Positions 1-64,000 of a DNA stretch of 64,000 bases are shown here, in pieces; the stretch's first letter is position 1, and every line of letters starts with the position of its first letter. Under the pieces are notes generated by a model, which saw only the letters and a list, made by a program, of their open reading frames with translations, was not told the DNA's origin and made no database searches. The DNA is from Asparagopsis taxiformis. Lineage: Eukaryota > Rhodophyta > Florideophyceae > Bonnemaisoniales > Bonnemaisoniaceae. The position numbers were made by a program, and so were the translations under genes. The stretch covers positions 62,001 to 126,000 of the forward strand of contig JALQPE010000232.1 of assembly GCA_030407315.1 (NCBI GenBank), written 5' to 3'.

Positions 1-97
1 AATATTGAAATGTCACAGAGACTATTGACCTTGTTAAAGTTTGATCCTCATTCAACTATTTCGCGTATTGAAACAGAACAGGTGACAGTACTCTACA

Positions 98-1362
98 ATG
101 AATCCTCATATTCACGAGTCTGATTATATTAGAAGCTTCAAGAATAAGCTTCGAGAAATGGAGGTATGTGAAAAAGAAGGAGACGAAGAGCATGTGAACA
201 GATACCTCATGCATCTTTTGTCTATCACGAGTAAGAAAGACATAGCTGGGGCTTGGATAAACCAAGCAGGAAGTAACAAAATGATGGACGGTCATATTTT
301 ACTCTCTGGATTGTCACAGTTTCGATTTGGAGAGAACGTGGTTGTGCTTGGTCCAAACACATCTCAACTGTTTTCTGCGCTCACTGCAATGCGGAACAGG
401 ACAGGTAAAAGGTTAAAAATTTCCAGTCGAGTTCAGGAAAGTTTAACCGATGCGTGGATTGATAAGAGAAAAGGTATGAGCTTGATTTTCGCTGTTAACA
501 TCTCACAATCTCACTGGGGTGGGGTATACGCAATTGGAAATGACAAAAACAAAGGGGGAAGATCTATTGGGGAGATAGCATGGCGTCCAGCCCGCCCTCG
601 AATCTTCTATCCGTCGTGAAAGATTTCATGGAAGACTGTGATATTGAAGGGCGATGGGAAGTTCATAGCGAAAATTATATGACAGATATATTGAACTATA
701 GAATCCAAACAGATGGGTTCAGTTGCGGATTCTACTTCCTCTGCTCCCTTCGAAGATTTGCGGCCAGTCATGATCTTCCGAAAAGGACTTTTATGACAGC
801 AGGAAGTGATATTTCGGAGGAAATTCGTGAGTTATGTACAAGAATACTTGTGGAGGCAATCATTGAACTGGGTAGAAACTTGGGAGCTAATATGGCAGTT
901 ACTGATGTTCAAGTATGTGAGTTTTTGGCTTCAAAGCTAGCCAGACACTGTATGCTTAGGTATGAGCACGGCAAAAACCCATGGAGTTCCGGAATTGCAG
1001 ATGTGATCGAGATTGAAGATAGCAAAAACAAAACTGAAAAGAGCGAAAGAAAGAGAAGAATAGAAGATGAATTGATGAAGGATGAATTTGTGGAGAATCG
1101 AAAGAAAAGAAAGGTTGATTCTAACAAGCCCCAAGAAGAAACAAATAATGAATGCGATGTGAAGTCGAGCGATTCTCAGAAGACGGTAAGTCAATCTAAT
1201 TTCGCGAAGATGCCGTTTGAAGAAATCACAGAAGACGATGTTATAAGGAGAGCAAATCATAGACATAACGCAACTACTTCTCCTGTAGTTGATATGAATC
1301 TCAATTCCACTCACAATGTAGATGGTTTCAATGTCAGTCCTGATGTCCTTCATGCCGATTAA
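98..1362 (+). pseudogene. Ulp1-like SUMO protease (C48) part of MULE A
   Basis: Ulp1/C48 peptidases cleave SUMO from its targets. The first frame (98-619) carries the catalytic His in QSHWGG (His139, 512-514). After a one-base shift between about 544 and 567 (an AAAGGGGGAA tract) the second frame carries YWGDS with the catalytic Asp (GAT 574-576) and QTDGFSCGF, with the oxyanion Gln six residues before the nucleophile Cys (TGC 724-726). Order and spacing match the Ulp1 of the second MULE at 56386-57281. The tail from about 1015 is lysine/glutamate rich and probably nuclear-directing. The TAA at 1360-1362 is in frame with the next segment at 1378, so the original product was a Ulp1-transposase fusion. 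The family is clear; activity of this copy is unlikely unless the shifts are sequencing errors. Confidence 0.75.
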
Positions 1363-1377
1363 AATCCCAGAGATGAT

Positions 1378-4300
1378 ATGATCGGGACCGTTTGTAGAAA
1401 AATCTCAAACGCGGGCGGTAAAATTCATAACGATGGTACCCTGCTGAAACATACAATGGCTGTGTACAGAGCTGAATCTGTCAATAATTCAGCTGAAATA
1501 TCTCCTTCACAGAATGTTGCGATTCGGCACGGTAACTGTTCCTTGAAACGATCCAATGTTCCACGTATTCTTTCGCACGGAGTAGTTCCTAATGGGCATA
1601 AATTGAAGGAAGTACTTCAGAAGAACCCATATCCCCCAGTGCCTCCCAACAATCATTTCGAGCGGAACAATCAGGAGATGACTATGAAGCAATGCAGGCA
1701 CATGAACATAGCATTACCTCATAGTAGGCAAATTGACTCCGTGGCGTATACATTTCCCTCGATTAATGAACCATCATGCCATCGGCCTCATCCTATGTCA
1801 GTTTACAGTTCTCCGGGTACCTTACAACAGGGAGGAAATGGTGGAGAACGATCACAACCCAATTTATCGCTTGATGAGTACAACGAAGCTCTCATTACCA
1901 CAAAGTCCCTCCCCGTGACCCACTTAAAATCAAATTTGGTTAAAACGCACGAAAGTATCGTCTTGAGTCAACAGGAAACGATCATTTGTGGGTCGCAGGA
2001 CAGACCATGCATCCAAAAAAAATCGCTTGATCTGGAAAATCCCGGGACTGCTAATGTTATCTCCCCGAATAAGTTTTCTTCTCCTGGAATCGTTTGCGAA
2101 GATGTATGGAGGTCTATACCTCACGGTAATGGACCTTTTCAAAGTCAATTTCCTAATGAACCTCAGCAACCACCAAACCAATCCCAATCTGGAACTGTCC
2201 CCATTCTTGGTCATTGCAATTCATCTTTCCGATCATTTCTCCCTAATCCAATACAACTTGAATTGAACAAAGGAAGGAATGGGAATGATGCAGGGAATTC
2301 GGTTTCTCCTTCAGACATGGTCGCCAAAAGTAAGCACCTAAGCATTTGGAATGAAGCGAAAAGTCCAGCAGATGTGGACCTTCCAGCCTCCCCGAACAAT
2401 TCTTCATTGCAAAGGAAGGAAGAACGAGCCTGGTACTCATTCTCTTCTGTTGATGGCATATATGCCAACGTTGGAATGAGTATAGAGAAATTCGTAACTC
2501 ATCTACTCGAACACGGCGAGATGTTTGGCGCTGTAACTTGTTTCGAAATGTCATCAGGTAGTTTCTTTTCTGTACGAATCCGAATGCGCTGTCTCGAGTA
2601 CCATAGAGCATGTAAGTGCAAATGCACACTCACAGCTTTCCGATACAGAAGAGGAGGAGTGTGGCGCGTTGAGCGTCGTCACGATCATTCTCATGACTAC
2701 GTTCCTAAACCCTCAACCAGGCAGTCTGCCATTCTTTCAAAGCTCAGACAGGAAGACGGCCGGCTTAACTATAAGGCCATAGGAGGTCAAGACTGTGAGA
2801 GAACCGAAAATATGGCAGTTGATGACATCAGGGAAGACCACGAAGGCGGCAGAAATCAAATGAACAAATTCAGTCCGAATCCGCAATGTGCCCGAGCACC
2901 TAATGAATCAACGAATTGTCTACGCCCGATACTGGACGGGAATTTGCTTTCGTCGTACTCTGATGAAGGAGAATTTGAAAGAAATAGTGAAAGAACAGGT
3001 AACAAATCTGATGTACAGGAGAATATAATTGATCCCAGGCTTTCTCCGTGTCGTTCTCCCGCCGAAGATCGCGGAACTTTTTCTCTACCGGAAGGTTCCA
3101 TGAATAATTCGGAGCTTCTTGGTATGGAAAATGTGACTAGAGGAGCTTCTCATGTTCCAAAAGTCTCTAGAGGTGAGCCTACACGAGGGAACAATGAAAT
3201 TCTAGCAAGTCAGAGTAACGAAGAACATTTAAAAGAGTCTATGCATGACTCTGTCAGAATTGCAATGGAATGTTTTGTGCGGTCTTTGGAACATCGAGGA
3301 AGACAAGAAATACTGCCTTCCTTGAAACATATTTCAGAATCATGTGGATTCTCTCTTCGGGTAAGGTCATCCTGTTACTATTCCACCTCTGACTCTCCCT
3401 TTGACAAGAGCCTCAAAATTCTCAAAAAGGCTATAATGGAATGTCGAGCAGAAAGTTGCCGCTTCAAGTGTTTCATTCACGGTGTATGTGAGGGTGAACA
3501 TGTTCAGAGGGGTAGCGGAAAAAGTGAAGAAAGGCAAGACACAGAACATGAGGGCGAGGTTTGTAGTATGCAAAATCCATCTGTACCAACTCAAGCTACA
3601 ACTCGACCCAGAATGATACAGTACACACTAAGCTTCTCGGCACTTGGACACTCCTGTAGCCCCGACACTACAATAATGGAAAGAACCGTTCCTCCAAAAG
3701 TTCTGAGTGAGGCCATTAATATGCGAGTATCCTACATGCGCCCTCTGGAGATAATTCGCTATTTGGAAGACAAATATTCTATCTTGATTGACAAGAACTT
3801 ATTCAAGAGACGATTAGACTACGTCATGCGTACTCTCCACCCAGCCCATGCTGATTGTTCTCAACTGATGGCAAACCTTTCCTCTATGAAGGAAGATGAA
3901 AAGAACTTTTTCTATGTTGCCAATGTGGGCAGCGAAAACAAACTTCACTCTGTATGTTTTGCTCTACCGGAATGGAGAGAGGACTATAAGCGGTATGGAG
4001 TTGTTCCTGGTATTAGCATTGATGGGAAGGCCATTGCAAACCGTTATGATCTTCCAATGTTTACGGTGAATGGGCGAACGAATTATGGTAAGACATGCAT
4101 TTTCATGGTCTCATTTTTGGCAAGCCAAACTAGTCAAGAAATCAAGTGGTGCTTGCAAATGTTCAAAAGATGTCATGGAATTCCTCCCAAGATAATAACG
4201 CTGGATCAAGACATGGCTGGCATAAATGCCGCAAAGGAAGTCTTTCCCACATCCTTTCTCATTCTAGATGAATTCCACGTGAATCAGAATCAGAAGAAAA

Positions 4301-4509
4301 ACGTATCTTCTTTCTTGACTAAAAAGAACAGGACCCATATGTGTCGGGAGATGAGCAATGACCTCTTTTCGTTACGGGAGAGCCAGAATGAAGACGCGTT
4401 CTATCGAAAAAGGGATGAGTTTGAAAAAAATGGTTCGGTCAGGGTGCCAATCGGCCAGATATCCCGCGATGGTACAAAGGTCTTTATCACGACAAGCCAG
4501 AAATTATAG
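1378..4509 (+). pseudogene. MULE A transposase, zinc region and DDE core
   Basis: Residues 1-350 are polar, low-complexity linker. A Cys/His cluster follows at about 2580-2700 (CxxxxxxxCxCxC, then HDHSH), like the FAR1/WRKY/FLYWCH-type DNA-binding fingers of MULE transposases. A second Cys-rich patch sits at about 3355-3500. The MULE catalytic core begins near 3690. The first catalytic Asp is in PGISIDGKA (GAT 4021-4023) and the second in ITLDQDMAG (GAT 4204-4206), followed by a DEFHVNQN stretch typical after the second Asp. The frame leaves homology after FEKN at about 4430. In the neighbouring frame PRWY...IVHCFNR continues at 4464-4525 as in copy B, so an indel in the A7 run at about 4423-4429 explains the break. 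Confidence 0.75.
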
Positions 4510-6422
4510 TGCATTGCTTCAATAGAATGCGCTGTGGGCTTCGCTTTGCATTCCAAGGAAGTGGATTTACTGAAGCTTTCAATTCATTCTACAAGAGTTT
4601 CATAATAGACAGAAGAGTACAGCTACGAAATGTTCCCAAGGAGCTGAAGAGATATACTGGAGAGCGATTGCGGGAGCGAGAAAGGGAACTTCAAAAAACC
4701 AACAAAAATCTCATGGTAGCTTTGCAAGCTACACTGCTCGTAGAGAGAGGTATAGAAGCAGGTTTATTTTTGCAAACGTTTACTGAATATGCTGTTCGGA
4801 TGTTCTTGAATGACGTTCATCCAAAAATCGGGAAATGGTCCATAGTAAGGCATAAAATTGACTCCCATACGAGAAGAGGTGATGTCAGCCACGGATCAGG
4901 AAATTTCTCGTCCGCTTTACAACAGGCAGGCAGTGACATTTTTTCAAATCGAAATGGGCACGGAGTTACATTCTTTTTGAAAGCTCTAAGCGCGGAAGAA
5001 AATGGATTGAGTTCATTCACAGAGGTTCGTGTTTGGATGACTGAGACAAATGGCGAAAAGTGTATGAGCGCTGCATGTAGTTGTTACTTCATGCGCAGTG
5101 CAGGAATTCCATGTCAGCATGTAACACATGTCGTAGCTCGATACACAGAGTATTGCAGTTCAAACGTTTCTATTTACGCCGCAGTAGGAACAGACAAGCC
5201 TCCAAGGCTACACAACTTATTCCATTGCTACTGGAAAAACAATCCTACAGAATGGGTTTCGGTCCTAGCGCTGACAAGATATAGTACAGTGGCACCGGAA
5301 ATTGCTACGGCAGAGAGTTCTTTTTGTGAAGTGTTCCAGAATCATGAGAGTCCAGAGACAGATGAAAAGCGAAGAGAGTTCTGTGAAGCTTTATACTGGT
5401 GTGATGTCAGAGCACTCGTAGACCAAATGGCTCGTTTCTCATATTCACGCGGTTCAAAATATACAGGGGCTTTTCTTCACATCTTGAGGACTTGCAAGGA
5501 TCAAATGTCACGAAATGTACTGCCTGGAACTGCTCCTACATCCCAAAACCCACTATTCGTTCCTCCCAGTTTTGGAGAGATTAGAACTTCAGAAAATTGC
5601 ACACAAAGTACCGCTCCCGGCCCACTACGTGAATATACTGCTGGAAAAAGTGTTCAGAACCCTAATATAGGACGTAGGGGAAATCCGGGGTCAAATCAAA
5701 GAGCACGTTCATCGCTAGAGCCTAAGAGAGGGCGCCGTCGCGCTACACGAGGGGATAAGAGACGATACATGAGGCAAGCTTCACCAATTGTTTCTCCGGC
5801 CGAACAAAAACAACTCTCAGCAAATATCCAGATCCTCCCACAGAGGAGCTCTTCACAAGCCACAGCAATGTCTTCAGCATTCAAACCACCTCTTTCACAG
5901 ATTTTTGGTGACGACAGAGTCCAGGAACATCACCTCCACTTCCCAAACCAGAGTCAGCATCGCATTCAACTTCTTTCTGGGCATTCCAGTACTGTCCCCA
6001 ACATTCAGAGCTCACAAAACCATACTATCCAAAACACACCCACCAAAACACAGTATCCAAATACTATTGAACCTTTTCAGAGCCAGACTGAAAATTTCAG
6101 CTCTGTTCATTACTCCCCTCCGCCAATAATGCAACACAACACCCCTGTTCTGAAGAAATCGCCACATGGACAAATTCCTGGCCTTCAAATCCTGACCAGT
6201 GCCCCGTCGATGGTTTTATCACAACAAAACCTTCCCTTGTCGACAAACTTAATCAGTGGTACAGCTTCTTCAGTTCCTTTAGACCACCAGAACTATCATA
6301 TCCGAGAAATAACCAACAACCATAATCGAAATGTACAGAACGGAACATTGCAAAATAATGGGGGATCCTCTATCCAAGATATTATCAACAAATCTGTCGA
6401 CTTTGTAGGAGGCCTTCCTTAA
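4509..6422 (+). pseudogene. MULE A transposase C-terminal part with SWIM finger
   Basis: This continues the DDE domain in a new frame; the GTG listed as first codon is internal (VHCFNR). The catalytic Glu is in GSGFTEAFNSFY (GAA 4572-4574). A SWIM zinc finger (CSCYFMRSAGIPCQHV; CxC then CxH) lies at about 5074-5121 and is diagnostic for MULE/FAR1 transposases. Beyond about 5690 there is a strongly basic patch and then a Gln/Ser/Pro/His-rich tail to the stop at 6420-6422. The tail is low complexity and has no recognisable domain. Copy B matches through the SWIM finger and the basic patch. Confidence 0.75.
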
Positions 6423-7565
6423 AACTCACAGTTGCAATATGTCCAAGTTGTCAAATTAATTTTGAAGTGTTCAGAACTCACTTTCGTTCTGGTGTTTGCC
6501 ACCTTTTTGGATCCTTCTCCGCATTTGAATTGTTGGGGTAAACCTCATCCTTACTAAGTAATGAACTACTTATATTTCCTCCAAGACAATAATTCTAACA
6601 CAGTATTAACATTCCTAACTACTCTTCATTCAATCTATAAGCACTAAGCTATGTTACGGACTTTCGTTTGTGAAATGTTATCTTCTCTGGAGAACTCTCC
6701 CTTCTGTCTTGCCTTCGTTCAAATTTTCTCCATAGCTGGGAACGGGGTGCCCTTCCAATTCATCATCTCACCACTCCAATCCTTTTTCGTTCACGCAAGT
6801 ATATCTAATGCGGGCGCAAGAGTATTGTGTGGCCGCCAGTGACTGCCGAGGCAGAAGATCGTGGTTGAAAGATCGCGGTAACTCTGGAGCTGGATGGCCT
6901 AGCCCAAAGTGGGCCCTTTACACTTTTAACGACAATAAATTACCCTCATCTGGTCTGTCGACATAGCTGGACCTCAGGAATCATCCGCATTCTCATGTTT
7001 TGTTCCCAGGACCTACCAGTCGCCATATTTCGCACATGGGTGGGAACCTGTGCGTCACTGTACGTCACGCCATAGAAACGTTTTGAAAATGACGAGAGCT
7101 TCATTCGTCTGGCGGTTACTGAGCGTCCTAGGCTACCAAAAGTTTTCACGCGGCTGTTCCCACCCCTCCATTTCGGTCTTGACATGAAGGCCCGCTTGAG
7201 TATTGATAATATCGGTGTTTATGTTCTACGCCAATGAGTAGCGAGTATGACCGGGGGAAGGGAGCTAAGGCATGCGGGGGAAGAGATACGAATACAGGAC
7301 CTGCGTTCAGGGGAAGAATTTATCATAATCTACATCGATTACACGATGTAGATTTTCCATAGACCGCCGATAACTCCGTTTGTCGCAAAAATGGCTTTCT
7401 GCCGATCGATGTGCTGAAATAGACTAGAATGGACAAAACGGTTCCAAATTCAAGACTTTAGTGGGTGGTAGAAAAATGTTTAGAATGTATCTAAGCATAA
7501 TATCATGTCTAGAATGCAGAAGGAGGTTGGAAAAGGAACAAACTACTAGCATAACCAACTAAACA
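6423..7565. other. Intergenic, no gene recognised; one hairpin
   Basis: About 1.1 kb between MULE A and receptor copy A with no credible coding region. It should contain the MULE's right terminus, but I could not identify a terminal repeat. A perfect hairpin with 11-bp arms (AATCTACATCG/CGATGTAGATT) and a 6-nt loop lies at 7327-7354. Confidence 0.5.
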
Positions 7566-8808
7566 ATGTCGTTTTGTAGCTCAAAACTACCTATCTCAAC
7601 CGCTGCCAGCTTTAGTTCTTTCGTTTCCATGCAACGACCGTATCTCGTCTCCTATCTCGCGCCACAAATGCAACGTCGCGAAAGTACTGATTCTTCTCTT
7701 TCGCAACAAGAGAGCCGATCATTCACTACAAAGTATGGTTTGGCATTGACGTTCTTCCGTGTGGGATTGTTCTCGTTTTTTGCAATATTCGCTCTGTTCT
7801 ATGAGGTGGCTGTCGTTAACTTTCTGTTCCAGCAACAATCGCTTATTCTTGCAAGAGATGTTCGCGTGTTAAGTCGATCAGAATTGGGATCCTACTCAAT
7901 TCTGAGAGATTCTGCTTTAGAAGACATCTTCATCAATATAGGTTGGTGTCAAGCTTCTTTTCTTTTTGGTCGCTTTCTCTCTTCGATTCTAACATGCATT
8001 CCAAACTTTTTGCAACACCCTCTCTGCAGTGGATTCAACAGGGGCCAAGAATGTAGATCAGAATCCTCCTTGGCACCAATGTGATACCGCAGCAGGTTGC
8101 ATCCGAGAAACAGCCGATCTGAGCAATGACGTTTCGTTCACTGTAACTTTTGAGGTTACTGGGAAATTTCTAATTGGCAGGGAATCCAATTGCAGTACGT
8201 TGAGGCTTTCCGTGTGCGGACCAGAAACCGATGAGAGAATCCAAGGGCAGCCACACTGACTTACCACTCACTTTCCGATTCCACATAACAGGTAGGTTGG
8301 CCGTTTATGACACACAAGATGTATTATACGCATTCAACGGCGGTTGGCTGTACAATAACGCATCCGACGAAGAAATGCGAAGAGAAGTGGACCGGGAAAT
8401 CCTATTCCTTCGTACTCAAGGAGACGTATGTCATATTTGTCACATTTATTGCCTTTCTCAACAGGATCTGAAACTGACAGCATAGGTGTGTCTGTGAAAT
8501 TTTTGAAACAGATTGAGGGCTTTGTGGATACTGAAGTCCAGCTTGACCGCGAAAACCATTCCAGTAGCATTGACGCTTTGATCATCTTGGTTCCAGTTGG
8601 AATTTTTGTGTTGCCCCCGCTGCTGTTCTCTGTGCTTGTTCTCGTTCTCTGGAAGAAGGGCTTCCAAGAATCGAGTGCCACAAGTACACAAGAGGAAAGA
8701 AATACATACCAAATGAGAAATACGTACCAAGTGCCCCGGACACAGAAGAAGTTTAGTGATTTCTATGACGTTGATGAAGCAGGGGACAGTTTTCTGACGG
8801 ATATCTGA
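7566..8808 (+). CDS. Receptor-like membrane protein, copy A (5'-truncated, iGluR-like)
   Basis: The N-terminally shortened member of a three-copy family. By comparison with copies B and C the exons are 7566-7941, 8030-8154, 8196-8211, 8292-8425 and 8512-8808, all with GT-AG introns (88, 41, 80 and 86 bp) and consistent phase. Exon 3 is only 16 nt. The product starts at the cytoplasmic loop equivalent to residue 265 of copy C, then has one transmembrane helix (M3-like, about 7730-7830), an extracellular region with cysteines (S2-like), a second helix (M4-like, about 8575-8655) and the conserved tail FSDFYDV. The signal peptide, S1 and M1 regions are missing and nothing homologous lies upstream, so this is a truncated duplicate, perhaps a pseudogene, though its frame is intact. 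Confidence 0.6.
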
Positions 8809-9255
8809 GAGTTGATGGTCATGATCGACCTGACCGACCGACACAAACGGGAAGCTGGAGATAACATCCCGCGACACTTAGCTCATTGATCGTCCTATAC
8901 ATGATCTCGAATCTATTGAATTCATGCAACATGAGCTGCGGGGCACATCGATATGGAATCGCATCACAGTTTCTTCCAAACCAATTTGTACAAGATTATC
9001 AAAACGTTTGAACTGTGCAGGATTCAGAGATGAGGTTCAGGCTCCTTGTTTGGATACCTTCACTGTCTGGGGTGGATACTGAGGACCAGCGACCCCAACG
9101 ATTCCCTCATCATCTAGTAGAAGTTGACCGGTTACGAATAAGTTATGTCCCATTTATTGAATTGAACTAAGTTAGTTTCCCCATGACTGTGATACTACCA
9201 AACCAGTCAGATACCCAGCCGAACATCCACCTTCCACTGCAACTCCTCCCCCAAA
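8809..9255. other. Intergenic, nothing recognised
   Basis: Starts with the 3' flank shared with receptor copy C (GAGAGTTGATG follows the stop in both) and ends at the 3' end of the minus-strand zinc-finger gene. No coding, RNA or repeat signal seen. Confidence 0.5.
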
Positions 9256-10308
9256 TCAAACTTCCTTCCCCGCCTCTCCACAGTCCTTCCCATTCCCATC
9301 CCCACTATCACTCCCCTCCGCGTTCGCTCCCTCGTCACACACATCATCACGTGACACGTCACCACCCTCTCGAGACTCGTCGCCTCCCAATTTTTCCTCC
9401 AAATTTGCTCCGCCCCCGTCACACGCGCGCCGCTCCCTGTGCACCGCCCCAGCAGCTCCCGCGCAGTCCGCAGTCACAGCCGTAGCCACAGCAGTCTCAC
9501 ATGTATTCGACGCGGGCCTGGCCTTTTTGTGAACTGCATCATCCTGCGACTGACCGCCGCCACTCGCACTCTCACCCTTGCGCTTGCGGTGATTGATGAG
9601 ATTGAGTCTGCGGCGGTCAGTGGTCCGGTTGTAGATTGCGCATTGTGCGCGCTCCGGGCACTCACCGCGACAGTGTGTGCACAACCACGAACCGGGAGCT
9701 GCACTCCGGGCTGCTTCGAGGTCCCATTCGTAGAATGCGAAGCAATTTGTGCAAATGGACTTTCTGCACGCGCCGGATTGGAGGTTTCCGCAGGTGACAT
9801 GGGGAGCGGCGGCACGCGGTTTGCGCGAGCAGATGTGGCAAAATTTGCTCGGGGTGGGATTGGCGTAGGTTGGGGGCTTCCTAGCCTTTTTGACTTTCCC
9901 CTGCGCGTTTGACGGGGGAGGCACGATTGGAGCAGGGTGGGGCGGACTGGAGGGGTGGGACTGAGGGAGGTCCGCTGCACCGCCACGGACAGCCCTGTTT
10001 CCGTGGCTATCTTGCGGTGCATTTTGGTCGCGGGAATTGTGCAGACCAAGAAGCGGGAGAAGCTCACCGACAGAGTGATGGGCATGGAAGTGATCCATGG
10101 TCGGGAGGGAGGCTTCGCCAGTAATCCAGTGGTGGATATCGCTGGAGAGGGCGACAGCGTGAGGGGAGGCGAGGGCGTGATCAGCGCAATCAACGTCCAG
10201 CTCCGGCTGATGAGGGAGGAGGTCGTGGGAATGGAGAATGGGGGAAAGCGGGGTGGGAGAAAGAATGGGTTTGGGGGAGGAGAATGGAGTGTTAGTTCCG
10301 CTCGGCAT
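9256..10308 (-). CDS. 4CXXC_R1 (CDCA7-type) zinc-finger protein
   Basis: A single-exon, GC-rich gene of 350 codons. Residues 1-150 are Pro/His/Ser rich. Residues 157-225 form a cysteine-rich domain (CHIC at 157-160, then C173, C181, CTNC at 186-189, CTHC at 210-213, C217, C223) with the WLCTHCRG signature of the zf-4CXXC_R1 domain. That domain is found in CDCA7 and related nuclear proteins; CDCA7 works with the HELLS/LSH remodeler in maintaining DNA methylation. A basic NHRKRKGE stretch follows and may be a nuclear signal. The C-terminal 100 residues are Gly/Asp/Glu rich without a known domain. The ATG at 10308 is the first in the frame. This is the only non-transposon gene here with a clearly recognised domain. 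Whether it is a true CDCA7 orthologue or a divergent class of 4CXXC protein cannot be decided by eye. Confidence 0.7.
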   Translation of the reverse strand: MPSGTNTPFSSPKPILSPTPLSPILHSHDLLPHQPELDVDCADHALASPHAVALSSDIHHWITGEASLPTMDHFHAHHSVGELLPLLGLHNSRDQNAPQDSHGNRAVRGGAADLPQSHPSSPPHPAPIVPPPSNAQGKVKKARKPPTYANPTPSKFCHICSRKPRAAAPHVTCGNLQSGACRKSICTNCFAFYEWDLEAARSAAPGSWLCTHCRGECPERAQCAIYNRTTDRRRLNLINHRKRKGESASGGGQSQDDAVHKKARPASNTCETAVATAVTADCAGAAGAVHRERRACDGGGANLEEKLGGDESREGGDVSRDDVCDEGANAEGSDSGDGNGKDCGEAGKEV

Positions 10309-12484
10309 TGTGGTTGGTGGGAAAGAAGGCGGTGTTGAAGAGATTGGGGAATGCTGTGTTGGCTGAGAAGAGGAAAGTTGTGTTTGAGGTGAGTGTGTTT
10401 GTTCGCGGACATGGTTGCGAAGGAGGTTTTTATGGTGAGAAGCGGAGGATGTTCTTAGCGATTATGCAAGTAAATGAAATGATGTATGCGAGTGCGATTC
10501 TATTAGTCATTGTGTGTGTGCGCGTGCGTGAAGGAAGATGCTTGACGGGTGGGTTCGGGATGAGGGACCATTGTCAGTGTTTGGAAATGGTGTTAATGAA
10601 GCGGATGGCAGGGACAAGGTACGGATGTGGTCAATTTGAAGTTGTTGTCGGTGGCAGTACTAGTGCTTGTGGTGTGCGTGTGTTGTTGGGGGATGATAAT
10701 GGAGGGTTTGCTTCGTCAACTGTCGAGAAATAAGGGAATGGGAGGCAGGCAAGCGCGACTGCACAACATCATGAATGTGTCAAACTTGATAAATCAATTC
10801 ACTTACAACAGCCAGTGCAATGCGGTCAGGCAGCGAGGTTGAAGTGGACCAGAACGACATACCCTAAGGGTACCCTACCCTCATTGTTCAGTTCAGTGTG
10901 CAGTGAATACAAAACACACAGGAGCAAGTTGGGGTCAGCCAGTCACTCACCCGAGAACAATTCTCGATTCAACACACATCGATAACTTCCATTGGAGGAA
11001 GGATGGAAATTTTTACGATCGAGCAGACAGCGAAATGGGGATTGCGGAGTGCCGACCAAGTGTGGCCGATGTGGAAGTACATTGCATTGCATTGCATTGC
11101 ATTGCGGCGGTCAAACATCCAGCGGGACCATAGTGAAGGTCGGGATTACGAAGATGAGGATGTGGACATTGAGGTCTGAAAGTATGGCGGACTATGGAGC
11201 GGTGTGGTTTCGAGGGAAGAGAGGATGACTAAACAATGACAGAGCAATGATGCTAGAAGACGAAAGAAGCCATTTGGATCAAGTGGGATGTTGGATGCGC
11301 AACAGTTTTCATATTGGACTGTGCATAGTGAATGAGCAGATGGAAGCGGTGACGGCAGGGATGGCGGGGACGTAAGCATCGAAAGCGTAACGACAGACTG
11401 GTATTTACGTTGCTCCTGGCGGAATCTATCGCGATAGACACTGGCGCAACAGCATCTGCAATATATCTGGGTAGATGAGAAGAGGGTGGCTTGGGTCGTT
11501 CATCATGCGTGGGAGGGATGGATGACGATAAGAGAGAGCTGGAGTAGTCGAAGTAGAATGGGTACGGGGCGACAGCAAGAAATGTGTGATTGAAACCGAG
11601 ATTGTTTGTTTTTCCACAAATTAGGGCTACCAGATCGGGTGATGCAACTTTATGAGCGGTGTGCCAGAGACTGGTGAATGACCATCGGTGATGGGTTTCT
11701 CAATCGCCAGGGAACGGTGCAGAATGTTACCGGGTGGAGAGGAATCATGGCTTGAGTGGGGAGTGCAGGCAGAACATGTCCCAATCATGAAATGTAGTGA
11801 TATGTCGGCGATACTCGTGCGTAGCGGCCGATGGCGATGAGAGCGGGCGGGAGGAGAACAGGTGTAAAACAGATGCTGCTAGTCTGGCCATTTAGATCAC
11901 ATGAGATCTGGATACTACGGGTTGGTGGATGCGGTTGACCCAGCCCACTGATGAGGCATGTGCAAAGCTAGGTACCGACGTCATGGACCTCTCTCGAGAT
12001 CCGATCGATCATCGTCGCTACTAACTACCTCTTAGCAGGAATTGCAACATTCAGTACCACTTTTAGCATGTATACTCGAGTATCGCGACACTCCCTTCCA
12101 GCCTGCATAATACTCAAATTATCATGCAACTCTGCCATTCTGCACTGCCACAGCACTGGGCAGCGACGGAACATGCAATCGTACTACAATTTCCTCCTCC
12201 TAACCTAGTGTTTCGCCACATTTTCTCACCAATGCACAGACCTAATTTCCTCATTCTCTTTGTTCCCCTCCTCAAAACTAATAATCACATGCCATGCAAT
12301 TCCTCCCCTCGTCGCAATCAGCCTCCATCCAGTTCGCACATGCTCGACCATTCAATACCAGAACACGCACACATATATATACTTATCAACAACAACACAC
12401 ACACCCTTCCCACTCACACCAACCACCCCCACATCAACAAAGCATTCCTACCCCACTGCCCATCACAACTTGTGATCCACAAAC
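10309..12484. other. Non-coding or unrecognised 2.2 kb, with a pentamer microsatellite
   Basis: Contains the 5' side of the zinc-finger gene. A GGGTACC-containing stretch lies at about 10866-10880. A perfect (ATTGC)5 microsatellite sits at 11081-11105. No open frame has protein-like composition or a recognised domain. Confidence 0.45.
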
Positions 12485-12916
12485 ATGCCCATCCCAACTC
12501 TCCCGACCACATACTCAGCCCAAACAATGTGCTCTGTCTCACCCGCACCTCCCCCTATCGAGAACCACGGCACAACTGTACAATCAACGTTGTTGCTCCA
12601 TCCTGCCCAGCGTTCGCACACAGTACAGACCTTTCGCCTATTCCACGAGCTCACGACGCCCATTGAGCCTCCGTCATTCAGTGACGTTTCAAACCTCACA
12701 ACCCATCAAACACTGGTGACTGCCCCAGATGCTGTCTCATCTGCACACAGCGTCCGGACTGCAACACGAGCCTCTCGAAAGAGACGATGCAGTGCCATTG
12801 AATCGGACAGCGCCAGCGCCGACGCAAAGAATAACAGGCGCTGCATCCGCCGAAAAGCAGGCTTCGTGGGCTGGAGATTTCGCAATGGCCATAGGTCTGG
12901 TGCAACGCGCCGGTGA
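12485..12916 (+). CDS. Hypothetical small basic protein
   Basis: An open frame of 143 codons with no recognised family. The N-terminal two thirds are Ser/Thr/Pro rich. The last third is strongly basic, with two clusters (RASRKRRC and NNRRCIRRK) that look like a bipartite nuclear signal. Overlapping frames of similar length exist on both strands, so this call rests only on the more protein-like composition. No intron or neighbouring homologue supports it. Confidence 0.2.
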   Translation: MPIPTLPTTYSAQTMCSVSPAPPPIENHGTTVQSTLLLHPAQRSHTVQTFRLFHELTTPIEPPSFSDVSNLTTHQTLVTAPDAVSSAHSVRTATRASRKRRCSAIESDSASADAKNNRRCIRRKAGFVGWRFRNGHRSGATRR

Positions 12917-15900
12917 AATCTTCACTTTGGTCACGTCCTGGAATGGTTCGGGCGCGAGGTTGGATTGATGTCACGACGGAGATAGGGTGGCATGGTTCGC
13001 ATCGCGTTATATCTTGTAGGCTTTGTGTGCTTCAGGTGGATAGGAAGAAGGGCGGTGTGCGGAGTGGATGGGCCGAGTGAGAAGAGACTGTCCAGACGGG
13101 ACTGGCAGTGGCGATGTATGAGGTGGGTGGGTGGAGAGGAAATGTGAATAATGATTTATTTTTGGGGCATTGTGAATAGCTGTTGTTAGCATTAGTGGAT
13201 ACATGTTTGCAAGCAATTAAATTGAACAAATTGCAATTGGAAGAATCCAACTACGCGTCGAGAAGAGTACTGCAGCTCAGGGAGTATCCATCGACAGCGT
13301 CGGAGGAGCTGCCAAGTAATTTTGAGCGGAAGGGTAGCAGACAACTTTAAATTGCAACCATGGACCCAAGTTTCGATCAAGTCTGATGGGCGCTCCTGCG
13401 CAGCACAATTTAATTTGAGATTTGAATTCAATTTTCAAACTGTAGATTTTTGACGAAACACGTGTAAGAGTCAATTGCATCTCAATTCGCATTGATCTCA
13501 GATGCACGAGTCTGCATTGGTCGACAGCACGGTCAAGTTTTTGCTTTACAACAAAATTTAAATCTACTAAATTTAATTGGCAAAAAGCTCACCATCCCGA
13601 CTTGTCGAGAATCCGTTGGGTTCAGAAGATATGTTGGGAGGGGCGACGGTGGAAAGGCATCGAGGAATTTGATAACTAGAAAATTTGGCTTTCAAAAAGC
13701 GCAAAAATGGTAGTCACAGTTGGTTTCGTCCCGCCGAGAATTATGGCTATTTTAAGAATCCCTCTCAGAAGGGCTATTATGGACGATATTGCCCCGGGGG
13801 TAGGGGGTTTCTGCATTTGTCAACCTCGCGAACCCCCGCCAATAGAAGACTACCAAGTGTCTTCAGAGTGGACAAGGTTTTTTGGTTGGTCAATACGAAG
13901 GGATTGGCTTTTCTGATTGGCTACCCCTTTCAACCCATGTAGATTGTCCATAGATGTCGGGATATCCACGCAAGTAACTCGCACACCACCTCCAGTGCGT
14001 AAGTACCCTCGAGGGTACATCTTTCTTTGTTTTCTAATAGAAGACCGTTCGCAGACTTATAATTTCCATCCATGTTGAATCATGGCCAGCCTCAAGGGCA
14101 CTTATCTGCTGATGATCACTTCGCTATGCTATGATACATTTCACTTTTCTTTTCGCCATGAAAATGGCGTGCGGCGCTCGAGTCCCAACCGCCAGTGTCT
14201 GTTGCTACAGCATACAGGGGCTGAATTACGCTAAGCCTGGCTCATTTGTGCATGAGGACACGATTCTCAATTTCACAGTTTAGCGAGTTGCAATGCCATG
14301 GATCCAAGGCAGCTCGGAAAAATTGGCAATCAGTTGGACAGTCAGTGACCGACACAGTGGGCCTCTGCCATGGAATGCTAATCAAAACTGAGCATAGATT
14401 ATGTACACAGCGCACTCTATCGAGGTCTACTAGACCATGTTTCTTTGCACCATTTGGCATGCTGTGAATCTTTGTAGATAGAAAGGTAGGCTAGGCGCAG
14501 ACTAGACAAAAATTTCACAGTACGGTAAGTGGCGTAGATGGGCAACAAAAGAGCGATGATCAATGAGGCGTGCGCGCCAGACACAGTAGCTATTTTTAAC
14601 ACCCCAGCAGCTGCAGAGGACTTTGGTCATGTCCAATATGAGATTAGATCCGACACAAAGGACGCAATGTTATGGGTGGTATGATGATGCGGGATCGCAA
14701 CCACGATTGATGTACGCGCTGCAAAGGTATTGTCGAGAGAAACGGTAGGCACTCACTCATACCACCTATGTGCGTCAGAATTATCGCTCCGGTCGCACAT
14801 CAACTTATTTTGGGCATGGAGCGTTGGTCGTACTACGACCGCAGAAAAAATGTGCTGTGGAAGCAGCGCAACATTGATACATCGTGATCAAGGATATGCA
14901 CCGTTCGTTTCTTCGGCTCTCATGAGAGACAGTGCATACCGGGCTACAGCGTTGAATCGGCGAAGTGACAAACGACAGTCAAGTGACGAAGGGAGTCTGT
15001 ATGCGTGCGTTGGTCGGACTACGATGATCTCTCATGAGCGTGATGAGTTGGTGAGATGGGGCGGGTCACAATGAGTCGGAAGTCTGAATCCAGGTGTGCT
15101 CAGAGATCATAGTTTGGGAAGGACCGCGTGCGAAGGAATTGGCAGGCGTGTGGCGAACATCAGTTGCGCGCAATCAGCGGTGCGAGTAGCGAATACTATT
15201 GGGGGAGATATTTATACAAACGGACGGGATTGGGACGGTATGATTGGGCGCGAAGGTGGAGTTGAGATCGGCGCAATGTACGAGATGGATGTGGCCAAAC
15301 AAGTGCCGAATGTGATGTAGGCGATTCATTGGACGAGGACCAACGACTGTAAGACATGTTTTGCCGGCGTGTACAGAGAAAACAAAATGTTGTCGAACGA
15401 GGTCAACATAACGAGCATTGCGCGTCTGACGAAACGGCATTGTTTCCACGCAAGTGCTCCTGCGCGGTGCGAGAGGCGTCGTACGCGTCTGACGCCATTT
15501 CTCGCTTGTTAATAGTGCATACTCTGCACTGCGCAGAGCCGGCTATTTTGGAATGCATCGCTCCTGTATGTTTGCATTGTTGCTTTGTCAGTCTTCGCTT
15601 GCAGTAAGCGACAAGCACACGACCAGTCCCGTCCCGGAGGCATGTCTGGTCCTTTTGAATCCTCGCGGTGGTTTACGTCACTTTTGTCAGTGGCACAAGT
15701 AGTGGCCATTACGCTATCTGACAGAGAATATTCGATGCTGAGATGGAAGGACCCCGCGCGATGGTTTTGTGTCCTCGTCGGCGACGCAACATGTCTTGTG
15801 AAATGGTGCAGAGGTATCATGTAAGCGCGAGTATTGCGTATGTGACGTTGGGTATGCACGCGCTATGGTCAACATACCACTGGTACACTGGAAAGCAGCC

Positions 15901-16232
15901 CGAAACCTGCACAGCTGCAACATTTTATTATCTAGATTTTAATTTTTAAAAACTCATCTGCGTTTTGAGGCAACTGGGAAACGGTTTCGTAGTTATCTGC
16001 ATCGCAGTCCGAGTGGCCTGGATGCAGTACAGTCGAAATCGCGTACAGGACGACCGATGAGCCAAGTCTCGCATGATATTATCTCTTGATCGTGGTCAGC
16101 AGGGAGAAGAATAACCGTCACGTGTAGAGACACCAATCGCAGCTTATAGATATAAATATTTACATCGGCACCTTTCTTCCTTTCAATAAAATATGTCCAG
16201 TCCACGCCCCTGCTATTCATGACCATCATCTC
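12917..16232. other. 3.3 kb without a recognised gene
   Basis: Many overlapping short frames but no domain and no homology to other parts of the window. A perfect 16-bp palindrome GTACCCTCGAGGGTAC lies at 14003-14018, next to CTCCAGTGC. The right end (about 16140-16232) is the 3' flank of receptor copy B and matches the 3' flank of copy C (TTTCAATAAAATA). Confidence 0.45.
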
Positions 16233-18244
16233 TCAGACCTCCGTCAGAACACTATCCCTCGCTTCCTCAACGTCATAGAAATCACTAAATCTCTTCGCTG
16301 TTTGCGGCACTTGCTTTCTTTGCTTGTCGTTCTGCGCGCTTGTAACTTTTGCTTTTCGGAAGCCCTTCTTCCAGAAAACGAGAATGAGCACAGAGAACAG
16401 CAGCGGAGGCAGCACGAAAATTCCAACTGGAACCAAGATAATCAAAGGGTCAATGCTACTCGACTGGTTTTCGCAGTTGAGCTGGACTTCATCATCCACA
16501 AACTCCTCAATCTGTCAAAATTTTCACACACACACACATCTATCCTGTCAGTTTCAGATCCAGTTCAGAAAGGCAACAACGCGACAAATATAACTTACTT
16601 TTCCTTGCGTACGGAGGAATAGGATTTCTCGGTCTACCTCTCTGCGAATTGTGTCGTTGCATGCGCTATTATACAACCATCCGCCATTGAATGCGTACAA
16701 TACATCATGGGTACCATATATGGCCAACCGACCTGTTATGCGTATTAGAAAGGTAAGGGGTAAAGTCAGTGTGGCTGCCAACGGCTTCTGATTTCTGGTC
16801 TGCTCACGAAATGCCACAACGTACTGCAATTGGATTCCCTGTCAATTAGATATTTCCCTGTAACTTCAAAAGTTACTGTGAACAAAACCTTACTATTCAG
16901 GTCGGCAGTTTCTCGGATACAGCCAGCGCCCGTATCACATTGGTGCCAAGGAGGATTCTGATCTACATTCTTGGCTCCGCTCGGATCCACTGGAGAAAGG
17001 GGGTCGGCAAAAAGTTTGGAATACACGTTAGAATCGAAGAGAGAAAGCGACTAGAATGAAAAGAAGCTTGACACCAACCTATATTGGTGAAGATGTCTTC
17101 TAAAGCAGAATCTTTCAAAATCGAGTAAGATTCCAATTCTCTTCGACTTAAAACACGGACATCTCTTGCTAGGGTAAGCGATTGTTGCTGGAACAGAAAG
17201 TTAACGACAGCCACCTCATAGAACAGAGCGAATATTGCAAAAAACGAGAATAATCCGACGCGGAAAAACGTCAATGCCAAACCATACTTCGTAGTGAACG
17301 ATCGGCTCTCTTGCTGCGTGAGAGCAGAAGCATTACTGTCCCGACGTTCATTTTGTGGTGCGAGATACGACACGAGATACGGTCGTTGCGTAGAAACAAG
17401 AGAACTAAAGCTGGCATCGTTAGAGGTAGGTTGCTTTTGGCTAGAAAACGACATTCGCTTTTCCCCTTGAATTCGATTCTCATGGGCAAGAGCCTCATCA
17501 CTGTCACCAAACAATATGAAGAAAGCAGTCACAAGAGATCTGCCGCGAAAGACGTGAAACCGGAGAGCAATACCAAAGGCAACTAAGGCGAAAAGCAAAA
17601 GGGTTGCACCAAGAATAGCCCACGTTTCCCATTCAAATGGGCGGCTCAGTTGATGAAATGGTCCTGTACCTTCGGTTTCTCGATTATTCGTTCCAACTAT
17701 AATCATTACGTTGTCTATAAGTGGGGCACTTGGAGTGTGGTGACAACGACGTTGTTCTGTTTCTAGCAGTATGCCAGTTATGGCAAACATGTATCCCTCA
17801 TCTGCCTTGATTTCTGTGAAGTCAACGAGGGCGTTGAATGTGCATTGACTTGTTGGACCAATCCATGCACAGTACTGATCCTTGGCGGATGTTTCATCGA
17901 TGACGGCGAATGCAATACCATCAAGAGTTCGATGTAGTTTTTTTTCGATTTTCGCTGCCGCATATAAACGGCCTTTGCCATATCTCTGCATCTTGTTCTT
18001 CAGAATATTGGGATGTGTTCAATTGGATGAATGGCTCTTCTTGCATGAAGAGATAACATATTTTGGTTTTGCAAATCTCAAATGCGTCAGGTTCTTTTTC
18101 CAGAAGGGACAGACAATTGTTGCCCTCTTTCAGATTGTCGTAGTTCTTTCGAGCATCATGAGTGGAGCAATTGAATGGTTTAGGTTCCGCTGAGAGTGCA
18201 AGACGTGTAAGAGAAATGAGGATGAGAGTACGGACAAAGAACAT
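16233..18244 (-). pseudogene. Receptor-like membrane protein, copy B (iGluR-like, one frameshift)
   Basis: Nearly full-length member of the receptor-like family. Exons by comparison with copy C: 18244-17079, 16989-16866 (the 3' edge may shift by one or two bases), 16823-16808 (16 nt), 16732-16599 and 16511-16233. Donors include canonical GTGAGC and GTAAGT. The ATG at 18244 begins a signal peptide (MFFVRTLILISL). S1-like, M1, polar loop, M3, S2-like and M4 regions follow. One base too many in a T8 run at 17938-17945 (A8 on the coding strand) shifts the frame after CGSENRK; copy C reads through there. This is either a real inactivating indel or a homopolymer sequencing error. The gypsy element at 18460 lies 216 bp upstream of the ATG, so its promoter has probably been disturbed. 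Confidence 0.6.
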
Positions 18245-18459
18245 GTTGATGGTGCAGATGATGCCCCAATGATGTATATGAGGGGGGGAGATGTGGATGT
18301 GCAACCCTTAAAGGGAGAGTTCAGGGCGGCCAGGGGTGTAGTATGTCCGAGAAAACGTAAGAAGTGTCACTAACCATAAGGAACATAGTTCGATACTGTA
18401 TGAGTGAAGAGGATTGCAAGCAGGAAAGCGGTAAGTCTTACAAATCAAGGTGTTGCATT
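18245..18459 (-). promoter_or_regulatory. Proximal upstream region of receptor copy B
   Basis: Contains CTCCCTTTAAG about 65 nt upstream of the ATG. A similar CTCCCTTTAAAG sits about 67 nt upstream of copy C's ATG (near 43035), so this is a plausible TATA-like core element. The segment ends at the gypsy target site GCATT (18455-18459). The matching upstream sequence continues after the element at 25489. Confidence 0.35.
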
Positions 18460-18691
18460 TGTTGTACGCGGCCACGGGACGGGGAGTGAAACGGTGTAAA
18501 ATGTAGAAACGTAGATAGATCGATTTTTACTAAGTCTAGCTTATCTCCCTCTAGGTTATTCCGACCGCTGGGAGCTGTATTTAGCTTCCTACGGTTGGAC
18601 GACTGGAAACTTCCAGACGTCTACCTAACCCTAAATTAAAATTCTGGTAGAAATTACCTGTAGAATTTTTCTTGTAAAAGTCATTTCCACA
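18460..18691 (-). repeat. 3' LTR of Ty3/gypsy element
   Basis: 232 bp, no differences from 25257-25488 seen by eye, ends TG...CA. In element orientation it begins TGTGGAAATG and ends GTACAACA. Flanked on the left by GCATT. Confidence 0.95.
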
Positions 18692-18702
18692 TGACCCCCC
18701 GG
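18692..18702 (-). other. Polypurine tract of Ty3/gypsy element
   Basis: On the coding strand GGCCGGGGGGTCA immediately precedes the 3' LTR. A purine run in this position is the expected plus-strand primer for reverse transcription. Confidence 0.6.
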
Positions 18703-18750
18703 CCAGACCGAGGCACCGAGGAGGTCTAATTTCGCAGGTTCTGGGCCGCG

Positions 18751-18762
18751 CTCGGTATAAAA
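18751..18762 (+). promoter_or_regulatory. TATA box of the antisense H3-mimic gene
   Basis: CTCGGTATAAAA, about 270 bp upstream of the ATG at 19025 and pointing into that gene. The same CTCGGTATAAAA string recurs at 26141-26152, so it looks like a genuine core-promoter context in this genome. It lies inside the element and outside the LTR, so the antisense gene carries its own promoter. Confidence 0.5.
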
Positions 18763-18782
18763 GCCGGCAGTACTTCCGCGTG

Positions 18783-18801
18783 GGTCTGGACTCCAGACCC
18801 T
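18783..18801 (+). promoter_or_regulatory. 19-bp perfect palindrome downstream of the TATA box
   Basis: GGGTCTGGA-C-TCCAGACCC, 9-bp arms around one base, about 20-40 bp downstream of the TATA box. It may be a binding site or a 5'-UTR hairpin; its role is unknown. Confidence 0.4.
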
Positions 18802-18822
18802 CTTCCACCGCTGACCCCTTCC

Positions 18823-18890
18823 TTACTGTAAGCACCGTAAGTACTTTACAGTAGTTGGTAGCTTACTGTAGTGCGATATCTTACAGTAAA
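18823..18890 (+). repeat. Four alternating TTACTGTA/TTACAGTA motifs
   Basis: Near-identical 8-9-bp motifs at 18823-18831, 18845-18854, 18862-18871 and 18880-18890 in alternating orientation, between the TATA box and the H3-mimic ATG. They could be operator-like sites or a foldable 5' leader. The leader also has GTAAG strings, so an unrecognised 5'-UTR intron is possible. Confidence 0.4.
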
Positions 18891-19024
18891 CGTCTGTTTG
18901 CAGCCATCCCACTTCCCGCCTTCCCTTCGGTCGTCTCTCCGAGCACCCTGCGTAGTCGCGGTCATCGATTTGTTGAGATCTTGCTTACGTGGGCCTTTCG
19001 GTACCTGGTGGGTGATCCATTGAG

Positions 19025-20486
19025 ATGGCCAAGACGAAACAGACCGCAAAGAAGTCGACTGGGGGGACTGCCCCTCGGCAGGAGCTAGCTGCTCGGGCGG
19101 CGCGGATTCCCAGACGAGACCCTCCCGCGGCTCCTGGCACCTACCGTCGCGAGGGCGGCCAGGAGGTACGCTATCGCCCCGGGGAAGCCGTCCCCGCGCG
19201 GGCCAACGAGGTTAACTTCGACGACAAATCCCATCGGGGAATTCGTCAGAACCTCTTCCGTTGGTTCGGACGTGAAGACGTCCAGAACATCCGCCGCTCC
19301 TCCGACCACCGTGGTCGTTTCGTCGTCGACTTTGGCCGAAATCGTCGCGATCCGTGCCAAGTGACGGCCAGGGAACTAGAGTTCCTCTTCGGGCCTCAGA
19401 TCGTCGAATTCGCCTCCGATCCGGCCATCTCCATCCTTACCGCGGAGATGGCTTGTCGTCTCGGTCTCACTGAATCCCACGGTGACACCGAGAAGTACGC
19501 CGAATGCCCCGACGACACCGATTGGATCATCGAGAAGATCTGGTTGTCGAAGGGAGGTGAGAACGGCGAACTGGAAGGCTGCTTCTATGCCTCCGCCGAA
19601 GGGGAGCGAACCGGCCATCGAATCGATCTGTATACCATGGTTTTCCGTCAGGTCTCCGAACCGGCGGAGCGCGACGCGGCACTCCAGGAGCAGGATAACC
19701 CCTCTCCTGTGACCAGAGGGAATGGTCAACCCTCGCGGGTGAGTTTAATAGCCAGTATCGACGCTTGGTGTTACAAGAAACCTGGGAAGAAGAAACGAGT
19801 CAATGTCGCCATGGCTCGGGTGCCCTCCCTCGAAGCCCCCCCATTCTTCGTGGGGACTCCTCGGAACCGCGTGGTGGTACCTGTGCAGGACTTCACCAAC
19901 AACTGCCTGCGTGCCGCGGCCGCCAATGGGATCGCTCTCGTGTGCGATTTTAACACGGCCGATAGGTTTTTCCGTCGGGAGCTGGCTCGGGACGAAGAAG
20001 AACGCCTTGTTCGAGGTTATTATACTAGTGTCGTGGACTTTGGTTCTGTCTCGAAGGCCATCGATGATCGTGCTCCTTCAACGGTGACTCTGCCCCGGGT
20101 GGCGATCCCCCATTTCGACCTAGGAGCCCCAGATTCGCGCTCTAGGCAATGGGCGTGGTTACGGGAGAAACTTTCGAGGGAGCCGGACGTATACGTGGTG
20201 CAGGTTTGGAGTCGAGATGGCCTGAAACACGCCATATGTATCGACTCTTGGTACCTGGCCTGGTCTCATCTACGACTCCTCTGAAGCCTTTGTGATGAGT
20301 CTAGAGCCTCGGGCATTCTTCTTATGTTGTAGCACCAGTAAGTCGTCGGATTTCTCCTCCTTCAACGATCTTCGACGCGTCCAACGGGAGGGTTCGAATC
20401 CAGAGGAGAAGCGTGCTAAGCGACAGCGCATGAGGAAGCGCGAGAAGGTTCGCAAAGCGAAGATCGACGGTGAGGGGTTGTCTTAG
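19025..20486 (+). CDS. Histone H3-tail mimic with papain-like peptidase domain (antisense gene of gypsy element)
   Basis: 419 codons to a stop at 20282-20284; after a one-base shift near 20246-20262 homology-like reading continues (LIYDSSEAF..., ending in a basic tail) to 20486. The N-terminus after Met is AKTKQTAKKSTGGTAPR and aligns with the histone H3 tail: 19 of the first 26 residues are identical, the changes being R2K, R8K, K14T, K18Q, Q19E, T22A and K23R. K4, Q5, T6, K9, S10 and T11 are kept, K27 is Ile, and RYRPG (residues 49-53) matches H3 40-44. No histone fold follows. Residues about 55-280 are unrecognised. The C-terminal part has Gln288, Cys294 (NNCL) six residues later, and His402 in HAICID, the order and Gln-Cys spacing of papain-fold peptidases. 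It is convergent with pol (166 bp apart) and has its own TATA box. Function is inferred, not known. Confidence 0.75.
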
Positions 20487-20652
20487 CACAGAACGATTTG
20501 ATAGAGAAGGAAATGAATCGTATTGAGTAGACTAGCTAGTAATGGGTAGAGAGATCTAGAATTGAAATGAATGCGTAGACAAGGGTTGAATGATTAAAAA
20601 GGGATTATGCATAAAAGGGAGTGTGCAAGCGAAGGGTTTCCCTAATGGAAGC

Positions 20653-23600
20653 TTAATGCAGTAGATGTAGTGGACGCCTACGGAAGAGAAGTAGACGTCT
20701 CGCATGGATGGGGCGACGTGATACCTTCGCTTGGTCGGAAGCGAGTAGGTATCGGGGGTGGCTAGCTTGGATGACCTTAAACGGTCCGTACCACTTGGTT
20801 TCGAACAACGACAACTTCGTCGCTCCGAAAGCTTTCCCTTTCGCCACAAGGACCTCGTCGCCTACCTCGAACCGACGTTCTGGTAGGTGAGCTCGAGCTT
20901 GGGTATTGCGTAGATGCATTTCTACCCTGCTCGCTCGTTGCGACTGGAGAGCTAACATCTCAAACAGTCGGGATTGAGGGTCCAGCGGACGGTCCAGAAG
21001 CGGTGACGGGTCGTGGGCGACTACCCTTGGTACCACTCCGTACATCAGTTCGAAGGGTGAGGTGCCGCCTGTCATGCAACGACGGCGGTAACCGTAGAGC
21101 ACGTGCGGGAGTAGGATGTCCCATTCGACCGAGTCCCTGCCTTTAACTTTGGCTAAGGACCTCTTGATGGTCCCTACCATTCGCTCGGCTCGCCCATTAG
21201 ACATGGGGGAGTACTCAAGCACGGTCTTCCAATCGATCCCGTTGCTCTTCATGAAACTCGCGAGTGTCGCAGCTGTGAAACACCCCGCATTGTCGGATAC
21301 AATGGTAGTTGGGGGGCCGAACGAGTAGATGATCTCATCCTTCACGAAATTGAGTACGACATCCGCGGTACTAGCTGCGGTGGCCCTGGCGATAGGCCAG
21401 CCAGTGAGGTGTTCCACAGCGATGAGAAGGAATCGGTTACCTTTGGCCGTGCGCGGGAGCGGCCCCGCAAAGTCGATGGAAAACGTGTGGAAAAGGCCTG
21501 TCAACGGCTGACTCAGGGTAGTCCGATAGCGGGGTACCGGTTTATTCTTCTGACACCCCTCACAACTCCGAACGTAGTCGTGAATGTCCTTGCCCATACG
21601 CGGCCACCAGTAACGTTCCACAATAAACTGGCGGGTCGAGGCAGCGTCCCAATGACCGATGTTGTCGTGGAACATTTGCAGGATCTTGATTCGGAGCGGA
21701 ATCGGTGCGACTACCTTGGGTCCCAACGCGGTGCGGCGAAAGAGCTGGTCTTCCCAGACTAAGAAATCCTTGGAACTCCGTCGAACCTTTTGTCGAGCTA
21801 GGCCCTCTACTTCGGGTTCAGCTCCACCCCGTAAGTATTGGAACACTGTGACTAGGTCAGGTTCTATGCGGAGGGCTTCTGGAATAGCAAGCAGGGCGAG
21901 GTCGCCCTCATCTTCTCCTGACCCCGGAGCGGTATGGGTTTGTTCTAGACGGGACAGAAAGTCTGCAGCGGAGTTCTGTTTTCCCGGCCTGAACGATATG
22001 ACGAAGTCGTATTCCGCGAGGAAGTCGAGCCAACGGGCAAGTCGCCCGTGTATATCTTTCTTCTGGAATGCGTATTGCAACGCTTGGTGATCCGTCATCA
22101 ACTTGAAGGGCTGGGTGGACAGAAGGTAGAGTCGGAATTTCTTCAGTGCAAAGATAACTGCTAGGGCTTCCCGTTCGCATGCCGAATATTTTCTTTCAGC
22201 CGTATTCATCGTCCTACTCGCGAATTGAATAGGATGAATACGCCCGTCTTCCTTCTTCTGCGCTAGTACAGCTCCGACGGATACGGAGGAGGCATCTGTC
22301 TCGACTAAGAAGGGAGTATCGAAGTCAGGGAAGGAAAGGACGGGAGCCGAAGTTAGTTTTTCCTTCAGCGTCCCGAAGGCTTGATTCATCTCCTCTGTCC
22401 ATTCGAAGGAACGTCCAGAAGAGGTATATGGGAATAGAGAAGCCGAGATGTCAGCAAACCCCTTAATGAACCGGCGATAGTAGCCCGCCAAACCGAGGAA
22501 GCTGCGGAGCTCGGAAGCGGTTTGCGGCGGAGCTACATCTCTAATGGCAGAAATCTTGGCGGGGTCTACTGACACCCCATCGTGGCTAACGATGTGACCA
22601 AGCAACTCGACTTTAGGTTGAGCGAAGAAGCATTTGACGACCTTCAGCTTCAAACCCCTCTGACTTAGGGACTCGAAAAGGATACGAAGGTGGGAAACGT
22701 GTTCTCCCATGTTTTTAGAGAATACCACAACATCGTCGAGATACGCTCGGACGAATGGTAGATCCTTGACCATCTCATCCATCATCCTCTGGAAGGTGGA
22801 CGGGGCATTCATTAGTCCAAACGGCATAACTTCGAACTTGTAGGTACCGTAACGGGTGACGAAAGTCGTCATCTCCTTGCAAGCGGTATCCATTCGAATC
22901 TGCCAATACCCAGAGAAGAGATCGAGAGTGGTGAAGAGGGAATTTCCTCCCAATTCATCGAAAATCTCTTCGATCCTGGGTAAGGGCCAACGATCGGGTT
23001 TGATCTTCCGATTCAGGATGCGGTAGTCGACGCAGAAACGAGGTTTCCCGTCCTTCTTCGTAGCAATGACCACCGGGAAGGACCATGCTGATGAGGCCGG
23101 GGTGATGATTCCCGCTTCCAGCATGCGATCGATTTCGGATCGTACTACCTCGTTGTGTTTCGGCGACAACCGACGAGGTTGGTGGTAGACAGGGGTGTCG
23201 TCTTCCAGCTCAAAAGAGTGTTTAACAGGGACGTCGGCTTTCCTGAGATCGTGAAAGGACCAAGCTACGATTCCGTAGTCCTTCAACGACTCCGATATAA
23301 CTCGTCTATCCGAGGGTGATAGATGCACGAGTTTTTCTTCGATGAGCTTGTCATGCTCTTCGGTCTCAGAGAGGTCGCTCTCCTCTTCGACCGCTAATTG
23401 CGGCTTGGCGAAATCAACGTGGGCGACAATTAGCGTACCTTCGTCTTCTTCGCCTGAAGAAGTCGTCGAGGCTCCTTCATCGGTGCTGAGAGACGTGAAG
23501 TCTTCGCTTTCACTACCACCCTGAGGAAGGAAGTGGAGGCCGTTATCGGGTTCTAGCCCAATCCGCGCCGATTCTTCGCCGAGTTGTATCTCAACGACTC

Positions 23601-25272
23601 GACTCCCAATATCCAGTTTAGCCTGTAGATCTTCCATGGCCGGTAAGCCGATGATGAGGCCGATAGGTGCCTTTTCAATGGTGAGGAAATCCATGGAAGC
23701 TGTGAGGTTTCCAAAGGTTATGGGCACATCTTTGACACGGCCAATGCAGTTGGCGCTCGACCCATCTGCGACCGTAATCCTCTGCTTGGTACGCTTCGGC
23801 AGGAGGCACAACTGACGGGCGAGATCAGCAGAGATGATATTGGGTATAGCCCCAGTATCCAGGAGCGCGCGAATCTCTCGACCATAGATACGAACTGGCG
23901 CGACCATCAGAACTCGTTTGTTCTGAACGTTTAAGGCTGGCGCAGCCTTACTCGGTCGGCGATTCTTAAGAGGCGAGAAGAGACGTCGCATCTCTTTGGC
24001 GGCTTCGGCGGCGTCTCCACGAAGGAGTTGGCCGAAAGTGAGGCCTGTGGACGCATTAGCGAGCTCTCCAACAACGTCGTACTTTCCGACGTGATCTTGA
24101 AGAACCTTCTTGGAAGTGTTCTTTTTCTTCGCCTTGCGGTTTTTCTTCCCTCGGATGGGAAGAGGCTCCAGTTGCAAGGGAGGTAGGATACGACCAGGCG
24201 TTGGGTGCATCAGGTTTTCAGTGTTGATCCCCTCAGCTCGACGTTGCTTCGGAACCGCTTCTCCCGTCATGGTACGTTTCGTAGTACCAACAACATCGGG
24301 AGTTGCGGTTACAACGGTAACTTGATTCGAACGGGAGGAATCGTCCCTGCCGGTAGAGGGGCTCCTCTGCTTCTCCGTGCCCTTCTGGCGACTATAGCAA
24401 GTCGCGACAGAATGACCCAGACGACCACATTTCGAGCAACGGGTGTCTCGGTGAGGGTTTTCGGGGCAGGAGTTAGCCCCATGTCCCGGTTTCTGACAGA
24501 AGGAGCAAGGACGAGGCGTTTCGCGCCTATCCGATGAGGATGCTCCTGTCTGCTTGCGGACGATGAGGGAGAGCTCAGCGAGTTGCTCCGCTAGCTTGTC
24601 CACCTTGTTCTCCACCTGTGACGTTCGTGCGTCGGGACGGTTCAGGACCCGCTTAGATCCAAAGGTGGAATCGAGCGGGTGCTGTTTCCCTGTATCGTGA
24701 TATGGGACGGAAGAGAGGAAGTCCTTGCGACCCTGGTCGAAGTCACGCACCACTTTCTTGAGGTCGGTGTAGTGCGTGGCACCGCGATAGATCGCGAACT
24801 GGGCCAGTTCTGGGAAGCGGGAGAGTGCATTCCTCAGAAGGCCAAACTTAGCTTCATCATTGAAAGATGCCTTTTCGAACAGACGATCCATAGTTTTGAG
24901 CGAGCCGACAAGATCCTCGGGATCCAGTACCGCGTTGATGGCACTGCGGATATCGTCACTCGGCTCTGTCTTGACTCCGAAACGATCGATGAAGGCCTTC
25001 TTGACGAGGGCGTAGTTCATAGCCTCTTCCGTCAGCGCTCCATCCTTGGCGAACGTTTCGTAGTAGAAGTCGAATGCCTCGCCCTCGAGGTGGGCGAGGA
25101 GTTCGAGAGCTTTCTCCTCGTCGGACTTGCCGCGCATAGCGACGTTCTCGAAGAAGAAGAAGAACTTCTTGACGTCGGAAGAGAGAGAGCCGTCCATCTT
25201 AGCAGTGGATGGACCCGCCTGCTGGTTCGGGTCGTCGGCCCTCCACAAGAGTACCATGTTGTACGCGGCCAC
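20653..25272 (-). CDS. Ty3/gypsy Gag-Pol polyprotein
   Basis: One open frame with every pol domain. Gag occupies about residues 26-250. Two CCHC zinc knuckles lie at 256-269 and 279-292. An aspartic protease has LLDTGA (Asp472). Reverse transcriptase spans about 700-880 with YLDD at 844-847. RNase H has TDAS (Asp993). Integrase has an HHCC finger (about 1202-1240) and D1267, D1327, E1363, followed by a GPF-type C-terminal segment. No chromodomain is seen. The listed first codon (25272) is GTG inside the LTR. The first ATG is at 25257-25255, with its A being the last LTR base and the rest forming the primer-binding site; Met26 (25197-25195) is the next candidate and the safer start. No stop or frameshift interrupts it, so the element may be autonomous. 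Confidence 0.93.
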   Translation of the reverse strand: MAAYNMVLLWRADDPNQQAGPSTAKMDGSLSSDVKKFFFFFENVAMRGKSDEEKALELLAHLEGEAFDFYYETFAKDGALTEEAMNYALVKKAFIDRFGVKTEPSDDIRSAINAVLDPEDLVGSLKTMDRLFEKASFNDEAKFGLLRNALSRFPELAQFAIYRGATHYTDLKKVVRDFDQGRKDFLSSVPYHDTGKQHPLDSTFGSKRVLNRPDARTSQVENKVDKLAEQLAELSLIVRKQTGASSSDRRETPRPCSFCQKPGHGANSCPENPHRDTRCSKCGRLGHSVATCYSRQKGTEKQRSPSTGRDDSSRSNQVTVVTATPDVVGTTKRTMTGEAVPKQRRAEGINTENLMHPTPGRILPPLQLEPLPIRGKKNRKAKKKNTSKKVLQDHVGKYDVVGELANASTGLTFGQLLRGDAAEAAKEMRRLFSPLKNRRPSKAAPALNVQNKRVLMVAPVRIYGREIRALLDTGAIPNIISADLARQLCLLPKRTKQRITVADGSSANCIGRVKDVPITFGNLTASMDFLTIEKAPIGLIIGLPAMEDLQAKLDIGSRVVEIQLGEESARIGLEPDNGLHFLPQGGSESEDFTSLSTDEGASTTSSGEEDEGTLIVAHVDFAKPQLAVEEESDLSETEEHDKLIEEKLVHLSPSDRRVISESLKDYGIVAWSFHDLRKADVPVKHSFELEDDTPVYHQPRRLSPKHNEVVRSEIDRMLEAGIITPASSAWSFPVVIATKKDGKPRFCVDYRILNRKIKPDRWPLPRIEEIFDELGGNSLFTTLDLFSGYWQIRMDTACKEMTTFVTRYGTYKFEVMPFGLMNAPSTFQRMMDEMVKDLPFVRAYLDDVVVFSKNMGEHVSHLRILFESLSQRGLKLKVVKCFFAQPKVELLGHIVSHDGVSVDPAKISAIRDVAPPQTASELRSFLGLAGYYRRFIKGFADISASLFPYTSSGRSFEWTEEMNQAFGTLKEKLTSAPVLSFPDFDTPFLVETDASSVSVGAVLAQKKEDGRIHPIQFASRTMNTAERKYSACEREALAVIFALKKFRLYLLSTQPFKLMTDHQALQYAFQKKDIHGRLARWLDFLAEYDFVISFRPGKQNSAADFLSRLEQTHTAPGSGEDEGDLALLAIPEALRIEPDLVTVFQYLRGGAEPEVEGLARQKVRRSSKDFLVWEDQLFRRTALGPKVVAPIPLRIKILQMFHDNIGHWDAASTRQFIVERYWWPRMGKDIHDYVRSCEGCQKNKPVPRYRTTLSQPLTGLFHTFSIDFAGPLPRTAKGNRFLLIAVEHLTGWPIARATAASTADVVLNFVKDEIIYSFGPPTTIVSDNAGCFTAATLASFMKSNGIDWKTVLEYSPMSNGRAERMVGTIKRSLAKVKGRDSVEWDILLPHVLYGYRRRCMTGGTSPFELMYGVVPRVVAHDPSPLLDRPLDPQSRLFEMLALQSQRASRVEMHLRNTQARAHLPERRFEVGDEVLVAKGKAFGATKLSLFETKWYGPFKVIQASHPRYLLASDQAKVSRRPIHARRLLLFRRRPLHLLH
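25239..25256 (-). other. Primer-binding site of Ty3/gypsy element
   Basis: Directly after the 5' LTR the coding strand reads TGGTACTCTTGTGG, starting with the TGG complementary to a tRNA CCA end. The primer tRNA would end CCACAAGAGTACCA. The gag frame can be read through this site. Confidence 0.6.
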
Positions 25273-25488
25273 GGGACGGGGAGTGAAACGGTGTAAAATG
25301 TAGAAACGTAGATAGATCGATTTTTACTAAGTCTAGCTTATCTCCCTCTAGGTTATTCCGACCGCTGGGAGCTGTATTTAGCTTCCTACGGTTGGACGAC
25401 TGGAAACTTCCAGACGTCTACCTAACCCTAAATTAAAATTCTGGTAGAAATTACCTGTAGAATTTTTCTTGTAAAAGTCATTTCCACA
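25257..25488 (-). repeat. 5' LTR of Ty3/gypsy element
   Basis: 232 bp, no differences from 18460-18691 seen by eye. Followed on the plus strand by the second copy of the target duplication GCATT (25489-25493). Confidence 0.95.
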
Positions 25489-26245
25489 GCATTGTTGCCG
25501 GAAAAGTATGTTGATTTTTTTCATTCAACGATGGCGCGTCTTTCCTTTCGCAAAGGGAATATTGAATAATCCTTGGATATACTACGAGTAGGAATGAAGG
25601 GTATGAGGGCAGTTCACCTTGTTGTGGAGTGGTACAACTCCCCAATGGAAGATGCGCAGAGGTGCAAAAGAAGGATGGCAGCAATGAACAGGTGCATGGT
25701 TATCATCAATACGCGAACAATGAACGCATGTGGGTGGTTGAAATTTCAAAAACTTTCAAAAGTCATCTTCCTAACAATAAAGCTCCATCAGAGAGACTGG
25801 GGCTGTTCCATGCACAATCTCGAGCATGAAAAAATCGTGAGCGTAGATACTTTTGATTTGTAGATCTGGTATTGGGTGTGTGTACAATCCATCAGGTGGC
25901 ATACTACTGTGAGTCAGCGACCAGATATGGGTCATCATTTTCATTAAAATTTGAGTTCTATGCGCAAAACTCCCGCGAAATACGGAAACTAGAATGGGTG
26001 CCTTCAGAAATCCACCACTTGACTACTTCACCACTTTTGAGCCAATAATTGTACAAGGAAAGTAATTGGATGTTTACCACTTTGAACGCGGAGAAGTTGT
26101 CTACCCTCTACCCGAGGGTACTCCGCTTTACACTCCAGTGCTCGGTATAAAATGAAGTCATACATTGGAAAACAGACTGTCCTTCGCGGTATGAGGGCCA
26201 TAGTCGGAACAAAAAGGGACCGTTGGACTATTAATCGAACATTTC
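25489..26245. other. Upstream flank of receptor copy B, continued; no gene
   Basis: Continues the duplicated block cut by the gypsy element. About 25580-25840 matches 43340-43540 upstream of copy C (for example AATGGAAGATGCGC in both). The short open frames here are part of this shared flank and are not convincing genes. A plus-strand promoter-like stretch sits at 26101-26152. Confidence 0.5.
26101..26152 (+). promoter_or_regulatory. Promoter-like stretch (GGGTAC, CTCCAGTGC, TATA)
   Basis: CCCGAGGGTAC, then CTCCAGTGC, then CTCGGTATAAAA (TATA at 26146-26152). The LTR at 26246 begins 94 bp downstream, so the gene it served may have been cut off. The GGGTAC and CTCCAGTGC pieces recur together at about 13990-14018. 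Confidence 0.35.
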
Positions 26246-28421
26246 TGTAGGACCAGCCGGGGTGGCGATCGCTAAGGGAGTTCTAGAATTGCAGTCGTAT
26301 CAGGTCGAGGTGAACCGGATCGCGCTGGTTGAACTTGCGTTTCGCGCGTCGCTCGTGTAGTGCAATGCCACTTGGCGAAGCGCTTACAGCTAGGTGTTTC
26401 ACCTCCAATTTTGGGCACTTTACCCAATTCTTTTAATTCTCAACTATTTTGGACTATCTATTCTAACAGCAGTGCAATCACTGAACACGTGGCACGTGAC
26501 ACCAGTGATACACTGAATTGTACACTACACCTAACGGTTTACACTGTATTTACAGTGTGCCAGCGCCGCCGGCGCACCCGTCACTTAGGGTTTTTCGACC
26601 ACCCCACTGTATCAGTATTTAGCCTAGCTATTGGACACCAACCACAAGGACATTTAGGGTTACAAGCCACATGTAATTTATTATTTAACTAGAGGCGAAT
26701 CGCCATGTCCTTTGATTGTAAAAGCCAGCCGGAAGCTCGGTGTCCAATCTACCCCCAGGGTGCGTTTTGCCTACTGATTCAGTGTGCTTCTCCCTTGGCT
26801 ATGGTGCTTGGCACTCTTCCGGTGTCCCTTTTCGCTGATTCAGCTTCTCAATGTCGGGACGCTGTATCAGCATTGCCCCTACCACGCGTCACCGGTGGTG
26901 CGCGTGCCCCTCAATCAGGTGTCTTCGGCCGCCTGGTGCCCACCCGGAGGTATGGTTGCGAGCCACTCCCAACTTGCGTTTCGCAGTCTCATTACAGCCT
27001 GCTTCGACTTTGGCTATAGTGTCTGGCCTGCTTCTGGAACCCATTCCCCGCTGTATCAGCTTTCTGTCCTGGCCGTCGTGCTGGTTCAGCAAACCCCCCG
27101 CCGACCAATCGGACTTGGTTATTGATGTGCTCCCAAATATCGTTTTGCAGTCTCATAGAAGCCTGCTTCGTCTTTGGCTATAGCGCGGACCGCGCCGACC
27201 CTGGTCACTCTCTGATTCAGTCTTTGACTGGTTATTCTGTTGGATCAGCTTCCCTTTCCCTGATACCACGCGTCACCGGTGGTGCGCGTGCCCTTCGATC
27301 AGGTATCTTCGGGTGCCTGGTGCCCGGCTCTTGAGCCATTGCCCCTCTCCCGCTGTACCAGCGTATCGCTGTATGCATCGCTGTACCAACGTCCGCCCTA
27401 TCCTATAGGGCTCCCCCTTCTTCTTCTCTTTTGCTTCTTATACAGGGCACTCACCCCTTTTGTGCCTGGTGTCCTCCCTTCTTCCCTATTAGGGTTGGTG
27501 AACCACCATCCTTTCGGTGCACCACCATGACTCACCATGTGACCACAGGATTCTAGACGGATCGTCTGTGTGGCCTTACAACCCACACTAAGGCAGGCGA
27601 TTCGCCTTTGCTCTACCACACTCGACCCGAGCCTGACTACCGAGACAGGAAGGCTCGAACACCTCGCGGTGGCTCGCCGATTCGGCTTACAGCCAAGGCT
27701 GGCCGTTGTCGAATCGACCAAGCCATTGCACTACAGCTCGGTCGCGGTGGCGATCGGCTGGTACAACGGCGGAACGCGTAGGGATCGATCGCAACACGGG
27801 ATTCGCGGGCCGGCGCAAGCCGTGATCTCAGGGTGAGATCACCGAGTAAACCCGAGCACAACGCGATCCACACAGGGGTCGTAAATCCCTGGCCTAGTGG
27901 CGTGCGACGCAACGCGCGCTATCGCGGTGCGACGCAGTTCGACGATCGGTTTATGCGCAGCGCGCACGCGAACATCGGCGATCGTGAGCAACCCGCACGC
28001 AGTGTCGTAACGCAATCGGTCCTCGTGACGCGCTAGACGCTTAAATCGTAGCTGCGAAGATGCTGGCAGTTTATTGGTAAGGTGCGAAGCAGAACGACCA
28101 TTAATAGCTAACTACTAAGGACAGGTTGTCCTTGCGTGGCTGGCCGGCGGCCGCTCGCTCGCACGCAAAAAGGGAAATATTTGGGAAAAAGACTTTCGTC
28201 ATAAAAAACCCAAAAAGGGGAAATAAAGGGAAATTCGTAGAAATCGCTTCGCGTGGCGCCGGGCTCGCAATCGCACGCGTTCGCACAGGCACGCCGTGAC
28301 ACGTAATTGTATCGCCACGCGTACGCTCGCTTACTAACTAACTAAACGCGGATGCACGCAGACTCAACTCGATGCCATCGCTCCGACCCGCGTTCGCGCT
28401 CGCAACATAAATTGCATCACA
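26246..28421 (+). repeat. LTR of family RLT-A, copy 1 (with nested insertion)
   Basis: Begins TGTAGGACCAGCC and ends ATCACA. Without the nested insert at 26356-27735 and its target copy it is about 790 bp, like copy 3 (800 bp). It matches copies at 32401-33875 and 36331-37130 (minus). It is followed at once by TGGTCCACCTGCCCGC, a TGG-initial primer-binding site, so this is a 5' LTR of a truncated retrotransposon and not a solo LTR. Confidence 0.75.
26356..27735. mobile_element. Nested 1,380-bp TG...CA element, family RLT-B
   Basis: Inserted in RLT-A copy 1 with target duplication GCTCG (26351-26355 and 27736-27740). Ends are inverted: TGTAGTGCAATG and CATTGCACTACA. This size and termini fit a solo LTR or a non-autonomous LTR element. 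It has internal direct repeats: about 65 bp with CACGCGTCACCGGTGGTGCG at 26880 and 27267, and a GCAGTCTCAT...GCTTCG unit at about 26980 and 27147. No coding capacity seen. Confidence 0.75.
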
Positions 28422-29041
28422 TGGTCCACCTGCCCGCTTCTTTTAACGCCGCCAGGGGACCGGGAGTGGCCTTCCGCCCACCGGGACAAGGCTACCGGCT
28501 GGGAGCGCTGTCGGTTCGGCATCCCCAGCCGGTCAACCGAGCCAACGCCCGTGGGATTCTCAATCGGTTTCGACCGCAGCAGCCGGCGGTATCACAGTTG
28601 CAGAACCCGCTGTGTGGGCACCCACGCGTGGAGGCGACCACAATTCCCCGCGGGGATCCATCGCGTTAAGCGCGTAGTTAACCCTTGAGTGGGTTGAGGA
28701 CGGCCACGGCCGATAGATCCCTCCGGCAGGATAGATCCAGCCGTCCCGGACCCCGCTCTACCACCCGTTACCGGGTTGGGGGACAGGTGTCCGGGCTCCG
28801 AGGGATAGATCCACCCGACACAGCCCTCCGGTGACGAGGATCGCACGAGACATCCGCCTCGTGGAATCGGCGCTCTCACTCGTGAGTTCGAAGCCTTATC
28901 CTTATCTACTAATCCTCCTTGGAGGTACAATCTATCTTACAGGGCTAAGGTCCTACAATTCTCCAATGCCCGTTGCATTTATACTTCTGTCCCAGAAACA
29001 CTCGAAATTCGTAACATGGCCGGCCACGAGCATTCCACCCA
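28422..29041 (+). mobile_element. Internal remnant of the RLT-A retrotransposon
   Basis: Starts with the primer-binding site (28422-28437) and continues with GC-rich sequence of no recognisable coding capacity. It is cut at 29042 by an RLT-D LTR. Confidence 0.45.
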
Positions 29042-29738
29042 TGTTGTCGTACCGCCTGGCGGTCTTCTCATACTGAGCCGTGTCGCCTCCCTATTGGGTA
29101 CCCACTTAAGGGACATGCCAATCAGAAGGCACCAGCCAACTGGGCGTGTTTCCTGTAATTGGGACACCCTCAAGGCTGTAAGTACCCCACTCGGGCCCAT
29201 CAGCCCCGGCCAAGACCCCACAAGGGGCAAATTCTAACTTCAAGCTGATCAGCTGAACATTACAATGTAAGCCTAACTGGCAATGACCTCGCGGGTAGGC
29301 GAGCGCCGTTAACTGGATTCGGATTGGTCAACTAACTGGATATTTATTCCTAACCACTAACCCTATCTTACAGCAGACTTAGTATAAATATGCCACTGGA
29401 TTGGCCAGTAGGCTCGAGCCTATCGGTGTCCAGAGTAACGTAAACTCAAGTGGAATTACAACCCATTGGAACAGTGTTCGCATACCTAACGTTTAACCCT
29501 CTCAGGGAAGACCTTAGGGTTAGCCAACAGCTCGACGGATTACGTCACTCGCTCCATTCATACGCATCTCGCGTGAGCGCAATAATCGCACAACCCCCTC
29601 CGGGTAGCGATGCTTTCTCTCATACGAGATTACCCGCTGGGTACACTAAAGGTTCATCTGCTCTACCACTTCCTCTACCGAGGTTCGCGACACCTGTCGG
29701 GTGGTTTTGCCGCACCAGCGGATTTTCTACCTGCTACA
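29042..29738 (+). repeat. LTR of family RLT-D, plus copy
   Basis: 697 bp, TGTTGTCGTACC to CCTGCTACA, with a TATAAATA box at 29383-29390. Near-identical to the inverted copy at 31199-31892. Flanking pentamers (ACCCA, TCTGC) do not match, so it is a retained LTR of a rearranged element, not a clean solo LTR. Its right end sits in a perfect palindrome (29731-29755, 12-bp arms CTGCTACATCTG) around one base. Confidence 0.7.
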
Positions 29739-29754
29739 TCTGCCAGATGTAGCA

Positions 29755-32400
29755 GGAACAGTGTTCCGCCAATCCCACATATCCAACACCAACTGGAAAT
29801 ACCGGAACTCAAGATTGGGAGTTACATAGCATGGAAAATAACTGTGGAACATTTTGCCCGCGCTCAAGGTGTCTACGAACACTTGACCAATAACAAACCT
29901 GTTCCTTCAGACCTTATTATGGTGACTTGACACCTCACCAAAAATACACAAGCCCAACTGCTTGTCTTCTCAAATTTATCTTAAGATGTCATAAATCATT
30001 ACACCGACACCGAGCTCCACTGAGCTATCACAGTTTTTTACAATAAAATTACTCATAGAATGACAAAATAACTCCGGAAAACTCCCCAGAGAATCTACCT
30101 CGAAAAGCCCGTTCCATGCATTGGTCATATTCTGCCCCCAGTTCTGATTTCATCAATCAGAACCAAGAACTTCGGACGATTATGATGAGATCCAACTACC
30201 CAGACATTACCAACGAGCAGACTGCCTTTTGGTTCATGCTTGAAGGCCTAGAGAATCATTTCGAATGGACAACATTCCTGCATACTGTGTCGGCACACAT
30301 CGGTTTGAACCCCAACCGACCACTCTCTCTTCATCACATCACTGCCATGATGCTCAATCACGACTAACTCTAATCCTGCACATCTACGCCTGCATCACCC
30401 ATCAACAATTTTCTTTCCCCTTCATTCATTCAAAACCCTCAACGATACTACCAACGCCGCAATTTTACACGCCGCACGTCCAACCCTCATCCCTTTCTCC
30501 CAGAAAGCAACATACCAAGACCACATGGCCACTCTGCCAGATGGTGCACAATGCATGGTACAAGCTCCCATGATACCTCCCACTGCAAAATGCGCATAAT
30601 GCTCGAACTATTTCCATATGCTACAGACCGCAAACCAATCCGCCGCACGCGACCACATAACATTGGTCACAAAGCGGTTACACCCTCAGAAGGATATGAT
30701 TCACCTGCTCCACTCTCTGAATCCGACGATGTGAGTTCTAGTCGACATACAACCTACATTCTCGACTCAGGAGCGAATCGTACTCACCTCACTTCTCCCT
30801 CCTCAGACATCCCCGTGAAATCGTCTTCCACAATACGTGCAGATGGCAGGCATGCATAAGTGACACATGATGGACGAGCATCGATTCCTGCGCTACAGCA
30901 CAAGTCCCTCCCTCCACGCGACGTAGTCGTTTCTCCCTCTCTGCAGAGCAATATGCTATCTGTGGGCCAAATATCCATAACATACAACATCAGATTCCAA
31001 CAGAAAACAGCTTTCATCAAAACACCATCCCCTCCCCAACCCAAAGACCAGATTGTGGCCACTGCTTGAGAAACCCACAAAGGGCTTTAACTTCTACAAT
31101 ATTCCAAACAACACAAGTCGCGTATACGTCGCTTAACAATGAAAAGCAAGCGCAAAAGATTTGCGAACAGCACACGAGCTATCCCTGCCCGACGCAGGTG
31201 TAGCAGGTAGAAAATCCGCTGGTGCGGCAAAACCACCCGACAGGTGTCGCGAACCTCGGTAGAGGAAGTGGTAGAGCAGATGAACCTTTAGTGTACCCAG
31301 CGGGTAATCTCGTATGAGAGAAAGCATCGCTACCCGGAGGGGGTTGTGCGATTATTGCGCTCACGCGAGATGCGTATGAATGGAGCGAGTGACGTAATCC
31401 GTCGAGCTGTTGGCTAACCCTAAGGTCTTCCCTGAGAGGGTTAAACGTTAGGTATGCGAACACTGTTCCAATGGGTTGTAATTCCACTTGAGTTTACGTT
31501 ACTCTGGAAACCGATAGGCTCGAGCCTACTGGCCAATCCAGTGGCATATTTATACTAAGTCTGCTGTAAGATAGGGTTAGTGGTTAGGAATAAATATCCA
31601 GTTAGTTGACCAATCCGAATCCAGTTAACGGCGCTCGCCTACCCGCGAGGTCATTGCCAGTTAGGCTTACATTGTAATGTTCAGCTGATCAGCTTGAAGT
31701 TAGAATTTGCCCCTTGTGGGGTCTTGGCCGGGGCTGATGGGCCCGAGTGGGGTACTTACAGCCTTGAGGGTGTCCCAATTACAGGAAACACGCCCAGTTG
31801 GCTGGTGCCTTCTGATTGGCATGTCCCTTAAGTGGGTACCCAATAGGGAGGCGACACGGCTCAGTATGAGAAGACCGCCAGGCGGTACAACAGCAAGTCA
31901 AAACAAATCCACTTATCCTCCACAAAAAACACCTGCTCAAACGCCACATATTATTCTAAAGCACCTTCGCAAACAGCACTCACAGAAACGTTTTCAACCC
32001 CTGACCTACCTCAAAAAGGCGATTTCCAAGAAGCATCATTCTCAATAAACCTCGTATCTCCTCGTGCACGTGTGCACGAATCAAGGCGGACCTACAGTCC
32101 ATTATCAGAGACTACCACAAGTGGCATCTCAAATTGAACCACATTGACCCTAAAAAGATTCACTACATGGCCAAGAATGTCCTTGCTCCCTACATGCTTT
32201 CAACACTGCCTCACACAACCCCTCACGATTTTCTCTGCTCTTGTTGTGCATACGGAAAAATGCACGCTGCTCCATTCTGCCGCAAAATACGCACTACCCT
32301 TATCGATTCTCACTTACACACCCCACGTCTGCGGTCTCATTTCCCATCATTCCATCTCCCGCAATCGTTTCTTCATTACTCCATTACGAATGAAGCAGAT
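29755..32400 (+). pseudogene. Decayed Ty1/copia polyprotein (gag, protease, pre-integrase)
   Basis: A series of frame-broken fragments in copia order. Gag-like segments lie at 29760-29930 and 30116-30367. An aspartic protease stretch with LDSGANRTHL is at about 30758-30790. After an interrupting LTR (31199-31892) a GAG-pre-integrase finger follows, with WHLKLNH and CSCCAYGK at about 32120-32270. The start of an integrase core (SRNRFFIT) lies at about 32370-32390. Several stops and shifts make it non-functional. The RLT-A LTR at 32401 cuts it off. Confidence 0.6.
31199..31892 (-). repeat. Solo LTR of family RLT-D, inverted copy
   Basis: 694 bp, reverse complement of 29042-29738 with few differences. 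Flanked by GCAGG (31194-31198) and GCAAG (31893-31897), a target duplication with one change. It interrupts the decayed copia coding region. Confidence 0.75.
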
Positions 32401-33875
32401 TGTAGGACCAGCCGGGATTGCGGTTGCTAGGGGAGTTCAAGAATTGTTTGCCGGGTCAGGGCGAGGTGAACCGGATGGCGCTGTTGAACTTGCGTTTCGC
32501 ACGTCTCTCGGTCGCGATGGCGGCTGTGGAACGATAGTTCGGTAGACGTAGTAGCTGGTACGAGCTACGGACACGCTGTCCTTACGAAACGAAGCAACGA
32601 ACAGTGCCACCTGCTGGTGTTTGACTGTATGTTAGGTAGAAAGGTAGAAGGTAGAGATATGTTAGCGAGTAGACACGAGCGTCACGACGCAACAATCCAC
32701 GCGAGGATTACGTTCAATAAACGAGGTGGCACGTCACCGGAGGCGCTCTCAACCAAGCCCGTAAGCACTACACGCAATCAGCCTCACGTGCGGCGATGGG
32801 TAGGGAGTACGCAGCTCGACGGAGACGAAGCATCGCTAGGCAAAACGTAAACGTAACGTAGAAGTCAGTCGTAGACTAGAGCCCTTGCTCGTTCGATAAT
32901 TGTCCCCTTTCCCTCCCGGCACGATGCCAATACCTATATAGCCACGATGGCATCGCTTTACAGTGTAAACACTGCTCGTAACGTCCCCGAATGGGAAAGG
33001 ACCTTATGGGTCGCACGTAAGGACCCGTTGGTCCGTTGGCCGTTGCCAGTACGTTCGTTGCACACGTGTGCCGGTTGCGCGCGCGCATGCGCCAGCAATG
33101 TTGGTGCATTGCTGTCGCCGGTCGTGTCCGCCGAAATTCGAATTCCGCGGAAATCGTAAATATTTGCAATTTCGGAATTGCCACGTATGCTACAGCGGCC
33201 GGGTGGTACAACAGCGGAACACGCAGGGTTCGATCGCAACACGGGTTTCGCGGGCCGGTGCAAGCCTTGATCTCAGGGGTGAGGTCACCGAGTAAACTCG
33301 AGCACAACGCGATCCACGCAGGGATCGGAAAACCCTGGCCTAGTGGTTTGCGACGCAACGCGCGATATCGCGGTGTGACGCAGTTCGACAGTCGGTATAA
33401 GTGGCGCGCGCACACGTACGTCGGCGATCATGAGCATTCCGCACTCGATATCTCAACGCAATCGGTCCTTGCGACGCGCTAGACGCTTAACTCGTAGCTG
33501 CGAAAGTGCTGACTGTTTATTGGTAGGGTGCGAAGCAGTGCGACCATTAATAGCTAACTACTGATGACAGGCGTTCCTCGCGCAGCCGGGTGGCGGCGGC
33601 TGCACGCTCACACGCCAAAGGGGAATATTTTTGGAAAAAGACTTTCGCCATTAAAAACCCGAAAGGGGAAATAAAGGTAAATTCGTAGAAATTGCTACAC
33701 GTGGTGCCGAGCTCGCGGTTTCGTGGAAACTGTCGCGCGCTCGCGTTCGTGCAGAAGCTCTGTGACGTAATCAAAACGCCACGCGTACGCTCGCTTACTA
33801 AGGTGGATTCACGCGTATTTAACTAGACACAATCGCTGCGAACGGGCGCGCGTCGACGAGACAAATTGCGCCACA
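32401..33875 (+). repeat. LTR of family RLT-A, copy 2 (with nested insertion)
   Basis: TGTAGGACCAGCC to GCCACA, about 800 bp once the insert at 32525-33194 is removed. More diverged than copies 1 and 3. Flanks CAGAT and TAGGT differ at two positions. The left flank is copia and the right flank is Ty3/gypsy, so this LTR may mark a recombination joint and not a simple insertion. Confidence 0.7.
32525..33194. mobile_element. Nested 670-bp TG...CA element, family RLT-C
   Basis: Inserted in RLT-A copy 2 with target duplication GCGGC (32520-32524 and 33195-33199). Ends TGTGGAACG and TATGCTACA fit a solo LTR. No coding capacity seen. Confidence 0.7.
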
Positions 33876-35515
33876 TAGGTAACTTTGATATATTCCCCAT
33901 AACTTTCAAACCTGGCAAGATTCATGTATTGGATGATTTATTATCAAGGGCTCCTCACGATATAAATGGGTGGAATACTTTACTTGGCAATATTGAAGCA
34001 CCTGAAATCAATTTTAGGATATTTTAACCCGATATGATGATAGCCAGTTCTTCGGACCAGTGGTATGAGCCGTGGAAGGAGATTTTCCTGAAGATGATAT
34101 TCAGAAACGAAAGCAGGAAAATATAATACCATTGTTTTGTCGTGAACGTGAGAGGCTATTTTACAATGGAAAGTTTATGTACCGAGGAGGTCTGTGTCCA
34201 GTATTTTGCAAATGGCTCATGACTCTAGTATATGCGGCAATTTCAAGTTCTTGAAGACGCTAGCAAGGCTTGAAAAATTCCATTGGAGATTCTAAGACCG
34301 AGACGTCCGGAAGTATGTGGAGCGATGCATGAAGTGTCAGCAATACAAAGACTCTAATCAGAAGAAGTTGATGGATCCAACATCTTTAGAGGTTCCTGAG
34401 AGAAGATGGGGATCTCTAGCAACTGACTTTATCGTAAGTCTACCCAAGAAAAAAGTCGGTTATGATGCCATAATTATCTGGGTAGACCAGTTGATGAGAA
34501 AGGTTCATTTTATCAAGTTACGAGGTACAGACACTGCCGAGGATATTGCCAGTGCATTCTTCTCCAGCATATTCAAGCTTCATGTACTTCCCGAAAATAT
34601 GGTATCGGATCAAGATAGAAAGTTGACATCCAAGTTTTGGGATTCTTTGATGGAACTCTGTGGCGTTAAGCTCAAGATATCAATGGGCAGGCACCCACAG
34701 ACGGATGGTACGTCCGAAATCATGAATCAGATGAATGAGAGCCATCATCGGTGCTATTTTTCCTGTAACCAAGACAATTGGGATAAAATTCTACCAGCTG
34801 CAAAGTATTCCTACAATTCTTCTGTTTCTGAAGATCTGCTTATGTCACCTTTTGAGCTAGACCTGGTATGGATTCCAAAGTCTCCTTTGGACTTGGTTTC
34901 TGGAAGCGAGATACCTATGAAAAGTTTTGAGGACTTCAGGAAACGGCTTAAAGATTCTCTTGAAGATGATAAGTGCTCTTACAACATTACGAAAGAAGCA
35001 CAGAGTGCGTATGCCTCCAGAAAGTTAACAGATCCAGAATATAATGTGGGATACAAGTTATGGATTAACAAGTCTTTGTTCAGGGATTCATAATATCAGT
35101 CTCAGGAAAAGGAGAAGTTGACAGCAAAACGTTTTGGCCTGTTTGTTGTGAAGTAATTAATTGGAAAAAATGCAGTTAGGTTGTATTTTCTTGATCGTAT
35201 CAAGATTCATCCTGTTGTTAATGTCAGCCACACAATTCCTCATGTAGAACAACCGGATAATATTTCTGCTCCAATAACTCCTGTACCGGCCCCTGTCTAT
35301 TCTATTTAAGGTGATGAAAGCGAGGTTAAAGCGAACTTGAATCATGGAAAAAAGGACGAGGATATAAGTTCTTACCCTTAATGAACGGTAGTCCTGCGCA
35401 TGATGCTTCATGGCAGCCTATGAGGGATTTCATGGATATGGATGGCATTAAGACTGGAATATGGTTAGAATACATCCGGAAGAAGAATATTCTACCGGAA
35501 TATCATGATGAATAA
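33876..35515 (+). pseudogene. Chromodomain Ty3/gypsy remnant (RNase H end, integrase, chromodomain)
   Basis: The left end encodes the tail of RNase H (FPITFKPGKIHVLDDLLSRA, 33894-33953). An integrase follows, whose longest open part is 34317-35093: CxxC finger (ERCMKCQQY), DFIV, VSDQDRK and TDGTSEI supply D, D and E. After stops around 35094-35340, a chromodomain-like segment (GRGYKFLPLMNGSPAHDASW) runs to a TAA at 35513-35515. Chromodomains of this group bind modified histone H3 tails and guide integration. Multiple stops mean it is dead. The gag, protease and RT parts are missing, cut by the LTR at 32401-33875. Confidence 0.75.
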
Positions 35516-35539
35516 CTAAGTTGATGAGTACATCAAAAG

Positions 35540-36000
35540 TGTGAGGGGGTAATGGTGTAAAGAACTCATGCTGATGCCAGTAATGGCCAGCATAAACTAG
35601 TGTATTCTAGACACTAAAGTTTACACTAAGTTCACTCATATACTATATGCTGCTAGAAAGTAACTTGCTGTTAGACCTAGAAGTATCTAGTTGGCTATCT
35701 CATCGAGTGATGTCATGATGGCATCATGTTAGATTTGTATTGATGGCATAATTTTATTTGATAAGTACTTTCTAGAATTAGTTCGACCTCGAACTACAAT
35801 TTATCTGTGGTTATAAAAAGGCATGGTCAACTCCGGTCTAGGGGTATCGAAAGCATCATCGATCATTCCACAAAAACTACTACTCAGCTATCCCGTATAC
35901 ACATTCATTTCAGAAAGACTCCGTTATCAGATGATCATACTAATTTTACACACAGTTACAGTAAACTAATCCACTGTGTAACGCCTTGCTAGAGCTGGAT
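35540..36000 (+). repeat. Probable 3' LTR of the chromodomain gypsy remnant
   Basis: Follows a GAGGGGG polypurine run at 35543-35549 just after the chromodomain, as expected for a gypsy 3' LTR. A TATAAAA box lies at 35812-35818. The right boundary is uncertain because no second LTR is in the window. Confidence 0.45.
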
Positions 36001-36008
36001 AATCCAGA

Positions 36009-37189
36009 CTAGGATATTGGATCAGGTGTCCGTCTTCTATTGGCTGACATTGCGCTACCCAGGTAATATTGATACCAGCGCTGTAGCAGTCCATACGTTG
36101 CCAGCCTACAATGATGAAGGACAAGTAATAATGGGCCCATGCCGAATGAAAGATACACACCATAGACAAATATTATCTTCTGGGTTGCACTACCCATAAG
36201 ACAGTCTAACAGCAACGGTAGCTTACCTGCAAAGTTGCCTAGTGGTCTCGACTCTATAATGGCATCCTCTCCTTGTCCATTAGGAAAAAAAGGCTGAGCG
36301 ACATCGCCATTACCAATCTCGTGTACTTTCTGTGGTACAATTTATTCGGTCGACGCGTGCGCGCTCGTAACGACTGCGTCTGGCTGAGTCCGCATGCATC
36401 CGCGAATTAGTTAGTTAGTAAGCGAGCGTACGCGTAGCGATCCGATTACGTGTCACGGCGCGCCTGAGCGAGCGCGTGCGCGCGAACGAACCTGCGAGCT
36501 GGGCGCCACGTGTAGCGCCTTTTGCGAATTTCCCTTTATTTCCCCTTTTTGGGTTTTTTATGACGAAAGTCTTTTTCCCAAATATTTCCCTTTTTGCGTG
36601 CGAGCGAGCGGCCGCCGGCCGGCCGCGCAAGGACAACCTGTCCTAGGTAGTTAGTTACTAATGGTTGTCCAGCTTCGCACCTTACCAATAAACAGCCAGC
36701 ACCTTCGCAGCTACGAGTTTTGCGTTTAGCGAATCGCGAGGACCGATTGCGTTACAACGTTGCGTGCGGGTTGCTCACGATCGCCGACGTTCGCGTGCGC
36801 GCTGCGCATAAACCGATCGTCGAACTGCGTCGCACCGCGATAGCGCGCGTTGCGTCGCACGCCACTAGGCCAGGGATTTACGACCCCTGTGTGGATCACG
36901 TTGTGCTCGAGTTTACTCGGTGATCTCGCCCTGAGATCACGGCTTGCGCCAGCCCGCGAATCCCGTGTTGCGATCGTTCCCTACGCGTTCCGCCGTTGTA
37001 CCACCCGTTCGCCAGCGCGACCGAGCGACGCGCGAACGCAAGTTCAACCAGCGCGTTACGGTTCACCTCGCCCTGACACGGCTGCAATTCTAGAACTCCC
37101 TTAGCGATCGCCACCCCGGCTGGTCCTACACTTTCCATCTCCCCTTCCTCACACTTCACCAGATACCGCCACAGATCCGACTCGGCCAT
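36009..37189 (-). pseudogene. Possible host gene split by a solo LTR
   Basis: On the minus strand an ATG at 37189 opens MAESDLWRYLVKCEEGEMES and runs into the solo LTR at 37130. On the far side, 36329-36216 reads open (VHEIGNGDVAQPFFPNGQGE onwards) and joins an open frame to 36009. The two halves are not in the same frame across the insertion, so an intron or a further indel is needed. No domain is recognised. It could also be an old transposon gene. The call rests on protein-like composition on both sides of a precise LTR insertion. Confidence 0.3.
36331..37130 (-). repeat. Solo LTR of family RLT-A, copy 3
   Basis: 800 bp in minus orientation, TGTAGGACCAGCC to TACCACA, flanked by a perfect target duplication CTTTC (36326-36330 and 37131-37135). 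No internal region on either side, so it is a solo LTR. Confidence 0.85.
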
Positions 37190-37363
37190 CACGAGCTGTC
37201 ACAACTGGAATTTAAGCCGGCGTCTGACAACAGCGCCGTCATAGTAAATGGCATCTAGGTAGAACCCTTCTCATTTACATTAAATTCCCCTCGAGATGGG
37301 AGGAGTGCTGAGTCCTGCGGGCACCTGCAATTTCTCCTACAGTGACGCTAGTGTCTATCGGAC

Positions 37364-37407
37364 AAGTGGCCTCATATGAGGTCAAATGACCTCATATGAG
37401 GCCACTT
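37364..37407. repeat. Perfect 44-bp palindromic hairpin at piggyBac left end
   Basis: Two 21-bp arms, perfectly complementary, around a central AA. Each arm contains CCTCATATGAGG, itself a palindrome. Probably a transposase-binding structure next to the left terminal repeat. Confidence 0.7.
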
Positions 37408-37484
37408 TTTACCACTGTAGTTTAAATTGAAAAAATAAACGAATAGCTCCAATTTCACCACTAGAAGACTCGCCGGCGAGATTA

Positions 37485-38105
37485 ATGATATGGCAGGGCA
37501 GAGTGAATGCTGAAATTTTAATCCTTCCATCAGCAAACTACGTCAACTCAATCTCGATCCTGAAATCACAAAAAATGGTGAAACCAGTTGATTGTCGCCA
37601 AGTTGTCGGAAACAGGGTTCTCACCCCTGCCAGACAACTGACATCTATCTCCAAATGTCGCAGGATGTATGGCGCCGGATGGAAGACAAAGATGATATCC
37701 GGAACTGTCATTCGAGTCATTAAGGAGAGAGGCAACAAGCGAATGATGACATCTATCGAGGCTGAGTGGGAGCTGGCCGATGGTAACAAGGTGACATCCC
37801 TGCGTCTCTGCAGTGTGAAGGCACCTGCAGGTGATGAAGAAGACCGTGTGACCGAAGGAGGAGATCAAGCTCAAGACACCGGGAGTGACGGGAATGAGGC
37901 CGAAAAATCAGATGCAGTCACGCCTCAAGAGCGTGACTTGAGTACGAGTGTTAATACTCAGCCATGTGACACTGGGTCAACTGATGAGCCGGTTGTCATA
38001 TGCAATGACGTGGAATGGATTGTATCTGATGTATCTATGCAAATGAATGGTTGGCGCCCCAATCGGTCGTGGAGGGTGATTCAATCAAGTTGGGCCATTG
38101 GATGA
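37485..38105 (+). CDS. N-terminal part of piggyBac transposase
   Basis: An open frame of 206 codons; a later Met at 37575 (MVKPVDCRQ) is an equally likely start. Residues about 55-115 are basic with a Trp/Gly pattern (GAGWKTKMISGTVIRV) that could be a small Tudor- or chromo-like barrel. The rest is acidic linker. The catalytic part follows in another frame from 38098, so a shift or short intron near 38080 links the two. I infer they were one protein because the second frame has no convincing start codon of its own. Confidence 0.5.
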   Translation: MIWQGRVNAEILILPSANYVNSISILKSQKMVKPVDCRQVVGNRVLTPARQLTSISKCRRMYGAGWKTKMISGTVIRVIKERGNKRMMTSIEAEWELADGNKVTSLRLCSVKAPAGDEEDRVTEGGDQAQDTGSDGNEAEKSDAVTPQERDLSTSVNTQPCDTGSTDEPVVICNDVEWIVSDVSMQMNGWRPNRSWRVIQSSWAIG

Positions 38106-39681
38106 GATAATATCTGAGGGGCACGGTCCATCAGGTATGACACCATATGACTATTTCCAGTGGATGTTTCCGATGGGATTTTTAAGTACTATCGTGTCAT
38201 ACTCCAATTACGAGCTGGAAAAGCGGAATCTCAAATCGACCTCGCTGGGAGAGATTTTGAAGTATTTTGGAGTCATTGTACTCATGTCACGATTTGAGTT
38301 CAGTGGTAGGCGCTCTCTCTGGAGTAGTCAATCCGGGACTAAATACATCCCCAAACCAATGCTCGGGCACATCATGTCACGCAAACGGTTTGAAGAGCTG
38401 AGGCAATACGTGACATACTCCAAGGTTCGTGACGAACCTGACCGGTGGGGTGTCATATCTGAATTTATCACCGCCATCAATGACCACAGAAGCTCTCAGG
38501 TATTCCCTTCAGATTCTATATGTGTGGATGAGAGTATGTCAAGGTGGTATGGTCTGGGAGGTGACTGGATCGACATCGGACTCCCACATTACGTCGCGAT
38601 GGACCGTAAGCCTGAGAATGGATGTGAGCTGAAAACTTCATCATGTGGCAATAGTGGCATCATTCTCAGGATGGATGTTGTGATGTCAGCTGAGGAGACA
38701 CGTGGAAAAGCATTCGAGTCCGAAACGACGCATGGTGCTGCCGTCACATTAAGGCTCGTCGAACCATGGTTTTATACTCATCGCCTCGTGTGTGCCGATT
38801 CATACTTTTCCTCTGTTGAAACGGCAGAAATACTCTTCAAGCATGGGCTACGTTTCAATGGTGTCGTCAAGAATGCTACAAAGGGATACCCGCTCCAGCA
38901 TTTGTCCCACTTGGAAGTCACTGGAAAGGGTGAACACGTGTCTATGGTTGCTAAAGATAGAGATGGTCCGGATCTGATGGCAGTGATGTGGATCGACCGT
39001 GACAGAAGGTACTTTATTAGTACAGCCGGTACTACTCAGCCTGGGACGCCAATATTCCGAGAGCGTTATCGAAGCAGGAATGGCAGGACATGGAAGGAGG
39101 AAATTGACATTCAGATCCCGCAAGTATGTGAAACATATTATGCGACGTGTTCGCAGGTGGACCGTCACAACCGATGTCGCCAGGATGATCTTATGCTGGA
39201 GAAGAAATTTGAGGTCAAAGAATGGTCGGCACGTTTCAACACGTCACTTCTGGCCATATGCGTCGTGGATGCATGGAAGCTGTACTGTGGAGCCATGCAT
39301 AACAGGGGTAGGATGACACCTCATCAGTTCTATACCCAATTGGCTGAAGGATTGATTGACAACTCCATGGATGCAATTGGATTACGTCAGCGACAATCAG
39401 ATGCACCTGATGTGGAAGAGATGGAGAGCGGTAGTGGCATTGGAACTCATTTGACGCCGACTACTCGCACTCGTAGAACTTCCAATGGTAGGGATAGCAA
39501 TGCTATCTATCAAGGTCGTTGCGATATTTGCAAGGGAACGAAGAAGTCGAAGTTCGTATGCTACACTTGCAAACGACTATACCGAAAGGATGTCTTTATC
39601 TGTCACCATCAGACAGGTCGTGATTGCTTCAAAAAGCATGTCGAGATGTGTCACGATCTTTCCTACGAAGGTCCTTTTTAG
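38098..39681 (+). CDS. piggyBac transposase catalytic domain (DDE_Tnp_1_7)
   Basis: 527 codons open; the listed first codon is TTG, so the true N-terminus is upstream. The family's three catalytic aspartates are visible: CVDESM (Asp144), CADSYFSS (Asp234) and SQVDRHN (Asp355). The C-terminus (about 483-522) has a cysteine/histidine cluster (CDICKG, CYTCKR, CHHQTGRDC) like the piggyBac cysteine-rich domain that binds the element ends. The product cuts and pastes the element. The catalytic frame is uninterrupted, so only the joint near 38080 stands against activity. Confidence 0.88.
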   Translation: MDEIISEGHGPSGMTPYDYFQWMFPMGFLSTIVSYSNYELEKRNLKSTSLGEILKYFGVIVLMSRFEFSGRRSLWSSQSGTKYIPKPMLGHIMSRKRFEELRQYVTYSKVRDEPDRWGVISEFITAINDHRSSQVFPSDSICVDESMSRWYGLGGDWIDIGLPHYVAMDRKPENGCELKTSSCGNSGIILRMDVVMSAEETRGKAFESETTHGAAVTLRLVEPWFYTHRLVCADSYFSSVETAEILFKHGLRFNGVVKNATKGYPLQHLSHLEVTGKGEHVSMVAKDRDGPDLMAVMWIDRDRRYFISTAGTTQPGTPIFRERYRSRNGRTWKEEIDIQIPQVCETYYATCSQVDRHNRCRQDDLMLEKKFEVKEWSARFNTSLLAICVVDAWKLYCGAMHNRGRMTPHQFYTQLAEGLIDNSMDAIGLRQRQSDAPDVEEMESGSGIGTHLTPTTRTRRTSNGRDSNAIYQGRCDICKGTKKSKFVCYTCKRLYRKDVFICHHQTGRDCFKKHVEMCHDLSYEGPF

Positions 39682-39944
39682 TAAGTATTCTCTCTCTATG
39701 GGTGCTTCAAACGCCCTTTAGTCACGCATTGATATCCAAAATAGAAAAATGAGATACTCCTTTAGCCCCCTCCGATTCTGACTGGCGTTCTCGACTTGCT
39801 CAGTAAACTTCTGCTTATGGCGGAATTCCCCTTTATGAAATGTCACCTTATACTGTCTCATGTTCAAGTGGGCGCGTAAGCATCCTAAAGCAGAAGTTGC
39901 AACTAAGAATCGGCGAGTTCTCCGAAGAGAATTTTCGAGCTGCC

Positions 39945-40022
39945 CAAGCAACTCAGCGAGGAGTCGAACCTCCGCCCTCTGGCTTCCCGAGATGTGCCAA
40001 CCACTCAGCCATGTGAGGACAT
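39945..40022 (-). other. Degenerate tRNA-like sequence
   Basis: On the minus strand it has an A-box-like TGGCTGAGTGG and a B-box-like GGTTCGACTCC about 35 nt apart. The anticodon stem and acceptor pairing are poor, so it is not a functional tRNA. It may be a tRNA-derived relic inside the piggyBac element. Confidence 0.3.
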
Positions 40023-40198
40023 GTGTCTGAAAGGCAAGCAATGCTTTATACAATGCAATGCTTGCGTTAGAAGTTTTATAAAAGCGATATAAAGAGGGAA
40101 TGCTAAATTCTAATAATTTCTAGTAGATTTTTTTTCTGCCTCATATGAGGCCAGGGTTGACCTCATATGAGGAAATTTTAATGTCCGATAGACACTAG

Positions 40199-40948
40199 GG
40201 TTGGAGGTACCCTTCCCAAGTGTATCCCGACCAACTGATCTGGGACACACATCAATTCCGCCAAAAATAGCATCCAAAGAATACTGTAATGCAAAATAGA
40301 TTAGAGAACTAATTTAGTTGTCATCCCGACGAAGCTGTGACTAACCGTCAAGTTGCCGGCGAGCGATGAATGCCTTGCGAAATCGCTTCGTTCTCGTGTG
40401 CAAGACTGTTGTGGCCCAGCCTGCATCAATGAATCATACCTATCGTTCTTGTAAGATTGAGAAGTGGTCATTCGAGTGCATGATCAGTGTTGAGATGGAT
40501 GTGGAAGAACCACTCGGACAGTTGTAGTGCATTTCTCGTCTAGGACGCATCATATACTGCGAAATGCCATGGAGAATTCATGTGGCGTTGGGTATACACT
40601 TCCAAACTGTGAAGATGTCCTCACGAGGAGCTATAATCTTATCCCTAAATACTACAAGGTTGCAGCCATGGATTTGGAAGCAACTATAATAGGATTCCAT
40701 GGCGATGTGCCTCATAGTGCATGATGAATGAGGGCAGTTGATTTGAAATCACATGTGCACCTATATACCAGCTGAGTGTCTCGCCATAGCTATCTTCAAT
40801 TCTACTACTTTCGTCTGGTGAAGAATGACGGTGAGGAATAGCCACATCGGTTGTAGCATATAGATATATATATATTTACATCAGTACGTTTCAGCCTTTC
40901 AATAAAATACTTCAAGTCCGCGTCCTTGCTATTCACGATCATCAACTC
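40199..40948. other. Intergenic between piggyBac and receptor copy C
   Basis: No gene seen. The right end (about 40850-40948) is the 3' flank of copy C and matches that of copy B (TTTCAATAAAATA). A short AT-rich TATATATATATATTT run lies at about 40863-40877. Confidence 0.5.
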
Positions 40949-42967
40949 TCAGATATCCGTCAAAAAACTATCCCCTGCTTCATCCACATCATAGAATTCA
41001 CTAAATCTCTTCTGTGCAGGAGGCTCTTGCTTGGTGTTGTTTTCGTTCTCCCTACTTGTGACGTTCGGTTTTCGGAGGCTCTTCTTCCAGAAAATGAGAA
41101 CTAGCACAGAAAACAGCAGCGGTGGTAACACGAAAATTCCAACTGGAACCAAGATAATCAAAGGGTCAATGCTACTCGACTGGTTTTCACAGTTGAGCTG
41201 GACTTCAGCGTCTACCAGCTCCCCAATCTGTATCAAAAGTTTCACGCACAAATCTATGCTGTCAGTTTCATATCCAGTTCAGAATGTCAGTATATCGGAG
41301 AAAGATTACATACTGTTCCTTGAGTACGAAGGAATAGGATTTCCCGGTCCACTTCTCTTCGAATGTCGTCGTCGCATGCGTCATTGTACAACCATCCGCC
41401 ATTGAATGCATACAATACATCATGTGTATCATAAATAGCCAACCGACCTGTTATGTACGTTGGAACGATAAGGAGTAAAGTTAGTATGGCCGCCCATAGC
41501 TGCTCGTACTGTTCCCAGGTTTGCACACGAAAAGCCTCAACGTACTGCAATTGGATTCCCTGTCAATTAGATATTTCCCAGTAACTTCAAAAGTTACTGT
41601 GAACAAAACCTTACTATTCAGGTCGGCAGTTTCTCGGATACAGCCTGCGCCGGTATCACATTGGTGCCATGTAGGATCCTCAGATATATTCTTGGCCCCG
41701 TCCGGATCAACTGGAGAAAGGGGATTGGCAAATAGTTTAGAACATGTGTTAGAATCGAGGAGAGCATGCGACCAAAAAGAAAAGAAGCTTGACACCTACC
41801 TATATTGATGAAGATGTCTTCCAGAGCAGAATCTTTCAAAATCGAGTAAGATTTCAGTTCTTCTCGACTTAAAACACGGACATCTCTTGCTAGGGTAAGC
41901 GATTGTTGTTGGAACAGAAAGTTAACGACAGCCACCTCATAGAACAGAGCGAATATTGCAAAAAACGAGAATAATCCGACACGGAAGAACGTCAACGCCA
42001 AACCATACTTCGTAGTGAATGATCGGCGTTCTTGGGGTGAAAGAGAAGAAGAATTGCTGTCCCTACGTTCATTTTGAGGTGCGAGATACGACACGAGATA
42101 CGGTCGTTGCAGAGAAACGAGAGAACTAAAGCTGGCATTGTTAGAGGTAGGTAGCTGTTGGCTAGAAAACGACATTTGCTTTTCCCCTTGAATTCGATTC
42201 TCATGGGCAAGAGCCTCATCACTGTCACCAAACAATATGAAGAAAGCAGTCACAAGAGATCTGCCGCGAAAGACATGAAACCGGAGAGCAATACCAAAGG
42301 CAACAAAGGCGAAAAGCAACAGGGTTGCACCAATAATCGCCCATGTTTCCCATTCGAATGGGCGGGTTAATTGATGAAATGGTCCAGTACCTTCCGCTTC
42401 TCGTAAATTGTTCTCTCCAACTATGATCATTCGGTTGTCTATAAGTGGGGCACTTGGAGTGTGGTGACAGCGACGTCGTTCTGTTTCCAGTAGTATGCCA
42501 GTTATGGCAAACATATATCCCTCCTCTGCCATGATTTCTGTGAAGTCAACGAGGGCGTTGAATGTGCATTTACTTGTTGGACCAATCCATGCACATAACT
42601 GGTCCTTGGCGGGTGTGCGGTCGATGACTTCAAAGGCAATGCCATGAAGAGATGAATGGTTTGCTTTTCGATTCTCACTGCCGCATATAAACGGCCTTTG
42701 CCATTTCTCTGCATCCTGTTCTTCAGAATATTGGGATGTGTTCAATTTGATGAATGGCTCTTCTTGCATGAAGAGATAGCATATTTTGCTTTTGCATTCC
42801 TGAAACGATTCAGGCTCTTTTCTCAGAAGGGAGAGACAATCGCCGCCCTTTTCCAGACCGTCGTATTCCTGTTGAGCATTGTGAGTGGAGCAATCGAATG
42901 GTTCTGGGGCAGCAGAGAATGCAAAACTTGTAAGGGAAATGAGAATAAGAGTATGGAGAAAGTACAT
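40949..42967 (-). CDS. Receptor-like membrane protein, copy C (intact, iGluR-like)
   Basis: The intact family member, 573 residues. Exons: 42967-41800, 41710-41586, 41544-41529 (16 nt), 41447-41314, 41227-40949; introns are GT-AG and phases agree. Residues 1-19 are a signal peptide. Residues 20-205 are an extracellular Cys-rich region; within it AITGILLETERRR...TPSAP...MIIVG, then PFEWETW, resembles the S1 lobe and pre-M1 motif of ionotropic glutamate receptors. M1 is about 207-229, a short hydrophobic segment follows at 236-247, then a polar loop, M3 about 325-352, an S2-like extracellular part (353-500), M4 about 503-528 and a cytoplasmic tail ending FSEFYDVDEAGDSFLTDI. I infer a divergent iGluR-like channel or receptor; the topology is clear, the family assignment is not proven. 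Confidence 0.65.
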
Positions 42968-45499
42968 TTTGAGGGCCAAGATGATGCCAAAGGGATGTAT
43001 CCGAGAGAGTGAAAATATAGATGAGAAACTCTTTAAAGGGAGAACGAAAACAGCCAGGGGAGCTGGATGTTTGAAAACGTAAGAAAGTTCACTCAGAGCA
43101 GGGAATATTTTTCGACGGTGTAGGCGTAAACAGGCGCGCATGCAGGAAAGCGTTCAGTTGTACGGTTTGAGGCGATGTATTGTTGCTCAAATGATGGCTA
43201 GAAACAATTCCTCCTGGACAAGTAGGAAAAGCGACTACAGCACGGATTCCTTTTTGCAAAGGAGGCCTGAGTAATTGTTTGATATATCAGGCTGGAATAC
43301 AGCGAATCGGAAAGCAGTTGAGCATGTTTAGAGAAGCAAGACATCTACCGAATGGAAGATGCGCCATGACACAAATAATTGAGGGGCAACAATGAAAATG
43401 TACAACAGTGCCGTTAACGCGTGAACAATATACGCATACAGTTGAAATTGAAAGTTGCAGAGAATCATCTCTCTAACGATACGTTTTTCGATGAAAAATG
43501 GATGGTCCCCGTTGTAGAACATTGCAGCAGTGTCGAGCACAAAAAAATGTTTGACATACTACCCGGGGGTTTGAGGAGCTGCTATTGACTAGCCAGTCTG
43601 CAAGGCACTGTATGTATATGTGTGATACCCAATTACATTGTGTGGCTCGCAGAACTTGATCGCTTGCTGCAGGCTCAGAAATCGCATTTCGGCTCGCCGA
43701 GGAAAATCAGTATTTGTCGCTGACAGGAGGGTCGCGCAACTCTGCAATTGCGTATTGGGGGGCATGGATCCCCGTACTATATATAGAAACATTCGTGCAG
43801 GCAAGCTGTACTCAGCAATTTACGTCAACTAATTTTAGTGCTCCACCAATGTTCGATTACTAGCGCGACAAAGAATCTCGAGACATCCTCTTCGTGCTGT
43901 AGTATGACGCATCTAGTTGGTGATGTTTCGCGATCCTCATTCAAACAATGCTGGGCGAGAACGTAAGCAATGTTGTCAGAGATGAGGAAACTGTGGAGGT
44001 TTCACTATGCACGCAATGAATTCGCTTCATTACAAAATACGATGGCTGCTGTCACCTGTTGACTGTGTACCTGCTCCCCCTCCAATTCTGAGAGCGCAAA
44101 TGATGGTTCTCCCAAAGATAGCGTCATCGTTATTGCAGGATTCGTGAGGACAGCAATAGCTGCTACATGAAACGTGCAATTTATTGGACAGAGGGAAAAA
44201 TATTACTGAGGAATCTTCGATAATCCTATGGTCGAAATCCATAGCCGTCGACCAAACTAGATTGACATTTTCTTCCTGCGATTGATCGCGGCCAACCAGA
44301 CCAATTAAGCAGTTAGCAGATGTATATGCGTAAAAGACGTGCCTCTTACAAAACTAGCAAGCCTCGCGGCTCACGGTTGCAGTAATAGGTGACGTGTTGA
44401 ATTCACAGAGGAAGCAGTGTCTAACTGTCTCACCGCTCAGTGTTAACCGTATTGTGCATGGGACATGCAAGATTGTATACCACGCATGCCAAATCGTGAT
44501 TTCGGTCCGATCGTATGCTATGCGAACAATGCCACACGACAATGCATTTCTGTCCAGCAGATCCTCGCATTGCTACGAGTTTGACAGCGATGGTGGTTTG
44601 GATCAATTTGCCAGCGTCTAGTACAACCATCAAAGCTGGTGATGCAACTGTAATCTATAATTCACGCATTCAGAGATGGGGGTTGTACATCCCCGCGATG
44701 AGTAATGCTAACCGAACATAAGTTGGGTGGGAATTGTTTGCCTTCAGACTGAACGAATCGTAAGCAATCCTACATCGCAACATCATGTTTCGCAGGGGGA
44801 TGAGGAACTGGCGGCGTGTGACTTGGCGCTTTGTCTGAAGAGAAGGGGAGGTGCAGCCTCCTGCATCATTTTTCTTCGTCCTTGATGTTGGTGACGACAA
44901 GGATGCGATGTCATACTTTAATTACTTGGGGTTCTGAAGGCGTGACTAGACCAACGCAGACCTAGGTCTTGTTGGGCAAGCAATCACAAAGTGTAATACG
45001 TCCCAAGGTGGAGGTTGTTGCTGGATGAACATGGGGGGCTCATGTTCTAGAACTAGGAGGCTGACGTTGCGTCAGGCGGGTGTCGTTTCTGCGGTGATTT
45101 ACAGATGTATGTGCGGTCCAGGATTGCGCACTGATCTGGTAATTTCTTTCAATTTCTCACAATTCTACGAAGATTTTCGGAGCGGCGCTGAAAAATATCC
45201 CCCGTATGACTATAAGTCCCTGCTTCCAGACTCCAGCACGTCGGCGTCGCTCCCCTTCGCGAGCGACCCAACCGTCGAGGGTTCGAAGTCACTGTGCGCG
45301 TGCACACACTTCAACCCAAGTTCGCTTCTCACCTCCAGCTTCCCTTTGGACGATCAATGCAGCGACGTCTTCCACACGTCGCAATCCTTTCAGCGTTTCC
45401 GCTGTCAACGTAGATCCCTGCCATTGTAGAGTCGTGTCCGTCTAGTACACATCGCCCCTCGCCGTTATTGTATCCGGTTCGCCAACCTCTCCTCCAAGG
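42968..45499. other. Upstream flank of copy C, then 2 kb without a recognised gene
   Basis: 42968-43560 matches the upstream flank of copy B, here without the gypsy insertion, so it shows the pre-insertion state. A plus-strand TATATATAG lies at 43778-43786 behind GTATTGGGG, which is promoter-like, but no gene follows visibly. A 134-codon frame at 45025-45429 has no recognisable feature. Confidence 0.45.
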
Positions 45500-46848
45500 C
45501 TAGCAAACTCTGCGTTGCTCAATGCCCGACATCACTCGTCGGGTGACACTGCAGTCGCTTTGCACAGAAGCAAGCCCCCCAAACAGTTGGAACGAACACT
45601 CTCCGCGACTGCTCATTGAGAAAGGGGCGACGCACTTGTTCATCTTCTCTATCACAGTCTTGATGTCGTCGACAATTATGTTTTGGTTGTCGTCGTTCTC
45701 ACTGCCCTCAATGTAGTCGCCCAACAATGCAAGGTCTGACATGATCTTGCGCTACAGCAAACCTTTCTCATCCTTTTTCAAACGCTGCATCCAGCAATAT
45801 TCAGTGATTATCCGCAATGCATCTGCGCCTCATCCTGCGCCGAACATATGGTAGGCAATGTTTTCAATCATATCTCGAATGACGAAGACTATCAAGTTGG
45901 TGATTGAAACTTGTTGACAAGGCTGGCATGGTACTTTCGCACTTCATGGTCTTTTGTCAACTTAACCGCAAAGTCATGAACCAAGTTATGGATAGCCAAT
46001 ACGGCATTCTTACTTTCGTCACCGGTTGCTGCAGACCCCACATTGATTTCGATGACCAGATCTATGCCGTGTTTAATATCCTTTCGAGACAGGCCCTACA
46101 GATGCGGGAGTTTGGTCAGCAATATGAAGAACACGTAGCAATTGGAACATATTAGTTACCGAAGTGTTCTCAGAGGACCATCTATTCTCTACTACCTTCA
46201 GGCTGGATCTTAAGGAGGTTTACAAGCACAAGTGTTGAGGAATCCCACTTTTGGCCTACAGTTTCGTGTAATGCTGCAATTTTTCCCAACACAATCCAAG
46301 CTTCTTACCTTTGATACTCGCCGAATCTCTCTATTTCACAAAGTACAGATGTACCTGCAACACTGAGTGCCAGTTGAAGGCCGGCGCACGTCTTCGTAAT
46401 ATTTCCATGGCCCTTTTGTTTTCTACCCAGAGAAATTGTTGGTGCTCTGACAGTTCTATATTGTCATAGTGACATATGCGCTGTGAAGTTCATACGTTAG
46501 TCATCCCCGACCACATCTATCTGCACATCGTGTCGCGAATTATGCGCCACGCCATGATCTTTTTCCAAACCTACAGCTTGATAGAGCTAAAAGGAAGAAG
46601 ACAAACAGCAGCGAAAAATTTCTCGGGCAGCCCATACGACTGCACCAAACATCCCACGCATCATCAAAAATGAACAAGCTTTGGCCTTGCAAATGTTTGA
46701 AATGCGCTTCGGGCCGCACATTGTGCAGCCTCTTGGCTGCCAAGCGCAAAAAGTCTTCCGCGTATTGTGGACACCCCTCTCGGACAAATTCTTCTAGCTG
46801 TGCCGTGAAGGTTGACACAGTGGCATCCCGACCGAGCCTGTGACCCAT
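45500..46848 (-). pseudogene. Unrecognised protein-like fragments
   Basis: Three minus-strand stretches read like one protein but lie in separate frames: 46848-46640 (starts MGHRLGRDATVSTFTAQLEE), about 46105-45910 (DIKHGIDLVIEINVGSAATG region) and 45742-45500 (MSDLALLGDYIEGSENDD). They could be exons of an intron-rich gene or a decayed one. No family is recognised and splice joints could not be fixed. Confidence 0.25.
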
Positions 46849-47189
46849 ATTTCATCGGGGTATCTTGCCTATACGTCTACCTTCTAGTTGATTTCTGGGG
46901 TTTTCTGACGCTGCCCCCCATACCACCGACGGTAAATGGGCTATGTCCCCTCTCGAGAGTAGTTAATGTTCGACTTCACTCCATGGTGTCGCAGATTGCT
47001 CATGGAAGTCGGGGACAGCGAAGAAATTAGGGAGGGCATGGAGTCTATTTTGCTTTTGAACAAGACTGTCTCGACTGGCTCTGGAATTGACTGCGAAGCC
47101 GATTCTGGAAATTGTCTTCGGACCAGCTCTGGAGTTGGCCGTGTGACCGAGGGCCTCTGAGAACTTTGTGGAGCTTGTGGAACTGCCAT

Positions 47190-49480
47190 ATGTGAGCTAG
47201 AAGACAGGAGCCCAACACGGGATTAAGTATTGTGATGACTAGAACTCGTGCTATCCAGTTGAGGGTACCTGCGGTGGCATCTCACATCGCACAGGAAGAG
47301 CGGAAAATGTGTCAAGGAATATACTGCTCTGGGAGTGATATGTTCTTGATTTTGAAAGCAACAACCGGATAAGCTGTCGTGGCAGTTGGTGAGAAGGAAA
47401 TGGGATAGCGAAGACTCACTGTGCCTGCAGAGAACGGTGCTGTCCGGACGTATGAACAGTATGTCATGAACTTGTTTCTGGAGAAGTTCTGGACTATTGC
47501 GGAGAGCTCTGTCGGGATAAGATCGGCAACATTAACTCGGTAGCCCGGGCAACGAAGCAACCAGGCGTGCCGGAAATGGCTCGTATTGTTGTAAGCGTTC
47601 CGCGTCCCAAAGAAGAAAACGATGGAGCATCATAGCCAGATGAAGTCCAGCAGTGATATATTTCTCGATGCTGATTTGCACTGACGGGGCATAGCTTGGA
47701 CCAGATATCACCTCCGAATATTATAGACTATCGAGGATACTCATTGATCGATGGCAGTGTGGATGGCGCAGGTTGCATCGCAGCCAACAAGCGGGTGTAC
47801 ATCCAGGTCTCACCACTTCTTTTCTGTACACATCTTGCCTGACCGCTCATCTGCGTGAACGAGTGTCGTTCCTGCAAGTATCTTCCGTGCAACCTTCAAT
47901 GGCATATTGAGATGAGCTCTCCTGATAAGCAAGCCATGGACCCAGGATCATTCCATGCACGACCAAATCCACCGCTGTCCTCGCCTGTACTAATCTCGCA
48001 CCCGTGCACACAACTCCGTCACACTTACTGACATGCGCGATGCCGAGGAAAGCACAGTTCTCAATGAAATTGGCCACGGTAATGGGATATGGTCGATGTT
48101 GTCTGTTGGATATAGTTGCTTTCGCTGGTTCCAGACGCAATCTCATACTGTGTCTCTTGGTATACTTCACGAACAGCTCAAGGACGACAACTTCTTGCTC
48201 TACAAGGCATTCTCGCTGAATGTATAAACTCAGATGTGCTTACCCCAGGCGCCCACGTCGAACAGGTATCATGGTGTGGCGTGCAGTCCAGTTCCTAATG
48301 TGCAAATCGATGCAATTCCCCGAAACTCCAGAATTGCAACAGGTAAGCGTATTCGTTCTATTTGATTGGTATACACACGTCAACTCTGCAGAAATGCAAG
48401 TGTCGGAAACATGGCTATGGAAATATTTTAGAGGCGCAGGCCTTTCCCAAGCTCTCAGTGTTTCAGTTACATCTGTGGCAGATGTAATTCACTGAATGCT
48501 TAACTACAATTGTGGAACGTTTCTCAGAAAAGACTCGAGCCAGGTATGGATTTGCTCATCGAAGCAACATCACATCTGCAGGACCTGATAATGAGTGTAA
48601 GACTGCAGACTTACGCATCTATGATTTAGTTTATGACTGCCGTAAACTGGATCGAAGATGAAGAAGTGCGATCGTACGGCGCAAGCCTAGTTGGCAAGTA
48701 CTATCCGAAAGTGAAACCGTCAATGTTTGAAGCTTCATGGCATAAAACGTCAGAAGAGCTGGAGCTGAAAGAAAACATTGCAGGATACACCCTCGATGCC
48801 GAATGAAACGTAGATTCATTTCGAATATCACTGGATATGATTAGATTCAGTATGTGGAGAAATGATGGACTCCGTTATCTGTGCTTCTATATGGACAGTA
48901 ATGAGAGCGGTGACAACCCAAGGTTGATGATGAGCGACAATAGGACAGTGATAGAGGGGATGGAAAAGTGACTTGTTCCATTCTACATAAACAACTGTCG
49001 AAAGTGTTTGTTTCGAGTGTACGGGAGGCAGGCTTTCGCTGTGCAGCGATTCAGATATTCTGGGACGAATGAAGTATCGAAAAGCCAACGCCTTTGGAGA
49101 CTGTTTATGGGGAGGAGTATTGTAATAGTTGGTGGTGAAGTTGGCGATGTCGTATGCAATGACAGAGGAGCGATATATTCTAGACAGACACGAAACTATA
49201 GTATCAGAGACTATTGACCGTGGGGCCGTTAAAATTATTCTTGTTTAGCAAGTGGTCGAATTTAGTTGAACATAATGTTGATGCTGGAGGAAGATGAGCA
49301 GACGCGGGTAGTTGGAATGAACACGAAATAGCTCGTATCTACAGATCTGGATCTCAATTCTTCACGACTGGGACGTGTGCTCCGATTTGAAACACACTGA
49401 AAGGATACACCAACTCTGTTCTCTTTGTTGCAGTAGTGTTTTATGGGGAGTGATTTTCCTACCGCCGGTAGAGAGGGTAG
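47190..49480. other. 2.3 kb without a recognised gene
   Basis: Only short overlapping frames, no domain, no repeat of other parts of the window noticed. Confidence 0.45.
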
Positions 49481-49607
49481 CCAATCAGAGCAACTGGTCC
49501 GCCGATTTCGACCAATCACAGCAACTCGTCCACCGTTGGCATCTCAACCAATCAGATCATCCAGTCCTCCATTTTGACGGCTTCTTATTGGCTGTTCCAT
49601 AAATAGC
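49481..49607 (+). promoter_or_regulatory. CCAAT-box array with TATA-like box
   Basis: CCAAT at 49481, 49512 and 49548, an inverted ATTGG at 49587, then CATAAATAG at 49599-49607. The three CCAATCA units are imperfect tandem repeats of 31-36 bp (each followed by a CAACTGGTCC-like or CCAGTCC string). This is the layout of an NF-Y-driven RNA polymerase II promoter. A copia element sits 214 bp downstream, in what would be the leader of the gene. Confidence 0.6.
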
Positions 49608-49820
49608 CCAAAAAATAACCGTAGAGCCTTACCTCCCAAAACAACCCCTCTGAGGGGGATCCGCGACTCGGCTACTTTGCGTGACGGCACCGGGCGTGAC
49701 CAAGCTCTTCCTCATTTTCAAAATTGAAATTGCAAAATCGAAATCTGGTCCCAACTTTCGTCGTCCATGTTTTCAAATCGGGAAAACTAATTCGAAACTC
49801 CCAGCTTTCACCGCTGTCGC

Positions 49821-50409
49821 TGTGGATTATGCTCGAGTACAGTATACAGTGAAGCTTTATACAATTATGCAGCATATGACTTACGTCATAATAGGTAGTA
49901 TATGGTCTGCGTACAGAGTACAACTGTACGCCCTGCGATAACTAATCAAACTGATTAGCTGTACATTCACTACCGGCGGCCGCCGCCGCTTCTATGTTAC
50001 TAATAAAGCTATCTGTTCGCGTTGCGTCTCTGAGACGAGGCAACAACGATTAAGGAATTACCAACCAAGACCCAAGTTCAACAACCATTCTAGCATTTAC
50101 TTGTTAGTCCAGCATTTGCTGATGTCCGGAGACGGAAGTAATCGCTGATTACTAGCTCGAGACCTTCGTGCGTTAAGACACACACAGCGTATTATCATAC
50201 GCATACGGATGCATCAACGTTTTGAAGGAGAAGAGAACAAGTCTGACCAACACCGCGCCAGCCAGACCTTTGGACCGCAACGTGTTGCTCACACTAATAT
50301 TGCTACAGGACGACCACTCCACGGCGTTTACTCGTCGAGATTGTAACGGAGAGCAATAATTGTACACCTGTGCTAAGGTTGTACTCAGACTTTGTGTGAT
50401 TTTTCGACA
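49821..50409 (+). repeat. 5' LTR of copia element
   Basis: 589 bp, one difference from the 3' LTR (GCCGCCGC versus GCCCCCGC near 49983). Confidence 0.93.
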
Positions 50410-50465
50410 GTTATAACTGTCCCACCGCAGCTGCACAGTCAGGGACAATTTAAATCACAAGAAGT

Positions 50466-52640
50466 ATGGCAGAAGACTCCGAGTCAAACCACGGTATGAC
50501 TATCGGACAAGCTGCTGCCGCTCAGTATGCAGAAGAAATTGCTAATGCTGCGATCAAAGAGCCCGATGACCTAGGCGACCCACACCATCCAGGAAAGAAT
50601 GCATCCGATGCAGATATCAAAGCGTAAATTAATTCGATCACAGCCTACTCCGATGAAATGCTAAATTGTCTTGCTCATCATGGATTCTACGGAGAAGAAT
50701 TATGGATCCAATTCACTTGCACGTTCAGATCAATCACGATCAATTTCCTTCCGAATCTTCAAGCTGTTTCTTGGACCAAACACCTCCGCGCGAACGGCGT
50801 ATTTGTAGAGCAGAAGCGTGGTTTATCCCGCAACAAGGCTCTAGTCGATTGCCTGTTTGTACCTGACTTCATCCCCTTCACTCAAGAGAACGAAAATGTT
50901 GTCGCAGAGTTGCAAGAGGAAATTACAAGCAGAAAGGAATCTGAGGACCCAGTGTCATATGATCCGACATACACCAAGGATCCCGGTATGACCCCCGAGA
51001 TCAGATCAGTGGTCACTGCTCCTCTTACCAATACCAAGACGTTACCCCCACCGACCGAAACTGGAAGGCCGAACACCAGAAGTAGTTCAGTCAACTCTCT
51101 CATGAGAGCATACGCCAATCAACCAAAGTTCTCAGGTTTATTTACCGACGATTTTGAAGCGTCAATTGAACAGTACGAGACACTGTGCTCACTTTGCGAG
51201 GTTAGAGGCGATCAAAGGGCGAAAGCATTCCCAGTGATGTTAACTGGATCGGCATTCTCGCATTATAACCGTTCGTATGGAAAGAGTAACCTTTCATACC
51301 AAGAGCTCGTGGAAGCGTTCCGTTCGTGGTACACCAGCGAAGAACAACGTTATAGGCTGTTGCAAGATTGGCAAAGGCCATCACTAATACGAGAAATGGA
51401 ACAACAGCAGGACAAGAGCGAGCTGCACGTATTCCAAGAACTGGCAGACAAGCTGACAAAGATCCAACACCAGTTGCATAGATCATATCACGATCCACGA
51501 TTCTTGCGTGATCAACTTCTTGTAGCTGCCGATGTGCCACACATACGCAGATCATTAATAGATAAGATCCCGAGTACGCCACAGGAGGCCATGCAAAGGA
51601 TTGCTACACTATTATCTTCCGAACCACGGTCAGCAGGTGCGTATCATACAGACGGATACCCGGACGAGGCAATGTACGGTATAGGAAGACGTTTTGGCGG
51701 GAAAGCCAAAAATGGGATTAGAGGCGGATCGCGAAAGAAGAAAACGTTGCGACAGGCACTGGCATCCGTCGACGGCTGTTGGGTGTGCAAAGGAAAGCAC
51801 CGCGCACGCGATCATCACACTTCCGCAGAGATTATTTCGGCGCTGAACAAGCTGAAGGAAAAAGGTGACAGTGTCATGCTTACTGTGGAGAATTTGGAGG
51901 ACATACAAGACGCGTACGTCATGCAGAATGGCTCGGAAAGCGAGGATAAATCGCAAGATGACAACGCCAGCATTAATCTACTCTCGCTTGGCAGAAATTC
52001 TATGTCCACGCATGACCACTCATGCACACACGAAGCATACTTGTCTAACGAAACTTTTCTGCACGGCAGATCTTTTGTCTCAGACAGAGAGCGGAGCATA
52101 CGGAAAATCGACGCCGAACTCAAGACCGGCGAGATCAGTCGATTCAATGGCATTATAATCGATACCGATGCGAATCGGAGATCCGCGATGTGTATTCAGC
52201 AGTATCGAGTTTACTGTGATGAGTTCATGGCTCCAATGAAAATTAACTTCAAGGAGAACTCAGGACTAAAGGGGATCGGTGGGAAGAGCGACGCAATTGG
52301 CACAGCAATTATTCCAATACCATTCCACCACCTTGATCTCGTGATTGATGTGAAGTTCAAAATAATGAGAAACCACTGTCCAACCCTTCTGTGTCTCCGC
52401 GACATGATACAAAATGGATTAGATCTCAGCATCCAGGAAAGGTGCATATCGTACAAGCACAAGACTCAGAGCCTTGTACTGGACAATTATTTCCTCAAGC
52501 ACATATGGAAACCCGGCGACATCGCATACGCGTTGTACACAGATCGCGAGCTGCGCCGCCTACACCGCGTATTTGGACATCCAACGGTTTCGGCATTCGC
52601 GAAATTGCTGAAGACAGCGAACCCCAATGAGTTTAATTGA
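50466..52640 (+). pseudogene. Copia Gag, zinc finger, protease and integrase finger
   Basis: A reading frame opens at ATG 50466, meets TAA at 50625-50627 and continues in the same frame from 50628 to TGA at 52638-52640. It has a gag core (about 51100-51620), a short Cys/His knuckle (CWVCKGKHRARDHH, about 51778-51820), an aspartic protease region and the first half of the integrase HHCC finger (LHRVFGHP, about 52560-52585). The protease motif reads IDTDAN at 52158-52175 where DTG or DSG is required, so the active-site Gly is replaced by Asp. The two stops and this change suggest an inactive or trans-supplied polyprotein. Confidence 0.75.
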
Positions 52641-53447
52641 GACGTTAAGCAAGCGATACAGGCTATCACACGAGGATGTGAAACATGCGGTAAGCTTTCG
52701 GCGAAGCCACGTCGCTTCAAAGTATCCATCGGTAGTGACAACTTGCGCTTCAATCACGTCGTCGCAATAGATCTCGTCATGCTCGCAGGAAAGTCCGTCC
52801 TACATGCGGTTTGCGAAGCAACGCACTACAATGCTGCAACATTTCTGCGAAACAACACGGCAGAGGAAACATGGAAGGCGCTATTACGATGTTGGACGAG
52901 AGTGTACCTTGGACCGCCCGATTTCCTGCGAATTGATCAAGGATCAAACTTTGTCGCCAAGCATTTTCGCGACTGTGTGGATGCAGACGGTATCACATTG
53001 TTAGAAGCACCGATCGAGTCACCAAACACAATGTCGCACGTAGAGCGTTATCATGCGCCATTGAGAGCCGCATTCCAAAAGATCCGCGACTCAATGCCAC
53101 GAGCAGAAAGTGACGCCGATTGTCTCCAGCTCGCAGTGAAAGCTGTCAACGACACTATCGGACCAGAGGGACTATGTCCGACGATCCTAGTCTATGGTAC
53201 AATCCCCCGCCCACCCCGCCGCACCCCCGCAAAAACACAATTAGAAAGAGGAAGAGCACTTGACTGTGCAATGGACGCAGTGAGAAAAGAACAGGCCAAA
53301 CGCCGCGTGGCTTTTGCGTTGAGACACCCAGGAAGTCCTAAAGCGAACGAGCAGGAGATCGAGCTACACAGACTCCCTTCAGGTTCCCCTGTACGCGTGT
53401 ATCGGGACAAATCAAAGCAGTGGGAGGGTCCGTTTCCGCTTGTTTAG
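52641..53447 (+). pseudogene. Copia integrase core
   Basis: In frame with the preceding segment once the TGA at 52638-52640 is passed. It supplies the CxxC of the finger (CETCG, about 52677-52691) and the catalytic residues: Asp in AIDLVM, Asp in LRIDQGSNF and Glu in SHVERYHAP. The type resembles integrases of copia elements known from fungi and algae. The frame ends at TAG 53445-53447 and overlaps the RT frame, which is shifted by one base. Confidence 0.75.
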
Positions 53448-55227
53448 TGTGGAGGGACGCACCGCAGTCGTGCAGTTACCGCACGGAAGGAAGATCTTCC
53501 GCTCTACAGTCGTGAAGAGCGCCGGAAGCAGTCCTCCGAAAGAAATTTGGTGTGAGGGGAGAGACGAATGCGGAGATGATGGACAGAAAACTCGTTCCAC
53601 TTCTGAACAATCCACAATAGATACTGGGCTGGCTAATTCCATATTGAAAATTACTCCAAAACATTTAATCAATGGGATATTCGAAACGCCAGACCATATT
53701 TTCAGTACCGACGACGCCGACGGACACACATTTAGCCACAGCCGCCAACAAGAACTAAATGGACTACGAGAGAGAGGTACCTTCGACATCGTAGACAGCT
53801 GCAGTATCCCTAAGGGCATACGTATCTATGGTTCAAGATGGATTGATACACTCAAGAATGTGAATGGAACAACTGTGCACAAGTCGCGACTCGTCGCTCA
53901 GAACTACCGCGACAAAGGCGCTGCGACAATCGCTACTAAATCACCAACTGTGAGTCGTATGGGACAGCGAGTTGCCGTCTGCACCGCCGTACTTTTTCCC
54001 GATCATCGCTGCTATGTCCGAGATGTATCCCAAGCGTACATCCAGAGCACATCCCCCCTCGAGCGATCCGTGTATCTTCGCGCCCCACCCGAAATGGAAC
54101 TACAAGATGATCAAGTACTGCTCGTCAAGAAGCCGCTTTATGGCATCCCCGAAAGTGGATTACATTGGTTCATGACATATCACTCTCATCACCTTGAAAA
54201 CTTAGGTATGGAAGCCGCGAGGAGCGATATATGCCTTCTATACAAATTTCATAGCAACTCTCTACATGGTATGACTGTTCTACAGGTTGATGACTCATTT
54301 GGCCATGGGGACGAAAACTTTCTCAAGGAAGAAGAAGCGTTATCATCCCGTTTCAAGGGCAAGCCGCGTCAGATAATAAGCAAGGGCGAATCAGCAGACT
54401 TCAATGGATCTAATATTTCCATTACCAGCAATGGCATACACATGATCTCACAGAGTGACAAGCTCCGTGTTTTGTCTATCCCACAGTGTACTGACGATCT
54501 CGTAAGTACAAGAGCCAAGATACAGTACATCGGTTCATGTACCCGTCCAGACCTCTGTGCACCTGTGCAACTATTGGCATCCTCCGTTAACTGCCCGTCC
54601 AAAGCGACATACAAGAAGATGGAAGACATTGTCAAATGGTGTCACGACACATGCGACATTGGTTTGCGATATGTCCCACTGGACAGTAGTGAACTGAGAC
54701 TCGTGCTCTTTACTGACTCTTCGTTTGCTAACACAGACACTCTGAAATCCCAGATGGGCTTTGTACTTGCCATTGTAGACCATCTGAACAATGCCAACAT
54801 TTTACACTACGGTAGTAAGACATGCAAACGCGTTGCACGATCCGTAATGGCTGCCGAGCTCCATGCACTAGTATATGGTTTTGATCAAGCCTACGTTGTA
54901 CGCGATATACTAAGCGCAGTACTAGGGAAAAAGATACACATCGATGGATACATCGATTCTCGTACAGTGTTTAATGTTGTTGCAAAGCATAGTGCAACAA
55001 TGGAGAAGCGCCTCCAGATTGACGTTAACGCGCTGCGACAGAGTCACTTCTCAGGAGAGCTGCGATACCTTGCGTGGATACCCGGATCCCAAAACGTCGC
55101 AGACGGACTCACCAAGGGTCTAGTTAACTCCGATCATGCTCTGTGGAAAATGATGACCACTAACCGACTACAAGTCGATCCAGAAGGTTGGGTTAAGAGC
55201 TCTACTTCTCAAAAAGAAAACCCTTGA
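53440..55227 (+). CDS. Copia reverse transcriptase and RNase H
   Basis: 595 codons open. RT motifs are SRWIDTLK, VSQAYIQS, KPLYGIPESG and LQVDDS (VDD at 54286-54294; copia elements more often have YVDD). RNase H motifs follow: FTDSSFANTD, then AAELHAL, then IDSRTV and a final GLTKGL. The stop TGA at 55225-55227 lies one base before the 3' LTR. The start codon is uncertain because this part would normally be made as a fusion with integrase. Confidence 0.85.
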   Translation: MFSVEGRTAVVQLPHGRKIFRSTVVKSAGSSPPKEIWCEGRDECGDDGQKTRSTSEQSTIDTGLANSILKITPKHLINGIFETPDHIFSTDDADGHTFSHSRQQELNGLRERGTFDIVDSCSIPKGIRIYGSRWIDTLKNVNGTTVHKSRLVAQNYRDKGAATIATKSPTVSRMGQRVAVCTAVLFPDHRCYVRDVSQAYIQSTSPLERSVYLRAPPEMELQDDQVLLVKKPLYGIPESGLHWFMTYHSHHLENLGMEAARSDICLLYKFHSNSLHGMTVLQVDDSFGHGDENFLKEEEALSSRFKGKPRQIISKGESADFNGSNISITSNGIHMISQSDKLRVLSIPQCTDDLVSTRAKIQYIGSCTRPDLCAPVQLLASSVNCPSKATYKKMEDIVKWCHDTCDIGLRYVPLDSSELRLVLFTDSSFANTDTLKSQMGFVLAIVDHLNNANILHYGSKTCKRVARSVMAAELHALVYGFDQAYVVRDILSAVLGKKIHIDGYIDSRTVFNVVAKHSATMEKRLQIDVNALRQSHFSGELRYLAWIPGSQNVADGLTKGLVNSDHALWKMMTTNRLQVDPEGWVKSSTSQKENP

Positions 55228-55228
55228 G

Positions 55229-55817
55229 TGTGGATTATGCTCGAGTACAGTATACAGTGAAGCTTTATACAATTATGCAGCATATGACTTACGTCATAAT
55301 AGGTAGTATATGGTCTGCGTACAGAGTACAACTGTACGCCCTGCGATAACTAATCAAACTGATTAGCTGTACATTCACTACCGGCGGCCGCCCCCGCTTC
55401 TATGTTACTAATAAAGCTATCTGTTCGCGTTGCGTCTCTGAGACGAGGCAACAACGATTAAGGAATTACCAACCAAGACCCAAGTTCAACAACCATTCTA
55501 GCATTTACTTGTTAGTCCAGCATTTGCTGATGTCCGGAGACGGAAGTAATCGCTGATTACTAGCTCGAGACCTTCGTGCGTTAAGACACACACAGCGTAT
55601 TATCATACGCATACGGATGCATCAACGTTTTGAAGGAGAAGAGAACAAGTCTGACCAACACCGCGCCAGCCAGACCTTTGGACCGCAACGTGTTGCTCAC
55701 ACTAATATTGCTACAGGACGACCACTCCACGGCGTTTACTCGTCGAGATTGTAACGGAGAGCAATAATTGTACACCTGTGCTAAGGTTGTACTCAGACTT
55801 TGTGTGATTTTTCGACA
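55229..55817 (+). repeat. 3' LTR of copia element
   Basis: 589 bp, preceded by an AAAAAGAAAACCC purine-rich tract and followed by the target duplication GTCGC. Confidence 0.93.
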
Positions 55818-55875
55818 GTCGCCCGTCCGCAAATTGGCGCCAGTTTCACCCGCCCAATTCAAACGCGACGGCCCG

Positions 55876-56133
55876 CTAAGAGCGGACCTCCGTACCAACC
55901 CCATATCGGTCCACAGAGGCACGACAGATATTCACTCTTACCACATCCCACTCCGCACTGACATCTCGAGCCGCGGCAGTGCGCATCGCTGCAACAAACA
56001 TTTCACTCTGCGACATATCTCTTCCGCCTGTCTCTTTGACAGTACGCACCGCTGACACAACTGCAAGCAAACATTGTTGCTCCTCGCACCACCTCTCTCG
56101 CGCCTGCCCTTTTGCTTCAATAGTTTTGCACAT
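55876..56133 (-). CDS. Hypothetical Ala-rich small frame
   Basis: 85 codons, alanine/glutamate/arginine rich, starting from a GTG, with no recognised family. It lies between the copia target site and the plus-strand MULE head, and could be a host exon or leader sequence of the MULE read backwards. Weak support. Confidence 0.2.
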   Translation of the reverse strand: MCKTIEAKGQARERWCEEQQCLLAVVSAVRTVKETGGRDMSQSEMFVAAMRTAAARDVSAEWDVVRVNICRASVDRYGVGTEVRS

Positions 56134-56385
56134 CTTCCAAGAAGACAGTGATCAAACTGTAGCGTGCTTCTTCTTCATTCACGAGCGATTTGTTTCTATC
56201 CCCATTTTCAGGAAGCGAAACACGAAAGTTTCCGTAGCTGACCCTTCTCACATCCTGCATCGCACCTGAGAATTGAAAATAGCCGCCGTTGCTTTTGATG
56301 TGCATCAATCATCTGTTTTGGAAACAAAAACAGTGTATAACATTTCTTCGGCAAAGAAGATACACACGCCCAGTATTTCAAAAGA

Positions 56386-57363
56386 ATGGAAAAAGGCAGT
56401 TTCAAGGTAAAGAAGTTCTTTCACGTTCTGTCCAGGCTTAAAAACATGAGTAAATCTGAGAGTAAGAAAATGAAGGAATATATGGAAGCTTTGGATCTAG
56501 TTTTTCAGGCTTCCGATGCTGCTCGGCCATGGTTTGAGCACTCAATTCCCAAGACGATGCTTGAAGACCATCTACTTCTAGCCGGTCTTGCCGAGTATGA
56601 ATTCAAAGAAAACACAATTGTTTTCGGAAGCAATACTGCGCAGTTCTTCGTGAGGGGCGCTTCCAAATATGTATCAGCAGATGTAGAATTTGATGAAACC
56701 GATGAACTATATTGCAATATCCGAGAAAGCATGGTTGATGCTTGGGTAAATAGAAATGCCGCATTTTCTTTTGCAATTCCTGTGAACATCGACCAAAGAC
56801 ATTGGGGTGCGGTTTTCGGTATTCAGAGCGAAGATGATTTGGAGTTCGGAACATTGTATTGGGGGGACAGTTTGCGTTATGCAGAGCCTCTGCATACTTT
56901 AGATTTCGTAGAGAGCTTCCTCAACGAACTACCTGGAGAAGTGTACTGGGAGAAAAGCAAAGAGAACTACATTTTGGATGTGCTGTCATATGAACGGCAA
57001 TCAGACACGTACAGCTGCGGATTTTATGTTCTATCTGCAGTCTCATCTCTCTCGAAGTCACACAGACGGATGCCCAAAGATAATTTCAGCTCGGGATACA
57101 GTGCAGAACTCACAGAAAAAATTCGGGACTGCTGCACCGTTCGTTATGTTGAGGCCTTATTTGAAGCAGAACAGAAGGGATGGACCAATTCAAACGAGTT
57201 GGTAGCAGATGTAGACGTATATCGCCACCTTTGTTCATTGCTCCCCGGAAATCAAGTTACAAAGGTATATCATGGTGATTCATTCTGGAAAATACGTATT
57301 ACACACATATGGACAATCTTTTCTTTGATATGTCTCGGGTCAAGACTACAAGTCTACGTCTAG
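56386..57363 (+). pseudogene. Ulp1 head of a MULE, plus-strand truncated copy
   Basis: 325 codons, an intact Ulp1-like catalytic domain with QRHWG (His), YWGDS (Asp) and QSDTYSCG (Gln six before Cys). It corresponds to the N-terminal domain of MULE copy A with moderate divergence. Homology to the minus-strand MULE B ends abruptly at 57281, and the last 27 codons are read from unrelated sequence before TAG 57361-57363. The protease could still fold, so a stand-alone Ulp1 product is conceivable, but the simplest reading is a rearranged MULE fragment. Confidence 0.65.
56848..57281. repeat. 434-bp inverted repeat, left arm
   Basis: Matches the reverse complement of 61277-61710 over 434 bp with no gap; no difference was noticed, and two overlapping frames translate identically. 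This arm continues further left (to 56386 and beyond), so it also shows the site as it was before the copia insertion at 61711. Confidence 0.85.
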
Positions 57364-57793
57364 AGGAAATGAATTGGTTTGAATATCTACTCTCGTAAAT
57401 GGTTCAGTGCTGTCTTCAAACTGATGAACAGACTTTGTTTTAAGTTTATCGTTGCATGATTTCAGAGACATGTGAAATTTATCTGTGAACGCTGAATAGT
57501 ATTTCGAGGAGATATTTTCGAAGGGGAACATCTACTCAATGGTTTACGGGATACTAATCATTCGTAGACAGAACGTTGATTGCGCGATTGAGCGCTTCAG
57601 AAGCTTCTAGACGGTTTCGTCCAACATCTCGGTTCTGCGATGAACTACGATTGTTACGACGTCCGCTGCGCTCATGGAATGCTCTCTTACGCTTATAAGA
57701 ACCTCTGTTATTGCGTCTAACGGCAGGGTTCCGTATTGGAAAAGCTCCTGTAGTACCGTTTTCGCTGCTGCGAAGAGTATGAAGAGCCGTATC

Positions 57794-59390
57794 TCATGCA
57801 CCAATGACCAAAGGCCTTTCCAGCGATATTGCCCTACCGGGAATTTCTCCTTGGGAAATTTGTGACTGAGCGTATACCAACAATGTGCGGTAGGCATCAA
57901 TCACATCCACTCCGAGACCTTCTGCCTGTCGGAATGTTTGGTCGAAAATGGCTTTCAAATTTCCATATTTGGTGTCATAGTCCACTACCCGACGATGAGA
58001 ATCGTTTTGAACAGTTGTAATTCCTTGCCCAAATGGATTGATGGAGTCAGTCACATCATTAACCGTTTTAGTAAACCGCAGTTTCACAACCTGTTCCCTC
58101 CATTCAAGACGGTCACGCTTCCAGTACGAGTGGAAGAATATTTTAAGGTCCAGTAGATCTTCTGTGCCGAGAAATGACGTTACCGATGGGTTTGTTTTGA
58201 CGAAATCGGAGTACGTCAATGTCAATTTTGTTAGGTGACTACAAGGAAGTCCAGCTGAACGCTGGAAAAGGCAAGAGCATGCAGCGCGCAGTACACCTGA
58301 GTGGTACCGAATTAAGACTTCCGCTTTGCTGCCTTCATCACACTCCATTTTCAGCTTGACATGTTTGAAGTACGCCACGCTGTTTTGGAGTAATCCTTCA
58401 TCGCTGGAACTTCGAGCGAGCGGGTGGACAAGAGAGAAACATGAAATGTGCGAGTATGTTGAATTCTTGTAGCTTTTGTGGAAGAAAAGAGATACTCCAT
58501 GGTTCGTAAACTCCTGCATAAATCGGTCCAAACTGCCATGTGAGTTGAAGTAGTTCATGGCTCCTACCTCTGCCCTGAGCGTGCGCGCAACCTTGTTGAT
58601 GTCCCTAATCCTTTTATATTCTTTTCGATCCGTATACTTATTCATTTCTATGGGAACCTGGCCAAGTGGAACTCTCCGCTCCATGATAGTATTCCGGTAA
58701 ATTGAGTTGAACGACTCAGTATAACCAGTTCCCTGGAACATAAATCGAAGCCCGCAAACGGATCGATTGAAGCAATGGACGACCATCGTTTTCAACTTGT
58801 AATATAATGATATGTACCATCTTGGATAATCCTGAATAGACAAACCTCCGAAATATATCTTCTCAAAAGCATCCCTCCGCTTCAAGAATACTGTCTCAGT
58901 ATAGCTCACACGCAAACTATGAAGATCAGATATCATGTACTGATGTAACGTCGAGTCATTTTCAAAAGAGCGTGCTTTCCGTCTTGGCAGCATAACATCC
59001 CCTGACAATATACGATTAGACAGCTGTTGGCTACGGTTCTTGATGAGAAACGAAACAACGTTCTTGAGTTAGTTGGCATTCAAATGCCAGTCATCAAGTA
59101 AATGGTATGATTCCGGCCATACTTTTCGAGCTGCGCTAATACCAGCGGCATCTTGGTCAAGAGCCACTACGTTCGGTGGTGCTGGAGCTATTTTGTTAAA
59201 TTCTTCCATTGCCCAACAAATGCTTTCCTCCGTTTGGTCTCCAAGAACACCCATCATGAATATGCACACTTTCCCCTCATTTGTTCTTCCTGCAAATCCG
59301 ATTAGCGGCAATCCGTACACGTTGGAAACAGATTTTCAATCTATAGAAATACCTGGTAGTATCCCATTCATTTCATACATGTCACGCCAT
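57794..59390 (-). pseudogene. MULE B transposase core and SWIM finger
   Basis: The core opens with GISID at about 59352-59339, but the codon after the catalytic Asp is TGA (59338-59336) where copy A has GGG. ALDQDAAG carries the second Asp (about 59165). A TAA at 59071-59069 interrupts after DWHLNAN. From 59008 the frame is open, with the Glu in GTGYTESFNSIY and the SWIM finger CSCLFQRSAGLPCSHL at about 58290-58240. Copy A gives the same order. Two stops make it inactive as written. Confidence 0.78.
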
Positions 59391-59733
59391 TGTGGCAGTG
59401 CCCATACAATGCTGTGGAGGTATCGTTCTGAGGTTACACGAATGGAGTAGTGCGTTCTCTGGTTCGCATGTTGAAGCTGCACTAGATTGCATAAAATGTT
59501 TGTGCTGTCTTCTTCAAACGGGAATTTTCTTCAAATAGTCCGGGTGAGAAAATTACGGATTCTGGTATGGTCAACAGCAATGTTATACTTGTCTTCGAGA
59601 TACCTCGTTATGTCTCGGCAACGAATATGAGAGTTTTCCCTCATCAACAGCGCTGTTTCTAGAGCAGCAGGAGGAACAGACCTTCTCGTAATTTCGGCAG
59701 AAGGGTTGTGGTTGTGCAGGAACTCAATGAAAT

Positions 59734-61704
59734 TTAAGACATGAACAACACGTTTCGTTGCACCTTTTTCCGAGTTTTCAATTCAATTCCATCTTGTCTA
59801 CCTGTGGATAAATTCGTTTCCACTTTGACTGGTTGAGGATTATGGGTCTCATTTTGATCCGCATTTATGTCAGTAGATGTGTACCCAAACAGGCCGAACT
59901 TCCGTACTTCAGTATCAACAGTGCGGTGAACAGTAGAGCTCTTTTCCCGCTCGAGCTTAGCAAGATGGTTGACATACGTATCGGTAGAGAAGGGATCGTA
60001 AGGTTCAACTCGAGGAAGTTTTCGTGCGCTGCCATGAGAATTATGAGAGGCCCCCAACGATTCTACTTTTCTCCTTTGGGAAGTGACACCTTTGTCGGAG
60101 AAGTGATCTTTCTGGGTAGAGGAGTACTGTTCATGACAGTTAAGTCGAACGGATGTTTGTCGTTCTAGGCGGACAGAACTCAAACCCCGAATCTGAAGCT
60201 GATGTTCTAGATTTTCCAGAGTTCGACGAAGCGAATCTTGGCGCTGCGAAGGTGGGGGTGCTACACTTGTATCGTGTGTGTGGTTCAGAACAGGTTTCTT
60301 GAGGTACCATTGGTTACAGTTCCTCTTCTTCCAAGCGTATAATTCCACAGGGCACCGGCTTGAACGACGATTTTCAATACATCTGAAACGTACAAGAGCG
60401 ACAAACGCCGAGTCCTTTCGTTTCAATATCCGAGTGGTGGCAGCACCATAACGTATGCCGTTCCGAATGCATTTATCCAAGTAGCTTTGGAGATCCCCAT
60501 CAATAGTCATATATCCATTTGTTTGATCCTGCGGGGTATCATCCACGGGAACCATGCCCGTGACAATAGTTGGATCGGTACAAGAGGGATTTTTGTCATC
60601 TGTTCGATTTGCTCCCTCACTGTTTGCAGTCTCAACCTGTTCTGGTAAGATGTTATCTGGTGATTTCCCGGGAGGATCCTTATTTTCATTTGCTGCTGGC
60701 TCACACTCCGCTATATATTGGAGGGAGGGAGCATTTCCAGTATCTTGATATAATTCTTTGGTGTTCAAAGAGCTCTTCGTCGTACTTTGTTGCTCAGGAA
60801 GATTGGTAAAAGAGAAATTATCTTTCATGGCTGTGGAGACAGGTTCAGTCACCAACTTATTGTCTAAGCCTTTTTCTTGTTTTGGAAAACATCCAATACG
60901 CCAGTTATAAATTGTTTGATCTTGGTGTGGTGACCTTGTTGCTACCCCTCCATACCTCTGAACATCAGCAAAGCATGGACTGAGTGGGAAGATCTCATCA
61001 CAGTTCGATGAAAGCTCAACCTGATTCTGACCCGGTATATCTGTCACCTCAACCACTATTTTTTGTGGTCCGAACGTATTTTCCGATTCATCTTCTCCAC
61101 TATTCGTTTTAAACGGATCCGAAGCGCATTGGTCAGCTTCAATTTCTGATTGGCCGCATGTATCGTTTTGGAGGCTGATTAAATCTACCTGCAAATTATC
61201 TTCCAAACAATTATCGCTGATGGGTAAGTCGTCACATATTTCCTTTGTAGGGGTCGTGTCCAAATCTATGACGGTGGAATCACCATGATATACCTTTGTA
61301 ACTTGATTTCCGGGGAGCAATGAACAAAGGTGGCGATATACGTCTACATCTGCTACCAACTCGTTTGAATTGGTCCATCCCTTCTGTTCTGCTTCAAATA
61401 AGGCCTCAACATAACGAACGGTGCAGCAGTCCCGAATTTTTTCTGTGAGTTCTGCACTGTATCCCGAGCTGAAATTATCTTTGGGCATCCGTCTGTGTGA
61501 CTTCGAGAGAGATGAGACTGCAGATAGAACATAAAATCCGCAGCTGTACGTGTCTGATTGCCGTTCATATGACAGCACATCCAAAATGTAGTTCTCTTTG
61601 CTTTTCTCCCAGTACACTTCTCCAGGTAGTTCGTTGAGGAAGCTCTCTACGAAATCTAAAGTATGCAGAGGCTCTGCATAACGCAAACTGTCCCCCCAAT
61701 ACAA
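59734..61704 (-). pseudogene. MULE B, Ulp1 remainder and zinc region
   Basis: 656 codons open, starting inside the Ulp1 domain at YWGDS; the His-bearing N-terminal part lies beyond the copia insertion. QSDTYSCG supplies Gln and Cys. A long acidic, polar linker follows (about 61280-60560). A Cys/His DNA-binding region with CIENRRSSRC and NHTHD lies at about 60390-60270, matching the finger of copy A. The frame ends at about 59734, before the transposase core, through a shift. Confidence 0.75.
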
Positions 61705-61710
61705 TGTTCC
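61277..61710. repeat. 434-bp inverted repeat, right arm
   Basis: Reverse complement of 56848-57281. It ends exactly at the copia insertion point, with GTTCC (61706-61710) as the presumed target duplication; the other copy would be outside the window. Confidence 0.85.
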
Positions 61711-62198
61711 TGTTGATAAAGTTTGGTCGCTTACCGAGCGTTTACTGAATCTGCGAGCTCACTACATAATTTGTATTCTCGCCGAGGTGCGCCGGCGGTG
61801 CTAAGGACAGCCTGTTCAAGGCTGCTCCAGACAGACTGTCACTGACAGTCTGTCCTAGCAAGCACCCGCTGCCAATCTGGTACACGTGGGCTTCTCTATC
61901 ATATCATCCACACGTGTACACTTATCATAACATTTTCCCTCTGCCATGATGGCAACCCATCTTGGCATTTCTAATTACTAATTGAAACTATGACAAACAA
62001 ATTGAAACTTCAGAGGCCAGTTACTCCGTAATGGAGTGTCGTAGGAGCCCCGGAGAAGTTGCTACCCGACTAATTCGGGCACGCTGAATACGATGAGATA
62101 GGTTTCAGAGCGCTCAGACCACTCCTTCATAGAGAAATCGAGGGTCAAAGTTTTCTCACGGAATTAGGCCTACCAGGCCCATTCTCAGTGAGTCAACA
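61711..62198 (-). repeat. 3' LTR of the right-edge copia element
   Basis: 488 bp; on the coding strand it begins TGTTGACTCACTG and ends TTTATCAACA, giving TGTTGA/TCAACA inverted termini. A GAGGGGGAG polypurine tract precedes it, the classic copia arrangement. Confidence 0.8.
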
Positions 62199-64000
62199 CT
62201 CCCCCTCTTTGACCTGCTCGATGGATGAAATATCTGACACGCCGATCATTTCCCGGAGCTTGATAAATTGAACTCGTTGCAGAGGCTTGGTTAACAGATC
62301 TGCCGCCATATCTGATGTGGGACAGTAGTCAATGCCGAACAACGTCTTGAGTAAGCTGTCTCGGACGAAGTGGTACCGAATGTCGATGTGTTTGGTACGA
62401 GTTCCTGAGGCATCGTTCCTAGCCATCTTGATGGAACCTTGGTTGTCGACATTGATTAGGATCGGATCCGCCGAGCTGCTTCCACAGCCAAACCCAACAA
62501 TATTACTCAACCAAATAGCTTCCTTCACCGCAGCGCTGAGAGCCATATATTCAGCTTCGGAGGAGGATTGCGCTACACAACTCTGTTTGTGAGATTTCCA
62601 GCTCACCGCTGCTCCAGCCATCATGAACACGTATCCGCTGGTGGATTTCCGATTGATCGTACAACCACCCCAATCTGAGTCACTATATCCGACAGGTGAA
62701 AGAGGCTTCGATGCCCTGTACAGCACACCAAGGCTTCGAGTACCAGAAATGTATCTTAGAACACGCTTGACAGCAACCCAGAGAGATTTGGTTGGAGTCT
62801 CCACGAATTGGGCAAGTCTTCCAACAGCAAATGCGATGTCGGGGCGAGTTCCCACTGCGAGATACATCAAGCTTCCAATGGCTTTGCGGTATAATGTAGA
62901 GTCGATGGCCTCTGTTTCAGTATCACTGATGGAAATCTGAGCCTGCATAGGGGTTGCAGCAGGGCTTGAGTTCTCCATGCCGAATCGTTCCAATACCTTT
63001 TCAGCGTACCGAGTTTGATTCAAATGAAGTGGTCCTCTAGGTGAGTCCCTTACGATTTCCAGCCCGAGGCACACTCTAGCTTTCCCACAATCTTTCATTT
63101 CGAAGCGTCTACTGAACTCAGCCTTCAGCTCGTTCAACATGTCTCTGCTGCTTGAAGCGATAAGGAGGTCATCAACGTAGAGGGCAATGACTATCATCGA
63201 ATCTTTACGGTACCTCACGTAGAAACATGGGTCGTACGGAGAACTCTGGAATTCTAGTTCTGAAATGAGAAACTCGTCAATCTTTGCGTGCCATTGCCTC
63301 GGAGCCTGTTTTAGTCCATACAAAGCTTTCTGCAGTTTGCAAACATGATTAGGATACTTCGGGTCGACAAAGCCCTCCGGTTGTTCCATGTATATGTCTT
63401 GTTCGAGGTCTCCGTAGAGGAAAGCTGTCTTAACGTCCATTTGATCGCAATGGAGGTCGTGATGGACAGTGAGAGCGAAGAACATGCGAATAGTGCAGAA
63501 CTTGACAACCGGTGCATATGTTTCAGCATAGTCAACACCGTACTTCTGTTGGAATCCCCGAGTTACCAGGCGAGCTTTATGTTTGACCGAGTGCTCACCA
63601 GTTTCACTGACAACATCTTTGCGTTTGAACACCCATTTGGATGAAAGTAGGTTGACAGCTTCACTGCGAGGGACCAAAATCCAGGTGCGGTTTGTATAAA
63701 GGGAATTCATTTCAGACTGAATGGCACCGATCCAAAGTTCTTTCTCCTCCCCCTTGGTCACCTCAGTGAAGGTGAGGAGGTGTTCTGGAGTAGGATCGGG
63801 CGCGGTAGTGACGAGTGCAGTGGTTTTCCACCACTCACTCGGAGGTTTGCGGGTGCGAGACGATTTACGGGGAGCATTGAGTAACGAGGCATCTTGACTG
63901 TAGGATGGCGTTGGCGGAGGTGATTGAGGTGAAATATGGTCCGAATCTGAACCTGAATGGGAGGAAGAAGATTCATTTCTGGGAGTTCCTCCATAAGGTT
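62193..64000 (-). CDS. Ty1/copia Pol, RT and RNase H (partial, runs off the window)
   Basis: The frame is open from the right edge to TGA at 62195-62193, which overlaps the first bases of the LTR, as usual for copia. The N-terminal visible part is a Ser/Pro-rich linker (PPSEWWKTT). RT follows with KTAFLYGDLEQDIYM, GLKQAPRQWH and YVDDLLIAS. RNase H has SDSDWGGC, SSSEAEYMAL and TKHIDIRYHF. No stop or shift is seen in about 600 codons, so the element is probably recent. It is closer to the common plant-type copia lineages than the element at 49821. Integrase and gag lie outside the window. Confidence 0.92.
   Translation of the reverse strand, partial: PYGGTPRNESSSSHSGSDSDHISPQSPPPTPSYSQDASLLNAPRKSSRTRKPPSEWWKTTALVTTAPDPTPEHLLTFTEVTKGEEKELWIGAIQSEMNSLYTNRTWILVPRSEAVNLLSSKWVFKRKDVVSETGEHSVKHKARLVTRGFQQKYGVDYAETYAPVVKFCTIRMFFALTVHHDLHCDQMDVKTAFLYGDLEQDIYMEQPEGFVDPKYPNHVCKLQKALYGLKQAPRQWHAKIDEFLISELEFQSSPYDPCFYVRYRKDSMIVIALYVDDLLIASSSRDMLNELKAEFSRRFEMKDCGKARVCLGLEIVRDSPRGPLHLNQTRYAEKVLERFGMENSSPAATPMQAQISISDTETEAIDSTLYRKAIGSLMYLAVGTRPDIAFAVGRLAQFVETPTKSLWVAVKRVLRYISGTRSLGVLYRASKPLSPVGYSDSDWGGCTINRKSTSGYVFMMAGAAVSWKSHKQSCVAQSSSEAEYMALSAAVKEAIWLSNIVGFGCGSSSADPILINVDNQGSIKMARNDASGTRTKHIDIRYHFVRDSLLKTLFGIDYCPTSDMAADLLTKPLQRVQFIKLREMIGVSDISSIEQVKEGEC

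Follow-up and report, generated by a model that had tools for sequence, protein, structure and literature searches.

A long histone H3-like tail encoded by an antisense gene of Ty3/gypsy retrotransposons in Asparagopsis taxiformis

Results

A Ty3/gypsy element with an antisense gene

The window, that is, the whole stretch of 64,000 nucleotides that was analysed, contains an LTR retrotransposon with an additional gene, which is encoded opposite to gag-pol and occupies the interval from the stop of pol to the 3′ LTR. The features concerned are the following.

18455..18459, no strand: target site duplication GCATT (5 bp), left copy
18460..25488, minus strand in its sense direction: Ty3/gypsy LTR retrotransposon, 7029 bp, delimited by identical direct repeats, its ends and the target duplication
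18460..18691, minus strand: 3′ LTR in element sense, 100% identical to 25257-25488
18756..18763, plus strand: TATAAAAG, a motif outside the LTR and a candidate TATA box for the antisense gene
19025..20284, plus strand: antisense gene with the H3-like tail, from the list of open reading frames; 419 codons here, 486 in unshifted copies
19028..19105, plus strand: H3-like tail, residues 1-26 after Met, from the H3 match and the tail-motif search
19169..19183, plus strand: RYRPG in the translation, residues 49-53, the last H3-like motif in family 1
20245..20284, plus strand: region behind the frameshift (near residue 408), from comparison with the 486-codon copies
20653..25257, minus strand: gag-pol open reading frame, 1534 aa, from the list of open reading frames and the Pfam domain scan
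25257..25488, minus strand: 5′ LTR in element sense, from the direct repeat pair of 232 nt each
25489..25493, no strand: target site duplication GCATT, right copy

The element has TGT...ACA termini, a PBS-like TGG after the 5′ LTR and a G-rich stretch preceding the 3′ LTR. The Pfam scan of gag-pol revealed an aspartic protease, RT, RNase H, H2C2 and rve integrase in Ty3/gypsy order; about 450 residues lie ahead of the protease, and the sole gag-type match was a zinc knuckle below cut-off (12.6 versus 20.8 bits). By its LTR ends, target duplication and PR-RT-RNase H-integrase order, the element belongs to Ty3/gypsy, and its earlier description as a young member of this group is borne out by the identical LTRs, the GCATT at both flanks and the domain order. 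No Chromo match was obtained in the window pol (Pfam, E ≤ 1) or in its C-terminal 215 residues (E ≤ 0.1), while the same scan recovered Chromo in L081, a copy of a more distant family.

Translation of the antisense frame at 19025-20284 begins MAKTKQTAKKSTGGTAPRQELAARAAR. As compared with the 486-codon copies elsewhere, the window copy has a frameshift near residue 408 and ends at residue 419, and a conserved Asp and the basic C-terminus lie out of frame downstream of the shift. The frame is broken despite the identical LTRs, and the shift may be an assembly error. On contig C2571 the gene likewise has 419 codons and the left flank is the same as that of the window (40 bases compared); because of this shared flank and reading, C2571 is probably the window locus on another contig or allele and no second insertion.

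The start of the gene was assessed by reading the upstream frame at 12 loci (L048 left out), five from family 1, that of the window copy, and seven from the diverged family 2. In family 1, an in-frame stop is located four codons upstream of the ATG in all five copies read and in the window, so that the tail is firmly N-terminal, barring splicing. The frame of family 2 is open for 52-140 codons upstream in 7/7 copies read, with an in-frame upstream ATG in three of them, and the MARTN start itself occurs in seven of nine places. The family-2 tail is likely N-terminal as well, but it may instead be internal given the open upstream frame and the additional ATGs. As to a promoter, 20 of the 23 distinct upstream sequences of family 1 have the TATAAAAG box at -260 to -269 relative to the ATG; the sequences are close relatives, so these counts are weak evidence that the box could drive the antisense gene. 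A CATAAA is found at -195 to -209 in 6/7 family-2 copies. A homologous TATA box common to both families was considered, but their upstream regions align poorly and it stays a suggestion.

Several other features of the window were recorded. Two overlapping frames of 342 and 107 aa (16963-18244, minus strand) adjoin the element, the longer with hydrophobic stretches and no Pfam match. A 62-nt repeat is present at 26880-26941 and 27264-27325 with a spacing of 384 bp, and frames similar to this region occur beside a family-2 fragment on contig C2232 (also L047, 1-500), so that the region looks like a dispersed repeat without a name. TRF found no tandem repeats at 26000-29000, and Rfam gave no match in the window at the gathering score.

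The tail is homologous to H3

The original prediction held that the antisense gene starts like histone H3 and that no histone fold follows, and both statements were upheld. The tail is identical to H3 in 19 of the 26 residues after Met (20/27 with Met), histone H3 was the best match of the protein in a phmmer search of PDB sequences (E 2.5e-7, over residues 1-90), and Pfam at E ≤ 1 gave no PF00125 match in the antisense protein. Together with the reversed-pattern control below, which yielded no site, these comparisons indicate that the N-terminal segment of the predicted protein is homologous to H3, beyond chance.

Two element families carry the gene

The host genome (141.49 Mb in 3156 contigs) was searched with the antisense protein, resulting in 93 matches. 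A loose tail pattern, QTA-(x)(x)-(S/T)TGG, matched 40 sites genome-wide and its reversed control none. These sites comprise 29 of family 1 (one of them on C2571, which probably repeats the window locus), seven of family 2, three in host H3 and one in neither (C354), i.e. 36 of the 40 are element genes. Antisense-gene matches were found on 30 of the 33 contigs with family-1-like pol matches, the exceptions being C1562, C1967 and C2436. The gene is opposite in strand to the neighbouring pol match in the window and on seven family-2 contigs (C436, C910, C952, C1656, C1764, C2237 and C2821), and in L042, a family-2 locus, the C-terminus of the integrase runs into the antisense gene. The integrases of the two families share 52% identity. 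The tail, whose conservation among other copies was named as decisive by the original prediction, therefore occurs in 36 element genes of two diverged families.

A third family of related pol sequences (integrase identity 52-54%; C806, C1771, C2018, C953 and C704) gave no match to the antisense protein on its five contigs in the protein search, and a frame listing of the region after pol in C806 and C953 contained no frame of at least 70 codons resembling the gene. This family (L079, L080) seems to be without the gene, which implies either a loss in this family or a gain in others, and as it gives no match, an element of such kind can do without the gene. An integrase tree of seven rows grouped families 2 and 3 (support 81/83, under the starred level); its outgroup branch is very long, and the tree gives no firm order of gain and loss. 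A more distant Ty3 family with 28-31% integrase identity is numerous in the genome, and an open frame of some 1533 codons is seen in many of the copies listed. The sole copy of this family tested, L081 (contig C1870), has an integrase chromodomain (PF00385, E 4.7e-9), and its contrast with the window pol, which lacks a Chromo match, is suggestive only.

Relation to the host H3 genes

The tails of both families agree with the host H3 genes in 20/27 residues, yet share only 2-8 identical codons, compared with 27/27 residues and 12 codons for two host H3 paralogs serving as control. One host H3 gene (C578, L012) has an intron inside codon 44, the Gly codon of RYRPG, right after RYRP, while two other copies, both on contig C171, match over their full length and are intronless. 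Since the H3 likeness of family 1 ends with RYRPG, just where this intron lies, we infer that the tail may stem from a past capture of H3 exon 1. On contig C2491, a further gene with an H3 fold (L013) has a diverged N-terminal tail, CenH3-like in our reading.

The same position of the C578 intron might be taken to mean that the window copy alone has fused with a host H3 exon, and the likeness might also be one by mere chance. Such an explanation is almost certainly wrong: the tail motif is carried by 29 family-1 and 7 family-2 genes, the codons are heavily diverged from those of host H3 and the tails agree between the families, by which both a one-off fusion, anticipated as a danger in the original prediction, and chance resemblance are refuted.

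The tail agrees between families at the protein level

Comparison of family 1 with family 2 revealed 20/27 identical residues in the tail and 158/397 (40%) in the body (Fisher one-sided p 5e-4). At the shared residues the same codon is used in 6/20 cases in the tail and 69/158 in the body. The predicted tails thus agree between the families at the protein level while most of the shared residues differ in codon. Among 23 distinct family-1 copies, compared with one reference and including several broken or partial copies (lacking as many as 616 of the 1461 positions), pN/pS was 0.38 for the tail and 0.30 for the body; for the seven unbroken 486-codon copies the values were 0.38, resting on four silent and four replacement changes, and 0.21, respectively. 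As judged from these ratios, the antisense frame in general is under constraint in family 1, and within this family the tail appears, if anything, nominally less constrained than the body, on tiny counts.

These data bear on the reading that the antisense RNA or its promoter is what regulates, the protein tail being a mere remnant of H3 sequence captured long ago. LTR elements have antisense transcripts that can work as RNA, as described in the cited part of PMC7264820, the window copy is young yet broken, and family 2 lacks K4, K9 and K14. However, the constraint on the antisense frame and the agreement of tail residues encoded by mostly different codons speak against it, and we give this reading little credence.

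Residues kept and residues lost

To be compared residue by residue, the tail was counted in family 1 over 25 alignment rows, two of which read out of register in this region, and in family 2 over nine separate places; the 14 "family 2" alignment rows, two of which have host-H3 residues and some of which represent one place under two locus ids, served for body columns only. H3-K4 is kept in 23/23 family-1 rows and H3-K9 in 23/25, the other two being those out of register. In family 2, K4 is Asn and K14 is Arg in 9/9 places, K9 is Arg in eight and Gln in one, and S10 and T11 are present in all nine. At H3-R8 both families usually have Lys. The positions on which H3 and the two families mostly agree are A1, a basic residue 2, T3, Q5, T6, A7, S10 and T11 in the first half and G12, G13, A15, P16, R17, L20, A21, A24, A25 and R26 in the second, with exceptions in family 2 at position 1 (Asp in C519), G12 (C836), A15 (C1764) and R26 (C2232), and at T3, G12, P16, L20 and R26 in C723. 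The recurrence of RYRPG at residues 49-53, noted by the original prediction, holds for the window and family 1; RYRPG was not found in the family-2 places.

The emphasis of the original prediction on K4 and K9 is not supported in the form given: both lysines are kept in family 1, and both are absent from family 2 in 9/9 places, so that writers and readers of K4 and K9 cannot be the target shared by the two families. A putative function requiring methylation of K4 or K9 can apply to family 1 only. The two families, with these lysines kept in one and absent from the other, represent a ready natural mutagenesis of the tail.

It is established that H3 tails mediate nuclear import, and the tail could be a signal for nuclear import or for docking to a histone chaperone, borrowed for the H3 import route. 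At positions 8-9 the charge, but not the exact lysines, is mostly conserved, which fits such a signal, as does the nuclear location of the accessory protein that maize Grande encodes in antisense (described in the cited part of PMC7264820). Nevertheless, a basic C-terminal run is already present in both families, and an import signal has no obvious need to keep Q5, T6, G13, A15 and P16; we consider this explanation unlikely, though it deserves to be kept in view.

A conserved body with a candidate Cys-His-Asp triad

In the predicted protein, the H3-like tail is followed by a poorly conserved linker that changes fast and then by a conserved domain of some 350-400 residues. The C-terminus is basic and in both families contains NLS-like runs of the KRAKR type. 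The body gave no match above cut-off in Pfam, NCBIfam or PDB sequences; the weak matches were NOMO_6th (E 0.07-0.2; 0.072 for the window frame), PH_27 (E 0.07) and PDB sequences (E 0.96 and 1.7). The sole match in the protein database was P0001 (486 aa, ENA, from a 2295-base contig), obtained with the whole protein, a tail-less three-row alignment and residues 270-486, where the whole-protein and three-row-alignment searches scored the 8000 candidates sharing most words and may miss distant relatives. A scan of viral contigs revealed no relative of the antisense protein.

Within the rows covering each site (P0001 numbering), C294 is conserved in 21/21, H402 in 21/22 and D417 in 22/22 rows of family 1, and in 9/10, 7/7 and 7/7 rows of family 2, some places of which were counted twice. 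The spacing of these residues, a candidate catalytic triad by its pattern, suggests a papain-like hydrolase. If so, the tail could act in cis as a pseudosubstrate or propeptide of the cysteine-hydrolase-like body, and the body would in trans cleave H3 tails or the proteins that bind them, or remove modifications from either. This is in line with the conservation of all three residues across both families and with the cis-acting H3 mimic of Swi6/HP1 (described in the cited part of PMC7192584). Still, none of the weak body matches (NOMO_6th, PH_27, PDB), all of them below the cut-off, is a protease, and the catalytic assignment, made by pattern, is a putative one; we regard this explanation as rather unlikely.

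Discussion

A tentative model of an H3-tail decoy

The reading we favour, tentatively and at a little less than an even chance, is that the antisense gene encodes a nuclear accessory protein whose decoy H3 tail docks host factors that bind H3 tails. A lineage of Ty3/gypsy elements carries this accessory gene antisense between pol and the 3′ LTR, and its product is probably located in the nucleus. There the tail would act as a decoy or ligand, engaging a host protein whose normal partner is the tail of H3, through features other than methylated K4 or K9, such as the free A1, T3, Q5-T6-A7, the phosphorylatable S10-T11 and R17. Once docked, the tail might tether the accessory protein or the element machinery to the host complex; alternatively, the host complex might be titrated away from the element's own chromatin, resulting in less silencing. 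A further version, which we rate as a long shot, is a bait-and-act weapon against silencing, in which the decoy for silencing factors or for the chromodomains of rival Ty3 elements would be combined with a cysteine-hydrolase-like domain acting on the catch.

If the decoy model is correct, the long H3 tail that these accessory genes have retained would be a decoy of natural origin, moulded by the conflict over element silencing, and it would provide the antisense ORFs of LTR elements with a directly testable set of partners.

Comparison with known systems

Antisense genes of the aORF-3R kind include gene23 of Grande and those of RIRE2, Retand, PvRetro13 and Boty (described in the cited parts of PMC7264820 and PMC11963269), and the roles of antisense ORFs in LTR elements are given as unknown in the review PMC7264820. 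The present gene resembles them in its position between pol and the 3′ LTR and in its presence in most copies of the family. Grande is described with its own upstream promoter and a nuclear protein, whereas the present gene has a TATA-like candidate box only. No aORF-3R gene is described with a histone tail in the cited parts of PMC7264820 and PMC11963269, and TRP28 and SMC, domains reported for aORF-3R proteins, were absent from the Pfam scans of the present body.

Captured coding segments are known from other elements. Orchid Ty3/gypsy elements with a captured m6A-demethylase domain likewise represent a lineage of this group in which an additional coding segment related to the host became fixed, in that case an enzyme domain and here a histone tail (cited part of PMC9289625). 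The H3L gene in a hAT DNA transposon of Pyrenophora tritici-repentis is similar in that a mobile element has H3-derived coding sequence in many copies, but it is described as an H3-like protein with a globular domain and a recent expansion (cited part of PMC3538342). In contrast, the present case involves the tail only, on an unrelated body, in an LTR element, and is common to diverged families. Chromoviruses are also Ty3/gypsy elements linked to H3 tails, and a chromodomain element (L081) resides in the same genome; they encode a reader of the tail in their integrase chromodomain, whereas the present element encodes the tail itself and has no chromodomain match. The statement that no described LTR retrotransposon with an H3 tail is known agrees with the openly licensed literature, where none was found among the matches listed (titles and starts of abstracts).

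Histone mimicry is known mainly from short viral motifs, and the H3 mimics of influenza NS1, SARS-CoV-2 ORF8 and Swi6/HP1 are motifs of a few residues. Like these mimics, which belong to genome parasites or to a chromatin protein, the antisense protein has an H3-like stretch on a non-histone protein (as described for Swi6/HP1 in the cited part of PMC7192584), but the stretch extends over about 26 residues, plus RYRPG in family 1, and in family 2 it lacks the methylatable K4 and K9. We therefore rate as new the combination of an antisense accessory ORF with histone mimicry of unusual length, each of which is already known in kind.
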